A stretch of DNA of 62,506 nt from Pseudomonadota bacterium (lineage in GTDB: Bacteria; Pseudomonadota; Gammaproteobacteria; Steroidobacterales; Steroidobacteraceae): NCBI GenBank assembly GCA_947449495.1, contig CANFSB010000006.1:1-62506 (forward strand). The letters are read 5' to 3'. Positions within the stretch are counted from its first letter, which is position 1. Each line of letters begins with the position of its first letter. The translations under genes were made by a program, and so were the position numbers. A model generated the notes under the pieces. That model saw only the letters and a list, made by a program, of their open reading frames with translations. It did not search any database and was not told the DNA's origin. Below, in pieces: positions 1 through 62,506 of this stretch.

Positions 1-3247
<3,247 letters not shown>

Positions 3248-3248
<1 letters not shown>

Positions 3249-3949
3249 TGGCTACTGCAACACTTGAAAAGCGCCGCAGCGAATTGGAAACCTATTTCGA
3301 TCGCACTGCGGTAGACGCTTGGGCTCGTCTGACCTCTGATGCACCAGTAAGCCGGGTTCGTGCAACAGTACGGGCTGGTCGCGACCGGATGCGCGAGACC
3401 CTGCTCGATCTGCTGCCGCGTGATCTGCGCGGTTGCAGGATCTTGGATGCCGGCTGTGGCACCGGTGCGCTGGCTGTCGAGGCGGCACGTCGTGGCGCCA
3501 AAGTGGTGGCCATTGATTTGTCCCACAAGTTGGTGCAACTCGCCCAAGAGCGGATCCCGTCAGACATCCAACGTGGCCAGATTGAGTTTCGCGTCGGCGA
3601 TATGTTCATGCCGGATTTGGGTCGCTTTAACCACGTGGTGGCGATGGACTCCCTGATTCACTATCGCTGTGAGGATGTGGTTTCAGCGCTATGCGGTTTG
3701 GCGGCACGCACTGAGCAATCAGTAGTGTTTACCTTTGCCCCAGGCACTCCGCTGTTGGCCACCATGCGAGCCGTCGGCAAGCTATTTCCGCGGGGTGATA
3801 GAGCTCCAGCTCTGGAACCTGTGAGCGAGCAGCGTCTGCGTCGACAGATTGTGGAGGCCAGCGGTTTGCAGGGCTGGCAAGTAGGTAATACGGTGCGTAT
3901 CAGCAGCGGCTTCTATAAGTCACAAGCTATGGAGCTGCTGCGCGCATGA
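3248..3949 (+). CDS. bchM: Mg-protoporphyrin IX O-methyltransferase
   Basis: SAM-dependent methyltransferase that makes Mg-protoporphyrin IX 13-monomethyl ester, the substrate of the ring E cyclase AcsF encoded downstream. The 233 residues are normal for BchM. The SAM-binding motif I, ILDAGCGTGALAVEAA, lies near residue 63, followed by the acidic VVAIDLS strand. Its ATG overlaps the bchL stop (TGATG), and its own TGA overlaps the lhaA start (ATGA), so it sits in a tightly coupled operon. Confidence 0.96.
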
Positions 3950-5379
3950 GTAAGGCGACAGAAAAAATGGTGCAAACGTGGATGCGTATGAGCTCCAGTT
4001 TGCTGCCATTTGCCGATGCGGCAACCGTGGAGCTGCCGCTGTCAAGACTGCTTCGACTGTCGTTGTTTCAGCTCTCCGCTGGCATGACCGTCGCGCTGCT
4101 CAACGGTACGCTCAATCGCATCATGATCGTCGAACTGGGTGTGCCAGCCTGGCTGGTCGCGGCGATGATTTCGCTGCCATTGGTTGCTGCACCTTTCCGG
4201 GCGCTGTTGGGTTTTAAGTCTGATACGCATCGATCGGTGCTGGGCTGGCGGCGTGTGCCATACATCTGGTTCGGCACTTTGATGCAGTTTGGCGGCCTGG
4301 CTACCATGCCTTTTGCGTTGATGCTGCTGAGCGGTCGTGGCAATGGTCCGGTTGAAGTGGGCTATGTTGGTGCCGCGCTTGCATTCCTGTTGGTCGGTGC
4401 AGGGTTTCATACCGCACAGACTGCAGGTCTGGCACTGGCCACAGATTTGGCCCCAGAGCGCAGCAGGCCGCGCGTCGTCGCTCTGCTCTATGTGATGCTG
4501 TTGCTAGGAATGGTGGTTGGGTCCAGTGCGTTGGGGGGGTTGCTGGCCGACTTTAGCAACCTGCGACTTGTGCAGGTGGTTCAAGGCGCGGCCGAGTTGA
4601 CGTTGGTTATGAACGTCATCGCTCTGTGGAAGCAAGAGCCGCGGCGTCCCAAGCTCACTGACCCTGCGCGTGAAACCCCTACTTTCAGCCAAACCTGGGC
4701 GGCCTTCAGAGCCAACCCTAGCAGCATGCGGCTGCTGGTCGCTGTGGGTCTGGGCGCAGCGGCTTTCAGCATGCAGGACATCCTGCTTGAGCCCTATGGT
4801 GGCCAAGTCCTGAATCTGGGTGTGGGCGCAACCAGTTTGCTCACTGCGCTCTCGGCAGCAGGTAGCCTTGCAGCCTTCTCCTTGGCAGCGCGCCAGCTGG
4901 GACGCGGCGCAGAACCGCACCGACTTGCTGGCTACGGCGCACTGATCGGCATCGTGGCATTTGCTGCAGTCATCCTCAGTGAGCCGCTGCACTCGCCGAC
5001 GCTGTTTCGCGCTGGTGCAATAGCGATGGGTTTGGGTGGTGGCTTCTTCTCGGTTGGAACACTTATCGCTGCAATGAACCTAGAGGCAAACGGACACACG
5101 GGGCTGGCACTGGGAGCCTGGGGTGCCGTTCAAGCCACCTGTGGTGGCGTGGCCATTGCCCTCGGCGGTGCGCTGCGTGACCTCTTTGGCCAGTGGGCAA
5201 CACACGGCGGACTCGGGAGCACGCTGAATGGTCCAGCCTCCGGTTACTTCTTCGTCTATGTCATCGAGATCGCATTGCTGATGGCCGCGTTGGTTGCGGT
5301 GGGGCCATTGGCTGGTTATTCCGGTTCTACCCGGACCTCATCGCAAACTAGTTTTGGACTCGCTGAATTTCCCGGTTGA
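3946..5379 (+). CDS. lhaA: PucC-family light-harvesting 1 assembly protein LhaA
   Basis: Polytopic membrane protein of the PucC/LhaA branch of the major facilitator fold. Family members help assemble LH1 and probably deliver bacteriochlorophyll to it. The 477 residues hold about twelve hydrophobic segments and a typical early motif LSLFQLSAGMTVALLNGTLN near residue 37. It overlaps bchM by ATGA and stands directly before puhA, as in other purple bacteria. With no LH2 genes in view, a role in LH1 is the natural inference. Confidence 0.95.
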   Translation: MSKATEKMVQTWMRMSSSLLPFADAATVELPLSRLLRLSLFQLSAGMTVALLNGTLNRIMIVELGVPAWLVAAMISLPLVAAPFRALLGFKSDTHRSVLGWRRVPYIWFGTLMQFGGLATMPFALMLLSGRGNGPVEVGYVGAALAFLLVGAGFHTAQTAGLALATDLAPERSRPRVVALLYVMLLLGMVVGSSALGGLLADFSNLRLVQVVQGAAELTLVMNVIALWKQEPRRPKLTDPARETPTFSQTWAAFRANPSSMRLLVAVGLGAAAFSMQDILLEPYGGQVLNLGVGATSLLTALSAAGSLAAFSLAARQLGRGAEPHRLAGYGALIGIVAFAAVILSEPLHSPTLFRAGAIAMGLGGGFFSVGTLIAAMNLEANGHTGLALGAWGAVQATCGGVAIALGGALRDLFGQWATHGGLGSTLNGPASGYFFVYVIEIALLMAALVAVGPLAGYSGSTRTSSQTSFGLAEFPG

Positions 5380-5405
5380 TTTCCATTCGCACAGGAGTGC
5401 CTGTC

Positions 5406-6173
5406 ATGTCTGCAATTCACTCGCTCGATCTGACCCAGATCCTGCTCTACATTTTCTGGGTCGCCTTTGCTGCCCTGCTCTACTACTTGCATCGCGAAGA
5501 CAAGCGCGAGGGCTATCCGCTGCAGGGCAAAGGCACCAAACCTGGTACGACTATCAGTATTCAGGGGTTTCCTTCGGTCCCTGAGCCGAAGACCTTTATG
5601 CTTGCCGATGGCACCAGCATTCAGGCACCGCGAGGCTCCGATCCGCAGCCTGCCTTGGCTGCAGAGCCTGTAGCACCTTGGCCGGGCGCACCGCTGCAGC
5701 CCACCGGCAACCCCATGTTGGATGGAGTCGGGCCTGCGGCCTATGCGCTGCGTGCTGATGTTCCGGAGCGCATGCTGGATGGCTCACTGATGATCGTGCC
5801 GCTACGCGTTGCGACTGATCATGGCATCTCTCCGCATGACACCGACCCGCGCGGCTTCGCGGTCGTTGCTTGCGATGGTAAGTCGCCCGGCACAGTGGGT
5901 GAGGCTTGGATCGATCGCTCTGAGCCGCAGATCCGCTATCTAGAGGTCAACCTGCAAAGCGGGGGCTCAGTGCTTCTGCCTGCCGGCTTCATTCGCTATG
6001 ACGTGCGCGATCGTAAGGTAAAGGTTGCCTCGATCACCGCCGAGCAGTTCTCAACAGCTCCGCGTTTAGCCAATGTGGATCAGGTAACCAAGCGTGAAGA
6101 GGACCGGATTACGGCCTACTACGCCAGTGGCCATCTGTATGCCACACCCGATCGTCTTGGACCGCTGCTGTGA
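5406..6173 (+). CDS. puhA: photosynthetic reaction centre subunit H
   Basis: H subunit of the type II reaction centre. It has one N-terminal membrane helix and a large cytoplasmic domain that caps the L-M core and shapes proton uptake to QB. I chose the ATG at 5406 because GGAG lies just upstream and because MSAIHSLDLTQILLYIFWV matches PuhA N termini; an upstream in-frame ATG at 5376 would overlap lhaA. The conserved post-helix stretch YYLHREDKREGYPL is present. The protein is 255 residues. The stop overlaps the GTG start of puhB. Confidence 0.97.
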   Translation: MSAIHSLDLTQILLYIFWVAFAALLYYLHREDKREGYPLQGKGTKPGTTISIQGFPSVPEPKTFMLADGTSIQAPRGSDPQPALAAEPVAPWPGAPLQPTGNPMLDGVGPAAYALRADVPERMLDGSLMIVPLRVATDHGISPHDTDPRGFAVVACDGKSPGTVGEAWIDRSEPQIRYLEVNLQSGGSVLLPAGFIRYDVRDRKVKVASITAEQFSTAPRLANVDQVTKREEDRITAYYASGHLYATPDRLGPLL

Positions 6174-6820
6174 GTCACGACGACTTCGACTTTGAGCCGC
6201 AGCGTGGGCTGCCGGCAGCCTTGCCGGCAGGCGAACGCCTGCTCTGGCAGGGTGCGCCGGACTGGCGCGAGCTGGCAATGCACGGCTATCGAGTGCGTGC
6301 ATTTGCCTGGTATGGCGCGGCAGTAATTGTCGCGCGAGCCATTCTTAATCTTGCCGAGGGTACTGCGCTTCAAACGGTGTTAAGCGGTTTGGCTTGGCCT
6401 GTGCTGCTGCTGGCATCAGGCCTTGGCTTGCTTGTCTTCATTGCTTGGCTAGCTGCACGCACCACGGTGTACAGCTTGACTGAACGCCGCATTGTGATTC
6501 GCCAGGGCATTGCGATGCCCGTCACGATGAATCTGCCACTTTCCCTCGTTGACGGCGTATCGGCTGTAGCTCGTGGGCTGAACTGCGGCGATGTTGCCTT
6601 GCAATTGGCACCTGACGAGCGCGTCAGCTACCTGCTGCTGTGGCCACATGTTCGCCCATGGCAGTGGCGGCAGCCACAGCCGATGCTGCGTGCATTGCGA
6701 GACCACGAAGCTGTCGGTGCCCTGCTGGTTCAAACCTTGCAAAACAGCCCGGTCGTGCAACGTCAACAGCGTAGTGCTGTCGAGTCAGCCAACACCGACA
6801 GTTCATTGGCTACGGCTTAA
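6170..6820 (+). CDS. puhB: photosynthetic complex assembly protein PuhB
   Basis: Membrane protein (PH-like domain family) that assists reaction centre assembly and sits next to puhA in purple bacteria. The 216 residues begin at a GTG that overlaps the puhA TGA. Early residues LLWQGAPDWRELAMHGYRVR (about 23-42) are a PuhB signature, followed by two or three hydrophobic helices between about 45 and 100 and a soluble tail. Position and order (puhA-B-C) support the call. Confidence 0.94.
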   Translation: MSHDDFDFEPQRGLPAALPAGERLLWQGAPDWRELAMHGYRVRAFAWYGAAVIVARAILNLAEGTALQTVLSGLAWPVLLLASGLGLLVFIAWLAARTTVYSLTERRIVIRQGIAMPVTMNLPLSLVDGVSAVARGLNCGDVALQLAPDERVSYLLLWPHVRPWQWRQPQPMLRALRDHEAVGALLVQTLQNSPVVQRQQRSAVESANTDSSLATA

Positions 6821-6833
6821 TCTGGAGTCTGAT

Positions 6834-7310
6834 ATGGGCGCTGCGCACAGCTCGAAGCCTTCCTCTAAGGAACGGTTTGTCGGTTATGGAGTAGCCGGTT
6901 TTGTGATCGCGCTGCTCATCATTGCCGCACAGGGACGCGAACGGGTTGCGGAAACTGCGCCGTCTTTGGTCGATGCGCGAGCAACGGTTCAACTTCGGTT
7001 TGTTGACCGTCGTGATGGTGGGGTTGATGTCATCAGTGCCACAAGCGGCAAGCAGGTCAGCGAGTTTGCACCCACCACCAATGGATTTGCGCGCAGTGTG
7101 ATGCGCAGCTTTACTCGGGATAGGCACCGTAGCGGCATTGGCCCTGAGATCCCTTTCGAACTGATGCTGCGCGCTGATGGCGGGATCAGTCTGCATGACC
7201 CGGCCACGGGTAGGCAGGTAAGTCTCGACGCCTTCGGTAGCGAAAACCTGCGGGTGTTCTCTGATCTGCTCAGAGCTGCCCAACCCAAGTCTGCCGTCGC
7301 AAAGATTTGA
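6834..7310 (+). CDS. puhC: photosynthetic complex assembly protein PuhC
   Basis: Small membrane-anchored protein needed for full LH1-RC levels in Rhodobacter relatives. It is 158 residues with one N-terminal transmembrane helix (about 16-32) and a periplasmic domain containing [13 protein letters not shown] and the later [18 protein letters not shown]. The reading frame is open further upstream, but the ATG at 6834 lies 13 nt after the puhB stop, with GGAG nearby, and gives the normal PuhC length. Confidence 0.93.
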
Positions 7311-7323
7311 CAGGAGAGAATTC

Positions 7324-8388
7324 ATGACCTCGGTAGCTGCGATCGAAACCCCCAGCGATGCAATGAAGGTGGCGGAAGCCAACACCTTGCTGACACCTCG
7401 CTTTTACAAGACAGATTTCGCAGCGATGGATGCGTTTGATGTCTCGCCTGTGCGAGCTGAGTTCGATGGTCTGATTCAAGAGTTTGAGCGCGATGAAAAC
7501 CGACATCATTTCGAGCGCGATGCAGGATTTCGCGATGAACTGCGTAATCTTTCGCCGGAATTGCGCGCTGAGTTCCTGGAGTTTCTGATCAGCTCTGTGA
7601 CCGCAGAGTTCTCTGGCTGTGTGCTTTACAGCGACATAAAGCGCAATGTGCAAAATCCGGATATGCGAGCGCTGATGGGGTATATGGCGCGCGACGAGGC
7701 ACGGCACGCGGGCTTTATCAATCAGGCACTCAAGGACTATGGTCTGGCAGTGGATTTGGGAACACTGCGCCGGGACAAGGCCTACACGTTCTTTCAGCCT
7801 AAATTTATCTTCTACGCGACCTATCTGTCGGAGAAGATCGGCTACGCGCGTTACATCTCCATTTTCAGGCAGCTGGAGCGCCACCCAGATAACCGCTTTC
7901 ACCCGATTTTTAAGTGGTTCGAAGCTTGGTGCAACGACGAATTTCGTCATGGCGAAGCCTTTGCATTGTTGATGCGGGCGAAACCAGAACTGCTGCGCGG
8001 CTATAACAAACTGTGGATACGGTTTTTCCTGCTTGCAGTGTTCGCCACCATGTATGTGCGCGATCACAACCGACCTGCCCTGCATGCGGCGTTTGGCATT
8101 GATCCGACGGTGTATGACCGACAGGTGTTTGAGATCACTACTGAGACTACCCGTCAGGTCTTTCCGCTGACGCTCGATCTTGAAAGCCCTGTATTGCGTG
8201 CGGGATTTGAGCGTCTGCGGCATCTTGCTGCAGCGATCGATGAGGCCAAGGCGGCGGGTGGTGTGGTTGGCTTTATCAAACGTGCAGGTTTGACTGTTGC
8301 AGCGGCTGCGACATTTGTGCGGCTGTATTTCCTGCCCACCAAGCCCAACGCCCTGCCCGACTCGATTCGCACGGTTCCGGCCTGGTAA
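7324..8388 (+). CDS. acsF: aerobic Mg-protoporphyrin IX monomethyl ester oxidative cyclase
   Basis: O2-dependent di-iron enzyme that forms the isocyclic ring E, giving protochlorophyllide. The 354 residues are the usual size. Ferritin-like carboxylate-bridged iron ligands are visible as DEARH (about 124-128) and DEFRH (about 205-209), with a further Glu in the VTAEFSG stretch near 95. A GGAGAG Shine-Dalgarno precedes the ATG. No anaerobic counterpart (bchE) occurs in the window, so pigment synthesis seems adapted to oxic conditions. It lies between puhC and puhE, the common arrangement in aerobic phototrophs. Confidence 0.97.
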
Positions 8389-8403
8389 GCGGACCGGCTA
8401 TTC

Positions 8404-9231
8404 ATGACTCTGTACGCCCTACCCGTGCTGTTTACGCTTTCCCTGTGGTGGGGCAGCACTGGCGTGATCCTCAAGCTGGTAAGGCTGCCACGAGGCAGCT
8501 TTCCAGTGAGCATGCTGGGCATGACAGTGGTGCTGTATGCAGGCATGCAGGGCTTATGGAACACCCGTGATGATGTCAGCGTGGGTGGGGCTTTTGTTGC
8601 CTTCGCCAGTGGCATGGGTGTCTGGGCGTGGGTAGAAACCAGTTTTTTGCTGGGCTACGTTACCGGCCCTCGCCGGCAGCCCTGCGAGACTGGTTGTAAG
8701 GGCCCAAACCACTTCTGGCACTCGGTTGCAGCCATTCTTTGGCACGAGGTCGCCATCGCTGTTGGGATGATCTTGGTGGGGCTGCTTACGCGTGGTGGTG
8801 CCAACGACGTAGGTTGGGCCACGTTCATGCTGCTTTGGATCATGCGGCTCAGTGCCAAGCTCAATCTGTTTTTGGGTGTGCCCAACCGGGGCGAGCAATT
8901 TCTGCCACCCCACCTGCAGTACCTCAAAAGTTTTTTTGGTGCACAACGCATCAACTTTCTGTTCCCAGTTGCTGTCACTGCCATTACTGCTTTAGCAGGT
9001 TGGCTCATTGCACAGTTGGCTGCTAACCCAAACGAATTTCAGGCCAGCGGCTACACGCTACTCCTGACGTTAGTTCTGCTGGCACTGGTTGAGCACTGGT
9101 TCATGGTTCTGCCCTGGGACAGTGAGCGTCTGTGGCAGTGGCAACAGTCGACATCGAATTTGGATAGGCCGAACGTAAAACAACAAAATGCAGTGCCGCC
9201 TCCCCTGGAGGCGAGCTCTGCAAGCCGGTGA
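8404..9231 (+). CDS. puhE: putative photosynthetic complex assembly protein PuhE
   Basis: Integral membrane protein of the PuhE (DUF3623) family, restricted to photosynthesis clusters. It is proposed to affect bacteriochlorophyll or RC assembly, but its biochemical role is not established. The 275 residues contain about seven hydrophobic helices and conserved loops such as FLLGYVTGPRR (about 81-91), HFWHSVAAILWHEVAI and LFLGVPNRGEQFLPPHLQYLKS. It follows acsF by 15 nt and its stop is 4 nt before the dxs start. Confidence 0.94.
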   Translation: MTLYALPVLFTLSLWWGSTGVILKLVRLPRGSFPVSMLGMTVVLYAGMQGLWNTRDDVSVGGAFVAFASGMGVWAWVETSFLLGYVTGPRRQPCETGCKGPNHFWHSVAAILWHEVAIAVGMILVGLLTRGGANDVGWATFMLLWIMRLSAKLNLFLGVPNRGEQFLPPHLQYLKSFFGAQRINFLFPVAVTAITALAGWLIAQLAANPNEFQASGYTLLLTLVLLALVEHWFMVLPWDSERLWQWQQSTSNLDRPNVKQQNAVPPPLEASSASR

Positions 9232-9235
9232 AGCC

Positions 9236-11092
9236 ATGTACCATCCCGAAGCCGTAGCCTGTGAGTCTTTGCTCGATCAACTCGACAGCCCCGCAGATCT
9301 GCGGGAACTGGCTGTAGAGCAGCTGCCTGACCTCGCGCAGCAACTGCGCGAAAGACTTATTCAAAGCGTTGGCCAGACCGGCGGGCACCTCTCCGCAGGC
9401 TTAGGAACCGTAGAGCTTACTATCGCTCTGCACTATATTTTCAATACGCCAGACGATTCACTTGTGTGGGATGTGGGTCATCAGTGCTATCCGCACAAGA
9501 TGCTCACTGGCCGCCGCAAGCGACTCGCCACTATTCGTCGTCAACGCGGATTGTCTGGTTTTCTGCGCCGTGACGAGAGTGCCTACGATGCATTTGGCGC
9601 GGGCCACTCAAGCACCTCTATCAGTGCTGCTTTGGGTATGGCTATGGCGAACCAATTGCGCGGCCTTGATCACAAGGCGATAGCAATTATTGGCGATGGT
9701 GCTATTACGGCAGGTATGGCTTACGAGGCACTGGCTCATGCTGGCAGTCTCGCTACCGACTTGCTCGTTGTTCTTAACGATAACCGCATGTCTATTTCAC
9801 CCAATGTTGGTGCCATGCCTGCGTATCTGGCGACGCTGACCGAGGGTATGCCCTCGCCCAGTGCCCGTGCTGCCAGCAGCAAACGCGCAGCGCAGCCGGC
9901 GCGCTTGGGCGCTACAGATCGTGCTCAGCGCAAGGCGCGGGGTATGGTGGTTGAGGGTCAATGGTTTGAAGATCTTGGGTTTAATTACGTTGGACCGGTA
10001 GACGGTCACGACTTGCCAGGATTGGTCGCGGTATTGCGGCAATTGCGCAATATGAAGGGTCCACGCTTGCTGCATGTGGTTACCCGCAAGGGTCAAGGGT
10101 TCGCACCGGCTGAAGCTGACCCCATCAAATATCATGGTGTCACTGGATTCGACCCGCGTACCGGGGAGATGCAAGCAAGCAAACCGTCAACCAGCTATAC
10201 ACAGGTTTTTGGCGACTGGCTCTGCCAGACCGCCGCGCATGATTCGCGAGTGGTTGCAATTACCCCTGCTATGCGCGAGGGCTCTGGGTTGGTGCGCTAT
10301 GCAGAGCTGTTCCCGAATCGATATATAGACGTGGGCATTGCAGAGCAGCATTGCATTACCTTGGCAGCTGGGCTCGCTTGCCAGGGCATGAAGCCCGTTG
10401 TCGCCATTTATTCAAGTTTCCTGCAGCGAGGCTATGACCAGTTGCTACACGATGTGGCATTGCAGAACTTGCCCGTTGTGTTTGCCATTGACCGTGCCGG
10501 GCTGGTTGGCCCCGACGGCGCTACTCACGCGGGTGCCTATGACATCAGCTTCCTGCGGTGCATTCCCGGCATGGTGATCATGACGCCCTCATCTGGTGAG
10601 GCGCTGCGGGACATGCTCGCTACTGCTTTGGAGTGTGGCGGACCTGCTGCGGTGCGTTATCCGCGCGCTGCAATCACTGCACCCTTACCGGATGCAGCAC
10701 CTGCGTTGCTGCCCGTTGGTAAGGCACGCCATTGCCGTGCTGGGTCTCGCATCGCTCTGCTGGTATTTGGAACCTTGCTCGATCGGGCACTGCTGGTCGC
10801 CGAGCAAATTGGCGCGACAGTGATCGATATGCAGTTTGTAAAGCCTTTAGATCAGAGCATGGTGCTCGAGTTGGCAGCCAGTCATGATTGTCTGGTAACG
10901 CTAGAAGAGAATGCTCTTGCCGGTGGTGCCGGTAGTGCTGTCAGTGAGGTGCTGCGTCAGCACGGCGTCAATGTCCGCCTGATGCAGTTGGGTTTGCCTG
11001 ACCAGTGGATAGAACAGGGAACCCGGGACGAAGCGTTGACAGAGGCTGGCTTAGATGTTGACAGCATCCTGGCTGCGGTTCAGGCCCTATAA
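9236..11092 (+). CDS. dxs: 1-deoxy-D-xylulose-5-phosphate synthase
   Basis: Thiamine diphosphate enzyme that condenses pyruvate and glyceraldehyde 3-phosphate, the entry step of the MEP isoprenoid pathway. From the ATG at 9236 it is 618 residues. It shows active-site histidines in GGHLSAGLG (about H51) and GHQCYPHK (about H82), the ThDP motif GDGAITAGMAYEALAHAG...LND (about 153-181) and the C-terminal transketolase domain. An upstream ATG (9188) lies inside puhE and is less likely. It starts only 4 nt after puhE, so it is probably co-transcribed with the bch-puh genes and tied to pigment demand. It may be a second, photosynthesis-dedicated copy. Confidence 0.96.
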   Translation: MYHPEAVACESLLDQLDSPADLRELAVEQLPDLAQQLRERLIQSVGQTGGHLSAGLGTVELTIALHYIFNTPDDSLVWDVGHQCYPHKMLTGRRKRLATIRRQRGLSGFLRRDESAYDAFGAGHSSTSISAALGMAMANQLRGLDHKAIAIIGDGAITAGMAYEALAHAGSLATDLLVVLNDNRMSISPNVGAMPAYLATLTEGMPSPSARAASSKRAAQPARLGATDRAQRKARGMVVEGQWFEDLGFNYVGPVDGHDLPGLVAVLRQLRNMKGPRLLHVVTRKGQGFAPAEADPIKYHGVTGFDPRTGEMQASKPSTSYTQVFGDWLCQTAAHDSRVVAITPAMREGSGLVRYAELFPNRYIDVGIAEQHCITLAAGLACQGMKPVVAIYSSFLQRGYDQLLHDVALQNLPVVFAIDRAGLVGPDGATHAGAYDISFLRCIPGMVIMTPSSGEALRDMLATALECGGPAAVRYPRAAITAPLPDAAPALLPVGKARHCRAGSRIALLVFGTLLDRALLVAEQIGATVIDMQFVKPLDQSMVLELAASHDCLVTLEENALAGGAGSAVSEVLRQHGVNVRLMQLGLPDQWIEQGTRDEALTEAGLDVDSILAAVQAL

Positions 11093-11106
11093 CAGCGTCA
11101 GCGCCT

Positions 11107-11128
11107 CCAGTGCGAAAGCTCGCGCTGG
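11107..11128. terminator. possible hairpin between convergent dxs and ispH
   Basis: A 9-bp stem (CCAGTGCGA with TCGCGCTGG, one G-T pair) with the loop AAGC sits between the convergent dxs and ispH stops. No clear T-tract follows on either strand, so it is only a weak candidate terminator shared by both operons. Confidence 0.35.
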
Positions 11129-11152
11129 ACAGCCCTAAAGCAGCGGCAGTTA

Positions 11153-12106
11153 TTAGCCCGCTGCAGCAAGCAGCGGGGGCAGCTTAAAGCTGACTCGTTC
11201 TGGTTCGCCAACCTGTTGAACTGCTGTCCCGGCGCCGAACTCTCGACGCAGGCGTTCTATCACTTGCTCGACCAGGATCTCTGGTGCGGACGCGCCGGCA
11301 GTGACACCAACTCGTGCAGTCCCACTGAACCATTCAGGTTGCAGTTGGCTCGCGTTCTCGACTAAATAGGCTGCAAGGCCTTCCTGCGCAGCCACTTCAC
11401 GCAAGCGATTTGTGTTTGAGCTGTTGCGTGAACCGACGACCAGCATCAGATCCACCTCTTTAGCCATGGCCCTCACCGCGCGTTGACGGTTGAGAGTGGC
11501 GTAGCAGATGTCATCTAACTCGGGCCCTTCAATATTCGGAAACCGACGCACCAGTGCTGTGATGATGCTGCGAGTGTCATCCACGCTAAGAGTGGTCTGG
11601 GTTACATAGGCAACTGAATCACCCTCTGGCAATACAAGCTTCTCGACGTCTTGTACTGAGGAGACCAAATGCATCGGTCTGTCTACAGACCCCATGGTGC
11701 CAACAATCTCTTCGTGACCCGGATGCCCTACGAGAATTAGGGAATAGCCGCGCTGTGCGTATTGTCTGGCCTGGGTATGCACCTTGGCTACGAGAGGACA
11801 GGTGGCATCAATCACCCGAAGCCCACGCGCCCTCGCCTCGTCAACGATGGCATTGGAGACACCGTGCGCGCTGAATACTGTCACTGCGCCCACGGGAATA
11901 TCCGCCAGATCGTTTACGAATACAGCTCCGCGTGCGCGAAGGCCGTCTACCACGTGACCGTTATGCACGATCTCGTGATAGACGTAGACCGGAGCGCCCT
12001 GCGAGTCGAGTGTTCGCTCGACTATCTCGATGGCTCTCACCACGCCCGCGCAGAATCCGCGCGGACTGGCCAGCATTACATCAAGCGCAGGTGCAGTACT
12101 TGCCAT
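11153..12106 (-). CDS. ispH: 4-hydroxy-3-methylbut-2-enyl diphosphate reductase
   Basis: Last enzyme of the MEP pathway. It reduces HMBPP to IPP and DMAPP with a [4Fe-4S] cluster. From the ATG at 12106 it is 317 residues. The three cluster cysteines are in PRGFCAGV (about C19), IDATCPLVAKVH (about C103) and DDICYATLNRQ (about C201), and substrate histidines appear in HNGHVV and SAHGVS. The longer open frame upstream runs into pufC and is rejected. It starts only 7 nt after the pufC stop on the same strand, so it looks like the last gene of the puf operon. Confidence 0.96.
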   Translation of the reverse strand: MASTAPALDVMLASPRGFCAGVVRAIEIVERTLDSQGAPVYVYHEIVHNGHVVDGLRARGAVFVNDLADIPVGAVTVFSAHGVSNAIVDEARARGLRVIDATCPLVAKVHTQARQYAQRGYSLILVGHPGHEEIVGTMGSVDRPMHLVSSVQDVEKLVLPEGDSVAYVTQTTLSVDDTRSIITALVRRFPNIEGPELDDICYATLNRQRAVRAMAKEVDLMLVVGSRNSSNTNRLREVAAQEGLAAYLVENASQLQPEWFSGTARVGVTAGASAPEILVEQVIERLRREFGAGTAVQQVGEPERVSFKLPPLLAAAG

Positions 12107-12113
12107 GCTTAAC

Positions 12114-13172
12114 TTAGCGTGCTGCAGCCACAGGCGGCGTGGCCTCTGGAGCAGCCTTGCGGCCGCGCAATTCCGGATAGTCCTTGGCAAGCGATGCGCC
12201 AAACATCGGCTTGTAGACACCCTGATGGCAGGTGCTGCAGTTGACCTTGGCAACGTCGCCAGTTACTCCGAGCCTGTTGGCAGGGAAAGTCTCAGTCAAC
12301 GGAACCATATACTGGTTGTTGAGCTCACGAGCCATACGGATGCCATGCCATGCAGTGACACGTTGTGGTGTGCTCTGTGACCAGTCACTCCAGGCCCGGG
12401 TGTTATGGCAGTACGCGCAATTGACGCCCAGCGACTCTGACATGTGAACCATTAACGAGTAGGTCCACTCCGCTTGCTTGATCGAGCTGCGGTTGCCATC
12501 GCCGCCAATGGTCTTACCTTCAACACGGATCGGCTCGGCATTGAGCAAGAACGGTGTGAAAGGGTCATATGGCAGTGAAGTCAGGCCGCTAGCCAACGAG
12601 GGCGTGTTCTGCCCTGCGCGCGTGGCGATGATGCCGCTCTGGTGACCAGGACCCGGGTCCTTGAACCAAGCATAAGCAGGCACTGCGTTGCCACGGTGGC
12701 AGGTGTAGCAAGTGACGCCTGTAGCAGCAACGTGGGTCTGCCACTTGCTGTTAATGTCACGTGTCATTTGCAGCATCTTGCGCGCAACAACCTTCTGGTA
12801 CTTGGTGTCGTCAGCTAGATTTGCTGAATGGCAGTAGTTGCAAGCCGCCTGTTCCGGCGGAGCGTCCTTGGGGACGACCCACTCGGTGATTGACAGCATT
12901 ACGCGTGCAAACTCTGCTGCAGACAGATCATCCAGAACCTTGACGTTCTGGTAGATCTGGCCGGCAGTAGGTCCCTCGCTAGGTGCTGCGGGGGAAACCG
13001 TAGGCAACTGACTGGCCGCATACTGGGCTGCGACTCTGTCCTTGTCATAGAGGGTAGCCATGCCGGTGCCGCGGTAGCCGTTCTGCACCGACTCCACTCC
13101 AGATTTGCTACAGCCGGCCAGCAGCGCGCTGGATAGCCCCAGTACAACCAATAGACGGGTAGCGCGAATCAT
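12114..13172 (-). CDS. pufC: reaction centre tetrahaem cytochrome c subunit
   Basis: Periplasmic tetrahaem cytochrome bound to the reaction centre, which re-reduces the photo-oxidised special pair. The 352 residues start with a lipoprotein signal (lipobox LLAGC, Cys 21), so it should be lipid-anchored. Four CxxCH sites are visible: CNYCH (about 111), CYTCH (155), CAYCH (252) and CSTCH (312). The ATG overlaps the pufM stop (ATGA). An open frame extends 155 codons further upstream into pufM but encodes nothing PufC-like. Haem attachment would need the ccm system at 50955-57585. Confidence 0.97.
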
Positions 13173-14149
13173 GGCGTTACTCCAGGAACAAGGGCGGGAT
13201 CCACCACGGTTGGGAAAGACTGCGGGTAGGTCGGAGCAACACCGTGCTTGACTGCCCACAGGTACCAGTTGTCTACAACAGTGCCGGTCAGCAGGATGCC
13301 AATGCCACCGGTGATCATGCACAACACGGCGCACCACCAAGCCCAACGGTGGATGGACTCCATGGTTGCATTGAAGCCCATGGTCCAGCGCCAGAACAAC
13401 GCCGCTCGTTCTGCGGCTGTGCCGCGGTCCAGCGTCTGCTCTACCTCGCGCTCGCCGCCGAAGCGGCTGACCGCCAGGATGGTCCCGGCATGCATGGCAA
13501 ACAGCAGTACTGAGCCGTAAAGGAACACGATCGACAACGCATGGAACGGGTTGTAGAGCAAGTTGCCATAGCGCAGTGAGAACGCTGAGGTCCAGTCCAG
13601 ATGCGGGAAGATGCCGAAGGGCACGGCCTCTGACCAACTACCCATTAAAACTGGGCGGATGAAGCCGAGAACCAAGAACAACCATATGGCTGCCGCGAAG
13701 GCCCAGGCCACATGTGTTCCCATCTCGAGCTTGCGTGCCAGACGATAGGTCCGCGCCCACCACAACATCACTGACAGCGTCAGGAAGAAGCCCGCCATCA
13801 GCCACCAGCCACCATCCTTCAGCGGTGGGATGGTCAGACCATACCCAGGCGCAGGAGGCTCAAGTGCAAGCCACGCTAACTGTCTAATGAACTGCAGCGG
13901 GCTCCAGCCCACTGAGGCCCACATATTGAGGCCGATGATCTCGAATGCCAGAAGGCCCGAGAGCAAAGAGGCCAACCCCAATGTGCCCAGATAAACAGGG
14001 CCTATTTGAGCGTCGCCAAGTCGGCCCAGCAGATGGCTTACACCGCCACTGCCGTGCCGGCCCCAAATGCCACCGCCGGTGTGCGGCACACCGTGATAGT
14101 GCGGTGCAGATACCTGCACTCGCGTGAAGAGATTTTGGTATTCAGCCAT
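13169..14149 (-). CDS. pufM: photosynthetic reaction centre subunit M
   Basis: M subunit of the type II reaction centre; with L it binds the special pair, bacteriopheophytins, quinones and non-haem iron. The 326 residues have five transmembrane helices. Typical stretches are [42 protein letters not shown] (helix D with ligand His) and the C-terminal helix after [10 protein letters not shown]. It lies 15 nt downstream of pufL and overlaps pufC. The C terminus is extended a little, as is common in species that have PufC. Confidence 0.98.
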
Positions 14150-14164
14150 GGGAATGCTCCTCAG

Positions 14165-14989
14165 CTAGTTCCAGACCGGCATGTTCAACCACCAGCCGTA
14201 CCAATCGGCCCAGCTGCGAGTCCACAGCGGTCCACTGATCACGATGCAGATGGCGCTCCATACACCAGCGTTGACTGCCAGCAGGAAGCCCAGGCGATGT
14301 ATGCCCAGAGTGCCCACGGAGTAGCCGATGAAGTCGCGGAAGAAGGTGTTCTCGTGTTCGGCACCTTTGACTACTTGACCCTTCTTCGGATTAATTGCCG
14401 CCAGTACCAGCGAGCCGTGCAAGGCCAGCGACAGTACCGTGGTAAAGAAGAAGCACACAGCAATGATGTGCGCCGGGTTGTAGTGGAAGTGCAGATACTG
14501 GTAGCCAACGTTCGACACCCAGTCCAGGTGCGAAAAGATGCCGTAAGGGAAGGCATGGCCCCAGCCACCCATCAGCACCGGCCTGATCACTTCCAACGTG
14601 ACGTAGGCCAAGATGGCAGTGCTAAAGGCGATGGGCACATGGTATCCCATACCTAACTTGCGGCAGATCTCCACTTCACGCAGTGCCCACGATGAGAAGG
14701 CACCAACTGCGCAGAAGGTGATCACCTGCCACAGGCCACCCTGCTTAAGGGGTGCAAGCTGCAGCCCATAGCTGAGGTCAGGCGGGGCTATGTTGATCTG
14801 CCAGAGATTCCAAGTTGGTCCGATGGCCGCTCCGTAGAGGATCATCGCGATGCCGACCATGGAAAAGAGTGCGGTGGTGACGCCGAAGAAACCGACGTAG
14901 AACGGTCCGACCCAAAAGTCGAACAGGTCGCCGCCCAACAGCGTGCCGCCACGAATACGGTATTTTCTTTCAAAACTCAGCAAAGACAT
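14165..14989 (-). CDS. pufL: photosynthetic reaction centre subunit L
   Basis: L subunit of the type II reaction centre. The 274 residues start [20 protein letters not shown], the canonical N terminus, and contain [32 protein letters not shown] and LHGSLVLAA with the pigment- and iron-ligand histidines. A strong Shine-Dalgarno (AGGAGG) precedes the start. It is separated from pufA by 111 nt that hold a stable hairpin (15041-15092). Confidence 0.98.
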
Positions 14990-15040
14990 TTTCGAATCCT
15001 CCTGCCAGGAGCGCTAGCAACGCCGGGATGGGCAAGAAAT

Positions 15041-15092
15041 CCGGACGACAGTGAAACAGGAAACCGGGAAGCCCAGCTCCACTGCCGTCCGG
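15041..15092 (-). promoter_or_regulatory. pufA-pufL intercistronic mRNA hairpin
   Basis: A 13-bp inverted repeat (plus-strand arms 15041-15053 and 15080-15092, one G-T position) with a 26-nt loop lies between pufA and pufL. In Rhodobacter a hairpin at the same place protects the pufBA mRNA segment from 3' decay and raises LH1 over RC. The same role here is inferred from position. Confidence 0.7.
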
Positions 15093-15100
15093 CGTGCCAA

Positions 15101-15283
15101 TTACTTGGCCGGTGCCGGCAGGGGCGCCTGCTGAGCGGCGGGCGTTGCGCCCTCGTTCAGCCAGCTGCCATACCGGTGCGTGCTCAGTTGCACGAAGTGG
15201 TTCACCAGAACCATGCCGAACGCGAAGACCAGAACGGCCACCATCGCGCGACGCGGATCGAGAATTAGCCAGATTTTGTACAT
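15101..15283 (-). CDS. pufA: light-harvesting 1 alpha polypeptide
   Basis: Core antenna (LH1) alpha chain: 60 residues with a single membrane helix that binds bacteriochlorophyll and carotenoid around the reaction centre. The N terminus MYKIWLILDPRRAMVAV is the hallmark of LH1 alpha. The helix ends with the bacteriochlorophyll-ligand region VNHFVQLSTHRYGSWL, and the tail is Ala/Pro-rich. A good Shine-Dalgarno (AAAGGAG) precedes the ATG. It follows pufB by 30 nt. Confidence 0.96.
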   Translation of the reverse strand: MYKIWLILDPRRAMVAVLVFAFGMVLVNHFVQLSTHRYGSWLNEGATPAAQQAPLPAPAK

Positions 15284-15313
15284 GTGACTTGCTCCTTTAG
15301 TTATGCGTGCTGG

Positions 15314-15460
15314 TTAGAACCAGGGACGCCAGTTCCAGATCAGCACATGCGCGACCAGCGTCAACGCGATGAACGCCAAAGTGCTGCCCACCATGAGGCT
15401 ATGGAACTCCTTAGCCTCCCCGTGGGTCAGGCCCGTCAGACCTTTTTTCTCTTCAGCCAT
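15314..15460 (-). CDS. pufB: light-harvesting 1 beta polypeptide
   Basis: Core antenna beta chain of only 48 residues. Translation gives MAEEKKGLTGLT, then HGEAKEFHSLM, a membrane helix, and the C terminus AHVLIWNWRPWF. This has the two conserved histidines (the second is the bacteriochlorophyll ligand) and the WRPW end typical of LH1 beta. It is the first gene of pufBALMC, placed after a structured leader downstream of bchZ. No pufQ-like frame is visible between bchZ and pufB. Confidence 0.96.
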   Translation of the reverse strand: MAEEKKGLTGLTHGEAKEFHSLMVGSTLAFIALTLVAHVLIWNWRPWF

Positions 15461-15522
15461 TTTGAGGTACCTCTTTTCAGGCCTTGCGGCCGTTTCCGCG
15501 CATTAATCCCGCGCGTGAGGGA

Positions 15523-15627
15523 CCTTCCATGACACCCGTCATGGAAGGGGTCCCGCCCGGTTTCCCGGGCGGATTTCCGGTCTTGTACGCCCCAACGGCG
15601 CCGTTGGCGGCGCGTTGTACCGGAAAT
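15523..15627 (-). promoter_or_regulatory. array of stem-loops between bchZ and pufB
   Basis: Three strong stem-loops follow each other in the bchZ-pufB spacer. 15523-15548 is an 11-bp perfect stem with a 4-nt loop. 15553-15572 is an 8-bp GC stem whose transcript loop is GAAA, a GNRA tetraloop. 15573-15627 is an outer 9-bp repeat (ATTTCCGGT with ACCGGAAAT) enclosing a 16-bp perfect palindrome at 15592-15607. They would lie in the 5' part of the puf mRNA and may stop, process or stabilise transcripts. No T-tract makes them ordinary terminators. Confidence 0.65.
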
Positions 15628-15652
15628 TCTGTGGTGCAAAAGCGCTGCATAC

Positions 15653-17104
15653 TCATGCTGGCTCCTGCATGCGCCGACGCGCTGCCATGCCTGGCAAATG
15701 CTCGACGGTTACTTGCTCGTGACCTGCTTGTCTTGCTGCGCGCTCTGCTTCATCGCGCACGCGCTTGGCCGCAGAGATGCGCACCAGCACCGGCTGCTCT
15801 TCGAGCCATTCCTCGAAGAGTGCCTTTGCTTCATCGTCCCACCGCAGCTCGCGGTGCATGCGTGATGGCGTTGCATCGACCTTGTCGAGGTCGGTGCCGA
15901 GCGGCAGGATGTGGAACAGCGCATCAAACAGCGCGTTGCAAGTTTCCTGGATGAGATAGGTCGCACCGGCATAACCCATGAAGGGTGTGCCAGTGTGGCG
16001 GCGTATCAGAGCGCCTGGAAACGATGCTGGAATATAGAGAGCGCGAGCGCCCGCCTCTGCCATGTACATGCGCTCGTTGAAGCTGCCAAACAGCATCAAC
16101 GGCGGCTTCTCGCGAATCAGTGTTCGCACTGCTTCGTTGTCTGGCTTGATTCCGGCCTTGCGACTGACCGCAAACGTGCACGGCAAACCCATCTCACCTT
16201 CGAGGAACTGTTGCAGTCCACGTGCATAGGTATCGGTGGCTACAACTGCAAAGCTAGCTGTGGCAAAAAAGTCTTGTGTCACTGAACGCCAGAGGTCCCA
16301 CAGCGGCTTGATAGTGGTGTGCTTCTCGCGGGTGATGAACGGCTCTGGATCCAAGCCGAGCAGTTCGCCGAGTTTGCGCAGGAAGCGTGTCGTGCTGTGC
16401 ACGCCAATCGGTGCCTGCAGATAGGGTCGTTCCAGCGTCTCGCACAACAGACGACCAAACTCGCGGTACATGCAGATGTTGACTTCCGCATCGCTCAGAC
16501 GCGGTACGTCCTGCAAGTGACAGCCCAGCGGCATCACCAGGTTGATCTCGGCACCGATACCTTCAACAAGGCGCCGAATCTCTGCCATATCAGAGGCCAG
16601 ATTGAAGCATCCGTAGCTGGGGCCGATGATGTTGACCTTGGGCTTGGTGCCTTCGGCACGCGGCTTAATCGCAGGAATCTTCTTGCGCCCATACTGCGTC
16701 CACAGCCAATTAATGGCGCGGTCGGCACACTGCCACTGATCTTCATCAATGGTGCGCGGCAGGAAGCGTTGGATGTTGGTGCCCTCGGGCGTGACACCAC
16801 CACCGATCATCTCTGCAATAGAGCCGGTAACCACGACGCTGGGCAGATCCGGATCCAGAGTGCGATGAGCACGCTTCATCGCCCCTTCTGTGCCGTGCTG
16901 ACCAAGCTCGTCCTCAGACAGGCCCGTGACCACGATGGGCAATTCGTGCGGCGGTAACGCATCGGTGTAATGCAACACCGAAGTAACCGGCAGGTTTTCG
17001 CAGCCGACAGGACCGTCAATGATGACCTGCAGGCCCTTGACGGCGGTAAAGACGTATACCGCCCCCCAATAGCCGCCGGCTCTGTCGTGGTCGATGACGA
17101 GCAT
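15653..17104 (-). CDS. bchZ: chlorophyllide a reductase subunit Z
   Basis: Catalytic NifK-like subunit of chlorophyllide a reductase (BchXYZ), which reduces the C7-C8 bond on the way to bacteriochlorophyllide a. From the ATG at 17104 it is 483 residues, starting [19 protein letters not shown]. Cys in [10 protein letters not shown] (about residue 35) belongs to the NB-protein-type cluster. The ATG overlaps the bchY stop (TGATG). It is the last bch gene before pufB. Confidence 0.96.
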
Positions 17105-18621
17105 CAGCCCATCTCCTCGGCTTTGCGCTTGGCAGCGGCGCGCGCCATCTGGCGGCGCACCTGCTCGCGAAACTCTGGATGGTCTTCCGGTACGTCTTCC
17201 CAAACACCCGCTGTGTCGCCCTCGCCCACACCTTCAAAGAAGTCGCGGAACGCATCGAAGCGCGACTTGTTGGCCATGGCGGCATTGACCACTTGTGCCA
17301 ACGAAGCGGCACCGGCCACACCCATGAGCGGCCTGGCGGAAATCAGGTTGGTGAAATACAGCGCAGGAATGGCCAGTTGCTTGGCGTGCTGCACGACTGG
17401 CGTTGTACCGATAGCCAAATCGGGTTTGAACTCTTCTACTGCTGCAATGTCTTGCTGCAAAGAAGCTCTGTACTGAATGCGCACACCGTGGGCCTCGAGC
17501 CACTGCCGGTCTGGATCGGACCAGGGTGTGCGAGGACAGGCGGTGCCGACATAGCGCAGATCTGCTCCGGCCTCAATCAGCAGACGAGCCACGATAAGCT
17601 CTGAACCTTCGTAGCCTGATAGCGTAATGCGGCCCTTGATGGGCGACTTCGCCAGCGTTGCCTTGATGATTGGCAGGAAGCGATCTTTAGCGGCACCGAC
17701 CAGCGCCGCATTGATCCCACAGGCTTCAGCAATGGAATCGAGCCAGGCCGCAGTGCCGTCTACGCCCACAGGTGCCGAGCCGATTACTTTGCGACCCGCT
17801 GCATGAAATTCTCGCACAGACGCGGTGTAGAACGGATGAATCGCAGCCACTGCGGCGCAGTCGAGTGCACCATAGAGTTCGCGCCACTCGCGAGTGGGGA
17901 CTGTCGGACCTGCAGCAAGGCCAAGCGGCTCGAGCAGCATGCCGATACCAACAGGGTCGACCGGGAACATTTCGCCCAGCAAGGTGACAGTAGGCCGCTC
18001 ACTGCGACCCGCACGCGGTGCCTGCACGGGGCCTTGGCTGGCCTCCTGCCTTGCATAGCGCAGCATGGCGCCTGCCAGTACGTCCTTGGCTTCGGCATGC
18101 GTGGGCACACCAAAGCCGGGTACATCGATGCCAATGATGCGAACACCATTGATTTCGGGAGGCAGGATTTGTAGCGGCACACCGGATGCGGTGGGCACAC
18201 ACAGATTGGTGACTACGACTGTGTCGTATTTTTCCGGGTCTGCCAGTTGGTACACGGCATCGCGAATGTCTTCGAACAGCTTGCCGGTCACCAAGCTTTC
18301 GGAATTAAACGGTACGTAGCCGACGCTGCGCTTGGCGCCATAGAAGTGCGAAGTAAAGCTCAAGCCATAGACACAGCAGGCTGAGCCTGACAGTACCGTG
18401 GCAGTGCGGCGCATACGCAGACCGACGCGCAATGAGCCGAACGCGGGGCACATGCTTTGCGGCTGATCGTGAGGCCCCACTGGATAGTCGGCTGCGTACC
18501 GGTCAAGCGTCTCGCTCTTGCCAGCCGCCGCTGCGGCACGGCGCATCTCATCCTTACCACCGTGACAGCCGACGCCGTCACCGGAGGTTGGAGGAAGCAC
18601 GTCTGCCGTGGTTTGAGTCAT
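17104..18621 (-). CDS. bchY: chlorophyllide a reductase subunit Y
   Basis: NifD-like subunit that with BchZ forms the catalytic heterotetramer of chlorophyllide a reductase. From the ATG at 18621 it is 505 residues. Cluster-ligand cysteines are likely those in [21 protein letters not shown] and [11 protein letters not shown]. The start sits 14 nt after the bchX stop; the upstream in-frame extension overlaps bchX and lacks similarity. Its stop overlaps bchZ. Confidence 0.96.
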
Positions 18622-18635
18622 GGGGGCGCTGTGCC

Positions 18636-19658
18636 TCAGCTCGGGTCGTAGTGAACTTCGAGGGAGGGCTTGGCAAGCTTCTGCAAGCCGCCGCACATGT
18701 CATCGAGGGTTGCCGGATCGAGCACTACGCCGCGACCCACCGCATCTCCCTTGAACAGACCCAGCAGTGCGTCTTGGCTCAGCGGGCGAGGCCTGACAGG
18801 CGGTGCTTCAGCGACTTGAGTGGCGAGCTGTTCAAACAAGGGCGCCCAGGTGTTACCTGGACGGCCGATGATTTCGTAGTTGGCGCTTTTGCGACGGATC
18901 TCGTCATGGGCCGGAATGGCCGACAACACGGGGATACCGGCAGCCGCTGCAAATGCCGCTGCCTCGCCAGTGCCATCATCTTTGTTGATGACCATGCCGG
19001 CGACACCGACGTTGCCGCCGAGGTTGCGGAAGTAGTCCACCGCGGAGCAGACATTGTTGGCCACATACAGCGACTGCAAGTCGTTGGAGCCGACGACGAT
19101 GACCTTTTGACACATGTCGCGTGCGATGGGCAGACCAAAGCCGCCGCAGACCACATCGCCCAGAAAGTCGAGCAGCACGTAATCAAAGCCCCACTCGTGG
19201 AAGCCGAGCTTCTCGAGCAGTTCGAAGCCATGAATGATGCCGCGACCGCCGCAACCACGACCGACCTCCGGGCCGCCAAGTTCCATGGCGAAGACACCGT
19301 CACGCTTGAAACAGACATCGCTGATGGATACCTGTTCGCCAGCGTTGCGCTTGCGAGCCGAGGTTTCGATGATCGTTGGGCAGGCGCGACCACCGAACAG
19401 CAGCGATGTGGTGTCGCTCTTTGGATCGCAGCCGATCAGCAGTACGCGCTTACCCTGCTGCGCCATCATGTAAGAGAGATTGGCGAGTGTGAAACTCTTG
19501 CCAATACCGCCCTTGCCATAGATGGCAATGACCTGAGTCTTGCTGACCGGGGCAGCGGTTTCCACCGGATCTGGCTCTACTGCGGCCTCTGCGCGCAATG
19601 CGGCAGTGCGCTGTTCACCGGCACGCAAGGATTCCATGCTGACAGCGGAAGTAGTCAT
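18636..19658 (-). CDS. bchX: chlorophyllide a reductase iron protein BchX
   Basis: NifH/BchL-like ATP-binding electron donor of chlorophyllide a reductase. From the ATG at 19658 it is 340 residues, with P-loop GKGGIGKSF at about 49-57 and cluster cysteines in VGRGCGGRG and GDVVCGGFG. The start overlaps the bchC stop (ATGA). An upstream ATG (19694) would run into bchC and is less likely. The N-terminal extension before the P-loop separates it from BchL. Confidence 0.96.
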   Translation of the reverse strand: MTTSAVSMESLRAGEQRTAALRAEAAVEPDPVETAAPVSKTQVIAIYGKGGIGKSFTLANLSYMMAQQGKRVLLIGCDPKSDTTSLLFGGRACPTIIETSARKRNAGEQVSISDVCFKRDGVFAMELGGPEVGRGCGGRGIIHGFELLEKLGFHEWGFDYVLLDFLGDVVCGGFGLPIARDMCQKVIVVGSNDLQSLYVANNVCSAVDYFRNLGGNVGVAGMVINKDDGTGEAAAFAAAAGIPVLSAIPAHDEIRRKSANYEIIGRPGNTWAPLFEQLATQVAEAPPVRPRPLSQDALLGLFKGDAVGRGVVLDPATLDDMCGGLQKLAKPSLEVHYDPS

Positions 19659-20614
19659 GAGCAGGCTCTCCAATCGAGAATCATCTTCAGGCACTTGGCA
19701 TCGCCAAAGGCGGTGCGATAAGCGGAATCGGCTTCGGTGGCGTCATGACGGTGTGTGATGAGGCCATCAAGTGACAGGCGACCGGACTGCGCCAGATCGC
19801 GCACAGCCAGCAAATCGCTGTCGTTGAATTCGGCGGCAATACGCAGGCGCATCTCGCGCATGAAGGCTGGTGCAAACGCAAACGACAAAGGCTGCGTATA
19901 GAAACCGGCCAATACGATCTCTCCACCGCGCGCCAGGCGCGGCACCAGCGTGTCGAGAATGCTGTTATCGCCGCTGACGTCGTAGATGCTGCGATAGTCG
20001 CGACGCGAATCTTGATCGGGATGAATAACGCTGTAGCCTGCTGCACCCGCATGTCGACCTGGATTGGTCTCCCAGACCACTGGGGGCGGTGATCCCGCTA
20101 CTACTGCCAGCCGAGCGAGCAATCGACCCAGCACGCCGTGGCCGATGATCAAATCGGGTTGGCTGTGACCCACGGCAGCGTGAAAAGCAGTTGCTGCTAA
20201 CGCGAGCAGGACTCCCTGCTCCGCCAAACCACCGATGGGCACAACGCGGGAACCGGGAACCACGACAGTCTGTGCAGCGCCACCGAACAGGCCTCGCACT
20301 GGCCCGAAGCATTTTGAGCCCGGAACGAAAACCTGCTCACCGCGCTGGCGGCCCGAGGCGCAGCCCGCGCTGCGTACGGTGCCTACGGATTCGTAGCCCG
20401 GCACCAGCGGGTAACCCATGCCAGGAAAGGTGGGCATTTTGCCGGTCCAAAGGAGTTTTTCGGTGCCAGTGCTGATGCCGCTCCAATGCACATCTACGAC
20501 GATGTCCTCATCACCGGGATCGGACAGTGCCAAGCGCTGCAACCCGATGTGTTCGGGTTGGGTTAGCACGACGGCTAGAGCGTCGAGCGATTGGGTGATA
20601 GAGGGCGTTTGCAT
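19655..20614 (-). CDS. bchC: bacteriochlorophyllide a dehydrogenase (BchC)
   Basis: Zinc-type medium-chain dehydrogenase family member that oxidises the 3-hydroxyethyl group of the bacteriochlorin to 3-acetyl. The 319 residues show the BchC signature WSGISTGTEKLLWTGKMP (about 44-61), then FPGMGYPLVPGYESVG and a nucleotide-binding region around VVAGSPPPVVWE. It is the first gene after crtF, with a 95-nt gap holding promoter-like and PpsR-like elements, and it overlaps bchX. Confidence 0.95.
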   Translation of the reverse strand: MQTPSITQSLDALAVVLTQPEHIGLQRLALSDPGDEDIVVDVHWSGISTGTEKLLWTGKMPTFPGMGYPLVPGYESVGTVRSAGCASGRQRGEQVFVPGSKCFGPVRGLFGGAAQTVVVPGSRVVPIGGLAEQGVLLALAATAFHAAVGHSQPDLIIGHGVLGRLLARLAVVAGSPPPVVWETNPGRHAGAAGYSVIHPDQDSRRDYRSIYDVSGDNSILDTLVPRLARGGEIVLAGFYTQPLSFAFAPAFMREMRLRIAAEFNDSDLLAVRDLAQSGRLSLDGLITHRHDATEADSAYRTAFGDAKCLKMILDWRACS

Positions 20615-20668
20615 GATCGGCGAATGAGTTTCTGAGAACCCTTATCGGCACCTTTGACACAACACCGG

Positions 20669-20713
20669 TGTAAAATGAGCCTTACGTTTTAGATTGTCAA
20701 CTGTAATTGTCAA
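20669..20713 (-). promoter_or_regulatory. bchC promoter with two degenerate PpsR/CrtJ-like sites
   Basis: On the minus strand TTGACA (20713-20708), 16 nt and TAAAAC (20691-20686) form a sigma70-like promoter. Two imperfect PpsR/CrtJ palindromes overlap it: 20669-20686 (TGT-N12-ACG) and 20695-20712 (TGT-N12-TCA). They are exactly 8 bp apart, the spacing known for cooperative CrtJ binding at bchC in Rhodobacter. Each has one base off the TGT-N12-ACA consensus. A direct repeat ATTGTCAA occurs at 20693 and 20706, and a 10-bp palindrome at 20662-20671. Confidence 0.5.
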
Positions 20714-21840
20714 TTCGGATCTACCACACTGAGCAGCACCCGGGTTTGCAGGGGTACATGGGTTAAAAGCTCACGGGGAGCGGCGAATCCGGCGGCCGCA
20801 AGGAGGGCGCAAATTTGGGCTGGCGACCGGGCCCGGCCCTGCCCCATGGCCAGCAGGTAAAAGCCGAAATAGGCATCGGCCACCCGCTCCGGCCCACCAT
20901 CACTGCCCATGGGCTCAGCGATCAGCAACCGGCCTCCAGGGGGCAGTGCCCGACGAATCGCGCGCAGCAATTGCAGGGCGGGCCCGTCATCGTGGTCGTG
21001 TAGCACCCGCACCAGCGTCACCAAATCGGCACTACTGGGCAGCGGATCCTTGAAGAAATCCCCACCTGTGATTTGCACTCGATTGGTGAGGCCGGCGGCC
21101 TCAAAATGCGCCCGACTACTATCGGCTACCGCTGGCAGATCGAAGAGCATGGCGTGCAAGCCAGGGGTGGCTGTGAGTGCGCTGCGCAGGAATTGGCCGT
21201 TGCCACCGCCGACATCCAATACGCAGCGATAGGAGCCCAGATCATGAGCCGCCAGGATCTCACCCGCGACCAGTGCCTGCGAGCCTGCCATCAGGGCGGT
21301 GTAATCGCTGGTGCCCTCTGCAGCCAAACCGCTAGGCGCACCGTTGCGCGCATAGGCCCAGTATTCACGTAGGAGTGTGGATGGCAGCTGACCCCGCAGC
21401 AGCGCCAATGGATCTTGCAGATCGCGATACAACAGCGCGTGGTGCGAAATCATTGCCAGTACTGCAGGGTTGCCAACAATCATGGCGCCCTGCGCACCGA
21501 GCCCATAAAGCGGTTGCTGAGCCTCGCTGCCTCGGCGTTGCACCAGATGCAGCGCTAGGGCGGCATCGAGCAGACGTTGGGTAGCCTCGGCTGGCATCTG
21601 CAGGGTTGCGGCCAACGCTTGCAGGCTTGCACGACTGGCACGTAAGCGCACGAGCAAACCGGACTGCACACAGGCCAGCAACACTTGTGAATACACAAAG
21701 CCGTTACACAGGTCGAAAATAGCGCTCGCATTGCGGCGAGCGATAAATCGAGTCAGGGGAAACGCGGCGGCCCAGTCACGAAACCGGCTGCTGGTGAGGC
21801 ACCGGTCACGCAGAGCAAGCCAGGCTTCAGGCAACGACAC
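20710..21840 (-). CDS. crtF: demethylspheroidene-type O-methyltransferase CrtF
   Basis: SAM-dependent methyltransferase that adds the 1-methoxy group to hydroxylated carotenoids of the spheroidene/spirilloxanthin routes. I place the start at GTG 21840, which overlaps the crtE end by 14 nt and gives 376 residues. A longer ATG start at 21915 lies deep in crtE. Typical CrtF stretches are FRDWAAAFPLTRFIARRNA and LCNGFVYSQVLLACV near the N terminus. The SAM motif VLDVGGGNGQFLR comes later, followed by LVRVLHDHDD. Confidence 0.94.
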   Translation of the reverse strand: MSLPEAWLALRDRCLTSSRFRDWAAAFPLTRFIARRNASAIFDLCNGFVYSQVLLACVQSGLLVRLRASRASLQALAATLQMPAEATQRLLDAALALHLVQRRGSEAQQPLYGLGAQGAMIVGNPAVLAMISHHALLYRDLQDPLALLRGQLPSTLLREYWAYARNGAPSGLAAEGTSDYTALMAGSQALVAGEILAAHDLGSYRCVLDVGGGNGQFLRSALTATPGLHAMLFDLPAVADSSRAHFEAAGLTNRVQITGGDFFKDPLPSSADLVTLVRVLHDHDDGPALQLLRAIRRALPPGGRLLIAEPMGSDGGPERVADAYFGFYLLAMGQGRARSPAQICALLAAAGFAAPRELLTHVPLQTRVLLSVVDPN

Positions 21841-22705
21841 GCATAGGCCGTGCAAGCGATGGTGGCAACAGACGTGCCGCCTCACTGATGATTTGCTTAC
21901 GCAGCTGCCGCCCACCCACGCATGCTGGAATGGAATCCACTGCTGCGGTGATCAGATCGTCAAGCCTGTTTAACGCACCATCCAGGCCCAGCTGCAATGC
22001 GGCATTGGGTCTGCCCAATGTTGCGTCTTGCGCAGCGTCTTTGCCCATTTGGGCAGACGTATCGGCAACATCGCGGATGTCGTCTGCCACCTGAAACGCC
22101 TCGCCCAGCGATTCGCCCAGCAGCGTCCACTGTGATGCTTCGGCACCGGCGGCAGCGGCGCCAGCAGCGGTGGCGGCGGCAAACAGTGCGCCAGTTTTGG
22201 CACGTTGGTAACGCGACAGATCGATTTGCGATTCACATTCCCACGCTTGACCGGCCACGATGCCGCCAGGCATGCCAGTGGCGCGCGCCAATGTCTTGAT
22301 GAGAGTGCGCAACCGCCGCGGCGAAATGTCTGCTGCATCGGTCAGCACATCAAATGCAAGGACGATCAGCGCGTCGCCGGTGAGCACTGCCAGAGGCTCG
22401 CCAAAGGCACGGTGCACAGAGGCTTTGCCACGTCGCAGGCTGGCGTTGTCAAAACACGGCAGGTCGTCGTGCACTAGCGAGGCGCAGTGCAACAGCTCAA
22501 TGCCGACGGCAGCGGCAGTGCTGGCGGCGGGATCCGGGTCGCCGCAGGCGCGAGCTACCTGCAGACACAGTCGCGGGCGTATACGCGCGCCGCCTGGAAA
22601 TACAGCGTAGTGCACTGCAGCGCGCAGGCCAGCGGGGCAGTCTTGTTGCGAGACGCCCTCTATGGCCGATGCCAGCGCTCTCTCTATCCGAGTGTGTGTA
22701 TCCAC
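21827..22705 (-). CDS. crtE: geranylgeranyl diphosphate synthase
   Basis: Trans-prenyltransferase that makes C20 GGPP for carotenoids and for the bacteriochlorophyll tail. It is 292 residues. The first Asp-rich motif is DDLPCFD (about 80-86) followed by LRRGKASVHRAFGE. The second is DDIRD (about 208-212). It heads the crtEF-bchCXYZ-puf series, with paired PpsR-like sites directly upstream. It could in principle make a shorter prenyl chain, but context supports GGPP. Confidence 0.95.
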   Translation of the reverse strand: MDTHTRIERALASAIEGVSQQDCPAGLRAAVHYAVFPGGARIRPRLCLQVARACGDPDPAASTAAAVGIELLHCASLVHDDLPCFDNASLRRGKASVHRAFGEPLAVLTGDALIVLAFDVLTDAADISPRRLRTLIKTLARATGMPGGIVAGQAWECESQIDLSRYQRAKTGALFAAATAAGAAAAGAEASQWTLLGESLGEAFQVADDIRDVADTSAQMGKDAAQDATLGRPNAALQLGLDGALNRLDDLITAAVDSIPACVGGRQLRKQIISEAARLLPPSLARPMRVVA

Positions 22706-22721
22706 GGCGCCCTCCTCTGAC

Positions 22722-22784
22722 TGTCATGGCAACTTACCATGAGCCACTGTCTTATAAACTAGACAGTTGGGAGTGACGCGTCAA
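22722..22784 (-). promoter_or_regulatory. crtE promoter with tandem PpsR/CrtJ sites
   Basis: A perfect TGT-N12-ACA palindrome lies at 22748-22765. A one-mismatch copy (TGT-N12-CCA) lies at 22722-22739, exactly 8 bp away. This is the classical arrangement for the redox- and light-responsive repressor PpsR/CrtJ. A possible promoter on the minus strand, TTGACG (22784-22779), 17 nt, TAGTTT (22761-22756), is overlapped by the perfect site, consistent with repression by occlusion. No ppsR gene is in the window. Confidence 0.7.
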
Positions 22785-23848
22785 CCCCGCTGCGAAACCT
22801 GCCCTCTGCCGGCTGGAATACGCTGTTGGCGCTCCTCGCGCTCAAGACGGGCGAATAACTCCAGCATCCAGTCCACCCGGCTTTGGCTGGCATCGCGCGC
22901 CGAACCGCTTGTGGGGGAATCAGTCTGGCTCGGTGGCACTGCCTCGACCAGGAATCTCACTTCCTCTAGCACCTGCGCATCAAGGGGTTGGCGAGGTGCC
23001 AAAGCGCTTATTGACGCGCGGCCAAGCAATTGCAATTTGCGTGCACCACTAACGCGGGCGCGGCCGCTTACGCTGTCCAAACCGCGCCGCTGCACTTCGT
23101 TACCAATCTCCGCGTACAACAACCGCGCCGCATGCATGCCGGGTCGGCACAGTCGTGGCAACCAGGCGATACCCGCAGAGGCGCGCGCGTACAGAGTATC
23201 GGCCTCATGCAGCAGTCTTTGCACCACACTGCCAATCGCCTCTGTATAAACCGGCTGCTGCAACCAAGCTTCCGTGTCGATACCTGCCTCGTGTAACCAC
23301 TCCTCGGGCAGATACAGGCGCCCTGCCCGCGCGTCTTCGCCTACATCACGGGCAATGTTGGTCAGCTGCATCGCAACGCCCAGATCGCAAGCATGTGAGA
23401 GCACTGCACGATCACGTTGCCCCATCAGCAAGGCCATCATCACGCCGACTGTGCCAGCAACGCGTGCCGCATACGCTTCAAGCTCGGCCAGCGTTTGATA
23501 GCGGCGTACGTTTGCATCCCATTCGAAGCCTTCCAGCAAGGCCTCGGGGATGCTGCGCGGAATAGCATGCTGTGCAACGACGACGGCAAAGGCACGATCG
23601 GCCGCGTGATCTGCCGGTGTACCGGCATAAGCCAGTGAAAGTCGCTGTCGCAGCTGTGCCAGTTCTGCATCGCGGTCGGTGCCGTTGTCGATGGCGTCGT
23701 CGGCCACGCGACAAAATGCATACAGAGCCGTGGCAGGCTCATGAATCGCACGGGGCAACAACCAAGACGCAGCCTGAAAACTGCGCGAGCCATCGGCAAG
23801 CAGTTGCTGGCAGATGCGCAGGTCTGCTGTAGCCACGCCGGGAATCAT
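22781..23848 (-). CDS. crtB: 15-cis-phytoene synthase
   Basis: Condenses two GGPP to phytoene, the first carotenoid step. From the ATG at 23848 it is 355 residues. It shows the squalene/phytoene synthase motifs FCRVADDAIDN (DxxxD) near residue 46 and LTNIARDVGEDARAGRLYLP. The start overlaps the bchO stop (ATGA), so it appears to end the bchI-bchD-bchO-crtB unit rather than pair with crtI, which is not in the window. The C terminus carries a variable tail of about 60 residues. Confidence 0.95.
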   Translation of the reverse strand: MIPGVATADLRICQQLLADGSRSFQAASWLLPRAIHEPATALYAFCRVADDAIDNGTDRDAELAQLRQRLSLAYAGTPADHAADRAFAVVVAQHAIPRSIPEALLEGFEWDANVRRYQTLAELEAYAARVAGTVGVMMALLMGQRDRAVLSHACDLGVAMQLTNIARDVGEDARAGRLYLPEEWLHEAGIDTEAWLQQPVYTEAIGSVVQRLLHEADTLYARASAGIAWLPRLCRPGMHAARLLYAEIGNEVQRRGLDSVSGRARVSGARKLQLLGRASISALAPRQPLDAQVLEEVRFLVEAVPPSQTDSPTSGSARDASQSRVDWMLELFARLEREERQQRIPAGRGQVSQRG

Positions 23849-24738
23849 GAGGCACTGATCGCTGCAGTATGACCGCAGCATTGCAGGATCAAATCGGCCA
23901 CCAGTTGCGGCGCCTCTTCATGTGCCAGGTGACCCAGTTGCGGCAAGCGCACTACGCGCGCATGGCGCAGTAGGACTGCCGTACGATCGGCCTGACCTGG
24001 ATCAACGGTCCGGTCACCCAAGCCCACGACCAAAACAACTGGCGTAGTTAAAGCTGGCAAGTCGCGCCGCAAGCCATCAAGGTCCCAATTCGCCATCATC
24101 TGCAGCACGCCTGCAACATGGGCGGGATGGCGTACCAAGCGCGCGTACCATTCAACGCTGGCAGCATCCAGATGCGAACCGGTGCTATCGATGAGGCGCT
24201 GCACTACACCCGGCCGTTGCGCGCGCGAAGCCAAGAATCCTGCCAACAGCGAGCTGTTGGCCATGAGCTTCGCAACGGGTGCGAACCATACTGTAGACAA
24301 GCCCGACAGCGGCAGCAGTGCGCCATTGAGGCTAATCAGTGCTTGTGGTGCGATGCTGTGATTAAGGCACATTCGCACTAGCACTGCGGCGCCTGCGGAG
24401 TGACCGACAACCCAATCTGGCTGTAGTTGCAGTGCATCTAGTAAGGCTTTGAGCGCGGTAGCGACACCCTGCATCGACATCTGCTGTGCCGGTAACGCAG
24501 GTGTAAATCCATGACCTGGCAAATCCGGTATCAACAACGTGAAGTGCGACATCAACAAGGGCACAACATCACGCCACGAGTGGCTGGATGCGCCACTGCC
24601 ATGCAGCAGCAGCAGCACCGGGCCTTGACCCATACGTTGCACATGCCAGTGAGTGCCACCTGCCGCAATAAACTGGCTTGATTGGCGATGCGGCCAATCA
24701 GCTCCTTCATCACTCCAACGCAGTGCAGCACCATTCAT
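23845..24738 (-). CDS. bchO: alpha/beta hydrolase BchO
   Basis: Alpha/beta-hydrolase fold protein found with magnesium chelatase genes in phototrophs. Its exact substrate is not established. It is 297 residues with oxyanion region LLLLHGSGASSHSWRDV (about 43-59), nucleophile elbow GHSAG and a late His in LPQLGHLAHEEAP. It overlaps bchD upstream and crtB downstream by ATGA, so translation of all three is probably coupled. Confidence 0.93.
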   Translation of the reverse strand: MNGAALRWSDEGADWPHRQSSQFIAAGGTHWHVQRMGQGPVLLLLHGSGASSHSWRDVVPLLMSHFTLLIPDLPGHGFTPALPAQQMSMQGVATALKALLDALQLQPDWVVGHSAGAAVLVRMCLNHSIAPQALISLNGALLPLSGLSTVWFAPVAKLMANSSLLAGFLASRAQRPGVVQRLIDSTGSHLDAASVEWYARLVRHPAHVAGVLQMMANWDLDGLRRDLPALTTPVVLVVGLGDRTVDPGQADRTAVLLRHARVVRLPQLGHLAHEEAPQLVADLILQCCGHTAAISAS

Positions 24739-26594
24739 CGCGCCACAGCCCGATTGTCTGCAGAAAGGCGCGACCTCTGAACGGCGGTGGCCAACACCGA
24801 TGCGTCAGCATGAGGCAGCGGCAGATAAAGTCCTCCAAGAGCGGCGGACAACTGCGCGGCCTGCGGCTGTGGTCGCGGTCCGGTATCAATGACCAGGACG
24901 CGATGTCCACCACTGCGCAGGGCCTTTGCTGCCGACAGCGCCTCTTGCGTGGCTTGCTCGCGATTGCCAACGCCCTCGCGCGTGACATTGCCTCGGCCGT
25001 CCGTGAGCAACACGACTGTAGGGGTGAGGCCTGCCCTGACCAACGAGGCCGCCATGGCTGCGCCGGCATCGATACCAGCTGCCAGCGGGGTGCCGCCTCC
25101 CCCGGGCAATCCGGCCAAACTGCGCCGAGCCCTAACTAGCGAGCGTGTGGGTGGTAACAGTACTTCGGCCGCGCGGCCCCGGAACGCAATCACAGCCACC
25201 TGATCGCGGCGGATATAGCACTGCGCCAACAACAACTCGATGGCGCCTTTTGCCTCTGCCAAACGATGCAGCGCTGCAGAGCCTGATGCATCGATTATAA
25301 AAAGCGTGGCTGTCTCGGACCGCTGCTTGTAGCGGCGTACATGAAAGTCTTCGCTGCGTACTTGTACACGCTCGCGCGCTGACGCCTGTGCGGGTAATGC
25401 GTTGCGACGCAAGCTCTGCCATGGCGCTGCAGCTCGCAATGTATCGACCACACTGAGGCGTTGCCCCAAGCGTGGCACGGCCTGCCTTACGCCTGCAGGA
25501 CGCCCGCGTCGTCGCGACTGTTGCAGCGCACCGCTGCGTCCTTGGCTGCGCTGGCGCATTGCGGCAGCATTGCGAGCCAGCAAGTGCAGTAACAGATCGG
25601 CAGGAATAGCAGCTTGGGCTGCAGCGAGAATCTGCTCCTGCAAAGGCTCTACGCTTTGCGTTTGAACCTCGGGGTCTTGCTGGGGCTGTTCGGCTTCAGT
25701 CTGCGGCGGCGGAGGCGCATCCGGTGGTGGCGCTGGCGGCTGAGGCGGCTCTTGGTCCGCTGATTGCGGCTCTGGAGGAGCCGGCTCTGCAGGAGCGGGT
25801 ATGCGCGTGGCACGCGGGGCCAGCACTAGGCCTGCGGCAAGGCTTGCATCCTCTGACGTCACACTGGCGCGTCCTGCCAACGCAGCACAGATGCGCGCTA
25901 CACGCAGCGCCATCAAGGGCGCACGAATTGAATCAATACCGAAGGCCATCGCTGCTGCGCACAGGGCTTCAACAATCTCCGGTGGCGACTGAACAGACTT
26001 GAGCTTATGCCGTGCGCTGGCAATGCAGCGCTCATCTAGTGTTGGCGCCTCAAAATCATCCAAACCAATGTTGGAGAGGTCGAGCAGCAGCGGTAGTCTT
26101 TGCAGCAAGGCGTTTGGCAACTGTTCGTCGTCGCCGAAGCTCTCGTCCAGTGCTACACAGGCGATGCGCGCCTGCACGGTTGCAGCAAAACCATCGCGTT
26201 CCAAGCGAAACCCACCGTGGTCTAATACCGCAGCAAGTCGCGCTGCCGTTGCGGCTTCGATGCGCTCTGCCATCGCTAGTAGGACTATGCCGCCGTCGGT
26301 CTCGCGCAGCAGGCCGGCTTGCACCATAGGGCTGCCAGCACGCAATGTCGCTGCAAGGTCTAACCCCCCTAGCAGACGCTCATCAGTAATGGTCGCAGGC
26401 ATGCGACGCCAGGGTGTGTGTGCAGGCAGAGCCGATTGTAGAGCCTGCAGCCATTCGTCGCGCACCGGCCCCGCTGCGCAGCGCAACACAGCACCGCCGA
26501 CTTCTACCGGGTCCACTGCCAGGATGCGCAATGCATCACAGGCCAGCTCCCAACTGCGGCGACCGCCACGCTGATTGGTCTGCGCGCCGCTCAT
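24735..26594 (-). CDS. bchD: magnesium chelatase subunit D
   Basis: Adaptor subunit that joins the BchI AAA+ ring to BchH. The 619 residues comprise an N-terminal AAA+-like domain (to about 260, without a clear P-loop), a Pro/Gln/Glu-rich linker (about 266-315) and a C-terminal integrin I (VWA) domain. The MIDAS motif DASGS lies near residue 435 and TDGRGN further on. It starts 1 nt after the bchI stop and overlaps bchO. Confidence 0.96.
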   Translation of the reverse strand: MSGAQTNQRGGRRSWELACDALRILAVDPVEVGGAVLRCAAGPVRDEWLQALQSALPAHTPWRRMPATITDERLLGGLDLAATLRAGSPMVQAGLLRETDGGIVLLAMAERIEAATAARLAAVLDHGGFRLERDGFAATVQARIACVALDESFGDDEQLPNALLQRLPLLLDLSNIGLDDFEAPTLDERCIASARHKLKSVQSPPEIVEALCAAAMAFGIDSIRAPLMALRVARICAALAGRASVTSEDASLAAGLVLAPRATRIPAPAEPAPPEPQSADQEPPQPPAPPPDAPPPPQTEAEQPQQDPEVQTQSVEPLQEQILAAAQAAIPADLLLHLLARNAAAMRQRSQGRSGALQQSRRRGRPAGVRQAVPRLGQRLSVVDTLRAAAPWQSLRRNALPAQASARERVQVRSEDFHVRRYKQRSETATLFIIDASGSAALHRLAEAKGAIELLLAQCYIRRDQVAVIAFRGRAAEVLLPPTRSLVRARRSLAGLPGGGGTPLAAGIDAGAAMAASLVRAGLTPTVVLLTDGRGNVTREGVGNREQATQEALSAAKALRSGGHRVLVIDTGPRPQPQAAQLSAALGGLYLPLPHADASVLATAVQRSRLSADNRAVAR

Positions 26595-26595
26595 A

Positions 26596-27621
26596 TCAGG
26601 CGCCGAAGGTGTCCTCTACGGCACGTTCGACGCGCTGCGTCGCATCGGTGTCGTCGAGCGGATTGCGGCGCAAGCGATGTCGCAATGCGGGACCGGCAAC
26701 ACGCTTCAAGTGTGAATCACTGACGACGCCGTTGCCCTCAAAACAGGCCAATGCACGCGCTGCACGAATCAGCGTCAGCTCACCTCGCAAACCATCGGTC
26801 TTAAGCTCAATGCACAACTGTGCGGCGCGCTCCAACGCAGCCACTGGCACATCCACTGTGGCCAGTCGTTCACGCGCCTTGAGCAGTTTGCGTTGTAATT
26901 GCGACTGCGCAGATTTCCAGTTCTCCAGAAAAGCGTTGGCATCACGCTCGAAAGCATCGCGGCGGCGCACCACCTCGACACGCGTTTGCAGGTCGGTGGG
27001 CGTGCGCACATCAACTGACAAGCCAAAGCGATCGAGTAACTGCGGCCGCAACTCGCCCTCCTCCGGGTTGCCGCTGCCGACAATCACAAAGCGAGCCGGG
27101 TGGCGCACACTAAGTCCTTCACGTTCGACTACATTTTCGCCAGATGCGGCGACGTCGATAAGCAGATCGACCAGATGATCTTCGAGCAGATTCACCTCGT
27201 CGATATAGAGAAAGCCGCGGTTGGCTTGCGCCAGCAGACCGGGCGAAAAATGCTTTTCGCCGCGTGACAGCGCGCGCTCCAGATCCAGTGCGCCGACGAC
27301 TCGATCCTCGGTGGCACCCAAGGGCAGGTCTACCACCGGTACGACAGTTTTCTCAGTGGGAAGTTTGCCCTCGGCAGCGCGCACACGGCAGCGTTCACAC
27401 AAGCGACGGTTATCGTCGGGGTCGCAGCGATAGACACAGTGGCGCACGGCACGGATGGGCGGTAGCAGCGCGGCCAGAGCACGAACGGCGGTGGATTTGC
27501 CGGTTCCCCGATCTCCGAAAACAAGCACTCCGCCGATGCCTGGATCGACAGCGGCGCATAGCAGCGCGAGTTTCATCTCGTCCTGGGCCACGATGGCGCA
27601 GAACGGGTAGACACTGGACAT
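26596..27621 (-). CDS. bchI: magnesium chelatase ATPase subunit I
   Basis: AAA+ ATPase that powers Mg2+ insertion. It has Walker A GDRGTGKST (about 36-44), Walker B GFLYIDEVNLL and sensor region VGSGNPEEGELRPQLLDRFG. I favour the ATG at 27621 (341 residues), because AGGGG lies 9 nt upstream; ATGs at 27627 and 27663 are alternatives. It is followed by bchD with a 1-nt gap. Confidence 0.96.
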   Translation of the reverse strand: MSSVYPFCAIVAQDEMKLALLCAAVDPGIGGVLVFGDRGTGKSTAVRALAALLPPIRAVRHCVYRCDPDDNRRLCERCRVRAAEGKLPTEKTVVPVVDLPLGATEDRVVGALDLERALSRGEKHFSPGLLAQANRGFLYIDEVNLLEDHLVDLLIDVAASGENVVEREGLSVRHPARFVIVGSGNPEEGELRPQLLDRFGLSVDVRTPTDLQTRVEVVRRRDAFERDANAFLENWKSAQSQLQRKLLKARERLATVDVPVAALERAAQLCIELKTDGLRGELTLIRAARALACFEGNGVVSDSHLKRVAGPALRHRLRRNPLDDTDATQRVERAVEDTFGA

Positions 27622-27650
27622 CAACATCGACCCCTGGAGTCTGGGAACGA

Positions 27651-27708
27651 TGTACTGCACCAAGTTACGGCCTCGGTGTCAACGAGACCGGTCACTTGGA
27701 GTGTCAAC
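27651..27708 (-). promoter_or_regulatory. bchI upstream region with GTGTCAAC direct repeats
   Basis: The 89-nt gap between the cytochrome gene and bchI carries a direct repeat GTGTCAAC at 27676-27683 and 27701-27708, that is TTGACA twice on the minus strand. A weak PpsR-like element (TGT-N12-TCA) lies at 27677-27694. A TGT at 27651 has the 26-bp spacing seen at crtE and bchC, but its second half does not fit. It probably holds the bchI promoter; I see no convincing -10. Confidence 0.3.
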
Positions 27709-27710
27709 TA

Positions 27711-28289
27711 TTATTTCGGCGGTGCGGTAGCCTTGGGATACCAGAAGCGCGTGTGGCAGGTCTCGCAGGCCTCATCAAGAGCGCCGCCAGCCTCCAGCAG
27801 TGCGTCGACGTTACGAGCATCGATGGCCTTGATGGACGTGACAGCAGTGTCTTGCATGACTTTGGCAAAGCCGTTGAAGGCCGCGCGGTTGGCATTGATC
27901 TCGGCCAGGCTCTGTTCCGGAGTGAGGTCTCCCTCACCCGGCGGGTTCTCGAGGGATTGACCAGGCCGTGCGACCACGCGCCCCTCAATCATCAGCAAAT
28001 TGCCCATCTCTGCCAGCATCACCGCATGCATTCGCAGCTTTGCCCAATCCGCGTCGGTCTGGGGGATCTTATCTACAGGACCTTTAGCAGTGCTCTCTGT
28101 ACCAACGGCATCCCAGAGCGCATCGGCGGCGGCATCTACGGGGCCCGCCATGAGATCGAGGACACTGGCCTGCGGTTGCTGCACAAATGCCGCCACTGCA
28201 GTGCTCGGTGGCGCTGGTGGTTTGGCACACGCCGCCAGCACAGCCAAGGGCAGTGCCAGCAGCAGGCCATGCAGTCTATTGAGTTTCAT
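27711..28289 (-). CDS. cytochrome c'-like haem lipoprotein
   Basis: Predicted periplasmic lipoprotein of 192 residues from the ATG at 28289. The signal ends in a lipobox (LAACAKPP). A helical body is followed by one C-terminal haem site CETCHTRFWYP, the haem position typical of cytochrome c' (PF01322-type) proteins. It lies upstream of bchI on the same strand, separated by a promoter-like gap. It could be an electron carrier or a gas-binding cytochrome; the sequence alone does not decide. Confidence 0.75.
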   Translation of the reverse strand: MKLNRLHGLLLALPLAVLAACAKPPAPPSTAVAAFVQQPQASVLDLMAGPVDAAADALWDAVGTESTAKGPVDKIPQTDADWAKLRMHAVMLAEMGNLLMIEGRVVARPGQSLENPPGEGDLTPEQSLAEINANRAAFNGFAKVMQDTAVTSIKAIDARNVDALLEAGGALDEACETCHTRFWYPKATAPPK

Positions 28290-28309
28290 AATGGACTCCG
28301 TAGCCCTGG

Positions 28310-29188
28310 TCAGACCAGGGCGGTTTTGAACAAGGCCAGCATGCGGGCCCAAGCCTTTTCGGCCTGGACCTGGTTGTAGACCTGACTGTCGAGTGCGCAC
28401 CAGCCGTGCATGGCACCCGTATACACCTCAATTTCCGCAGGCAGTTTGGCCTTCGCATAGGCCTCACGCAGCAGGTCCTTAGCGTCCGGTTGGCTCTTAT
28501 CGTCGTTTTCTGCGATAGCGAACAAATACTGAGCCTTCATCTTGGGAACCAACAGATGCGGGCTATCGGCTGCGGCAGATGCCAGATTGGCGCCGTGGAA
28601 TGACGCGCCCGCGCCGACGCGATCCGGATGTGCTGCGGCAGTACGCATGGTTAACGGACCGCCCATGCAATAGCCGGTCGTAGCCATCTTGCGCTTGGTG
28701 TCAGTTGCCGCCTGCGTGTCGAGCCAGCTGATGAATGCTTTGGCATCCACTGCCGTAGTAGTCGCGTTGAGCGACCCCATCTGAGCCATCAGTGTTGTGC
28801 GCACGGCAGGATTAGAAAAGTCGGCACCCTCTGGCGAAGTGGGCGCTTTCTGCAAGCGATAGAACGGATTGATAACGAGCACGGTGTAGCCCGACTCGGC
28901 CAAGCGCTTGCCCATCTGCCGAAATGCACCACGCAGACCGAAAATGTCGGGCCAGATGAGCACTGCGGGATGCTTTCCGGTAGTCGGGTGAACAAAGTAT
29001 GCATCGCAGGTGCCATCAGCGGTCTTGATGGTCACTTCGCTCTCTTTGACTTCAGCAGCATTGGCAACTGCCGGTAGCATCGACACGAAACCTGCACCGA
29101 GACCCAACGCCCCAAACTGTCGGCGCGAGATGCCCTGCGATTGGTTTGAGTAATCGAGCGCATCGTTCATCGTGTCTTGATCGCACAT
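28310..29188 (-). CDS. Tat-exported dienelactone hydrolase family protein
   Basis: Alpha/beta-hydrolase of the dienelactone hydrolase family, 292 residues from the ATG at 29188. A twin-arginine signal SRRQFGALGLGAGF (about 21-34) ends near AVANAAE, so it should be exported folded. The Cys nucleophile is in TGYCMGG (about C174), an acidic residue lies in AENDD and the His in MHGWC completes the triad. Substrate unknown. It ends 20 nt before the cytochrome gene and may be transcribed with it. Confidence 0.85.
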   Translation of the reverse strand: MCDQDTMNDALDYSNQSQGISRRQFGALGLGAGFVSMLPAVANAAEVKESEVTIKTADGTCDAYFVHPTTGKHPAVLIWPDIFGLRGAFRQMGKRLAESGYTVLVINPFYRLQKAPTSPEGADFSNPAVRTTLMAQMGSLNATTTAVDAKAFISWLDTQAATDTKRKMATTGYCMGGPLTMRTAAAHPDRVGAGASFHGANLASAAADSPHLLVPKMKAQYLFAIAENDDKSQPDAKDLLREAYAKAKLPAEIEVYTGAMHGWCALDSQVYNQVQAEKAWARMLALFKTALV

Positions 29189-29347
29189 GGATGAGGTCCC
29201 CTGTTGTTGTCTGACTGCGGCAAATGCCGTATCTAGAGATGGTGCGCCGACTAGGCAGGGCGCCGCAAGGGTGGACGCTTTGATGTACACAATTGCTCCA
29301 CGGTCAGGGCGCTTGATGGGGCCGGCAATCAGACGGAGAGGACGACG

Positions 29348-30577
29348 ATGATCAGACAGAGTTTGGGTATTGCTGCCATGGCAGCGCTGCTATCAGGCTG
29401 CGGTGGCGGCGGTACGAGTGGTGGTGGATCGGGCGGTAGCGGATCTGGCGGCGGCACCACAGTGACCGCCCCTGGCGCGCCAACTGCCCTGGTAGCCACC
29501 GCGGGCAATGCGTCGATCAGTCTGGCCTTTACTGCCCCGGCTTCCAACGGCGGTGCCAGCATCACCGGTTATACGGGTAGCTGCGTGGCCGCCCCTTCCA
29601 CGGTGACGGCAACTGCGGTAGCCGCGCCGATCAGCGTCAGTGGTCTTGTCAACGGCACTAGTTATTCATGCACCGTGGTCGCCACTAACTCCGCAGGTGC
29701 GGGCCCGGCAAGTGCGGCAGCCAGTGCTACACCCAGCGCATCGTCCGCCGCAGTCACCACCGCAGGCATTGCTTGTCCGCTGAGCTACAGCGCGTTCAAC
29801 AGCAGCGCCAAGGTCAATGCCACCAGTCAGTCCAGTTGGACTTGCAGCGGATCGCTGCGGCAGATGACCAGCAACGGCATCCCAGATCACCCTGTCACCG
29901 ACGGCAACTTTGCTACGGCCATCTCGGTGCAAAACGTCAGCACCAGCATGCGACTGCAACCGACCAACAGCGGCAGTCAGACCAGCGGTGCAGGCAACGT
30001 GGGCTTTGTCATCAATGGTGTGAAGCTCGATCCGGGTACGGCCGGCACTTGCGCTGCCACCGCCACGGGCACGGCCCCTGGCCAAGGTTGTGTGGCCATC
30101 GCGGGTAATGATCCGTGGCGCATTGAGGCACTGGGTGGTGCTTTTACGTTTGGCACAGACTCCAGCAACGCACACGTGCAACCCACCGGCGACTATCACT
30201 ATCACGGTATGCCTGAGGGCTACATCACACGGCTGAACAAAGGCCAAGCCGTGACGCTGGTTGCCTGGGCCAAAGATGGCTTTCCGATCTATGCACGCTA
30301 TGGCTATACCAACGCCACTGATGCCACCTCTGCTATCAAGGTGCTGCGCGGTAGCTTCCAGAAAAAAGCCACGCCCGATGCAGGTCGTCCATCTAACACC
30401 ACCATCTTTCCGATGGGCACATTTACGCAGGATTATGAGTACGTGGCCGGGTCAGGTGATCTGGATGAATGCAACGGACGTTTTGGCGTAACGCCGGAGT
30501 TTCCCAGTGGTATCTACCACTACTACATCACCGACACGTATCCGTTTATCCAGCGCTGTGTGAAGGGACCTTTGTAA
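29348..30577 (+). CDS. YHYH-domain lipoprotein with fibronectin type III domain
   Basis: Secreted or surface lipoprotein of 409 residues. It has a signal with lipobox LLSGC, a Gly/Ser-rich spacer, a fibronectin type III domain at about 35-130, and a C-terminal YHYH domain marked by GDYHYHGMPEGYI near residue 280 and a second GIYHYYITD near the end. YHYH domains are often metal-associated, but their function is unclear. It is transcribed divergently from the Tat hydrolase across about 160 nt. Confidence 0.82.
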   Translation: MIRQSLGIAAMAALLSGCGGGGTSGGGSGGSGSGGGTTVTAPGAPTALVATAGNASISLAFTAPASNGGASITGYTGSCVAAPSTVTATAVAAPISVSGLVNGTSYSCTVVATNSAGAGPASAAASATPSASSAAVTTAGIACPLSYSAFNSSAKVNATSQSSWTCSGSLRQMTSNGIPDHPVTDGNFATAISVQNVSTSMRLQPTNSGSQTSGAGNVGFVINGVKLDPGTAGTCAATATGTAPGQGCVAIAGNDPWRIEALGGAFTFGTDSSNAHVQPTGDYHYHGMPEGYITRLNKGQAVTLVAWAKDGFPIYARYGYTNATDATSAIKVLRGSFQKKATPDAGRPSNTTIFPMGTFTQDYEYVAGSGDLDECNGRFGVTPEFPSGIYHYYITDTYPFIQRCVKGPL

Positions 30578-30602
30578 GGGTCAGCGCGCTGGTCATGACA
30601 AC

Positions 30603-31403
30603 TTAGAATAGTTTGGCCAACGGTAGCGTGGCACCGACAAACACAGACCAGGACGGACCGTTACCGCCCAACGCATGGGCGACACCGGCGTCCAAGGTCA
30701 ACGCACTTAACGGGTTGTAGCTTGCGGCCAGCAGCCATTGCCGCGCATTTGCTGCGCCCGCCTGATGCAGTCCCGAGAGTTCACCGGCCAGACCCCAGCC
30801 GCCGCCCAGGTCGTGTGACAGGGATGCGGCCCAGGCCCATTGCTGCCTTTCAGACCCCGCGTCGGTCTGTCCTGTGTGGGTGAGCGCCAGATTGATGTCG
30901 GTATGCCAGTGACTGGCAAAGTCACTGCTGTAGATGCCATTAACCGTGTAGTCGCTGCCGCCACTGCCGCTGTGTAAGCCGTTCCTTCCCGTGGGCAGAT
31001 TGGCGCCGAATTCGAGGCCCAGTGCCGATGTGTCGTCCAGGGCAAAGCGGCGCTTGATCACCAGAGACGTATCGCCAAACCCAGTTGCGCGGGCACCAAA
31101 GTCTCCCGGTGCGCGCACCAGCAGCTCACCGCCAATGCGCACGCCCCAGTCCGGTGTCAGTGCCAGCTTGACGCTATAAGGCAGGCTGTCACGACGGCTA
31201 CTGTCAGGGTTGCCCAGACTCTGCAGACCGGTCTCCAGTTCCAGCCAACCCGGTGTCGACAGGTTGGCCGGGGTGGAGACCGTAGGACGATAGGGTGTGA
31301 CAACATAAGCGTCATCGTCGGCAGCAACTGCCAGGTTGAGCGTTGCAAGCAGACACAGTGCAGCCGCGGTGCAGCACTTCGGTTTGTAGAACGATTGGTT
31401 CAT
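30603..31403 (-). CDS. outer-membrane beta-barrel protein (phenol-degradation MetA-like/transporter)
   Basis: Predicted exported protein of 266 residues with a signal peptide cleaved near AVAADDD and many short amphipathic beta strands. It resembles the putative MetA-pathway-of-phenol-degradation/outer-membrane channel family (PF13557). Supporting stretches are FGDTSLVIKRRF, GLEFGANLPTG and the final VFVGATLPLAKLF, ending in Phe like a barrel protein. I start at ATG 31403; the longer frame runs into tRNA-Pro. Real substrate unknown. Confidence 0.7.
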   Translation of the reverse strand: MNQSFYKPKCCTAAALCLLATLNLAVAADDDAYVVTPYRPTVSTPANLSTPGWLELETGLQSLGNPDSSRRDSLPYSVKLALTPDWGVRIGGELLVRAPGDFGARATGFGDTSLVIKRRFALDDTSALGLEFGANLPTGRNGLHSGSGGSDYTVNGIYSSDFASHWHTDINLALTHTGQTDAGSERQQWAWAASLSHDLGGGWGLAGELSGLHQAGAANARQWLLAASYNPLSALTLDAGVAHALGGNGPSWSVFVGATLPLAKLF

Positions 31404-31447
31404 GGTGAGTTCCGCGTTGATCACACGGTTGTTGTTTGCTGAGAAAG

Positions 31448-31525
<78 letters not shown>

Positions 31526-31582
31526 ACCGGAGCAATCAACAAACACCGCAGCAGGGAATTGGCTGCGGATGCGTACTCTACA

Positions 31583-31939
31583 TCAGCGGCGCAGGATCTT
31601 CAGTATTTCCTCAAGCTCATTGCGCAATTGACGCACGATCTGTTGGCTCTGGCTGGTGTCACTGCGAGCCTCCTCGCCAGTGAGCTTGAGACGAGCACCA
31701 CCGATGGTGAAGCCCTCTTCATAAAGCAGGCTGCGTATCTGTCGGATGATGATCACATCCTGACGCTGATAGTAACGACGGTTACCGCGGCGCTTGACCG
31801 GTTTGAGTTGCGGAAACTCTTGCTCCCAATAACGCAGCACATGCGGTTTGACCGCGCACAACTCGCCGACCTCACCGATGGTGAAGTAGCGCTTGCCCGG
31901 TATGACCGGTAGCTCGTTATTGTTCCGGGGTTCCAGCAT
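31583..31939 (-). CDS. MerR-family transcriptional regulator
   Basis: Small DNA-binding protein of 118 residues. The MerR-type winged helix [28 protein letters not shown] lies at about 18-45, followed by the wing [10 protein letters not shown] and a C-terminal helical coil. It lacks a cysteine-based effector domain, so no metal-sensing role is suggested. It overlaps the end of ihfA by 23 nt; this ihfA-merR pair after pheT is common in Beta- and Gammaproteobacteria, but its target is unknown. Confidence 0.9.
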
Positions 31940-32219
31940 AAGCTTCTACACGCGCCTTGAGTTTTTGACCGGGACGGAACGTCACCACGCGCCGGGCGCT
32001 AATGGGGATCTCTTCACCCGTTTTAGGGTTGCGGCCCGGCCGCTGATTCTTGTCACGCAAATCGAAGTTGCCAAAACCGGACAGCTTTACCTGTTCGCCT
32101 TGGGCCAGCGCTTCGCGCACTTCTTCGAAGAACTGATCAACCAGCTCGCGAGCCTCACGCTTGTTGAGACCCAACTGATCGAACAATGCCTCGGCCATTT
32201 CTGCCTTGGTGAGTGCCAT
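31917..32219 (-). CDS. ihfA: integration host factor subunit alpha
   Basis: Alpha chain of the DNA-bending nucleoid protein IHF. The 100 residues start [20 protein letters not shown] and contain the DNA-binding beta-arm [20 protein letters not shown] (about 63-82). It follows pheT by 5 nt, as in E. coli, so it is likely in the thrS-infC-rpmI-rplT-pheST transcription unit. Confidence 0.97.
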
Positions 32220-32224
32220 GTGAC

Positions 32225-34603
32225 CTATTCCCGCAACCTGGCGTCCAGATTAAGTCGCAGATCGTCGGCCACAGCAGCGACCAGCCGATCCGCGTCTTCG
32301 TCGGTGAGAGTCTTATCATTATCTTGTAAAATCAAGCCGAAAGCGATGCTCTTTCGTCCTGATTCTATGCCTTGTCCCTGGTAGACGTCGAAGCAGCGAA
32401 GCTCGCGCAGCAACGTTCCAGCCGCAACCCTGACACGAGTTTGCAGAGCGCTCAAGGGGGTTTCGCGCGGCAATGTCACCGACAGATCGCGTCTAACCTG
32501 CGGAAAACGCGACACTTGAGCGGCTCTCACCACTGTTTGACGGGTTGCTGCAATCAGATCCAGTTCGAACAGAACCGGGGCGCCGACAAAACCCATCTGC
32601 TTGACCAATTCGGGGTGCAGCTCGCCCAAATGACCGATGCAAACGCCGTCGCGATACACGGCTGCGGATCGACCAGGATGCAGGCAGGCTAGTGATTTAC
32701 TATCAAAAACAAAATCTTGAGAGGCATTGCTTAGGCTAATTAGAGCCTCTAAATCGGCCTTCACATCATGAAAGCCAACGTCCTCAGCCTTATCAGCCCA
32801 CTGCTCCGGAACCCGCAGGCCCAAGGCGATACCGGCTACGCGCCGCGGCTCACTGACCACCGTGCCCTCACGCAGAAACACGGATCCCAACTCGAACAGG
32901 CGCACGCGATCCTGCTGACGACGCTGATTGTCTAGGGCGGCCTGCAGCAGACCCGGCCACAATGACAGCCGCATGACGCCTAGATTGGCCGCAATCGGAT
33001 TGGCCAACTTGACGGACTGCAACTCGGGTAACAGGCGCTGCTGAATAACCGGGTCGCAAAATGCGTAGTTGATGGCTTCTTGATAGCCACGTACCACCAG
33101 CGTATCGAGCACCACACGCTCGTCGACCAGCGACTCTGGTCTCTTGCCAAACCGCTGCGGAAAGCGCGCAGGAACCTCTGTGATGCGATCCAGGCCTATG
33201 ACGCGGGCCACTTCCTCGATCAGATCGGGCTCAATGGCAAGATCAAAGCGCCAGCTCGGTGGTGCTACCCGCCAGCCCTCTGGCAATGACTCAACACCCA
33301 TCTGCAGAGCCTGCAGTGCTTGGGCTACCTCATCATCTGCAAAGCTGACTCCGAGCAACCGAGTCAGCTGGCTACGACGCAGCACTAGTGAGGCACGAGG
33401 GGCATCAACGCCCTCATCCACCGCAGCGGTAATGGGGCCTGCAGCACCACCACACAGCACTATCAGCAATTGCGTGGCGCGCTCCATGGCCAGCAGCTGA
33501 CCTTGCGGATCGACGCCGCGCTCGAAGCGTTGACTGGCATCGGTTTGCAGCCCATGGCGGCGCGCACGCCCGGCAATGGCCGAGGGCGCAAAGTAAGCGA
33601 CTTCGAGCAATACCGTTGAGGTGTCTGTGGTCATCGATGAACCCATGCCGCCCATAACACCCGCCAGACCTATCGCCTTGCTGCTGTCGGCAATCACCAA
33701 CTCATCGCTTGCCAGTGCGATTTGGCGGCCATCGAGCAATTGCAGGCTCTCGCCGGTATGGGCCATGCGCACCTGCATGGCTCCGTCTAATTGACGCAGA
33801 TCGTAGGCGTGTAATGGCTGGCCCAGTTCGAGCATCACATAGTTGGTGATATCGACGACGGGGCTGATGGAACGCAGCCCAGAACGGCGCAAACGCTCTT
33901 GCATCCACACCGGCGTGGCGCGGGTGTTGTCGATGCCCTCCACCACACGAGTCAGCACGCGCGGTGCAGCCTTGGGAGCCAGCACTTTGAGTCCATGAGT
34001 GACAGCGCTGGTCGTCGATACCGGCTGCCAGGCGGGTCGTCGTGAAGGCTGACGCAGCAGCGCTGACACCTCGCGCGACAACCCTTGTACCGACATGGCA
34101 TCGCCCCGATTGGGATAGATGCTGACATCGATGATCGTGTCGTTTAGATCTAGGTAAGTGCGCAGGTCAACACCAAGCGGCGCATCTGCTGGCAACTCAA
34201 GGATGCCATCGGAGGTTTGCGCCATGCCCAATTCACGAGCCGAGCACAACATGCCTTGCGACTCGACGCCACGCAGTGCAGCAGCCTTGATGACCATGCC
34301 ACCAGGCAGACTTGCACCGACTTGCGCCAATGCGACTTTGAGGCCCGCACGTGCATTGGCAGCACCACAGACAATTTGCAGAATTTGTCCGTCGCCTACA
34401 TCGACACGGCAGACGCGAAGTTTGTCGGCTTGCGGATGCGGCACTGCTTCAAGCAGCGCGGCAACAACCACGCCACTGAAGTCTGCAGCAGCAGGCTCGC
34501 AGCTTTCGACTTCGAAACCCGCCAGAGTCAGTCGACTGGCCAATGCCTGCGGCGCAAGCGTGACCTCGACCCATTCCTTTAACCAGGACAGGGACACTTT
34601 CAC
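32225..34603 (-). CDS. pheT: phenylalanyl-tRNA synthetase beta subunit
   Basis: Beta subunit of the alpha2-beta2 phenylalanyl-tRNA synthetase. The 792 residues are normal. Visible are the N-terminal tRNA-binding domain (about 39-145, with [12 protein letters not shown] and VCGAANAR), the B3/B4 editing region, the B5 domain and a C-terminal anticodon-binding ferredoxin-like domain (about 700-792, with [15 protein letters not shown]). It lies 15 nt after pheS and just before ihfA. Confidence 0.98.
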
Positions 34604-34618
34604 AGGGACACCTCGACG

Positions 34619-35659
<1,041 letters not shown>

Positions 35660-35686
35660 TCAGGCTTGCGCGCTGCGCTACAGCGC

Positions 35687-36046
35687 TCAGGCGGCCAGCT
35701 TGGCCTTGGCCTGCTCGACGATAGCGGTGAACGCCGCCGGATCATGGATGGCCAGATTGGCGAGCATCTTGCGGTCGATGCGGATGCCAGCCTTGAGCAG
35801 GCCATTGATGAAGCGGCTGTATGACAAGCCGTGCTGACGTGCACCGGCATTGATACGGGCGATCCACAGGGCGCGGAACTCGCGCTTCTTGGCGCGACGG
35901 TCGCGGTAGGCGTATTGGCCTGCCTTGATGACTGCCTGCTTGGCGACGCGATAGATCTTGCGGCGGGCGTTGTAATAGCCCTTTGCCTTGTGGAGAACTT
36001 TCTTGTGACGGCGACCTGCGGTTACGCCGCGTTTGACTCTTGCCAT
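35687..36046 (-). CDS. rplT: 50S ribosomal protein L20
   Basis: Binds 23S rRNA early in 50S assembly and in enteric bacteria represses its own operon. The 119 residues start [20 protein letters not shown] and follow the family closely, including the C-terminal domain [20 protein letters not shown]. It lies 25 nt after rpmI. Confidence 0.99.
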
Positions 36047-36071
36047 GGTGTGTTACCTCGAAGTGTGGATG

Positions 36072-36272
36072 TCAGTGGTTCGGCAGCAGTTGCGTGACGC
36101 GACCGACATCGGACTCGTGGACCAGGCTCGAGCCGCCCGAACGCAGGTGACGCTTCACCTTGCGGGACTTATGACCGAGATTATGCCGGCGACCGGCGGA
36201 ATAGGCCTTGAAGCCTTTGGCCGTCTTGCGGAAGCGCTTGGCTGCCGCACGGCTAGTTTTCAACTTGGGCAT
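36072..36272 (-). CDS. rpmI: 50S ribosomal protein L35
   Basis: Small basic ribosomal protein of 66 residues starting [14 protein letters not shown], with the conserved [17 protein letters not shown]. It lies between infC and rplT. The 101-nt leader upstream can fold and may mediate L20 control. Confidence 0.98.
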
Positions 36273-36373
36273 TACTAACTCCTTCGACGTTTATGTAGCC
36301 CCGTTCACAGGAACGCCTTGTAGGACGCTTCCGCTTGCGGGCGGACCCCACCGGCCACGACGGCCGGACGAAG
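36273..36373 (-). promoter_or_regulatory. infC-rpmI spacer, possible L20 control leader
   Basis: This 101-nt non-coding spacer has several self-complementary segments on the minus strand, such as CCGGCC/GGCCGG and CCGC/GCGG. A leader or pseudoknot bound by L20 controls rpmI-rplT in E. coli and Bacillus. An equivalent here is inferred from position only. Confidence 0.35.
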
Positions 36374-36895
36374 TCACTTCTTTTTTGGCGAAAACACCAT
36401 GACCATCTGCCGACCTTCCATCAGCGGGTTCTGTTCGATCACGGCATGCGTTGCCAGATCCACAGATACCCGTGCCAGAAGCTTACGGCCGATATCTTGA
36501 TGCGCCATCTCACGGCCACGGAACCTCAGGGTTACCTTGGCTTTGTCACCCTCGGTCAGGAAGCGGATTAGATTACGCAGCTTGACCTGGTAATCACCCT
36601 CTTCCGTACCGGGACGAAACTTCACTTCTTTGACTTGAATCTGCTTTTGCTTGCGCTTGGCAGAGTGGGCTTTCTTGTTCTGTTCGAACAGGTACTTGCC
36701 AAAGTCCATCACCCTTACTACAGGCGGCTCTGCGGTCGGAGACACCTCGACCAGGTCCAGTGCCGATTCGGCTGCCAGAGCTAGCGCTTCCGCGCGCGTC
36801 ATGACACCCGCTTGACCCCCGTCCGCGCCGATCACTCGCACCTCAGGTGATGTGATCTCGTCGTTGCGTCGGACGCGCTTGGATGATGTAGCTAT
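36374..36895 (-). CDS. infC: translation initiation factor IF-3 (AUA start)
   Basis: IF-3 keeps 30S subunits free and checks the start codon and initiator tRNA. No ATG, GTG or TTG gives a full protein: GTG at 36841 would remove 18 conserved N-terminal residues, and an in-frame TGA (the thrS stop) lies just two codons before ATA at 36895. ATA there gives 173 residues ([20 protein letters not shown]...), the normal size. A strong GGAGG, located in the last codons of thrS, is spaced correctly. Rare AUU/AUC/AUA starts in infC are known to allow self-repression. [20 protein letters not shown] marks the C-terminal domain. Confidence 0.93.
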
Positions 36896-36898
36896 AAG

Positions 36899-38827
36899 TC
36901 AGTCCTCCAAAACAGTACGCCCGCGGCTATCGAGCTCGATGCGCAGACGTTGTTCAAACGCGTCTAACGTCATCGTGCCCAGATCCTTGCCGTTGCGGGA
37001 ACGCACGGAAACTAGGTTTGCTGCCACTTCCTTGTCGCCCGCTACCAAGAGGTAGGGGACTCGCTGCAGCGTGTGCTCGCGGATCTTAAAGCCCACCTTC
37101 TCGTTACGCAAGTCCGCCACGGCCCGAAATCCCTGATTTTTAAGGCGTTCTGTGGCGGCCTGCACGTAGTCGTTCTGGCGATCGGTAATGGTGATCACGG
37201 CCGCCTGTACCGGAGCGAGCCAAGCCGGCAACCGGCCAGCGTGATGCTCAAGCAATATGGCGAAAAAGCGCTCCAGCGAGCCGAAAATGGCACGGTGCAG
37301 CATGACCGGGGTCTGCTTCTGACTATGCTCGTCGATAAAGTGCGCCCCGAGCCGCCCGGGCAGGTTCAGATCGACCTGCAGGGTGCCGCACTGCCAATCC
37401 CGTCCGATGGCATCCCGCAGCACGAACTCCAGCTTGGGGCCGTAAAAAGCCCCCTCGCCCGGGTTCAGCGTGTATTCGATGCCTGCAGCTGTGGCCGCCG
37501 CCTTGAGGGCCGTCTCGGCCTGATCCCAGACGGCATCGTCGCCCACACGCTTGGCGGGTCGATCCGAGAATTTGATGCGAACATCGTCGAAGCCGAAGTC
37601 TTTGTAGATGTCGAGGATCAGCCGCGTGACAGCCACCGATTCGGCGGTGATCTGGTCGGCCGTGATGAAGATGTGTGCATCGTCCTGAGTAAACGCCCGC
37701 ACCCGCATCAGCCCGTGCAATGCGCCCGACGGCTCATAGCGATGCACTTTGCCAAACTCTGCAAAGCGCAACGGCAGGTCGCGATAGCTGCGTATGCCCT
37801 GCTTGAAGATCTGCACATGACCCGGGCAGTTCATCGGCTTGATGGCGTACAGGCGATCGTCCGGAGTGCGGGTGAGAAACATGTTCTCGCCGAACTTCTC
37901 CAGGTGCCCGGATTGCTGCCACAGCACGGCATCCATGATCTCGGGCGCGTTGACCTCTTGGAAACCTGCAGCCTCTTGGGCCTCGCGCATGTAGCCGATC
38001 AGACGCTGGAAGATGGCCCAACCCTTGGGGTGCCAGAACACTGCGCCCGGCGCCTCTTCCTGCATATGGAACAGATCTTGGTCGCGACCGATTTTGCGGT
38101 GGTCGCGCTTTTCGGCCTCTTCCAGACGCTGCAGGTAGTCAGCCAATTGCTTAGCATCGGGCCACGCCGTGCCGTAGATGCGCTGCAGCATCTCGTTACG
38201 AGAATCACCGCGCCAATAGGCGCCGGCAACTTTCATCAACTTAAAGGCCTTGAGCTTGCCGGTGGACGGCACGTGCGGGCCACGGCACAGGTCTTCCCAG
38301 CCATCCTGCCCATACAGGCCGATGGCCTCGCCGGCAGGGATGGAGGCAATGATCTCGGCTTTATAAGCCTCGCCCAGCGCAGTGAAGTGCGCTACAGCTT
38401 CGTCTCGGGGCAGCTCTCGCCGCTGCACCTGATGATCGGCCTTGGCGAGCTCGATCATGCGCTGTTCGATGGCGGTGATGTCTTCGGGCGTAAACGGACG
38501 CTGATAAGCAAAGTCGTAAAAGAACCCATCGTCGATGACCGGACCGATGGTCACCTGCGCATCCGGGTACAGCTGTTTGACCGCATGGGCCAGCAAGTGG
38601 GCAGTGGAATGCCGGATAACCTCGAGGCCGTCTGGATCTTTGTCGGTGACGATGGCCAATTGCACATCGCTGTCGATCAGATGCGAGGTGTCGACCAGCT
38701 TGCCATCTACGCGGCCGGCCAGCGCGGCCTTGCGAAGGCCGGCGCCGATACTGGCTGCAACGGCATCTACTGTGACCGCTTGGTCAAAGCTGCGTTGGCT
38801 ACCGTCGGGCAAGGTGATGACAGGCAT
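36899..38827 (-). CDS. thrS: threonyl-tRNA synthetase
   Basis: Class II synthetase of 642 residues from the ATG at 38827. Domains are TGS (about 1-62), the editing/second additional domain (to about 225, with [20 protein letters not shown]), the catalytic core with zinc-binding [11 protein letters not shown] and [11 protein letters not shown], and the C-terminal anticodon-binding domain. Its stop lies 3 nt before the infC AUA and its last codons carry the infC Shine-Dalgarno. The in-frame ATG at 38854 is less likely. Confidence 0.98.
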
Positions 38828-38908
38828 GTGTAGTCCCCAAAAAAACTGGCGCAAGTGTGGCGGCGTGGTGCGCCGCGCGTCAATCGACGCAGTCGCTGTG
38901 TGGATTGC

Positions 38909-39535
38909 CTACCAGCGCTTGTTGAAACCCACCGAAAAGCCCTGTGGCAGCACGCCTAGCACCAGCGGCACATCGCGCTCGTGCATCAGGTAGCCCATCG
39001 TCGCACCCAGTGCTACGCCAGCCAGCACGTCTGTCTGCCAATGGCCCCAGCTCTTCATCCGGGCGATCCCGTCGTACACCGGCAGCAGAGCCAAGGCATA
39101 GGCTACGGGGTGGTCAGGGCCATATTCGAGAATGTATGGGGTGACAACGCTGGTGATGAGGGTGACCTCACCGCTGGGGAAACTTTTGTTGCCGCTGCCC
39201 TGGAACCACTGGTTCGGATTGGCCGAATCAATAGGCCGCACACGCGAAAAGGCCAACTTGAGCCCGGTAGCGGCTACCGCCCCCAACGCCATCGAATCCA
39301 CTGCCTGCCAGCTGGTTTTGCCCAGACGGGACTCTGAGCCTTCCCACAGCGCCAATGCGCCGACGAGGGCCACGGAGCCATATTCGAGTGCTACCTGATT
39401 GTGGCGGGCCCAAATCCCGCTCTCGTCAAAGGCAATGCGCTGGTCGATGCCCAGCGGCCCACCGGCTGCTAGGGCCGGTGCCGAAGGCACGCATAGCAGT
39501 AACGCCAAGATAAAGGCACGAACCGGTGTTTTCAT
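38909..39535 (-). CDS. PAP2-family phosphatase-like protein, motif 2 variant
   Basis: Exported or membrane PAP2 (phosphatidic acid phosphatase 2) fold protein, 208 residues from ATG 39535, with signal MKTPVRAFILALLLCVPSAP. Motif 1 KLAFSRVRP (KX6RP, about 93-101) is intact. Motif 2 reads FPSGEVT instead of PSGH (Glu at about 123). Motif 3 RMKSWGHWQTD keeps Arg, His and Asp. The missing motif 2 His could change or abolish acid-base function. It lies 81 nt after thrS in transcription order only as a neighbour; its own promoter is not obvious. Confidence 0.8.
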   Translation of the reverse strand: MKTPVRAFILALLLCVPSAPALAAGGPLGIDQRIAFDESGIWARHNQVALEYGSVALVGALALWEGSESRLGKTSWQAVDSMALGAVAATGLKLAFSRVRPIDSANPNQWFQGSGNKSFPSGEVTLITSVVTPYILEYGPDHPVAYALALLPVYDGIARMKSWGHWQTDVLAGVALGATMGYLMHERDVPLVLGVLPQGFSVGFNKRW

Positions 39536-39568
39536 GGGACCCTGCACGGGTGCGGGAGAGAGGAAAGA

Positions 39569-39643
39569 TGGTAGTCGCGAGTGGGATCGAACCACCGACC
39601 ACTTCCATGTCAAGGAAGTGCTCTACCACTGAGCTACGCGACT
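39569..39643 (-). tRNA. tRNA-Val(GAC)
   Basis: A 75-nt cloverleaf on the minus strand. The acceptor AGTCGCG pairs with CGCGACT, followed by discriminator A and encoded CCA. The anticodon stem CTTCC/GGAAG encloses TTGACAT, so the anticodon is GAC. The D-arm GCTCAGTGGTAGAGC is standard. It sits between uvrB and the PAP2 gene. Confidence 0.94.
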
Positions 39644-39650
39644 ACAGATC

Positions 39651-39664
39651 ACCCGTTAACGGGT
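39651..39664. other. 14-bp perfect palindrome between uvrB and tRNA-Val
   Basis: ACCCGTTAACGGGT is perfectly self-complementary and lies in the short spacer between the uvrB stop and the tRNA-Val 5' end. With no T-run after it, it may be a weak terminator, a processing signal or a protein site. Confidence 0.4.
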
Positions 39665-39691
39665 CGCAAAAGATACTGCAATGAAGCCCTG

Positions 39692-41710
39692 CTAAGCAAG
39701 GCCCAACTCGCGCTGCCGCAGCTGGCCTATCTGGTCGCGCAGTGCTGCGGCCTGCTCAAATTCCAGGTTGCGTGCATGCTTGAACATCTCGGCTTCAAGC
39801 TTTTTGATCTCGCGCGCAATGCGCTCGGGGCTCGCGTTGGCCGGTAACGCTGGTGCGGCCTTGCCCGCTCGCTTGCGACTTGGTGCCGCCTGCTCCGGCT
39901 CTTGGCGCGCCCCTTCCATGACGTCGGTGATGGACTTGGTAACACCCCGCGGCGTAATACCGTGCTCCAGGTTGTAAGCCACCTGCACAGTACGTCGGCG
40001 TGCGGTTTCATCTAAAGCCCGCTGCATAGAGCCGGTCATGCGATCGGCATACAAAATAGCGCGCCCATTGAGGTTGCGCGCTGCACGTCCGATGGTCTGG
40101 ATGAGCGCACCCTCAGAGCGCAAGAAGCCTTCTTTGTCAGCATCCAGGATGGCCACCAGTGCGACCTCGGGCATATCGAGACCTTCGCGCAGCAGGTTGA
40201 TGCCCACGATGGCATCAAACTTACCCAAGCGCAGATCACGAATGATCTCCATGCGCTCGACTGTCTCTACGTCCGAATGCAGATAGCGCACTGCCACGCC
40301 GTGCTCGGTTAGGTATTCGGTGAGGTCTTCGGACATGCGCTTGGTGAGTGTGGTGATCAGCGCACGCTCACCGCGTTCAACGCAGCGATTAATTTCGGAG
40401 AGCACATCATCGACTTGGGTCGCGACCGGCCGCACCTCCACTACCGGATCGATCAGACCTGTAGGGCGCACCACTTGCTCAACCACCTGCCCCGCATGCT
40501 GTGCTTCATAACGGCTGGGTGTGGCAGAGACAAAGATCTTCTGCGGGGCGATGGTCTCCCACTCTTCAAACTTCAGTGGCCGGTTGTCCATGGCCGATGG
40601 CAAGCGAAAGCCGTATTCAACCAGCGTCTCTTTGCGTGATCGATCGCCTTTGTACATGGCACCGAGTTGCGGAATCGTCTGATGGCTTTCATCGACAATC
40701 AACAACGCGTTGTCGGGCAGATAGTCATACAGGCAAGGCGGCGGCTCCCCTGGCGCATTGCCCGACAAATAACGCGAATAGTTTTCGATGCCTTGGCAGT
40801 AACCAATCTCTTGGATCATCTCCAGATCAAAAGTTGTGCGCTGCTGCAGACGCTGCGCCTCAACCAGCTTATTGGCCTCGTACAGCTCAGCAAGCCGCAG
40901 GCGCAGGTCTTCTTTGATTTCTTCCATCGCGCCCATCAAGCGGTTGCGCGGTGTCACAAAGTGCGTGCCGGGATACACGGTAAAGCGCGGAATGCGTGCG
41001 CGGATCTCGCCTGTGAGTGGATCAAACCTTGCCAGGCTGTCGATGACGTCATCAAACAGCTCTACGCGGATGGCATCGCGCTCGGACTCTGCCGGAAAGA
41101 TATCGATGACATCACCGCGAACCCGATAGCAGCCTTGCGTCAGATCCATGTCGTTGCGCGTGTACTGCATCTCTGCCAGGCGGCGCAGCAGCGCACGCTG
41201 CTCGATGCGATCACCGCGCGTCAGGTGCAACACCATCGACAGATAAGCTTTGGGATCACCCAGGCCATAGATAGACGAGACCGTCGCGACGATAATGGTG
41301 TCGTTGCGCTCCAGCAGTGCTTTGGTTGCCGACAGCCGCATCTGTTCGATGTGTTCGTTGACTGCCGAATCCTTCTCGATAAAGGTATCGGAAGCCGGCA
41401 TATACGCCTCGGGCTGGTAATAGTCGTAGTACGACACGAAGTACTCGACCGAATTGCCCGGAAAAAACTCGCGAAACTCACCATAGAGCTGCGCAGCCAG
41501 TGTTTTGTTGTGGGCAATAACCAGCGTGGGTCGCTGCAGCGCCTGAATCACATTGGCAATGGTGAAGGTTTTGCCTGAGCCGGTGACGCCCAGCAAAGTT
41601 TGTGCGGCCAACCCCGATTGCACGCCGTCTATTAGCTGTGCGATGGCCTTGGGCTGGTCGCCGGCAGGCTCATAGCCGCAACGCAGTTCAAATCGGGCTG
41701 TGGTCTCCAT
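39692..41710 (-). CDS. uvrB: excinuclease ABC subunit B
   Basis: Helicase-like damage-verification subunit of nucleotide excision repair. The 672 residues are the usual size. Visible are Walker [11 protein letters not shown] (about 42-51), the beta-hairpin [12 protein letters not shown], Walker B-like DESH, helicase motifs [11 protein letters not shown] and QTIGRAARN, and the C-terminal UVR motif (about 633-668, [20 protein letters not shown]). Its ATG is directly back to back with the aspartate aminotransferase gene. Confidence 0.98.
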
Positions 41711-41760
41711 GAGTGTCGCTTAATATACCCGCCTCCCCACTCGACTTGGACCTTACTGCC

Positions 41761-42963
41761 GTGAGTCTGCAGATCGCCCGCCGCATCCATCGCGTCAAGC
41801 CCTCGCCCACCCTTGCCATGACCGCACGCGCGGCCCAGCTCAAGTCCGAAGGCAAAGACGTCATCAGCCTGTCTGTGGGTGAACCCGACTTCGACACACC
41901 CGAACACATCCGCGAAGCCGGCATTGCTGCCATTCGCGCCGGCCACACGCGTTACACCAATGCCGATGGCGCTCCCGATCTTAAAGATGCGGTTATCGCC
42001 AAGTTTGAGCGTGACAACGGCCTCAAATACGAGCGTCGCCAGATCCTCATCTCCACCGGTGCCAAGCAGACGCTGTTCAACCTGTGCATGGCCGTGCTCG
42101 ATCCAGGCGACGAGGTCATCATCCCCGCGCCCTATTGGGTGTCCTACCCGGACATGGTGATGTTGGCAGACGGTCTGCCCGTAACCCCCGATGCCGGCAT
42201 CGAACAGGGCTACAAGATCACGCCGCGCCAATTGGCTGCTGCCATCACCGCCAAGACGCGGTTGGTGATGCTCAATTCGCCCAGCAACCCCACTGGCGCG
42301 GCCTATACGCGCGCTGAGCTGGCTGCACTGGGCGAAGTGCTGCTGGACCACCCCAAACTGCTGGTAGCCACCGACGACATCTACGAAAAGATTTATTGGG
42401 CCGATGAGCCGTTTGCCAGCCTGGCCAGTGTGGTGCCGGGTCTGTATGACCGCACCATCACCATCAATGGCTGCTCCAAGGGCTATGCGATGACCGGTTG
42501 GCGCATCGGCTACTGCGGCGGCCCGCGCGAGATTGTGTCGGCCATGGCCACCGTGCAAGGCCAGTCCACCACCAATGCCTCCAGCATCAGCCAAAAAGCC
42601 GCTGTCGCCGCCCTCAACGGTCCAGACGATGAAATGCAACGCATGAACCAGGCCTTCAAGGCGCGCCATGATTACTTCGTGGCAGGCCTTAACCAGTTGC
42701 CGGGCATCCGTTGCCTGCCGGGCAGTGGCACGTTCTATGCCTTTGCCGATGTGCGTGAGGCGATGAAGCAGCATGGCTTCAAAGACGACAATGCGTTCTG
42801 CGAGTTCATCCTGGCCGAGGCACTGGTTGCCGGCGTGCCGGGCTCGGGTTTCGGCTCGCCCGGACATTTGCGGCTGTCGTTTGCAACCAGTCTGGACGTG
42901 CTGGCCAAGGCGTTAGAGCGTATTGGTGCGGCACTGGCCAAAGGACCGTCACAAAGCACATGA
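41761..42963 (+). CDS. aspartate aminotransferase (class I/II PLP enzyme)
   Basis: Pyridoxal-phosphate aminotransferase of the AspC Ib type, which interconverts aspartate and oxaloacetate with 2-oxoglutarate/glutamate. GTG 41761 gives 400 residues starting MSLQIARRIHRVKPSPTLAM, matching relatives; GTG 41713 would almost reach the uvrB ATG. Motifs include GEPDFDTPEHI, SPSNPTGA and the PLP lysine in NGCSKGYAMTGWRIGY. The start leaves a 50-bp divergent promoter region shared with uvrB. Confidence 0.92.
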   Translation: MSLQIARRIHRVKPSPTLAMTARAAQLKSEGKDVISLSVGEPDFDTPEHIREAGIAAIRAGHTRYTNADGAPDLKDAVIAKFERDNGLKYERRQILISTGAKQTLFNLCMAVLDPGDEVIIPAPYWVSYPDMVMLADGLPVTPDAGIEQGYKITPRQLAAAITAKTRLVMLNSPSNPTGAAYTRAELAALGEVLLDHPKLLVATDDIYEKIYWADEPFASLASVVPGLYDRTITINGCSKGYAMTGWRIGYCGGPREIVSAMATVQGQSTTNASSISQKAAVAALNGPDDEMQRMNQAFKARHDYFVAGLNQLPGIRCLPGSGTFYAFADVREAMKQHGFKDDNAFCEFILAEALVAGVPGSGFGSPGHLRLSFATSLDVLAKALERIGAALAKGPSQST

Positions 42964-43030
42964 CAGTGGCTTGACTCGGGCGGTCACTTCCCCAACAATC
43001 GCGCCCTCTCGAAGCAGCATTCACTGCAAT

Positions 43031-43105
43031 TCCCTGGTAGCTCAGCGGTAGAGCGTCGGACTGTTAATCCGTTGGTCGTTGGTTCGATTCCAACCCAGGG
43101 AGCCA
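43031..43105 (+). tRNA. tRNA-Asn(GTT)
   Basis: A 75-nt cloverleaf. The acceptor TCCCTGG pairs with CCAGGGA, discriminator G and encoded CCA follow, the anticodon stem TCGGA/TCCGT encloses CTGTTAA (anticodon GTT), and the T-arm is GTTGGTTCGATTCCAAC. It stands alone after the aminotransferase gene. Confidence 0.95.
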
Positions 43106-43217
43106 ACCCCCGCCAGGACCTCATGTGCACAGCGCACAGGTCCCGGCAATCCTCTTCGTGGTGATCAGCAGTATGCTGACGGAGCGCGGCTTGTGCCGCC
43201 TACCACGGAGATACTCG

Positions 43218-43754
43218 ATGACCCCGATCAAGACTCTTGTCTGCGGCGTGCTTGCCGCTGGCTTCTGTGCCACCGCGCTTGCCCAAGTGCCGCCGGTGGG
43301 CGTGGCAGATCAGCAGGCCTTGCTGCAGAGCAAAGACCCCAAGCTTGCCGCCAACAAGAAGCTGGTGTTCGACATGTGGCGCAGCATCATTCAGGCCGCG
43401 CATGTTGAAGATGCCGAGAAAATGTTCACCGAGGATTACATCCAGCACAATCCGAATGTGATCACGGGTCGAAAGGCCATGGTCGACTTCATGCGCAGCT
43501 CACGGCCGCGCAAGGACATCGAGCCCACGATCCACTTCCCGGTGATTTCGATTATTGCCGAGGGTGATCTGGTGGCCATTACGACGGTCAGCTATCAGCC
43601 GGATCCGGAAGCTCCAGGCAAGACCTACGCCAGCAGTCACTTCGATTTGTTTCGAATTGAGAACGGCAAGATCGCCGAGCACTGGGACAGCGTGCCCAAA
43701 GACAAGAACATGGTGAAGCGCGATCCGAATCAGGGCGCCAAACCCAAGCAATAA
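43218..43754 (+). CDS. exported SnoaL/NTF2-like protein
   Basis: Predicted periplasmic protein of 178 residues from ATG 43218. A signal peptide (MTPIKTLVCGVLAAGF... cleaved near ALAQ) precedes a SnoaL-like NTF2 fold, shown by DYIQHNPNVITGRKAMVDFM and HFDLFRIENGKIAEHWDS. This family includes polyketide cyclases and many uncharacterised enzymes, so the substrate is unknown. An open frame extends upstream to 43125 but lacks support. Hairpins follow at 43772-43830. Confidence 0.85.
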   Translation: MTPIKTLVCGVLAAGFCATALAQVPPVGVADQQALLQSKDPKLAANKKLVFDMWRSIIQAAHVEDAEKMFTEDYIQHNPNVITGRKAMVDFMRSSRPRKDIEPTIHFPVISIIAEGDLVAITTVSYQPDPEAPGKTYASSHFDLFRIENGKIAEHWDSVPKDKNMVKRDPNQGAKPKQ

Positions 43755-43771
43755 ACTAGCGCAATAAAAAA

Positions 43772-43795
43772 GGCGCCAGCTTTGCAGCCGGCGCC
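43772..43795 (-). terminator. rho-independent terminator of the TonB receptor gene
   Basis: A 9-bp GC-rich stem (GGCGCCAGC with GCCGGCGCC, one mismatch) with loop TTTGCA. On the minus strand it is followed by six T residues (43771-43766), a good terminator for the receptor gene. A second 7-bp hairpin (ACCCCGG/CCGGGGT) at 43811-43830 lies just before it. Both may also slow plus-strand transcription from the NTF2-like gene. Confidence 0.75.
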
Positions 43796-43839
43796 CTATA
43801 TCAATCAATCACCCCGGTGTTACCCGGGGTGCTTCGGGC

Positions 43840-46248
43840 TCAAGGACCGAAGTTGCGCTTGATGGTCAGACCATAGTTGCGCGGCATGGCCGGCTGACCC
43901 GACACATAACCCACCGATGTGTGGTTATCGAACAGCGTCGTGTAGTACATCCTGTCGAACAGGTTGTTCACGATGAGCGCAGCGCTCCACGCGTTGTTCT
44001 GGTCCTTCCATGTGATGCGCGCATTGGCGGTCGTGCGTGCGTCAATCATGTTGAACTTCGGATCGTTGATCGGGCCCGTGAAGTACTCAGACTGGTACGC
44101 AAAGTCGATACGCGGCGTGATCGTGCCTGAGCCGATACCCGAGATTTCGTACTGCGTGCCCAAGCTGGCCTTACGCTTCGGGGTGTACGGCGTGATCATG
44201 TTCTTCTGAATGCCACCGGTGTTGGCATTGGTGATCTCGCTGTACTCGAAGCCCATGGTGCTGGCCGAGCCGTCGATTTCCCAACCGTCAGCCGGATGGG
44301 CCTCAAACTCCACTTCCAAGCCCTTCACATGGGCAGAACCCACGTTGGCAGGCAGAGCGCAAGGATTCGGCGGGTACTGCACGCCGTTGAGCGGCGGTGT
44401 CGGGCAGTAGTTCAGCGACAACTGGATGTCGTTGTAGTTGTTGTAGAACGCCGAAACGTTGAAACGCAGGCTGCGATCAAACATGTAGCTCTTGAAGCCT
44501 GCCTCGTACGCGGTCAGGGTCTCGGGAGCGAACGACAGAGTCTGCGACGGATAGAAGGGACGCGGGTTCACACCACCGCCCTTGTAACCCGTAGCTGTCT
44601 GCACATAAGCCATCATGTCCGGATTGATCTGATAGTTCAGCGCCAGGCGATAGTCGGTACGGGTACCGGCAAAGTGCGCCGAGGTGTTGTTCAGACCAGC
44701 GACCGCCGAGTTGTACTTGGAGGTTGCAGTGGGCACTGAACCGTCGGGGTTGCGACGGAAGTAGGTGTAGTCCTTGGTCTCGTCCGAATAGCGAACGCCA
44801 CCGTTGACGGTCAGCGCATCGGTGAAATGCCACTCGGCATTGGTGAACACCGCAATGGTGCTGGCCGGGGTGCTGTCGGGACCGTGGATGAAGTCCAAGC
44901 CCACCCAGGGCAGACCCACGCGCGCGTTCAGGCCGCCGTTCTGCTGCAAGTAGAACGCACCAACGGTGTAATCCACCGGGCCGGCCTTGCTGTTCAGGCG
45001 GGTTTCGGCAGTGAACTGGTGGTGGAAGTTCTTCTGCAACAGCACCTGCACGCCAATCGGCGATTCGTCGGTGTTCTCAGCGAACTGGTTAGCGTAGTCG
45101 CTGTACGACGTGATGGCAGTGATGTTGGTGGAGTCGCTGAGCGTCCACTTCGCATCGGCTGATACGCCATACGAGTTGAAGTGATTGATCGGCTCGACGA
45201 TGGCCGATGCATAGGGATCAGCACCGAAAATTGCCGAACCTGCGGCGGACTTGAATCCGGCATAGGTGGTGAACGGGTCGCCAGTAAGGAACTGGGGACC
45301 ATAGAACACCTTGTTGCCATCCTTGCCGATGATGTACGTGGTGTTGCCCAGAGCTGCGCCAGGCACCTTAACTAGGGTGTTGGCCTGCACGCTCGACTGG
45401 TCGTTGGTGACGTTGGCAGCGAGGTTGATCTCGACAGCGTCCGTGGCCAACCAGCGCAGGGCCAAGCGGCCGGCGTTGAAGGCTTGGCTGCCTTCCTTGC
45501 CCAGCTCGCAGCCGTTACCTGCGTACAGGGTAGGCACGTTGGTCTTGCCGCCGTTGGCGCAATCGTAGTCCAGACGCGTGACATAGCCGTCACGATGCTT
45601 GCTGGCGAACGAAGCGCGCAGGAACAAGCTGTCGGTCATTTTGATGTCGGCCGCGCCGCGCGCGTCCATGCGGTTGTAGCTACCGCCGGTCAGTTCGACG
45701 TAGCCGGTGCCATCGCCCTTGGGCTTCTTGGAGAACAGCTTGACCGAACCACCGATGGAGTTCTTGCCGGCCAGCGTGCCCTGCGGGCCGCGCAGCACTT
45801 CGACGCGATCCAGGTCGAGCAGGTCGAGAACCGAACCGGTCAGCGTGGCGTGATACACGTCATCGACATAGATGCCGACGCCCGGCTCGAGGGCCAGGTT
45901 GAAGTCGGTCTGACCGACGCCGCGGATGAACGCGACCATCGACGAACCGAAGGCAGCGCCGTTCTGGGTCAGCGTGACGTTGGGGGCCTGAGCAGCAACC
46001 TGCGTGATGTCAGTCTGGTTGCGGGCTTCGAGCATCGCGGCATTGACGGCCGTGATGGCGATCGGGGTCTGCTGCAGGTTCTGTGTGCGGAACTGCGCCG
46101 TCACGACCACTTCCTGCAACGCGTTGTTGTCGGTAGCGGCGGTCTGGGCCAGTGCCTGACCGGCGGGCACGATGGCCAGCGAACCGAGCATGGCAACGCG
46201 CCAACCCGATGACAGAGCCCGGATATGGGTAGAAATCTTAGACTGCAT
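43840..46248 (-). CDS. TonB-dependent outer-membrane receptor
   Basis: Outer-membrane active transporter of 802 residues from ATG 46248. It has a signal peptide ending near GQALAQ, a TonB box EVVVTAQF (about 46-53), a plug domain (GVGQTDFNLALEPGVGIYVDDVY, RVEVLRGPQGTLAGKNSIGG near 140) and a 22-strand barrel ending NYGLTIKRNFGP. The substrate is unknown; the family covers siderophores, vitamin B12, sugars and more. A Shine-Dalgarno AGGGGG precedes the ATG. The neighbouring genes give no clear cargo. Confidence 0.95.
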   Translation of the reverse strand: MQSKISTHIRALSSGWRVAMLGSLAIVPAGQALAQTAATDNNALQEVVVTAQFRTQNLQQTPIAITAVNAAMLEARNQTDITQVAAQAPNVTLTQNGAAFGSSMVAFIRGVGQTDFNLALEPGVGIYVDDVYHATLTGSVLDLLDLDRVEVLRGPQGTLAGKNSIGGSVKLFSKKPKGDGTGYVELTGGSYNRMDARGAADIKMTDSLFLRASFASKHRDGYVTRLDYDCANGGKTNVPTLYAGNGCELGKEGSQAFNAGRLALRWLATDAVEINLAANVTNDQSSVQANTLVKVPGAALGNTTYIIGKDGNKVFYGPQFLTGDPFTTYAGFKSAAGSAIFGADPYASAIVEPINHFNSYGVSADAKWTLSDSTNITAITSYSDYANQFAENTDESPIGVQVLLQKNFHHQFTAETRLNSKAGPVDYTVGAFYLQQNGGLNARVGLPWVGLDFIHGPDSTPASTIAVFTNAEWHFTDALTVNGGVRYSDETKDYTYFRRNPDGSVPTATSKYNSAVAGLNNTSAHFAGTRTDYRLALNYQINPDMMAYVQTATGYKGGGVNPRPFYPSQTLSFAPETLTAYEAGFKSYMFDRSLRFNVSAFYNNYNDIQLSLNYCPTPPLNGVQYPPNPCALPANVGSAHVKGLEVEFEAHPADGWEIDGSASTMGFEYSEITNANTGGIQKNMITPYTPKRKASLGTQYEISGIGSGTITPRIDFAYQSEYFTGPINDPKFNMIDARTTANARITWKDQNNAWSAALIVNNLFDRMYYTTLFDNHTSVGYVSGQPAMPRNYGLTIKRNFGP

Positions 46249-46481
46249 GCATCCCCCTTGAGAGGTCTTGTGTGTTCGAAGAGACAAAGGCTGCGCTCTT
46301 AAGGCGCGCCTGCTGGAGTTGTTCCCCCCCGACAGGCCGTCTGAGTTCTGCAAAGGAACCCTAACGTGCCGGCCTTTTTGCCTAAATCGTAGGGATTTGT
46401 CAACGGAAATACATTACGGGCGGGCTCGTATTCCCGTAGATCGGCACTTTAGTTGCAAAACCGCCACAACAGCAGCCTGTC
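46249..46481 (-). promoter_or_regulatory. 233-nt upstream region of the TonB receptor
   Basis: Non-coding gap between the peroxidase-like gene and the receptor. It holds a TTGACA -35-like hexamer on the minus strand at 46403-46398, but no convincing -10 at the right distance. I saw neither a cobalamin-riboswitch B12 box nor a clear Fur-box palindrome. Confidence 0.3.
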
Positions 46482-47915
46482 TCAACGCACCACAGGAAAC
46501 GGATCGGCAAACTTTGGATCTGAAGTAAGCGCGGTATCAGTCAAGGTCCCCAGGAAGGCGATTAGAGCCTGCTTCTGAGTAACCGAGAGATTCAGTCGCC
46601 TCGGTGAACCATCGCCAGCGCGCAGACCCGGCGCCAGATTGGCGCTGTCCTGGACTCCAGAGTCGTAGTGATCGACAACCTGCTCTAGCGTGGCAAAGCG
46701 GCCGTCATGCATGTACGGCGCGCGCACTGCAATGTTGCGCAATGAAGGCGCCTTGAACCGGCCACCGCCTGCACCCACGTCGGTTACGATGGCATCGAGC
46801 CCGTTGTTCTTGGCAGAGTCCGCCACGTGCGCCACGGTGCCGTGGCAGGTGTCGCAGCGCGCAGCGCCCTCGAACAGTTGCCGCCCCTGCTCTTCCTGTG
46901 CAGTGAGGGTGGCGCCAAAGTTGGCCACACCATTGACGAATGCTGAATCGTATTTGGACCGATACGAGACCATGGATCGGACAAACTGCGCCAAAGCACG
47001 CGCGATGCGATCGCTGCTGATGGCGGCATCGCCAAATGCCGCCGTGAACAATGGACCATAAAAAGACTGCGCACTGAGTTTCGTCACCACCTGGGGCAAT
47101 GTGCTGCCCATTTCGGTGCTGTTCTGGATGGGTTGCAGCACCTGCACTTCTGCCGTGGCTGCCCTCTCATCCCAAAAGAATTTGCCATTCTGGTAATAGC
47201 GCGAGTTCGCCAAGCCCATGGCATGGCGCGTGGTAAGCGCGCCTTGGAAGCCCACACTAAAGCGGCGCGTGTCGCCAAAGCCATTGGCCTGCACATGGCA
47301 TGAGGCACAGGAAACAGTGTCATTGACCGACAGTCGCTTGTCATAGAACAACACACGCCCAAGCGTTGCGCCGGCGTTGGTGACGACGTTGCTTACCGGT
47401 GTGTTATCGGCGCCAGAGGGGTTGTTGGGACCGGTACGAAACTGGGCGGGCAGGTTAATCGTTGCATCGGAATAACTGAACGCCGTGGCCGGCAGAATGG
47501 GAACGCCCGGCTGCGGCAATACCGTAATGGAGAAACTGGTGCTGACACTGCCACCCTTGGCGTCTGCAGCAGTCAATGCAACGGTATAACTGCCGGCGGT
47601 GGTGGGTGTACCGGAGACGACAGCAGCCGCAGCCGCAAGACCGCTGCCGCTGGGCGTGATGCTGATGCTGTAGGTCAGCGCATCGCCGTCTGAATCAGTA
47701 AACGTTGTGCTGCCCTGACTGGTGTCGAAGCTGAAGGCACTGGCCACTGTGGCGGTCTGGGTAGCAAGTGTTTTGGCTACGACCGGCGAATGATTGACGG
47801 GCGGCACTGTGTTGGGCGTTACGCTGCCTCCGGCGCCGCCTCCCCCACAGCCGGCCAACAAAAGAACTACTGCCAAGGGTAAACAGCGCAGCGGCAGATT
47901 AGACATAGACGGCAT
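46482..47915 (-). CDS. di-haem cytochrome c peroxidase-like lipoprotein with Ig-like domain
   Basis: Secreted lipoprotein of 477 residues (lipobox LLAGC, then Gly-rich). An Ig/cadherin-like domain (about 45-130, FTDSDGDALTYSISITPSGSG) precedes a MauG/cytochrome c peroxidase-type domain with two haem sites, CASCH (about 203) and CDTCH (about 348), plus APSLRNIAVRAPYMHDGRF, typical of di-haem peroxidases. It could reduce peroxide or oxidise a protein partner. The start at 47906 (second Met) is equally possible. It would need the ccm system. Confidence 0.88.
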   Translation of the reverse strand: MPSMSNLPLRCLPLAVVLLLAGCGGGGAGGSVTPNTVPPVNHSPVVAKTLATQTATVASAFSFDTSQGSTTFTDSDGDALTYSISITPSGSGLAAAAAVVSGTPTTAGSYTVALTAADAKGGSVSTSFSITVLPQPGVPILPATAFSYSDATINLPAQFRTGPNNPSGADNTPVSNVVTNAGATLGRVLFYDKRLSVNDTVSCASCHVQANGFGDTRRFSVGFQGALTTRHAMGLANSRYYQNGKFFWDERAATAEVQVLQPIQNSTEMGSTLPQVVTKLSAQSFYGPLFTAAFGDAAISSDRIARALAQFVRSMVSYRSKYDSAFVNGVANFGATLTAQEEQGRQLFEGAARCDTCHGTVAHVADSAKNNGLDAIVTDVGAGGGRFKAPSLRNIAVRAPYMHDGRFATLEQVVDHYDSGVQDSANLAPGLRAGDGSPRRLNLSVTQKQALIAFLGTLTDTALTSDPKFADPFPVVR

Positions 47916-48065
47916 GAGCGGACTCCAGTGGTATCCACTAAAGGCTCACTCATAACCGTGGTGCGAATGTGTAGCGTTTGTCATTAGCCGGCGGCACGAC
48001 TGTTAGTTATCCCTCAATTGCGAACTGCGTCACACTTGGCATTTGATCGACACTTTGAGGACTCT

Positions 48066-48482
48066 ATGAGCACGTCGCGCAAGCTAGACATCGATACCGT
48101 GCTGGCTCTTGAACAACAACGCTGCGCCGCCCTGGTGGCCGGTGATCTGGCCGTGCTGAATGCATTGACTGCCGATGACTACACGCATGTTGAAAGCAGC
48201 GGTGGAGTGCGCGATAAAGCAGGCTTTTTGGCGGCTATGGGGCGCACCGATCAGCGCTTTGTGGAGTGGGTGATCGTCGAGAACAATGTGCGCGTGTACG
48301 GCGATGTGGCGGTGGCCACGGGCCGCTATCACAACACGCTGCAAACAGCTGCGGGTGTGCAGCCCACCAAGCATGCCCGACATCAGAGGGTGTGGGTGCG
48401 CCGTGACGGCAGCTGGCGCAATGTTGCGCATCAGGCGACGGCACTGGCTGTACCGCCGCCTGCAACAGATCAGCCGCGATAA
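48066..48482 (+). CDS. DUF4440/NTF2-like protein
   Basis: Cytoplasmic NTF2-like protein of 138 residues, with no signal peptide. Typical features are LEQQRCAALVAGDLAVLNALTADDYTHV near the start and HQRVWVRRDGSWRNVAHQATAL near the end. GAGGA precedes the ATG at 48066. It is divergent from the peroxidase gene across 150 nt and convergent with the SDR gene, whose end it overlaps by 13 nt. Confidence 0.85.
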   Translation: MSTSRKLDIDTVLALEQQRCAALVAGDLAVLNALTADDYTHVESSGGVRDKAGFLAAMGRTDQRFVEWVIVENNVRVYGDVAVATGRYHNTLQTAAGVQPTKHARHQRVWVRRDGSWRNVAHQATALAVPPPATDQPR

Positions 48483-49492
48483 CTCTTACGGGTTTGCTTG
48501 CGGTGTGCCAGTTCGGGTGCATACGGCGGCGCCGTTAATACGCGCGTTTGGGCCTTGGCCCGTGCATCCGGAAAGGACTCTGGAGGCACCGACGCCAGAA
48601 TCGCATCAAAGCGTTCTTGCATGCCGGGTTTGAACTCCGGGTGCGAGAAGATGAACAGATCGTTGTTACGCACGCCATTGAGCACACGCTCACCGGCTTC
48701 CAACGGATCCATCATTAAGGGAGCGGTGCCGGCAGCTGGATCGGCTGAAATGATGTTGTCGGTGCTCACACCGCCTGGGCAGAACACTGACGTGCCAATG
48801 CTGGTATCGAGCAGTTCCATGCGCAGCGCTTCCATGATGCCCACGGCGGCAAACTTGGTTGCGGTATAGACACCCGCCGTCACACCCGGCAGCATGCCGC
48901 CCATCGATGAGGTAGTGACAATGTGCGCGCCCTGACCGTGCGCCTTGAAGTGCGGAATGCAGACCGCACACCCGTTATAGATGCCGGTGAAGTTGACACC
49001 CACTGCGGCATCCCAGCCCTTGGCATCCACTTCGCTAGCCTTGCGCAGTGTCTTGATGCCGGCGTTATTCACCAGCAGATGCAGATTGCCGTATTTGGCG
49101 TTGATGTCTGCCAGCAGCTTTACCCAACCCTCACGGTCGGTCACGTCATGGCGCATCGCTGTGACGTTTTGGCCGGGCTTGAATAGCTTCAATGCCGGAG
49201 CAACCTGATCTTCCTGAATGTAGCCCATCACCACGTTCATACCGGCGTTGGCCAGTGCTCGCGCAATGCCCAGACCGATACCGGTATTGCCACCGGTGAT
49301 ATAGGCCGTTTTGCCTGCAACCTGGGACAGCGGCGCAGGTTGAGAAACACCCGTGGACACAGCCGCAGGCGCTCTGCCCTGACCGGCCGGCTCTGCGGCG
49401 TTGGCGCTGCTGAGAAACGCTGCGCCGCCTGCACTGAGTGCTAACGTGCCCAGGAAGCGCCGACGCGCTTCGATATCTATATCTTTTTGCAT
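48470..49492 (-). CDS. SDR-family oxidoreductase with Tat-like signal
   Basis: Short-chain dehydrogenase of 340 residues. The classical SDR motifs are present: nucleotide-binding GGNTGIGLG (about 67-75), NNAG, and catalytic TSSMGG with YTATK. An N-terminal RRRFLGTLALSAGGAAF (about 10-26) looks like a twin-arginine signal, which would place the enzyme in the periplasm, unusual for an NAD(P) enzyme. Substrate unknown. Confidence 0.88.
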   Translation of the reverse strand: MQKDIDIEARRRFLGTLALSAGGAAFLSSANAAEPAGQGRAPAAVSTGVSQPAPLSQVAGKTAYITGGNTGIGLGIARALANAGMNVVMGYIQEDQVAPALKLFKPGQNVTAMRHDVTDREGWVKLLADINAKYGNLHLLVNNAGIKTLRKASEVDAKGWDAAVGVNFTGIYNGCAVCIPHFKAHGQGAHIVTTSSMGGMLPGVTAGVYTATKFAAVGIMEALRMELLDTSIGTSVFCPGGVSTDNIISADPAAGTAPLMMDPLEAGERVLNGVRNNDLFIFSHPEFKPGMQERFDAILASVPPESFPDARAKAQTRVLTAPPYAPELAHRKQTRKSYRG

Positions 49493-49550
49493 GACCGCTC
49501 CCGGATTTATTGAAACTTCAATGAGTATGCGCGAGGGTTAGAAGCAGGCC

Positions 49551-49595
49551 AAGTAGGCCAAGTCGGGCAAGTAGGCCAAGTCGGGCAAGTAGGCC
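49551..49595. repeat. 9-bp/18-bp tandem repeat
   Basis: Five 9-mers alternate perfectly: AAGTAGGCC, AAGTCGGGC, AAGTAGGCC, AAGTCGGGC, AAGTAGGCC, that is 2.5 copies of an 18-bp unit. The array lies in the divergent spacer between the SDR gene and the hydrolase gene, so it could change spacing of either promoter by slippage. Confidence 0.85.
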
Positions 49596-49633
49596 GATCG
49601 TCTTGCGGTCAGTTTGAAAAACGGAGAGGACAG

Positions 49634-50338
49634 ATGCACCACTACCTGTTGATCCACGGTGCCTGGCATGGCGCTTGGTGTTGGGATGAATTGGCGCAGC
49701 GGTTACGCAGCGCCGGGCATGTTGTAACCGCTATCGATTTGCCTGCCATGGGCAACGACACAACGCCCGTTGCCAGCGTCGATCTGCAATCCTGGATAGA
49801 CCGCACGGTGCAAGCCCTGCACGACAGCCCGGAGCCTGTGGTGTTGGTGGGTCATTCTATGGGTGGCATGGTGATTACCGGCGCGGCCGCTGTAATGCCT
49901 GCCAAAGTTGCTCGCCTGGTGTACATCTGCGCCTTCCTACCCTTGCCTGGCGAAGCGCTGTTTGAGTTAGCCAGTCGTCCCGAAGGTGCCTCGACCCTGG
50001 TACAGCAAAACCCAACGGCCGATGGGCTGTGCACAGTGGTGCCCCCAGACAACGCGCGCATCACTTTTTATGGCCTGTGCCCTGCCGCTGCCACTGACGC
50101 TGCGGTAGCTCGACTCGGTCCTCTGCCAATCAAGACGGTTCTGGACCCGTTACCGGCGGCTGCAGCAGATCTTTGCGCCCTGCCCCGACATTACGTGGAA
50201 TGCACAGAAGACTGCGCCATCCCCATTGCACTACAACGCTTCATGTGGGGACGTCAGCAGGGCATCGTTGTGCACACACTCAACAGTGACCATTCGCCGT
50301 TTGTGTCGCAGCCAGCGGCACTGGCTGCGCTGCTTTAA
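49634..50338 (+). CDS. alpha/beta hydrolase (EstC/salicylate-esterase-like)
   Basis: Alpha/beta hydrolase of 234 residues related to the plant-type methylesterase/EstC family. It shows the oxyanion region LIHGAWHGAWCWDELAQRL (about 6-24), nucleophile GHSMGG (about 74-79) and the late His in SDHSPFVSQP. The closest functional class is carboxylesterase, but the substrate is unknown. GGAGAG precedes the ATG. Its stop overlaps the convergent oxygenase gene by 4 nt. Confidence 0.88.
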   Translation: MHHYLLIHGAWHGAWCWDELAQRLRSAGHVVTAIDLPAMGNDTTPVASVDLQSWIDRTVQALHDSPEPVVLVGHSMGGMVITGAAAVMPAKVARLVYICAFLPLPGEALFELASRPEGASTLVQQNPTADGLCTVVPPDNARITFYGLCPAAATDAAVARLGPLPIKTVLDPLPAAAADLCALPRHYVECTEDCAIPIALQRFMWGRQQGIVVHTLNSDHSPFVSQPAALAALL

Positions 50339-50958
50339 AACCAGCTGTAGTTAAAGCTGATGCTGATGCGCTCGCGCGCCACGGGGTTGGGCATCACCTC
50401 GTGGCGAAGCCAGCTTTCAAACAACAGCAGACTGCCGGCCGTGGCCGGCATCATCACCCACGGGCGGTTGATTAAATCTGCATCAGGCAGACGCGGTGGG
50501 GCTGCCATATAGCGATCCAGACGCGGGTCCTCAAACTTGAGACCCGGCACTCCGCGTGGAGTCTGCACATAGTAAGTGCCGCTGAAGGTGGACAGCGGAT
50601 GCAGATGCAGGCTGTGCACCACACCCTGCGGCATGATGTTGACCCAGCAGTCGGTCATCTCTAAATGACGATCACGCAGATCAAACTGCAATGCCTTGGC
50701 AAAGCGCACTACATGGCGGTCGATGCGCTTTGCGAGGCGCGCAAAGGTGGGTGACATCTGATGCATGCGGCTGACTGAGCCATAAGACGTAAAGCCGCCC
50801 AGATAGTTGGTATTGGACCAGGCCCTGCCGGCAGCATCGTCTTCACGCAGTTGCAGGCACTCACGCAGCAGTTGTCGATTAAAGACGGCATCTGCTTGAC
50901 GCTGCAGCGGTGCTGCCAAAATGCGCGTCGGGAATAAACTCTGCAGCGCAGTACTCAC
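50335..50958 (-). CDS. putative 2OG-Fe(II) oxygenase
   Basis: Protein of 207 residues in the TIGR02466-type family of putative 2-oxoglutarate/Fe(II) oxygenases. Metal and cosubstrate motifs fit: HSLHLHPLSTFSGTYYVQTP (about 115-134) and LRHEVMPNPVARERISISFNY near the C terminus. The start is GTG 50958, which overlaps the ccmI stop (GTGA). It therefore appears translationally coupled to the cytochrome c maturation operon. Target unknown. Confidence 0.82.
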   Translation of the reverse strand: MSTALQSLFPTRILAAPLQRQADAVFNRQLLRECLQLREDDAAGRAWSNTNYLGGFTSYGSVSRMHQMSPTFARLAKRIDRHVVRFAKALQFDLRDRHLEMTDCWVNIMPQGVVHSLHLHPLSTFSGTYYVQTPRGVPGLKFEDPRLDRYMAAPPRLPDADLINRPWVMMPATAGSLLLFESWLRHEVMPNPVARERISISFNYSWF

Positions 50959-51980
50959 GGCGTAACTTGATCAATACGCAAAGCGATGGTGCCGCCTTTG
51001 CCCACCGTGACTTGCGCGCTGCCGAACAGATCGCCGCTGCGGGCAATCGCGCCACCGCTATTAGAGACGCGTGCGACAATTTCGATTTGTTGCCCCACAA
51101 CAAACCCTGTACCGGCCAGCATTGCATCGCTGGCTTGCAGTGTGACTTCCTGAGGAAACTTAGCCTCGAGCCGCTTGGCCGCCAGCGGCGGTCCGCGCTG
51201 GCCCGGCGCGCGTGCCAACACAAACAAGGTTGAGCCCTGTTGTACCTTGGCTGCCAGAGAGCCGTCCAAGGTAAGGTTCAGCGGCACTGCTGCAACCGCT
51301 GTAGCGGCGGATTTAGGTTGTGCCTTGCCGGCAGCAGCCGCGCCAGACTTAACCGATGCATCGAGCTTGGCAATGGCGCCTTCTATCAAACTGCGAACCT
51401 CAGGTGGCGGACCGCCTGCCAACAGCCGCTGGAAGCGTTCCAGCGCCACCGGGTTCTCGCCACGTTCCATTGCAGCGATGGCGCTGTAGAACAGCACCTT
51501 GGTTGAGTTCGGATCCAGCACCAGAGCTTGTTCGAACAGGCGTCCGGCACGACCATCAAGATCGCTCTCTTTGGCCATAATAAGTGCTTCGGCAAGCCCG
51601 GTGAGTGCATCGGCATTGCGACCTGCAGCGAGTCGATCCGCGCGCTGATAGGCGCGGGCCGCCATAGTGAACTGCTCAAGCTGCGTATAGGAACGACCCA
51701 ACAGCAACCAACCGTCCAGATCTTCAGGGTTCTTTTCGAGCTTGCGTGCCAACCGCCCAACCATGTTGGCTGGTGTGCCGTCATCGGCCTTGGGTGCCCA
51801 GGACCAGTTGCTAAATGACTGATACAGCACTGCCGAACCACCCAACAGCACCAGCGTTGCCACGATGGCAGCCCAACCGGCGACCGGACCCGTCTGCGAA
51901 GATTTGCGCAGCAATGGCACGGCGATGAATGCTGCAGCGATCAAGGCCAGCAGCACCGCAATCATCACAAACGTGCTCAT
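50955..51980 (-). CDS. ccmI: cytochrome c maturation protein CcmI (CycH)
   Basis: Apocytochrome c chaperone that presents the CxxCH-containing C terminus to the haem ligation complex. The 341 residues have two N-terminal membrane helices (about 5-22 and 35-54), TPR repeats (about 75-200, WLLLGRSYTQLEQFTMAARAY) and a C-terminal beta-rich periplasmic domain. It overlaps ccmH by ATGA and the oxygenase gene by GTGA. Confidence 0.93.
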   Translation of the reverse strand: MSTFVMIAVLLALIAAAFIAVPLLRKSSQTGPVAGWAAIVATLVLLGGSAVLYQSFSNWSWAPKADDGTPANMVGRLARKLEKNPEDLDGWLLLGRSYTQLEQFTMAARAYQRADRLAAGRNADALTGLAEALIMAKESDLDGRAGRLFEQALVLDPNSTKVLFYSAIAAMERGENPVALERFQRLLAGGPPPEVRSLIEGAIAKLDASVKSGAAAAGKAQPKSAATAVAAVPLNLTLDGSLAAKVQQGSTLFVLARAPGQRGPPLAAKRLEAKFPQEVTLQASDAMLAGTGFVVGQQIEIVARVSNSGGAIARSGDLFGSAQVTVGKGGTIALRIDQVTP

Positions 51981-52414
51981 GTGCGCTCCTCTTCCTCTAC
52001 CACGCTGTCATCGACAGGCAGCAACTGCGCACGGCGTCGCACGATATTAAAACCTACAACTAATCCGACCAGCAGCATCAATCCCGGAGCCAACCACAAC
52101 AGCGCATTGCGAGCCGACCAGCGCGGCTTAAACAAGATGAACTCGCCATACCGTGAGACCAGACCGTCGCGAATTTCAGTGTCTGTCTTGCCGGCTTGTA
52201 TGGCTTCGCGTACTTCGCGGCGCAAATCTGCGGCCACCTCCACCGGCGAATCGGCAATGGTTTCGTTCTGGCACTGCACACAGCGCAGCTCGTGAGTCAG
52301 CCCCAGGTAGCGTTGCTGCTGTGTGGCATCTGGCAGCGGCTCGAATTTGTCTACTGCTACGGCCAAAGAGGCAAAGCCAAGCAGCAGCACGGCTAGCGCA
52401 AAACGGGACGACAT
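51977..52414 (-). CDS. ccmH: cytochrome c maturation protein CcmH
   Basis: Membrane-anchored thiol oxidoreductase that keeps apocytochrome cysteines reduced. From ATG 52414 it is 145 residues, with a signal/anchor, the active site RCVQCQNETIADS (C45, C48) and a C-terminal membrane helix (about 103-122). This is the short CcmH form, with CcmI encoded separately. The longer frame upstream overlaps ccmG. Confidence 0.95.
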   Translation of the reverse strand: MSSRFALAVLLLGFASLAVAVDKFEPLPDATQQQRYLGLTHELRCVQCQNETIADSPVEVAADLRREVREAIQAGKTDTEIRDGLVSRYGEFILFKPRWSARNALLWLAPGLMLLVGLVVGFNIVRRRAQLLPVDDSVVEEEERT

Positions 52415-52419
52415 GCCAC

Positions 52420-52959
52420 TCACTTGCGCTGCTCCATCAAAGGCAGAAACTGTTTTTCCCATATCGCTGGCGTCATGGAACCAACGCGTTTGGTTACGAT
52501 GACTCCTTCGGGATTGATCAGATAGGTCTCGGGAGCGCCATAGACACCCCAAGCAAGTGCTACGCGACCTTCTTTGTCACTTACCACTTGGTCATAAGGG
52601 TTGCCCAGCTCTTTGAGCCACTGCTGTGCGGTGGCCTCATCGTCGCGCCAGTCCATGCCAAGAATTGGAATGCCAGCGGTCTTTTGCAGTTCGAGCAGTG
52701 CTGGATGCTCATAGCGACATTCAACACACCAGGTACCCCATACGTTGAGCAGGTACCACTGGCCCTTGTATCGCTGGGCAGCATCGATGGTTACGGAAGG
52801 ATCCATAAGCGTCGGCAACACCAGTGCAGGCGCAGGCTTGCCAACCAGCGGCGAGACGATGATACCTTTATCGGGTGCTTGCTTAAGGCCGACCACAAGC
52901 AAGAGCACCAGCAGCGCAAAGCCACCCAGCGGCAGCAGAAACCGATTGACTCGACTCAT
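52420..52959 (-). CDS. ccmG: thiol:disulfide interchange protein CcmG/DsbE
   Basis: Periplasmic membrane-anchored thioredoxin-like protein that supplies reductant for cytochrome c maturation. From ATG 52959 it is 179 residues, with one N-terminal helix and active site WGTWCVEC (C78, C81), and the cis-Pro loop GAPETYLI. Its start overlaps the ccmF stop (ATGA). Confidence 0.96.
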   Translation of the reverse strand: MSRVNRFLLPLGGFALLVLLLVVGLKQAPDKGIIVSPLVGKPAPALVLPTLMDPSVTIDAAQRYKGQWYLLNVWGTWCVECRYEHPALLELQKTAGIPILGMDWRDDEATAQQWLKELGNPYDQVVSDKEGRVALAWGVYGAPETYLINPEGVIVTKRVGSMTPAIWEKQFLPLMEQRK

Positions 52960-54923
52960 GCAGTACGAGCCTCGGCTGCAATACCCACAGTGTTGGGTTC
53001 TTGTTCGGCAATGGGCTTGAGCTGCCGATAACGCCTGTCCAAGCCGGCGATGATGCCGCCGAGCATCATGATGATTGCGCCGAACCAGACAAACTGAATC
53101 AGCGGCCGTACTTGCATGCGCAGGCTCCAAGCGCCCTTGCCTACGTCCTCGCCCATCGCCACAAACAAGTCCTGGTTCCACTGGGTCTTAATGGCGGCTT
53201 CGGTCATCGCGTTGCGCTGCACCCAGTAATTGCGCTTTTGCGGCTGGAGCACCGCCACATCAGCACCGTCACGTTGCACGGTGACCTTGGCTTGAGTGGC
53301 GTTGAAGTTAGCGCCTTCCGCCGGCTCCACGCCATCAAAGCGAAAGCTGTAAGCACCTAACTGTGCGCGTTGACCAACGACCAGTGCGGAGTCGCGCTCA
53401 ATGCTGGCCGTCTGCACCACCGCAATGCCCAGCGTGAGCAAGCCCAGACCGATATGTGCAACGCTCATTCCCAATACACCTGCGGACAGACTCAGGCCGC
53501 GGCGTAGACGGTCGATGGGATCGACCAACGAGGACAGGATGATCCACACGCCTAATCCCAAACCCACTGGCAACATCAGGCTGCCGGTGCCATAAGCACC
53601 CAGCCACACCGCCAGCGCGAGCGCAACAGCCAGCACCAAAGTGGCCAATACCGGGCGCTGTGTGCGTGACAGATTGCCGCGCTTCCAGCTGGCATGCATA
53701 CCAACAGATACCAATGCCAGCAGCGGCAACGCCGGCACCAGGAAGCTTGGGTTGAAATATTGCGGGCCCACCGACAGCGCGCCCTGGCCCAGCGCGTCTG
53801 AGATCATCGGCGCCATAGTGCCGCCAAAAATCACCGCAGCAGCGATCACCAGCAAGATGTTGTTGAAAAGCAGAAAGCTTTCTCGCGATGTCAGCTCAAA
53901 GCCCGCATTAGAGCGCAGCAGCGGTGCACGCCAGGCATAGAGCGTCAGTGCGCCGCCGATGACGATGACCAGGAAAGCCAGAATAAAAATACCGCGCGCT
54001 GGATCTGCCGCAAATGAATGCACCGAGACCAGCACGCCCGAACGCACCAGAAAGGTGCCCAGCAGACTCAATGAAAAGCCTGTGATTGCCAACAGCAACG
54101 TCCAGCTTTTAAACAAGCCACGCTTATCGGTAACCGCCAGAGAATGAATAAGTGCAGTGGCGACCAGCCATGGCATGAAGGAGGCGTTCTCGACCGGATC
54201 CCAGAACCAGAAACCGCCCCAACCCAACTCGTAATAGGCCCACCAACTGCCCAGTGCGATGCCGGCAGTGAGAAAGGCCCAAGCCAATGTGGTCCAAGGC
54301 CGGGTCCAGCGCGCCCACGCCTGATCAAGTTGACCTTCGATCATCGCAGCACAGGCAAACGCAAACGCTACCGACAAACCTACATAGCCGGTGTAGAGCA
54401 TCGGCGGATGGATGGCCAGCGCAAAGTCCTGCAAAACAGGATTGAGATCGCGACCATCAGGTGCCGCCGGATCCAACCGCAGAAATGGATTAGATGTTGC
54501 AAGTGTGAAGATTAAAAAGCCGACGCTCAACAAGCCCATGATGCCCAGCACGCGCGCCATAAATCGCTGCGGCAGTGCGCGCGAGCGCAAGGTGACTGCA
54601 ACGGTCCACACAGACAGCACCAAGATCCACAGCAGCAACGAGCCTTCGTGTGCACCCCACACGGCTGCCACCCTAAAGAACAGCGGCAACGCGCTGTTGG
54701 CGTTTTCGGCAACATAGCGCACCGAGAAATCCATCTGCACGAAGGCGTTGACCAGACAGGCCATAGCCAGCACGGTGAAAACGAACTGACCTGCTACGGC
54801 AAACGGCACCGCTTGCACATAGCGCTGTTGGGCAAGCACCGGGCCCAGCAGACCAAACAAAGCCTGCGCAGCGGCCAGCAGCAGCGCCAGCACCAGTGCG
54901 TAATGTCCAATTTCGGGTGTCAT
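52956..54923 (-). CDS. ccmF: haem lyase CcmF
   Basis: Core of the haem ligation complex that joins haem to apocytochrome CxxCH. The 655 residues form about 15 membrane helices and carry the WWD motif GWGGFWFWDPVENASFMPWL (about 232-251), as well as conserved HPPMLYTGYVG. ccmE ends one base before its ATG, and it overlaps ccmG. Confidence 0.97.
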   Translation of the reverse strand: MTPEIGHYALVLALLLAAAQALFGLLGPVLAQQRYVQAVPFAVAGQFVFTVLAMACLVNAFVQMDFSVRYVAENANSALPLFFRVAAVWGAHEGSLLLWILVLSVWTVAVTLRSRALPQRFMARVLGIMGLLSVGFLIFTLATSNPFLRLDPAAPDGRDLNPVLQDFALAIHPPMLYTGYVGLSVAFAFACAAMIEGQLDQAWARWTRPWTTLAWAFLTAGIALGSWWAYYELGWGGFWFWDPVENASFMPWLVATALIHSLAVTDKRGLFKSWTLLLAITGFSLSLLGTFLVRSGVLVSVHSFAADPARGIFILAFLVIVIGGALTLYAWRAPLLRSNAGFELTSRESFLLFNNILLVIAAAVIFGGTMAPMISDALGQGALSVGPQYFNPSFLVPALPLLALVSVGMHASWKRGNLSRTQRPVLATLVLAVALALAVWLGAYGTGSLMLPVGLGLGVWIILSSLVDPIDRLRRGLSLSAGVLGMSVAHIGLGLLTLGIAVVQTASIERDSALVVGQRAQLGAYSFRFDGVEPAEGANFNATQAKVTVQRDGADVAVLQPQKRNYWVQRNAMTEAAIKTQWNQDLFVAMGEDVGKGAWSLRMQVRPLIQFVWFGAIIMMLGGIIAGLDRRYRQLKPIAEQEPNTVGIAAEARTA

Positions 54924-55361
54924 TCACATTCCTGAGCGTGTTTCGCCCTTCTTGAGCGAGCGTGCTACTTCGGGGGGCATGTATTTTTCATCGTGCTTGG
55001 CCAGCACTTCATCGGCCAGGAAACTGCCATCAGCCTGCATACGACCGTGTGCCACCACGCCCGCTCCTTCACGGAACAGATCCGGCAACACATTGCGATA
55101 GACCACCGGCACCTCGCGCTTGAAGTCCGTCACGGCAAAGCGCACTTCCAGTTCGCCGGCCTGACGTATCAAGCTGCCTTCTTTGACCATACCGCCGAGC
55201 CGAAATCGCTGCCCTGGCTTGACCTCACCGGCTGCAACCTGCGTGGGATCGAAGAAGAACGTGACGTTGCTGCGAAAGGCCTGCAGTGCCAAGCCACCGG
55301 CAACAGCAACACCGGCGACGATGCCCAGCACCAGCACCAACCGACGGCGGCGAGCAATCAT
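54924..55361 (-). CDS. ccmE: haem chaperone CcmE
   Basis: Periplasmic haem carrier that binds haem covalently before ligation. The 145 residues have one N-terminal helix, an OB-fold and the haem-binding LAKHDEKYMPPEV with His about 123 and Tyr about 127. It overlaps the ccmD stop by ATGA. Confidence 0.96.
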   Translation of the reverse strand: MIARRRRLVLVLGIVAGVAVAGGLALQAFRSNVTFFFDPTQVAAGEVKPGQRFRLGGMVKEGSLIRQAGELEVRFAVTDFKREVPVVYRNVLPDLFREGAGVVAHGRMQADGSFLADEVLAKHDEKYMPPEVARSLKKGETRSGM

Positions 55362-55519
55362 GATGCGTCCTCGCTGGCGATGCGACGACGCGCTTCGGCC
55401 TGCGCATCACGTGTCAGTTGCCGGGCCCACAAGATGTTAAACACCAGCAAGGCCAAGGTCAGTCCAATGGACGGCCATACATAGGCAGCGTAGCCACTCA
55501 TGTAGAGAAACTGGCTCAT
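55358..55519 (-). CDS. ccmD: haem exporter accessory protein CcmD
   Basis: Small membrane protein of 53 residues from ATG 55519 that helps release holo-CcmE from CcmABC. The sequence MSQFLYMSGYAAYVWPSIGL is typical: a Tyr-rich N terminus, one helix, then a basic tail. It overlaps ccmC (ATGA) and ccmE. Confidence 0.92.
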   Translation of the reverse strand: MSQFLYMSGYAAYVWPSIGLTLALLVFNILWARQLTRDAQAEARRRIASEDAS

Positions 55520-56268
55520 TTGGGCTGCTCCGGCGCCGTCAGCAATTCGCGCACCCAGCTGCCGCCGCGATCGCGACGAAGCACTTCGGCCCGGGCGCGC
55601 ACTAACATCACTGCATAGAAATAGAACGTGAACCCGAAGATGACCAGCACCAACGGCACCCACATCGAGGCCGGCATAGCCGGGCCACCTTTGCGGATGA
55701 GGCTGGCACCTTGATGCAAGGAGTTCCACCAGACCACCGAGTAATGCACGATGGGCACGTTGATGATGCCCACGCTGGCCAGCACTGCGCTGGCGCGATC
55801 TGCACGCTGCACGTCATCGATGGCGCCGCGCAAACCCATATAGCCGATAAAAAAGAACAACAACACCAGCATTGACACCAGTCGAGGATCCCAGACCCAC
55901 CAGGCGCCCCACATGGGCTGGCCCCACAACATGCCAGTGATTAAACACACCGCAGTGAAGCTGGCACCAATGGGTGCGCAGGCCGCAGCAACCGCATGGC
56001 ACACCTTCAGGCGCCATACCAGACCGATGGCTGCACTGATGGCCATCACCGTGTAGGACATCAGACCCACATAGGCGGCCGGAACGTGCACATACATGAT
56101 GCGGGCTGCATCGCTCTGCTGATAATCGGGTGGCGCCATCACCACGCCGCCGTACAGTCCGGCAACAATCAGCAGGCCAGCCGGCCAAGCCAGCCAGGGA
56201 ACAATACGACCGGCCACAGCATAAAAATACGGTGGTGAGCCAAAGCGGTGGAACCAAACCCAATTCAT
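55516..56268 (-). CDS. ccmC: haem exporter protein CcmC
   Basis: Six-helix membrane protein that attaches haem to CcmE. From ATG 56268 it is 250 residues, with the WWD motif WGQPMWGAWWVWDPRL (about 113-128) and flanking His ligands in MYVHVPAAYVG and INVPIVHYSVVWW. It lies 10 nt after ccmB. Confidence 0.96.
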   Translation of the reverse strand: MNWVWFHRFGSPPYFYAVAGRIVPWLAWPAGLLIVAGLYGGVVMAPPDYQQSDAARIMYVHVPAAYVGLMSYTVMAISAAIGLVWRLKVCHAVAAACAPIGASFTAVCLITGMLWGQPMWGAWWVWDPRLVSMLVLLFFFIGYMGLRGAIDDVQRADRASAVLASVGIINVPIVHYSVVWWNSLHQGASLIRKGGPAMPASMWVPLVLVIFGFTFYFYAVMLVRARAEVLRRDRGGSWVRELLTAPEQPK

Positions 56269-56278
56269 GGCGACAACT

Positions 56279-56965
56279 TTACTCCAGGCCGATGCGCACT
56301 GCCGCAGCAGACGCAACCGGCGCCAAGGTGAGCCCCAATACAGCCAATGCGGCCAGTAAATACAACGGCGCCGCAGCCGGCTCGCTGCGGATAGCCAAGT
56401 CGGTAGCCTGCGCACCGAACACCAACGCAGGAATCGCCAGCGGCAAGACGATCAGGGAGACCAGCGTGCCGCCGCGACGCAGCCCCAGCGTAAGGCCCGC
56501 GCCGATGGAACCGAGCAAACTTAGGCTGATGCTGCCCAGCAGCAGGGCCAGCAATACGCCGGGTATTGCGGCTGTGGGTGCGCCCAGCGCCACAGCGGCC
56601 AGCGGCGCCGCAACCGCCAGGGGTAAGCCGGTCAACAGCCAGTGCGTGAGCGTCTTGGCCAGAACCAAGCCGGTGAACGACTGACCCGACAGGGCGAATT
56701 GCTCGAGCGTTCCATCGCGGCCGTCTTCGCGAAAGAGAAAGTCGATAGCCAACACCGATGACAACAGGGCAGCAATCCACAGGGCTGCCGGCGCCAACTG
56801 CCGCAACCGCTCGGGTGCCGGATCCAAGGCCAGTGGGAACAGCAACGTCACACAGATAAAAAATGCCACTGGCTGCAACCACTCTCCCGGCCGACGCACT
56901 GCCAAACGCAGATCGCGCTGCAGGATCAACAGTGCCGCGGCATACAGCGAGGGTCTTGAGGTCAT
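56279..56965 (-). CDS. ccmB: haem exporter protein CcmB
   Basis: Membrane part of the CcmAB ABC transporter. From ATG 56965 it is 228 residues with about six helices, and FREDGRDGTLEQFALSGQSF is a CcmB hallmark. The start overlaps the ccmA stop (ATGA). Confidence 0.96.
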   Translation of the reverse strand: MTSRPSLYAAALLILQRDLRLAVRRPGEWLQPVAFFICVTLLFPLALDPAPERLRQLAPAALWIAALLSSVLAIDFLFREDGRDGTLEQFALSGQSFTGLVLAKTLTHWLLTGLPLAVAAPLAAVALGAPTAAIPGVLLALLLGSISLSLLGSIGAGLTLGLRRGGTLVSLIVLPLAIPALVFGAQATDLAIRSEPAAAPLYLLAALAVLGLTLAPVASAAAVRIGLE

Positions 56966-57585
56966 GCTGTTTCCTGCGGCAGGTGCCAAAGCCGGTTGAT
57001 GCCCTGCTGCACCGGCAAGGCCTGATGCGTAGAGAGCAGCACACAGCCCCCAACGGCCAAGTGTTGCTCGATGACTGCCACCACCTGTGCCTGTCCTGTT
57101 GCATCCAGATTGGCTGCCGGTTCATCCAGCAGCCACAGCCGCGCATCCCACAGCGTCAGCCGTGCCAGCGCCACGCGTCGTTGCTGTCCGGCCGACAGCT
57201 GCCGTACCAGCCGGTCTGCCAGTGGGTCGATGCCAAGCTGTTGTAGGGTGGTACGCACGAGGCCCGCATTCCATGCGCGGCGCAGACCCAGCGCGTAGCG
57301 CAGATTTTCGGCCACTGTCAGGTCTGCTTTGAGCGCCAGGTCGTGACCCAAATAGGCCAAATCGTGTGCAAAGGCCTCAACATGGGTGGTGGTGGATTGG
57401 CCATTCCATTGCACAGAGCCGGACTCTGCAGGCAACAGGCCGGCCACCACGCGAAGCAGAGAGGTTTTGCCCACGCCGTTGGGCCATAGCATCTGTAATG
57501 CCTCGCCGGCCTGCAGCCGCAGTGACACGCCTTTGAGCACATGGCGATCGCCGCGCCACAGATGCAATCCACTGACTTCCAGCAC
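56962..57585 (-). CDS. ccmA: haem exporter ATP-binding protein CcmA
   Basis: ATPase of CcmABCD; it releases holo-CcmE. The 207 residues have the ABC signature LSAGQQRRVALARL and Walker B LWLLDEP. Walker A reads WPNGVGKT (about 34-41), so the usual first Gly is Trp, read consistently on the DNA. It is the first ccm gene in transcription order, 46 nt from the tRNA-Leu gene. Confidence 0.94.
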   Translation of the reverse strand: MLEVSGLHLWRGDRHVLKGVSLRLQAGEALQMLWPNGVGKTSLLRVVAGLLPAESGSVQWNGQSTTTHVEAFAHDLAYLGHDLALKADLTVAENLRYALGLRRAWNAGLVRTTLQQLGIDPLADRLVRQLSAGQQRRVALARLTLWDARLWLLDEPAANLDATGQAQVVAVIEQHLAVGGCVLLSTHQALPVQQGINRLWHLPQETA

Positions 57586-57631
57586 AGACCCTCGCCCCTC
57601 GCCTTCCCGGCCTGATAAGCGGTGCTCACTC

Positions 57632-57937
57632 TGGTGCGGACGGCGGGAATCGAACCCGCAATCACTAAGGAGGCAGATTTTCGTACCACTTCGGCTTGCG
57701 CCGCCGCCGGTTTGCCCGGCGTTCGTGGTCTGGACTGTCCCTTCACCGTGGTTTCCGTGAGGAAAACGTTAGGTGCCGCCCGTCCAGTCTCTACACCTTC
57801 CCGCGCTGCGGGCTTGGCTCGGGATTGGCCGGTGCTTAACTCCGGCTTTCCCCGACTTTGAGCGGTTCTACTCCGGGGATTTCCCCCCGGGCACTCCAAT
57901 TGAAGTCTGCTGCGTCTACCAATTCCGCCACGTCCGC
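57632..57937 (-). tRNA. tRNA-Leu(UAA), interrupted by a group I intron
   Basis: The 5' exon (57937-57903, 35 nt) and 3' exon (57681-57632, 50 nt including CCA) join into an 85-nt cloverleaf. Acceptor GCGGACG pairs with CGTCCGC, then A and CCA. The joined anticodon stem GCAGA/TCTGC encloses CTTAAAA, giving anticodon TAA, and the variable arm is long, as in leucine tRNA. The intron interrupts the anticodon between U34 and A35, the position known from cyanobacterial and plastid tRNA-Leu(UAA). Confidence 0.95.
57682..57902 (-). ncRNA. group I self-splicing intron in tRNA-Leu(UAA)
   Basis: 221 nt with no room for a homing endonuclease. P1 forms between the 5' exon end ACUU and intron GAGU (minus strand 57896-57893), giving the conserved U-G wobble at the splice site. 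P7 is GACUG (57789-57785) with CAGUC (57737-57733). The core segments GAGCCAAGC, AAGGTGTAGAGACT and GGTGAAGG resemble subgroup IC3 introns of Azoarcus tRNA-Ile and cyanobacterial tRNA-Leu. The last intron base is G. All from reading; no folding was run. Confidence 0.92.
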
Positions 57938-57985
57938 GCAGTGGCTACCTTAACCCAAGAAGCAGCCTTCGGGGTGACCTGGCGT

Positions 57986-60900
57986 TTACGGTCCCGCGGC
58001 ACACGGCGCGGTCGAGGTCATTTCGCCGCTGGACCCGCAACTGGCCAGCGCGGAATGACTCATCAAGGCCTCAACGCTGTTCTGTCCTTGGGCCTGGGGC
58101 AGACCATCAACCCCCAGCAAAGCCGAACCGCCTGTGGCGTCGTAGCTGCCGGCCAACATGCCGCTGTACGCGCTGCTCAGGCCAGCCAACCAGGCTTGCA
58201 CTGCGCCGCCACCTAGTTGACTGCTTTCGGCGGCCAACACTGTGCCCCACGCGACGCCGTTGTAGAGCATCGCCATGTTGGTGGTGTCGATCATGCCGCG
58301 GAAGCGGGTTTCGTAGGGACTGTAGGGATAGAAGTTGACCACTGCGGTCAGTGGCGACAGCTTGAACGCCCGACCCGCGGCGCCCGAGACCGTCAGCACT
58401 GTGCCGACGTTATTGTTGTTGAGCGTGCGCCCGCTGTAGCCGTTTTGTGTCCAAGTCAGGGTGTTACCTGCGGTATCGATATCCACCCGTCCCAGGCCAG
58501 CCTTATCCTGCCCGGCCTGATTAAACACGGTCAGCACCAACGGTCCCCCGGTAACGAAACTGGCATCGGTTGAATTGACCGTGGCTGTGAGGGCGTTCTT
58601 GTCGGCCAATGCCACCGCACTGCCCGTGGCAGTCACTGCACCACCAAAATCGTTACCTGTATTGTTTAGCGTGATGATCTGGCCGGTCGCGGTGACGGTG
58701 GTGGTGCCCGCCACAGTCATGGCAGCTGTCTGTGTTATCGGTCCGACTGCTGTGATGTTGGTGCTGCCAGACAGCGCTGTCGGGCCCAGCACCAGTGTGC
58801 TGGCATCGCGCAGATTCAGGGTTGAACCGGTTACACCGACCGCGCCCACAAAATCATTACCGACGTTGGCCAGTGTGACGGCACCAGTGCCTGCCGCCAC
58901 GGTGCTGGCACCAGTGATGCGCAAACTGCCTGCCGTCTGATTGACCACGGCATTGGTGGTCGTCAGACCCAGCGTACCGGTGGTGCTCATATCGTGTGCA
59001 AGGGTGATTCCGCTGGCACCCGTCAACGCAATATTGGCGCCCGTCATTGCGCCCGTAGTGACCAGTGCTGCGCCGCTGGCCAGGGTGAGATCTGCTGTGC
59101 CAGTGTTCAACGATTGGACCGGTAACGACAGCAGACCGCCCGCACGCAACGTGACGGCTTTGTTTGTGCCGTTGGTAATCGCGCTGACAGACAACGCGTT
59201 GGCATCGCGCAAGGCAATAGCAGCGCCCGTGGCGCCAACTGCACCTTGGAAATCGTTTGCAGCGTTATCGAGGGTGATGTCGCCGGTTGCTATAAGCGTT
59301 GCGGGACCCGCGACTGACAGCGCACCACTCTGCGTCAGCGGCCCACCTGCTGTCACCGTGGTGGCACCAGTCAGCGTCGATGCGCCCAGCACCAGCGCCG
59401 TAGCATCACGCACTGTCGCATCCTTGGCCGACAGACTCACAGCACCTGTGAAATCGTTACCGGCACTGTCTAGCGTTACGGTGTTGCCTGCGGCGTTGAT
59501 CGTCGTGGTACCGGCCACGGTCAGATCGCCGCTCTGGGTCAATGCGCCGCCGGTGGTGATGTTGGCGTTGCCGCTGAGTACGCTGGCGCCCAGCACCATC
59601 GCCGTGGCATCGCGCAAGCTTGCGTCCTTTGCAGTAATAGCCAACGCACCGACAAACTTATTGTTGGCGTTATCAAGAGTGACAGACTGACCGGTCGCGT
59701 TGACTGTAGTGGTTCCGTTGACCGTCAATGCGCCCGTCTGCGTCAGTGCACTGCCGCTGGTCAATGTGGCTGCGCCGCTGATCGTGGATGCACCAAGCGT
59801 TAGCGCCGTGGCATCGCGCAGGCTGACATCCTTGCCATTGACCGACAACGCGCCAACGAACTCGTTGGCGGCATTGTCGAGTGTGATGTTCTGCCCAGCC
59901 GCGTTGACGGCTGTGGTGCCGGCGACGCTGAGAGCGCCGCTCTGCGTGACTGCACCGCCGGTCAACACGCCCAGTGTGCCGGTGACTGAACTTGCAGAGA
60001 GCGTCAGTCCGTTGGCATCGCGCAAGGACACGTCCTTGCCAGCAACGCCCAGCGCGCCATTGAAGTCGTTGCCTGCGTTATCGAGGGTGACGTTCTGACC
60101 TGCCGAGCTGATCGCCGTTGTTCCGGCGACCGTCAGGGCACCGGCCTGAGTCAACGCACCGCCTGAGGCCAAGGTCAGATTGCCGCCGATCGCCGACGCA
60201 CCGAGTGCCAAGGCGTTGGCGTCGCGCAGGCTGACATCTTTGCCAACAATACTGATCGCACCCGCAAAATCATTGCCAGCACTGTTCAGTGCCACATCCT
60301 GCCCCGCGGCACTCACTGCAGTGGTGCCGGCAATCATCAGGGCGCCGGTTTGAGTGATGGCACCCCCTGCGGCAAGCGTGGTGTTACCTGACAGTGTGCT
60401 TGAGCCCAGCGTCAGGGCGTTGGCATCGCGCAAATTAAGATCGCGCGCAGTAACCGCAACGGCGCCGCCAAAATCATTGCCTGCAGAGGCCAAGGTGACC
60501 GTACCGGTCCCGGCACTGATCGTTGTGGCGCCCACTGCAGTGATCGAACCGCCGGACTGACTGATCGCAGCATCGGCACTGGTTAGTCGCAAGGTTGAGC
60601 CGGCGCTGACGCTATTGCCCAGGCTAATGCCTGTGCTGCCACTCAGTGATACAGCGTTGCCCGACAACGCAGTGGTGGTCAGCAAAATGGTGCCGCTGGA
60701 TAGGGTCAGATCCGCTGATCCGGTGTTGATTGCGGTCGCCGGCAGACTCAATAAGCCGCCGGCGCGCAAGGTGACAGACTTGTTTGGCGCAGAAGCCAGT
60801 GAGCTCACAGTAAGCGCGGTGGCATCGCGCAGCGACACAGCGCCACCCACGGCAGAGACGCTGCCCTGGAAGTCATTGCCGGCATTGTCGAGCAGCAGGT

Positions 60901-62506
60901 CTGCGGCACCCGAGTTCAACATACTGGTGCCGGCAACAGTGAGCTGGGCGGTCTGCGTCAGCGGGCCAGCGGACTGCAGTGCTAGATTGCCTGTTACAGC
61001 CGAGAGGCCCAGGGTCAATGCATTGCTGTCACGCAGCGCTAGATCTTTGGCGCTGACGCTGACTGCAGCACCGAAATCGTTCTCTGCATTGGCAAGGGTG
61101 ACGTCTTGGCCCGCAGCCGTGACAACAGTGGTGCCTGTTGTGGTTATGGCTGCGCTCTGCGTCACAGAGCCACCAGCCACCAATGTCAGGTTGCCGGCAG
61201 CGCTCGTAGCACCCAGTGCAAGCCCATTGGCATCACGCAGGCTGATGTTGTTGCCTGCGGCAGCCACTGTGCCAATAAAGTCGTTACCCACATTGGCCAG
61301 CGTGATGTCCTGACCCGTGGCAGTGACGCTGGTATTGCCGGCTACCGTCATTGCAGCGCTTTGCGTCACCGCTCCGCCGGCCACCACAGTGGCATTGCTT
61401 GTAGCGTTGGTAGCGCCCAGCGTCAACGCATTGGCATCACGCAAGCGCAGGACGTTGGCATTGGCACTAACCGCACCACCGAAGTCGTTACCGACGGTGT
61501 CGAGTGTTACGTCGTATCCAGTTGCAGAGATCCCAGTGGTGCCAGTAACGGCGAGAGCACCGGTCTGTGTTAGCGCACCGGCAACGGTCAATGCGGCATT
61601 GCCGGTGATCGTTGAGGCACCCAGACTCAGCGCACCGGCATCACGCAGGGTCACGTCTCTAGCCATGAGATTGACCACGCCACCGAACTCATTGCCCGCC
61701 AGCGCAAGCGTCACATCCTGACCCAGCGCGGTAATGCCTGTGGTGCCTGCAACTGACAGCGCACCGGTTTGCGTTACCGCGCCGCCTGCTACCAAAGCGG
61801 CATTGCCGGTGATTGTGGAGCTGCCCAGCGACAGGGCCGTGGCGTCGCGCAAACTCACATCTTTGGCAGCAACACTGACCGCTGCACCAAAATCATTGGC
61901 CGCATTGGATAGCGTTACATCTTGATTAGTCGCTGTGATATCCGTGGCACCGGCCACCGTCACAGCGCCGGTTTGCGTCACTGCACCAGCGGTCGCGATC
62001 GTGGCATCGCCACTGATAGTTGAAGCGCCCAGGACCAGCGCGTTCACATCGCGCAGCCCGACGGACTTGCCAGCAACGCTGACAGAACCGCCAAAGTCGT
62101 TGCCCGCATTGGTGAGCGTGACATCCTGGCCGACAGCGTTGAGGGTGGTGTTGCCCGTGACAACCAGCGCACCGGATTGAGTCAGGGCCCCACCACTCGT
62201 CAACGTGGCTGTACCGATGACGGAGTTGGTACCCAATAGCAAAGCGGTGGCATCGCGCAGGGTCACATCCCGCCCAGTGATGCTGACCGCACCACCAAAG
62301 TCGTTGGCGCCATTGCCCAGCAGCACGTCCTGACCTGTTGCTGTAACACCCGTCGTGCCTGCCACGGTCAGCGCGCCGGTTTGAGTCAGTGCGCCGCCCA
62401 CTACCAGGACGGCGTTGCCTGTCACTGTGGACGCCCCCAGTGCCAGTGCGCCGACATCGCGCAGGCTTACATCCTTGCCAGCCACACTGACTGCACCGCC
62501 AAAATC
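57986..62506 (-). CDS. giant repetitive filamentous-haemagglutinin-like exoprotein (C-terminal part)
   Basis: The frame is open to the window edge, so the N terminus and any signal or TPS domain are missing. About 1506 residues are visible, mostly beta-strand repeats rich in Gly, Ala, Thr, Val, Asn and Asp. Seventeen repeats, each with a (L/V)RD(A/V)xAL-type start, run to about 58610. A non-repetitive C-terminal region of about 205 residues follows. The last residues contain two cysteines, SCGSSGEMTSTAPCAAGP. This fits a surface beta-helix adhesin or exoprotein of the two-partner secretion class; the substrate or binding partner is unknown. Confidence 0.82.
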   Translation of the reverse strand, partial: DFGGAVSVAGKDVSLRDVGALALGASTVTGNAVLVVGGALTQTGALTVAGTTGVTATGQDVLLGNGANDFGGAVSITGRDVTLRDATALLLGTNSVIGTATLTSGGALTQSGALVVTGNTTLNAVGQDVTLTNAGNDFGGSVSVAGKSVGLRDVNALVLGASTISGDATIATAGAVTQTGAVTVAGATDITATNQDVTLSNAANDFGAAVSVAAKDVSLRDATALSLGSSTITGNAALVAGGAVTQTGALSVAGTTGITALGQDVTLALAGNEFGGVVNLMARDVTLRDAGALSLGASTITGNAALTVAGALTQTGALAVTGTTGISATGYDVTLDTVGNDFGGAVSANANVLRLRDANALTLGATNATSNATVVAGGAVTQSAAMTVAGNTSVTATGQDITLANVGNDFIGTVAAAGNNISLRDANGLALGATSAAGNLTLVAGGSVTQSAAITTTGTTVVTAAGQDVTLANAENDFGAAVSVSAKDLALRDSNALTLGLSAVTGNLALQSAGPLTQTAQLTVAGTSMLNSGAADLLLDNAGNDFQGSVSAVGGAVSLRDATALTVSSLASAPNKSVTLRAGGLLSLPATAINTGSADLTLSSGTILLTTTALSGNAVSLSGSTGISLGNSVSAGSTLRLTSADAAISQSGGSITAVGATTISAGTGTVTLASAGNDFGGAVAVTARDLNLRDANALTLGSSTLSGNTTLAAGGAITQTGALMIAGTTAVSAAGQDVALNSAGNDFAGAISIVGKDVSLRDANALALGASAIGGNLTLASGGALTQAGALTVAGTTAISSAGQNVTLDNAGNDFNGALGVAGKDVSLRDANGLTLSASSVTGTLGVLTGGAVTQSGALSVAGTTAVNAAGQNITLDNAANEFVGALSVNGKDVSLRDATALTLGASTISGAATLTSGSALTQTGALTVNGTTTVNATGQSVTLDNANNKFVGALAITAKDASLRDATAMVLGASVLSGNANITTGGALTQSGDLTVAGTTTINAAGNTVTLDSAGNDFTGAVSLSAKDATVRDATALVLGASTLTGATTVTAGGPLTQSGALSVAGPATLIATGDITLDNAANDFQGAVGATGAAIALRDANALSVSAITNGTNKAVTLRAGGLLSLPVQSLNTGTADLTLASGAALVTTGAMTGANIALTGASGITLAHDMSTTGTLGLTTTNAVVNQTAGSLRITGASTVAAGTGAVTLANVGNDFVGAVGVTGSTLNLRDASTLVLGPTALSGSTNITAVGPITQTAAMTVAGTTTVTATGQIITLNNTGNDFGGAVTATGSAVALADKNALTATVNSTDASFVTGGPLVLTVFNQAGQDKAGLGRVDIDTAGNTLTWTQNGYSGRTLNNNNVGTVLTVSGAAGRAFKLSPLTAVVNFYPYSPYETRFRGMIDTTNMAMLYNGVAWGTVLAAESSQLGGGAVQAWLAGLSSAYSGMLAGSYDATGGSALLGVDGLPQAQGQNSVEALMSHSALASCGSSGEMTSTAPCAAGP
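58610..62464 (-). repeat. 68-residue (204-bp) repeat array
   Basis: Units of 68 residues (204 bp) carry the frame of a (L/V)RD motif, then GNxxLxxGGAxTQTGALTVAGTT, TATGQDVTL and NDFGGAVSV. Two longer 133-residue units, at 60832-60434 and 59212-58814, share an inserted segment VTLRAGGLLSLP that the short units lack. Amino acid copies are far more alike than neutral drift would leave, while DNA copies differ at many third positions. Confidence 0.92.

Follow-up and report, generated by a model that had tools for sequence, protein, structure and literature searches.

Why tRNA introns lie in anticodon loops, and what leads bacteria to retain them, is an old question, and the usual answer is that they are neutral passengers. 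The intron in tRNA-Leu(UAA) of cyanobacteria and plastids splits its gene at the same point as the intron described in this work, with U as the last base of the 5' exon and G as the last base of the intron. Group I introns in this tRNA have been reported from cyanobacteria and plastids, with a length of 250 nt in Anabaena PCC7120 (available text of PMC2729099 and PMC4476775). Ours occupies the same tRNA in a gammaproteobacterial phototroph. Proteobacterial tRNA genes with group I introns include tRNA-Ile2 of Acidovorax and Burkholderia (PMC8450103) and tRNA-Arg(CCU) of Alphaproteobacteria including Bartonella, where splicing was shown (PMC7717549). These introns likewise lie in tRNA genes, but the tRNAs are others, and the accessible portions of both papers draw no link to integrative elements.

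Mobile elements that integrate into tRNA genes are the other relevant precedent. In tRNA-dependent lysogeny (Guerrero-Bustamante and Hatfull 2024; PMC10865867), as in the elements described below, a tyrosine integrase uses a short core within a tRNA gene, the host tRNA is not restored, and a tRNA of the same kind is carried. Set against the available text of that paper, our elements differ in being island-like and alphaproteobacterial, with a replacement tRNA that is split by an intron or has U32. Phage-related sequences of Sinorhizobium meliloti provide a replacement tRNA-Leu(UAG) (accessible text of PMC11476347); there too, a native leucine tRNA is inactivated by integration and a foreign one replaces it, but the anticodon is UAG and the term "group I intron" is absent from the main text. 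Islander islands share the anticodon-loop attachment subsite, the tyrosine integrase, and the fragment marking the end of the element; in the part of that report that was available (PMC4383910), the target gene is restored through the attachment site, unlike in our elements.

The window, by which we mean the whole 62,506-nt stretch of DNA analyzed here, comes from a Steroidobacteraceae bacterium and carries a tRNA-Leu(UAA) gene split in its anticodon loop (Table 1). The gene was missed by default ARAGORN and by Rfam at its gathering threshold. When introns were allowed, ARAGORN found a 221-nt intron with both ends slid by one base and called the tRNA as Phe(GAA); the end rules of group I introns (U before the intron, G as its last base) bring the identity back to Leu(UAA), and the ligated exons are recognized by ARAGORN as an 85-nt tRNA-Leu(UAA). 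P1, which is partly exonic, was read by eye and pairs exon ACUU with intron GAGU, with U34 at the end of the 5' exon opposite the G of intron GGAGU; the terminal base of the intron is G. The Rfam model RF00028 matches over its full length at 41.5 bits (E = 2.5e-9), under the gathering score of 50. An earlier note on this DNA had regarded a score below threshold as evidence against an intron, and literally the score is below it; that cut-off is a curator's limit and no defining biological trait of group I introns, and the comparative structure evidence given next overrides it. The note's central proposal, a group I intron in tRNA-Leu(UAA) breaking the gene after U34, holds up on anatomy, RF00028 match, covariation, and the tRNA formed by the ligated exons. 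Judged from sequence, the split gene is real and its group I intron complete, and the intron RNA probably removes itself from the tRNA-Leu precursor.

Table 1. Coordinates of the split tRNA-Leu(UAA) gene, its intron helices, its neighbors, and the related plasmid module (window positions unless a locus is named)
Feature	Position	Strand	Description or evidence
tRNA-Leu(UAA) gene, intron-split	57632-57937	-	Long variable arm, CCA encoded
5' exon, 35 nt, last bases C32 U33 U34	57903-57937	-	Ligated exons via ARAGORN
Group I intron, 221 nt, starts CAATTGGAGT, final bases GGTACG	57682-57902	-	RF00028 and comparative structure
3' exon, first bases A35 A36 A37 A38, CCA encoded	57632-57681	-	ARAGORN, ligated exons
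P2 hairpin, GAAA loop	57873-57890	-	7 pairs, 96.4% of cells paired, both-side changes in 4 pairs
P3, enclosing P4-P6	57860-57865 with 57776-57781	-	100% of cells paired
P7, with P8 between its strands	57785-57789 with 57733-57737	-	100% paired
ccmA, immediately 3' of tRNA gene, marker of orthologous tRNA-Leu locus	56962-57585	-	NCBIfam ccmA above cut-off
1499-aa repeat protein (DUF5649 repeats), neighbor 5' of tRNA gene	57986-62485	-	Pfam PF18886, 17 stretches
pCTX-M3 module with unannotated intron-bearing tRNA-Leu(UAA)	L197 5768-7770		

We aligned 40 introns, the window's included, and drew helices P2–P9 by hand, with P7 as a pseudoknot. Across all drawn helices 94.9% of cells are paired, a fraction somewhat favored by drawing the helices on the window sequence. 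Double changes numbered 57, compared with 17.7 ± 3.2 in shuffled alignments and 4–15 with slid partners. P3, P4, P6, P7, and P8 are paired in 100% of the 40 sequences, and the last pair of P7, which by analogy would be the guanosine-binding helix, is G-C in 30 sequences and A-U in the other 10. Pairing is weak in P5, where two of the five drawn pairs fail in 33/37 and 20/37 rows with letters, and in P6a, where one pair fails in 18/35 rows. The alignment thus contains the conserved group I core of P3, P4, P6, P7, and P8 with the P3/P7 pseudoknot, and a poorly paired distal P5. Minimum free energy folding of the precursor is mildly better than that of shuffles (z = −2.2). The intron may belong to subgroup IC3 and may resemble the Azoarcus intron.

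The host had been described as an anoxygenic phototroph, and this is borne out by a photosynthesis gene cluster in the window, with BchL, BchM, PuhA, AcsF, PufL, BchC, and BchZ above NCBIfam cut-offs. Its genome (2.58 Mb in 159 contigs, rated 100% complete) has 41 uninterrupted tRNAs. Their leucine anticodons are only UAG, CAA, GAG, and CAG, so the split gene is the sole tRNA-Leu(UAA) found; a second, uninterrupted copy carrying the function, which the earlier note had named as counting against its proposal, is not found among these tRNAs in the 159-contig assembly. Some other expected tRNAs, such as Ile(GAU) and Ala(UGC), are likewise absent from the tRNAs found. The earlier note had suggested that splicing may limit charging for the UUA and UUG codons; as far as the assembly shows, UUA decoding depends on the split gene, and UUG has a second reader in the intact tRNA-Leu(CAA). 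On the 5' side, the repeat protein separates the tRNA-Leu gene from the contig end, and on contig C52 of G000 the Gly-Cys tRNAs are followed by a 424-aa ORF; together these suggest that DNA has inserted between the genes for tRNA-Cys and tRNA-Leu. The same genome holds a second group I intron on contig C4 (L002 1160–1811). It interrupts the tmRNA gene in the T-loop, apparently at the main known subsite, and scores 28.7 bits with RF00028, below gathering; a LAGLIDADG ORF (1892–2353) lies just 3' of the tmRNA gene, outside the intron.

To place the split gene among relatives, we searched 40 genomes: its own, eight from the genus, 16 from the family, and 15 from the order. Full-length intron-bearing genes occur in its own genome, six of eight genus-mates, and one of 16 other family members, and the tRNA-Leu(UAA) of the genus-mates G004 and G008 is uninterrupted. 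Other introns among the 40 genomes lie in tRNA-Leu(UAA) of G011 and G035, tRNA-Leu(CAA) of G013, and a CAU tRNA of G020. The gene of G002 is 99% identical to that of the window, and its intron is identical to that of locus L210 (Proteobacteria bacterium isolate LacPavin). Because ccmA directly follows tRNA-Leu in genomes with and without the intron, the locus is orthologous among these relatives. In a CcmA+CcmB tree G004 and G008, both intronless, form a pair that joins the intron-bearing G007 (99/97); the intron is also present in G017, which is not a member of the genus. The simplest account suggested by this host tree, whose basis of two genes is thin, is a single precise intron loss. Between the two origins that had been offered, the shared tRNA-Leu-ccmA locus and the CcmA+CcmB tree favor vertical descent inside the genus. 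Acquisition from another phototroph is not what the intron tree points to: the window genus forms one clade (100/94) within a mostly alphaproteobacterial set, in an unrooted tree of short introns that includes no cyanobacterial sequence and with which a phototrophic donor or an old cyanobacterial link would still be compatible. Its deep joins were left unused because of long branches and unsettled bootstraps.

A scan of 84,980 species genomes with a 27-base intron-core pattern, which is silent on cyanobacteria because it was built from the window clade, returned 64 loci: about 47 alphaproteobacterial by title, six from Acinetobacter or Kluyvera, and the remainder mostly from uncultured proteobacteria. 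The view that proteobacterial cases are those in tRNA-Ile and tRNA-Arg is therefore incomplete. At 60 of the 64 loci (all but L200, L207, L215, and L260), the pattern coincides with a tRNA that ARAGORN calls with an intron; the ends of some calls are slid or fused with an upstream half gene. A tRNA-Leu(CAA) with a group I intron, and with C instead of U before it, was noted in L211, L242, L254 (Rhodopila MAGs), and L013.

Relatives of the split gene also occur on plasmids. Queried with the window gene, 1,301 of 72,556 plasmid records match, 1,270 of them with at least 80% coverage, and identity over the whole length is 80.8% in the best rows. The pCTX-M3 copy with its upstream DNA matches 1,291 records, 1,282 at no less than 99% and 1,225 with at least 80% coverage, and no annotated feature lies under the gene among the 20 and 60 matches listed. 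We inspected the neighborhood in eight records (pCTX-M3, one Salmonella plasmid, five from Acinetobacter, and one from Kluyvera), the others standing as sequence matches. In all eight, the tRNA gene adjoins aac(3)-IId and a gene for a TmrB-like ATPase. Six of the eight tRNA genes are identical and one differs slightly; the eighth, in the Salmonella plasmid, is cut at its 5' end, at the first 38 nt, beside an IS26 copy. The match to the ATPase and aac(3) genes of L237 comes in two pieces. The plasmid DNA next to the tRNA gene is the described aacC2-tmrB module (PMC7096625, PMC11232968), and the words tRNA and intron are absent from the main text of both papers. In E. coli, 635 of 5,426 complete genomes have a match (624 with coverage of 80% or more), at 81 chromosomal places and 589 on plasmids. 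Among chromosomal matches to the plasmid module, the best score belongs to Pseudochelatococcus contaminans (90.6% identity over 468 nt including upstream DNA), although in the intron tree the plasmid copy groups with Phyllobacterium; the tRNA part of the module thus looks alphaproteobacterial. No tmrB or aac(3) was found at the 64 genome loci, except in the six Acinetobacter and Kluyvera records, which duplicate the plasmid module exactly or nearly so. A search of six alphaproteobacterial genomes for a chromosomal source of aac(3)-IId gave no match and, having no positive control, shows little.

Upstream of the intron gene, many loci have a 5' half gene from another tRNA-Leu, broken off at the anticodon loop. 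We scored 71 rows, some genomes appearing twice (L218 and L259 were dropped because the exon end was not found, and L240 was too short). A half gene scoring 14–31 was present within up to 600 nt upstream in 16 rows, one of them (L244) not proteobacterial, and mostly about 160–210 bp away. Control windows reached at most 12, except for 26 in L200, where another tRNA-Leu gene lies; L256 and five plasmid-type rows also scored 12 upstream. Twelve genomes, chosen mostly for a visible half gene, were checked for an element, and in five of them the matching native 3' half lies downstream of the intron gene on the same strand, at distances of 17, 34, 40, 69, and 80 kb. These elements span 17–81 kb, with the intron gene near one end and an integrase gene or remnant at the other. 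In all five, the core common to both ends is CTTAAAA, the 7-nt anticodon loop; the host tRNA is not rebuilt, and the flanks, when joined, give an ordinary tRNA-Leu(UAA) in ARAGORN.

All five also hold a tyrosine recombinase gene, or what remains of one, some 200 bp in from the far end. Pfam was run on the gene of L268, which has PF00589 and PF13356, and on the remnant of L264; homologs were found by tblastn in L266, L267 (one stop), and L269, and L264 is truncated, so that three are without a stop in the aligned stretch, one has a stop, and one is truncated. Some elements may be conjugative, as one encodes a T2SSE-family ATPase. Next to the split native gene stands a complete, intron-bearing tRNA-Leu(UAA), whose exon halves match each other and not the split gene, indicating that the element brings a complete tRNA. 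Both native halves, the core, the integrase genes, and the complete replacements can be read directly; from them we infer that the element integrases catalyze the joining. The spacer scan added a further Leu(UAA) element, L315, whose replacement gene is also intron-bearing; it is the only one found without the intron as bait. At the window locus no half tRNA gene was detected (the best upstream score, 11, falls at a non-tRNA place), the DNA after the Gly-Cys genes of C52 shows no half gene or spacer by eye, and across the genus neither an element nor a half gene nor a spacer was seen at the tRNA-Leu locus.

Related elements use a different leucine tRNA gene. An alignment of three element integrases, searched against 297 Hyphomicrobiales genomes, gave 24 matches at 1e-60, with a wide gap between five close ones (E < 1e-220) and the 19 others. 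Besides the known G046, the close matches (G177, G345, G351, and G395) lie at the 3' half of tRNA-Leu(CAA), with core CTCAAAA. Their far ends have the native 5' half and a like spacer, followed in three of four by a complete intronless tRNA-Leu(CAA); G351 has the split gene and spacer with no replacement tRNA after it. Five more Leu(CAA) elements (L313, L314, L318, L326, and L328) came from spacer and junction patterns that are silent on the replacement gene. The junction pattern occurred in seven of 385 alphaproteobacterial genomes, its reversed control 12 times, and the hits real on inspection were G046 and two Leu(CAA) elements; the spacer pattern occurred in seven of 397 genomes and its reversed control five times. 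Scans of viral sequences yielded one unrelated repeat array for the spacer and nothing for the Leu(UAA) junction.

The replacement loop is TTCAAAA (U32) in 8/8 Leu(CAA) elements, in a tally that permitted C or U, and the intact native halves read CTCAAAA (C32) in 8/8, four of which were found by a pattern requiring C32. Fisher's test gives 1.6e-4, uncorrected for relatedness, and because the replacements are related to one another these are not eight independent events. Among 65 rows of intron-bearing Leu(UAA) genes, duplicates and plasmid copies included, none contains CTTAAAA. Both kinds of element thus carry a spare tRNA with a broken core, the break being an intron in one and a single base in the other.

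The same intron core is found in phage tRNAs of many isotypes in IMG/VR (L077–L196), with 38 of 123 matches called in a tRNA. L104 and L133 each pair an intron-bearing tRNA-Arg(UCU) with an intron-bearing tRNA-Leu(UAA) roughly 600 nt away, and L195 looks alike. A general phage rule that a tRNA intron comes with an integrase had to be rejected: of 36 viral records with a tRNA intron (35 from ARAGORN plus L159), 29 were searched (28 plus L159; six look-alikes and L183 were left out), and PF00589 occurs in only two of them, against 0/20 records without a tRNA-called intron. Most phage tRNA introns therefore need another explanation. In one viral contig (L090 6025–7748), a tyrosine recombinase and a tRNA-Lys(CUU) with an intron lie about 300 bp apart, and L171, outside the 29 searched, resembles L090 and has an integrase-like stretch.

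Gordonia phage Daredevil offers an independent case. Beside its integrase, a 238-nt intron with the same core interrupts a tRNA-Lys(UUU) gene after U34. The gene is unannotated and missed by default ARAGORN, and its joined exons score as tRNA-Lys(UUU). It lies about 150 bp from a GGACTTTTAATCCGC site (CTTTTAA) that we take as the putative attP. In the available text of PMC10865867, Daredevil is said not to encode its own tRNA (a figure legend has it without tRNA-Ile2(CAT)), and its plaques are clear, which is unexpected from a working spare tRNA. The T-loop of the Daredevil tRNA is that of the Fionnbharth tRNA, which complements the host according to the section headings of the same paper (PMC10865867). 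The Fionnbharth tRNA keeps the CTTTTAA loop and differs in the closing pair from the CTTTTAAT site upstream of the integrase, possibly a third way of breaking the core, seen once.

We think it probable that one joint explanation covers these observations, in which a group I intron is inherited in the window genus, the gene family to which it belongs serves as the replacement tRNA of elements, and the intron breaks the integrase core. Following established group I chemistry, the precursor would fold into P1–P9, a guanosine-driven cut would fall after U34, U34 would be joined to A35, and the intron would be released. In the elements, the tyrosine recombinase would join element to host at the 7-bp CTTAAAA in the anticodon loop of tRNA-Leu(UAA). 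Since the host gene is split and not rebuilt, the element must bring its own complete tRNA-Leu(UAA), and the replacement gene lacks the core because the intron lies inside those 7 bp. The intron-bearing family would then be the replacement tRNA carried by alphaproteobacterial integrative elements, and the intron would shield the replacement, and any intron-bearing host gene, from the integrase. The window gene would represent the ancestral tRNA-Leu-ccmA locus, inherited in the genus with one clean loss. Whether some tRNA group I introns are kept as attachment-site masks, as the C32U change in sister elements may be, with a window-type host immune to loop-targeting elements, we regard as an evenly balanced question; for the window genus the protective effect is purely conjectural. 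The open-access literature turned up by our search, as far as its text was available, contains no mention of introns masking attachment sites.

An ordinary neutral, self-splicing intron is a less probable alternative: the anticodon loop is a good insertion site, and the association with elements would be hitch-hiking. Integrase and intron may each have a separate reason to prefer this conserved loop, the window genus retains the intron with no element seen at the locus, and the phage tRNAs with the same core pattern mostly lack an integrase. Hitch-hiking does not predict, however, that the intronless sister elements alter the same core in every case, and a complete replacement tRNA is needed anyway once the native gene is split. 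We find it unlikely, more so than neutrality, that the intron-bearing gene arrived recently in the window genus from an alphaproteobacterial element, by gene conversion or with loss of the rest, even though the full-length identity to the element-type plasmid gene and the position of the genus as one clade within a mostly alphaproteobacterial set would suit such an arrival. Relatives without the intron and outgroups share the tRNA-Leu-ccmA order, with neither spacer nor half gene in sight, CcmA+CcmB puts two intronless genomes inside intron-bearing lineages, and direction is unreadable from an unrooted tree of short introns. It is very improbable that the intron is degenerate and does not splice, with UUA read by a tRNA absent from the assembly. 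The Rfam score under gathering, the 159 contigs, and the expected tRNAs that were not found lean that way; against it, P3, P4, P6, P7, and P8 are intact and conserved, the exons make a complete tRNA, and the same locus in genus-mates is a Leu(UAA) gene.

With the joint explanation, the elements offer a testable benefit of an intron, in that a 7-bp integrase target is broken, which sister elements manage with a single base. The split tRNA gene is also a tag for the origin of part of the aac(3)-IId module DNA. If the explanation is true, standard tRNA finders are a source of error, as the Daredevil exception holds an unannotated split tRNA; the study of group I introns and that of tRNA-dependent lysogeny would be joined as fields, and bacterial tRNA introns would have a function that selection can act on where mobile elements and their hosts are in conflict.
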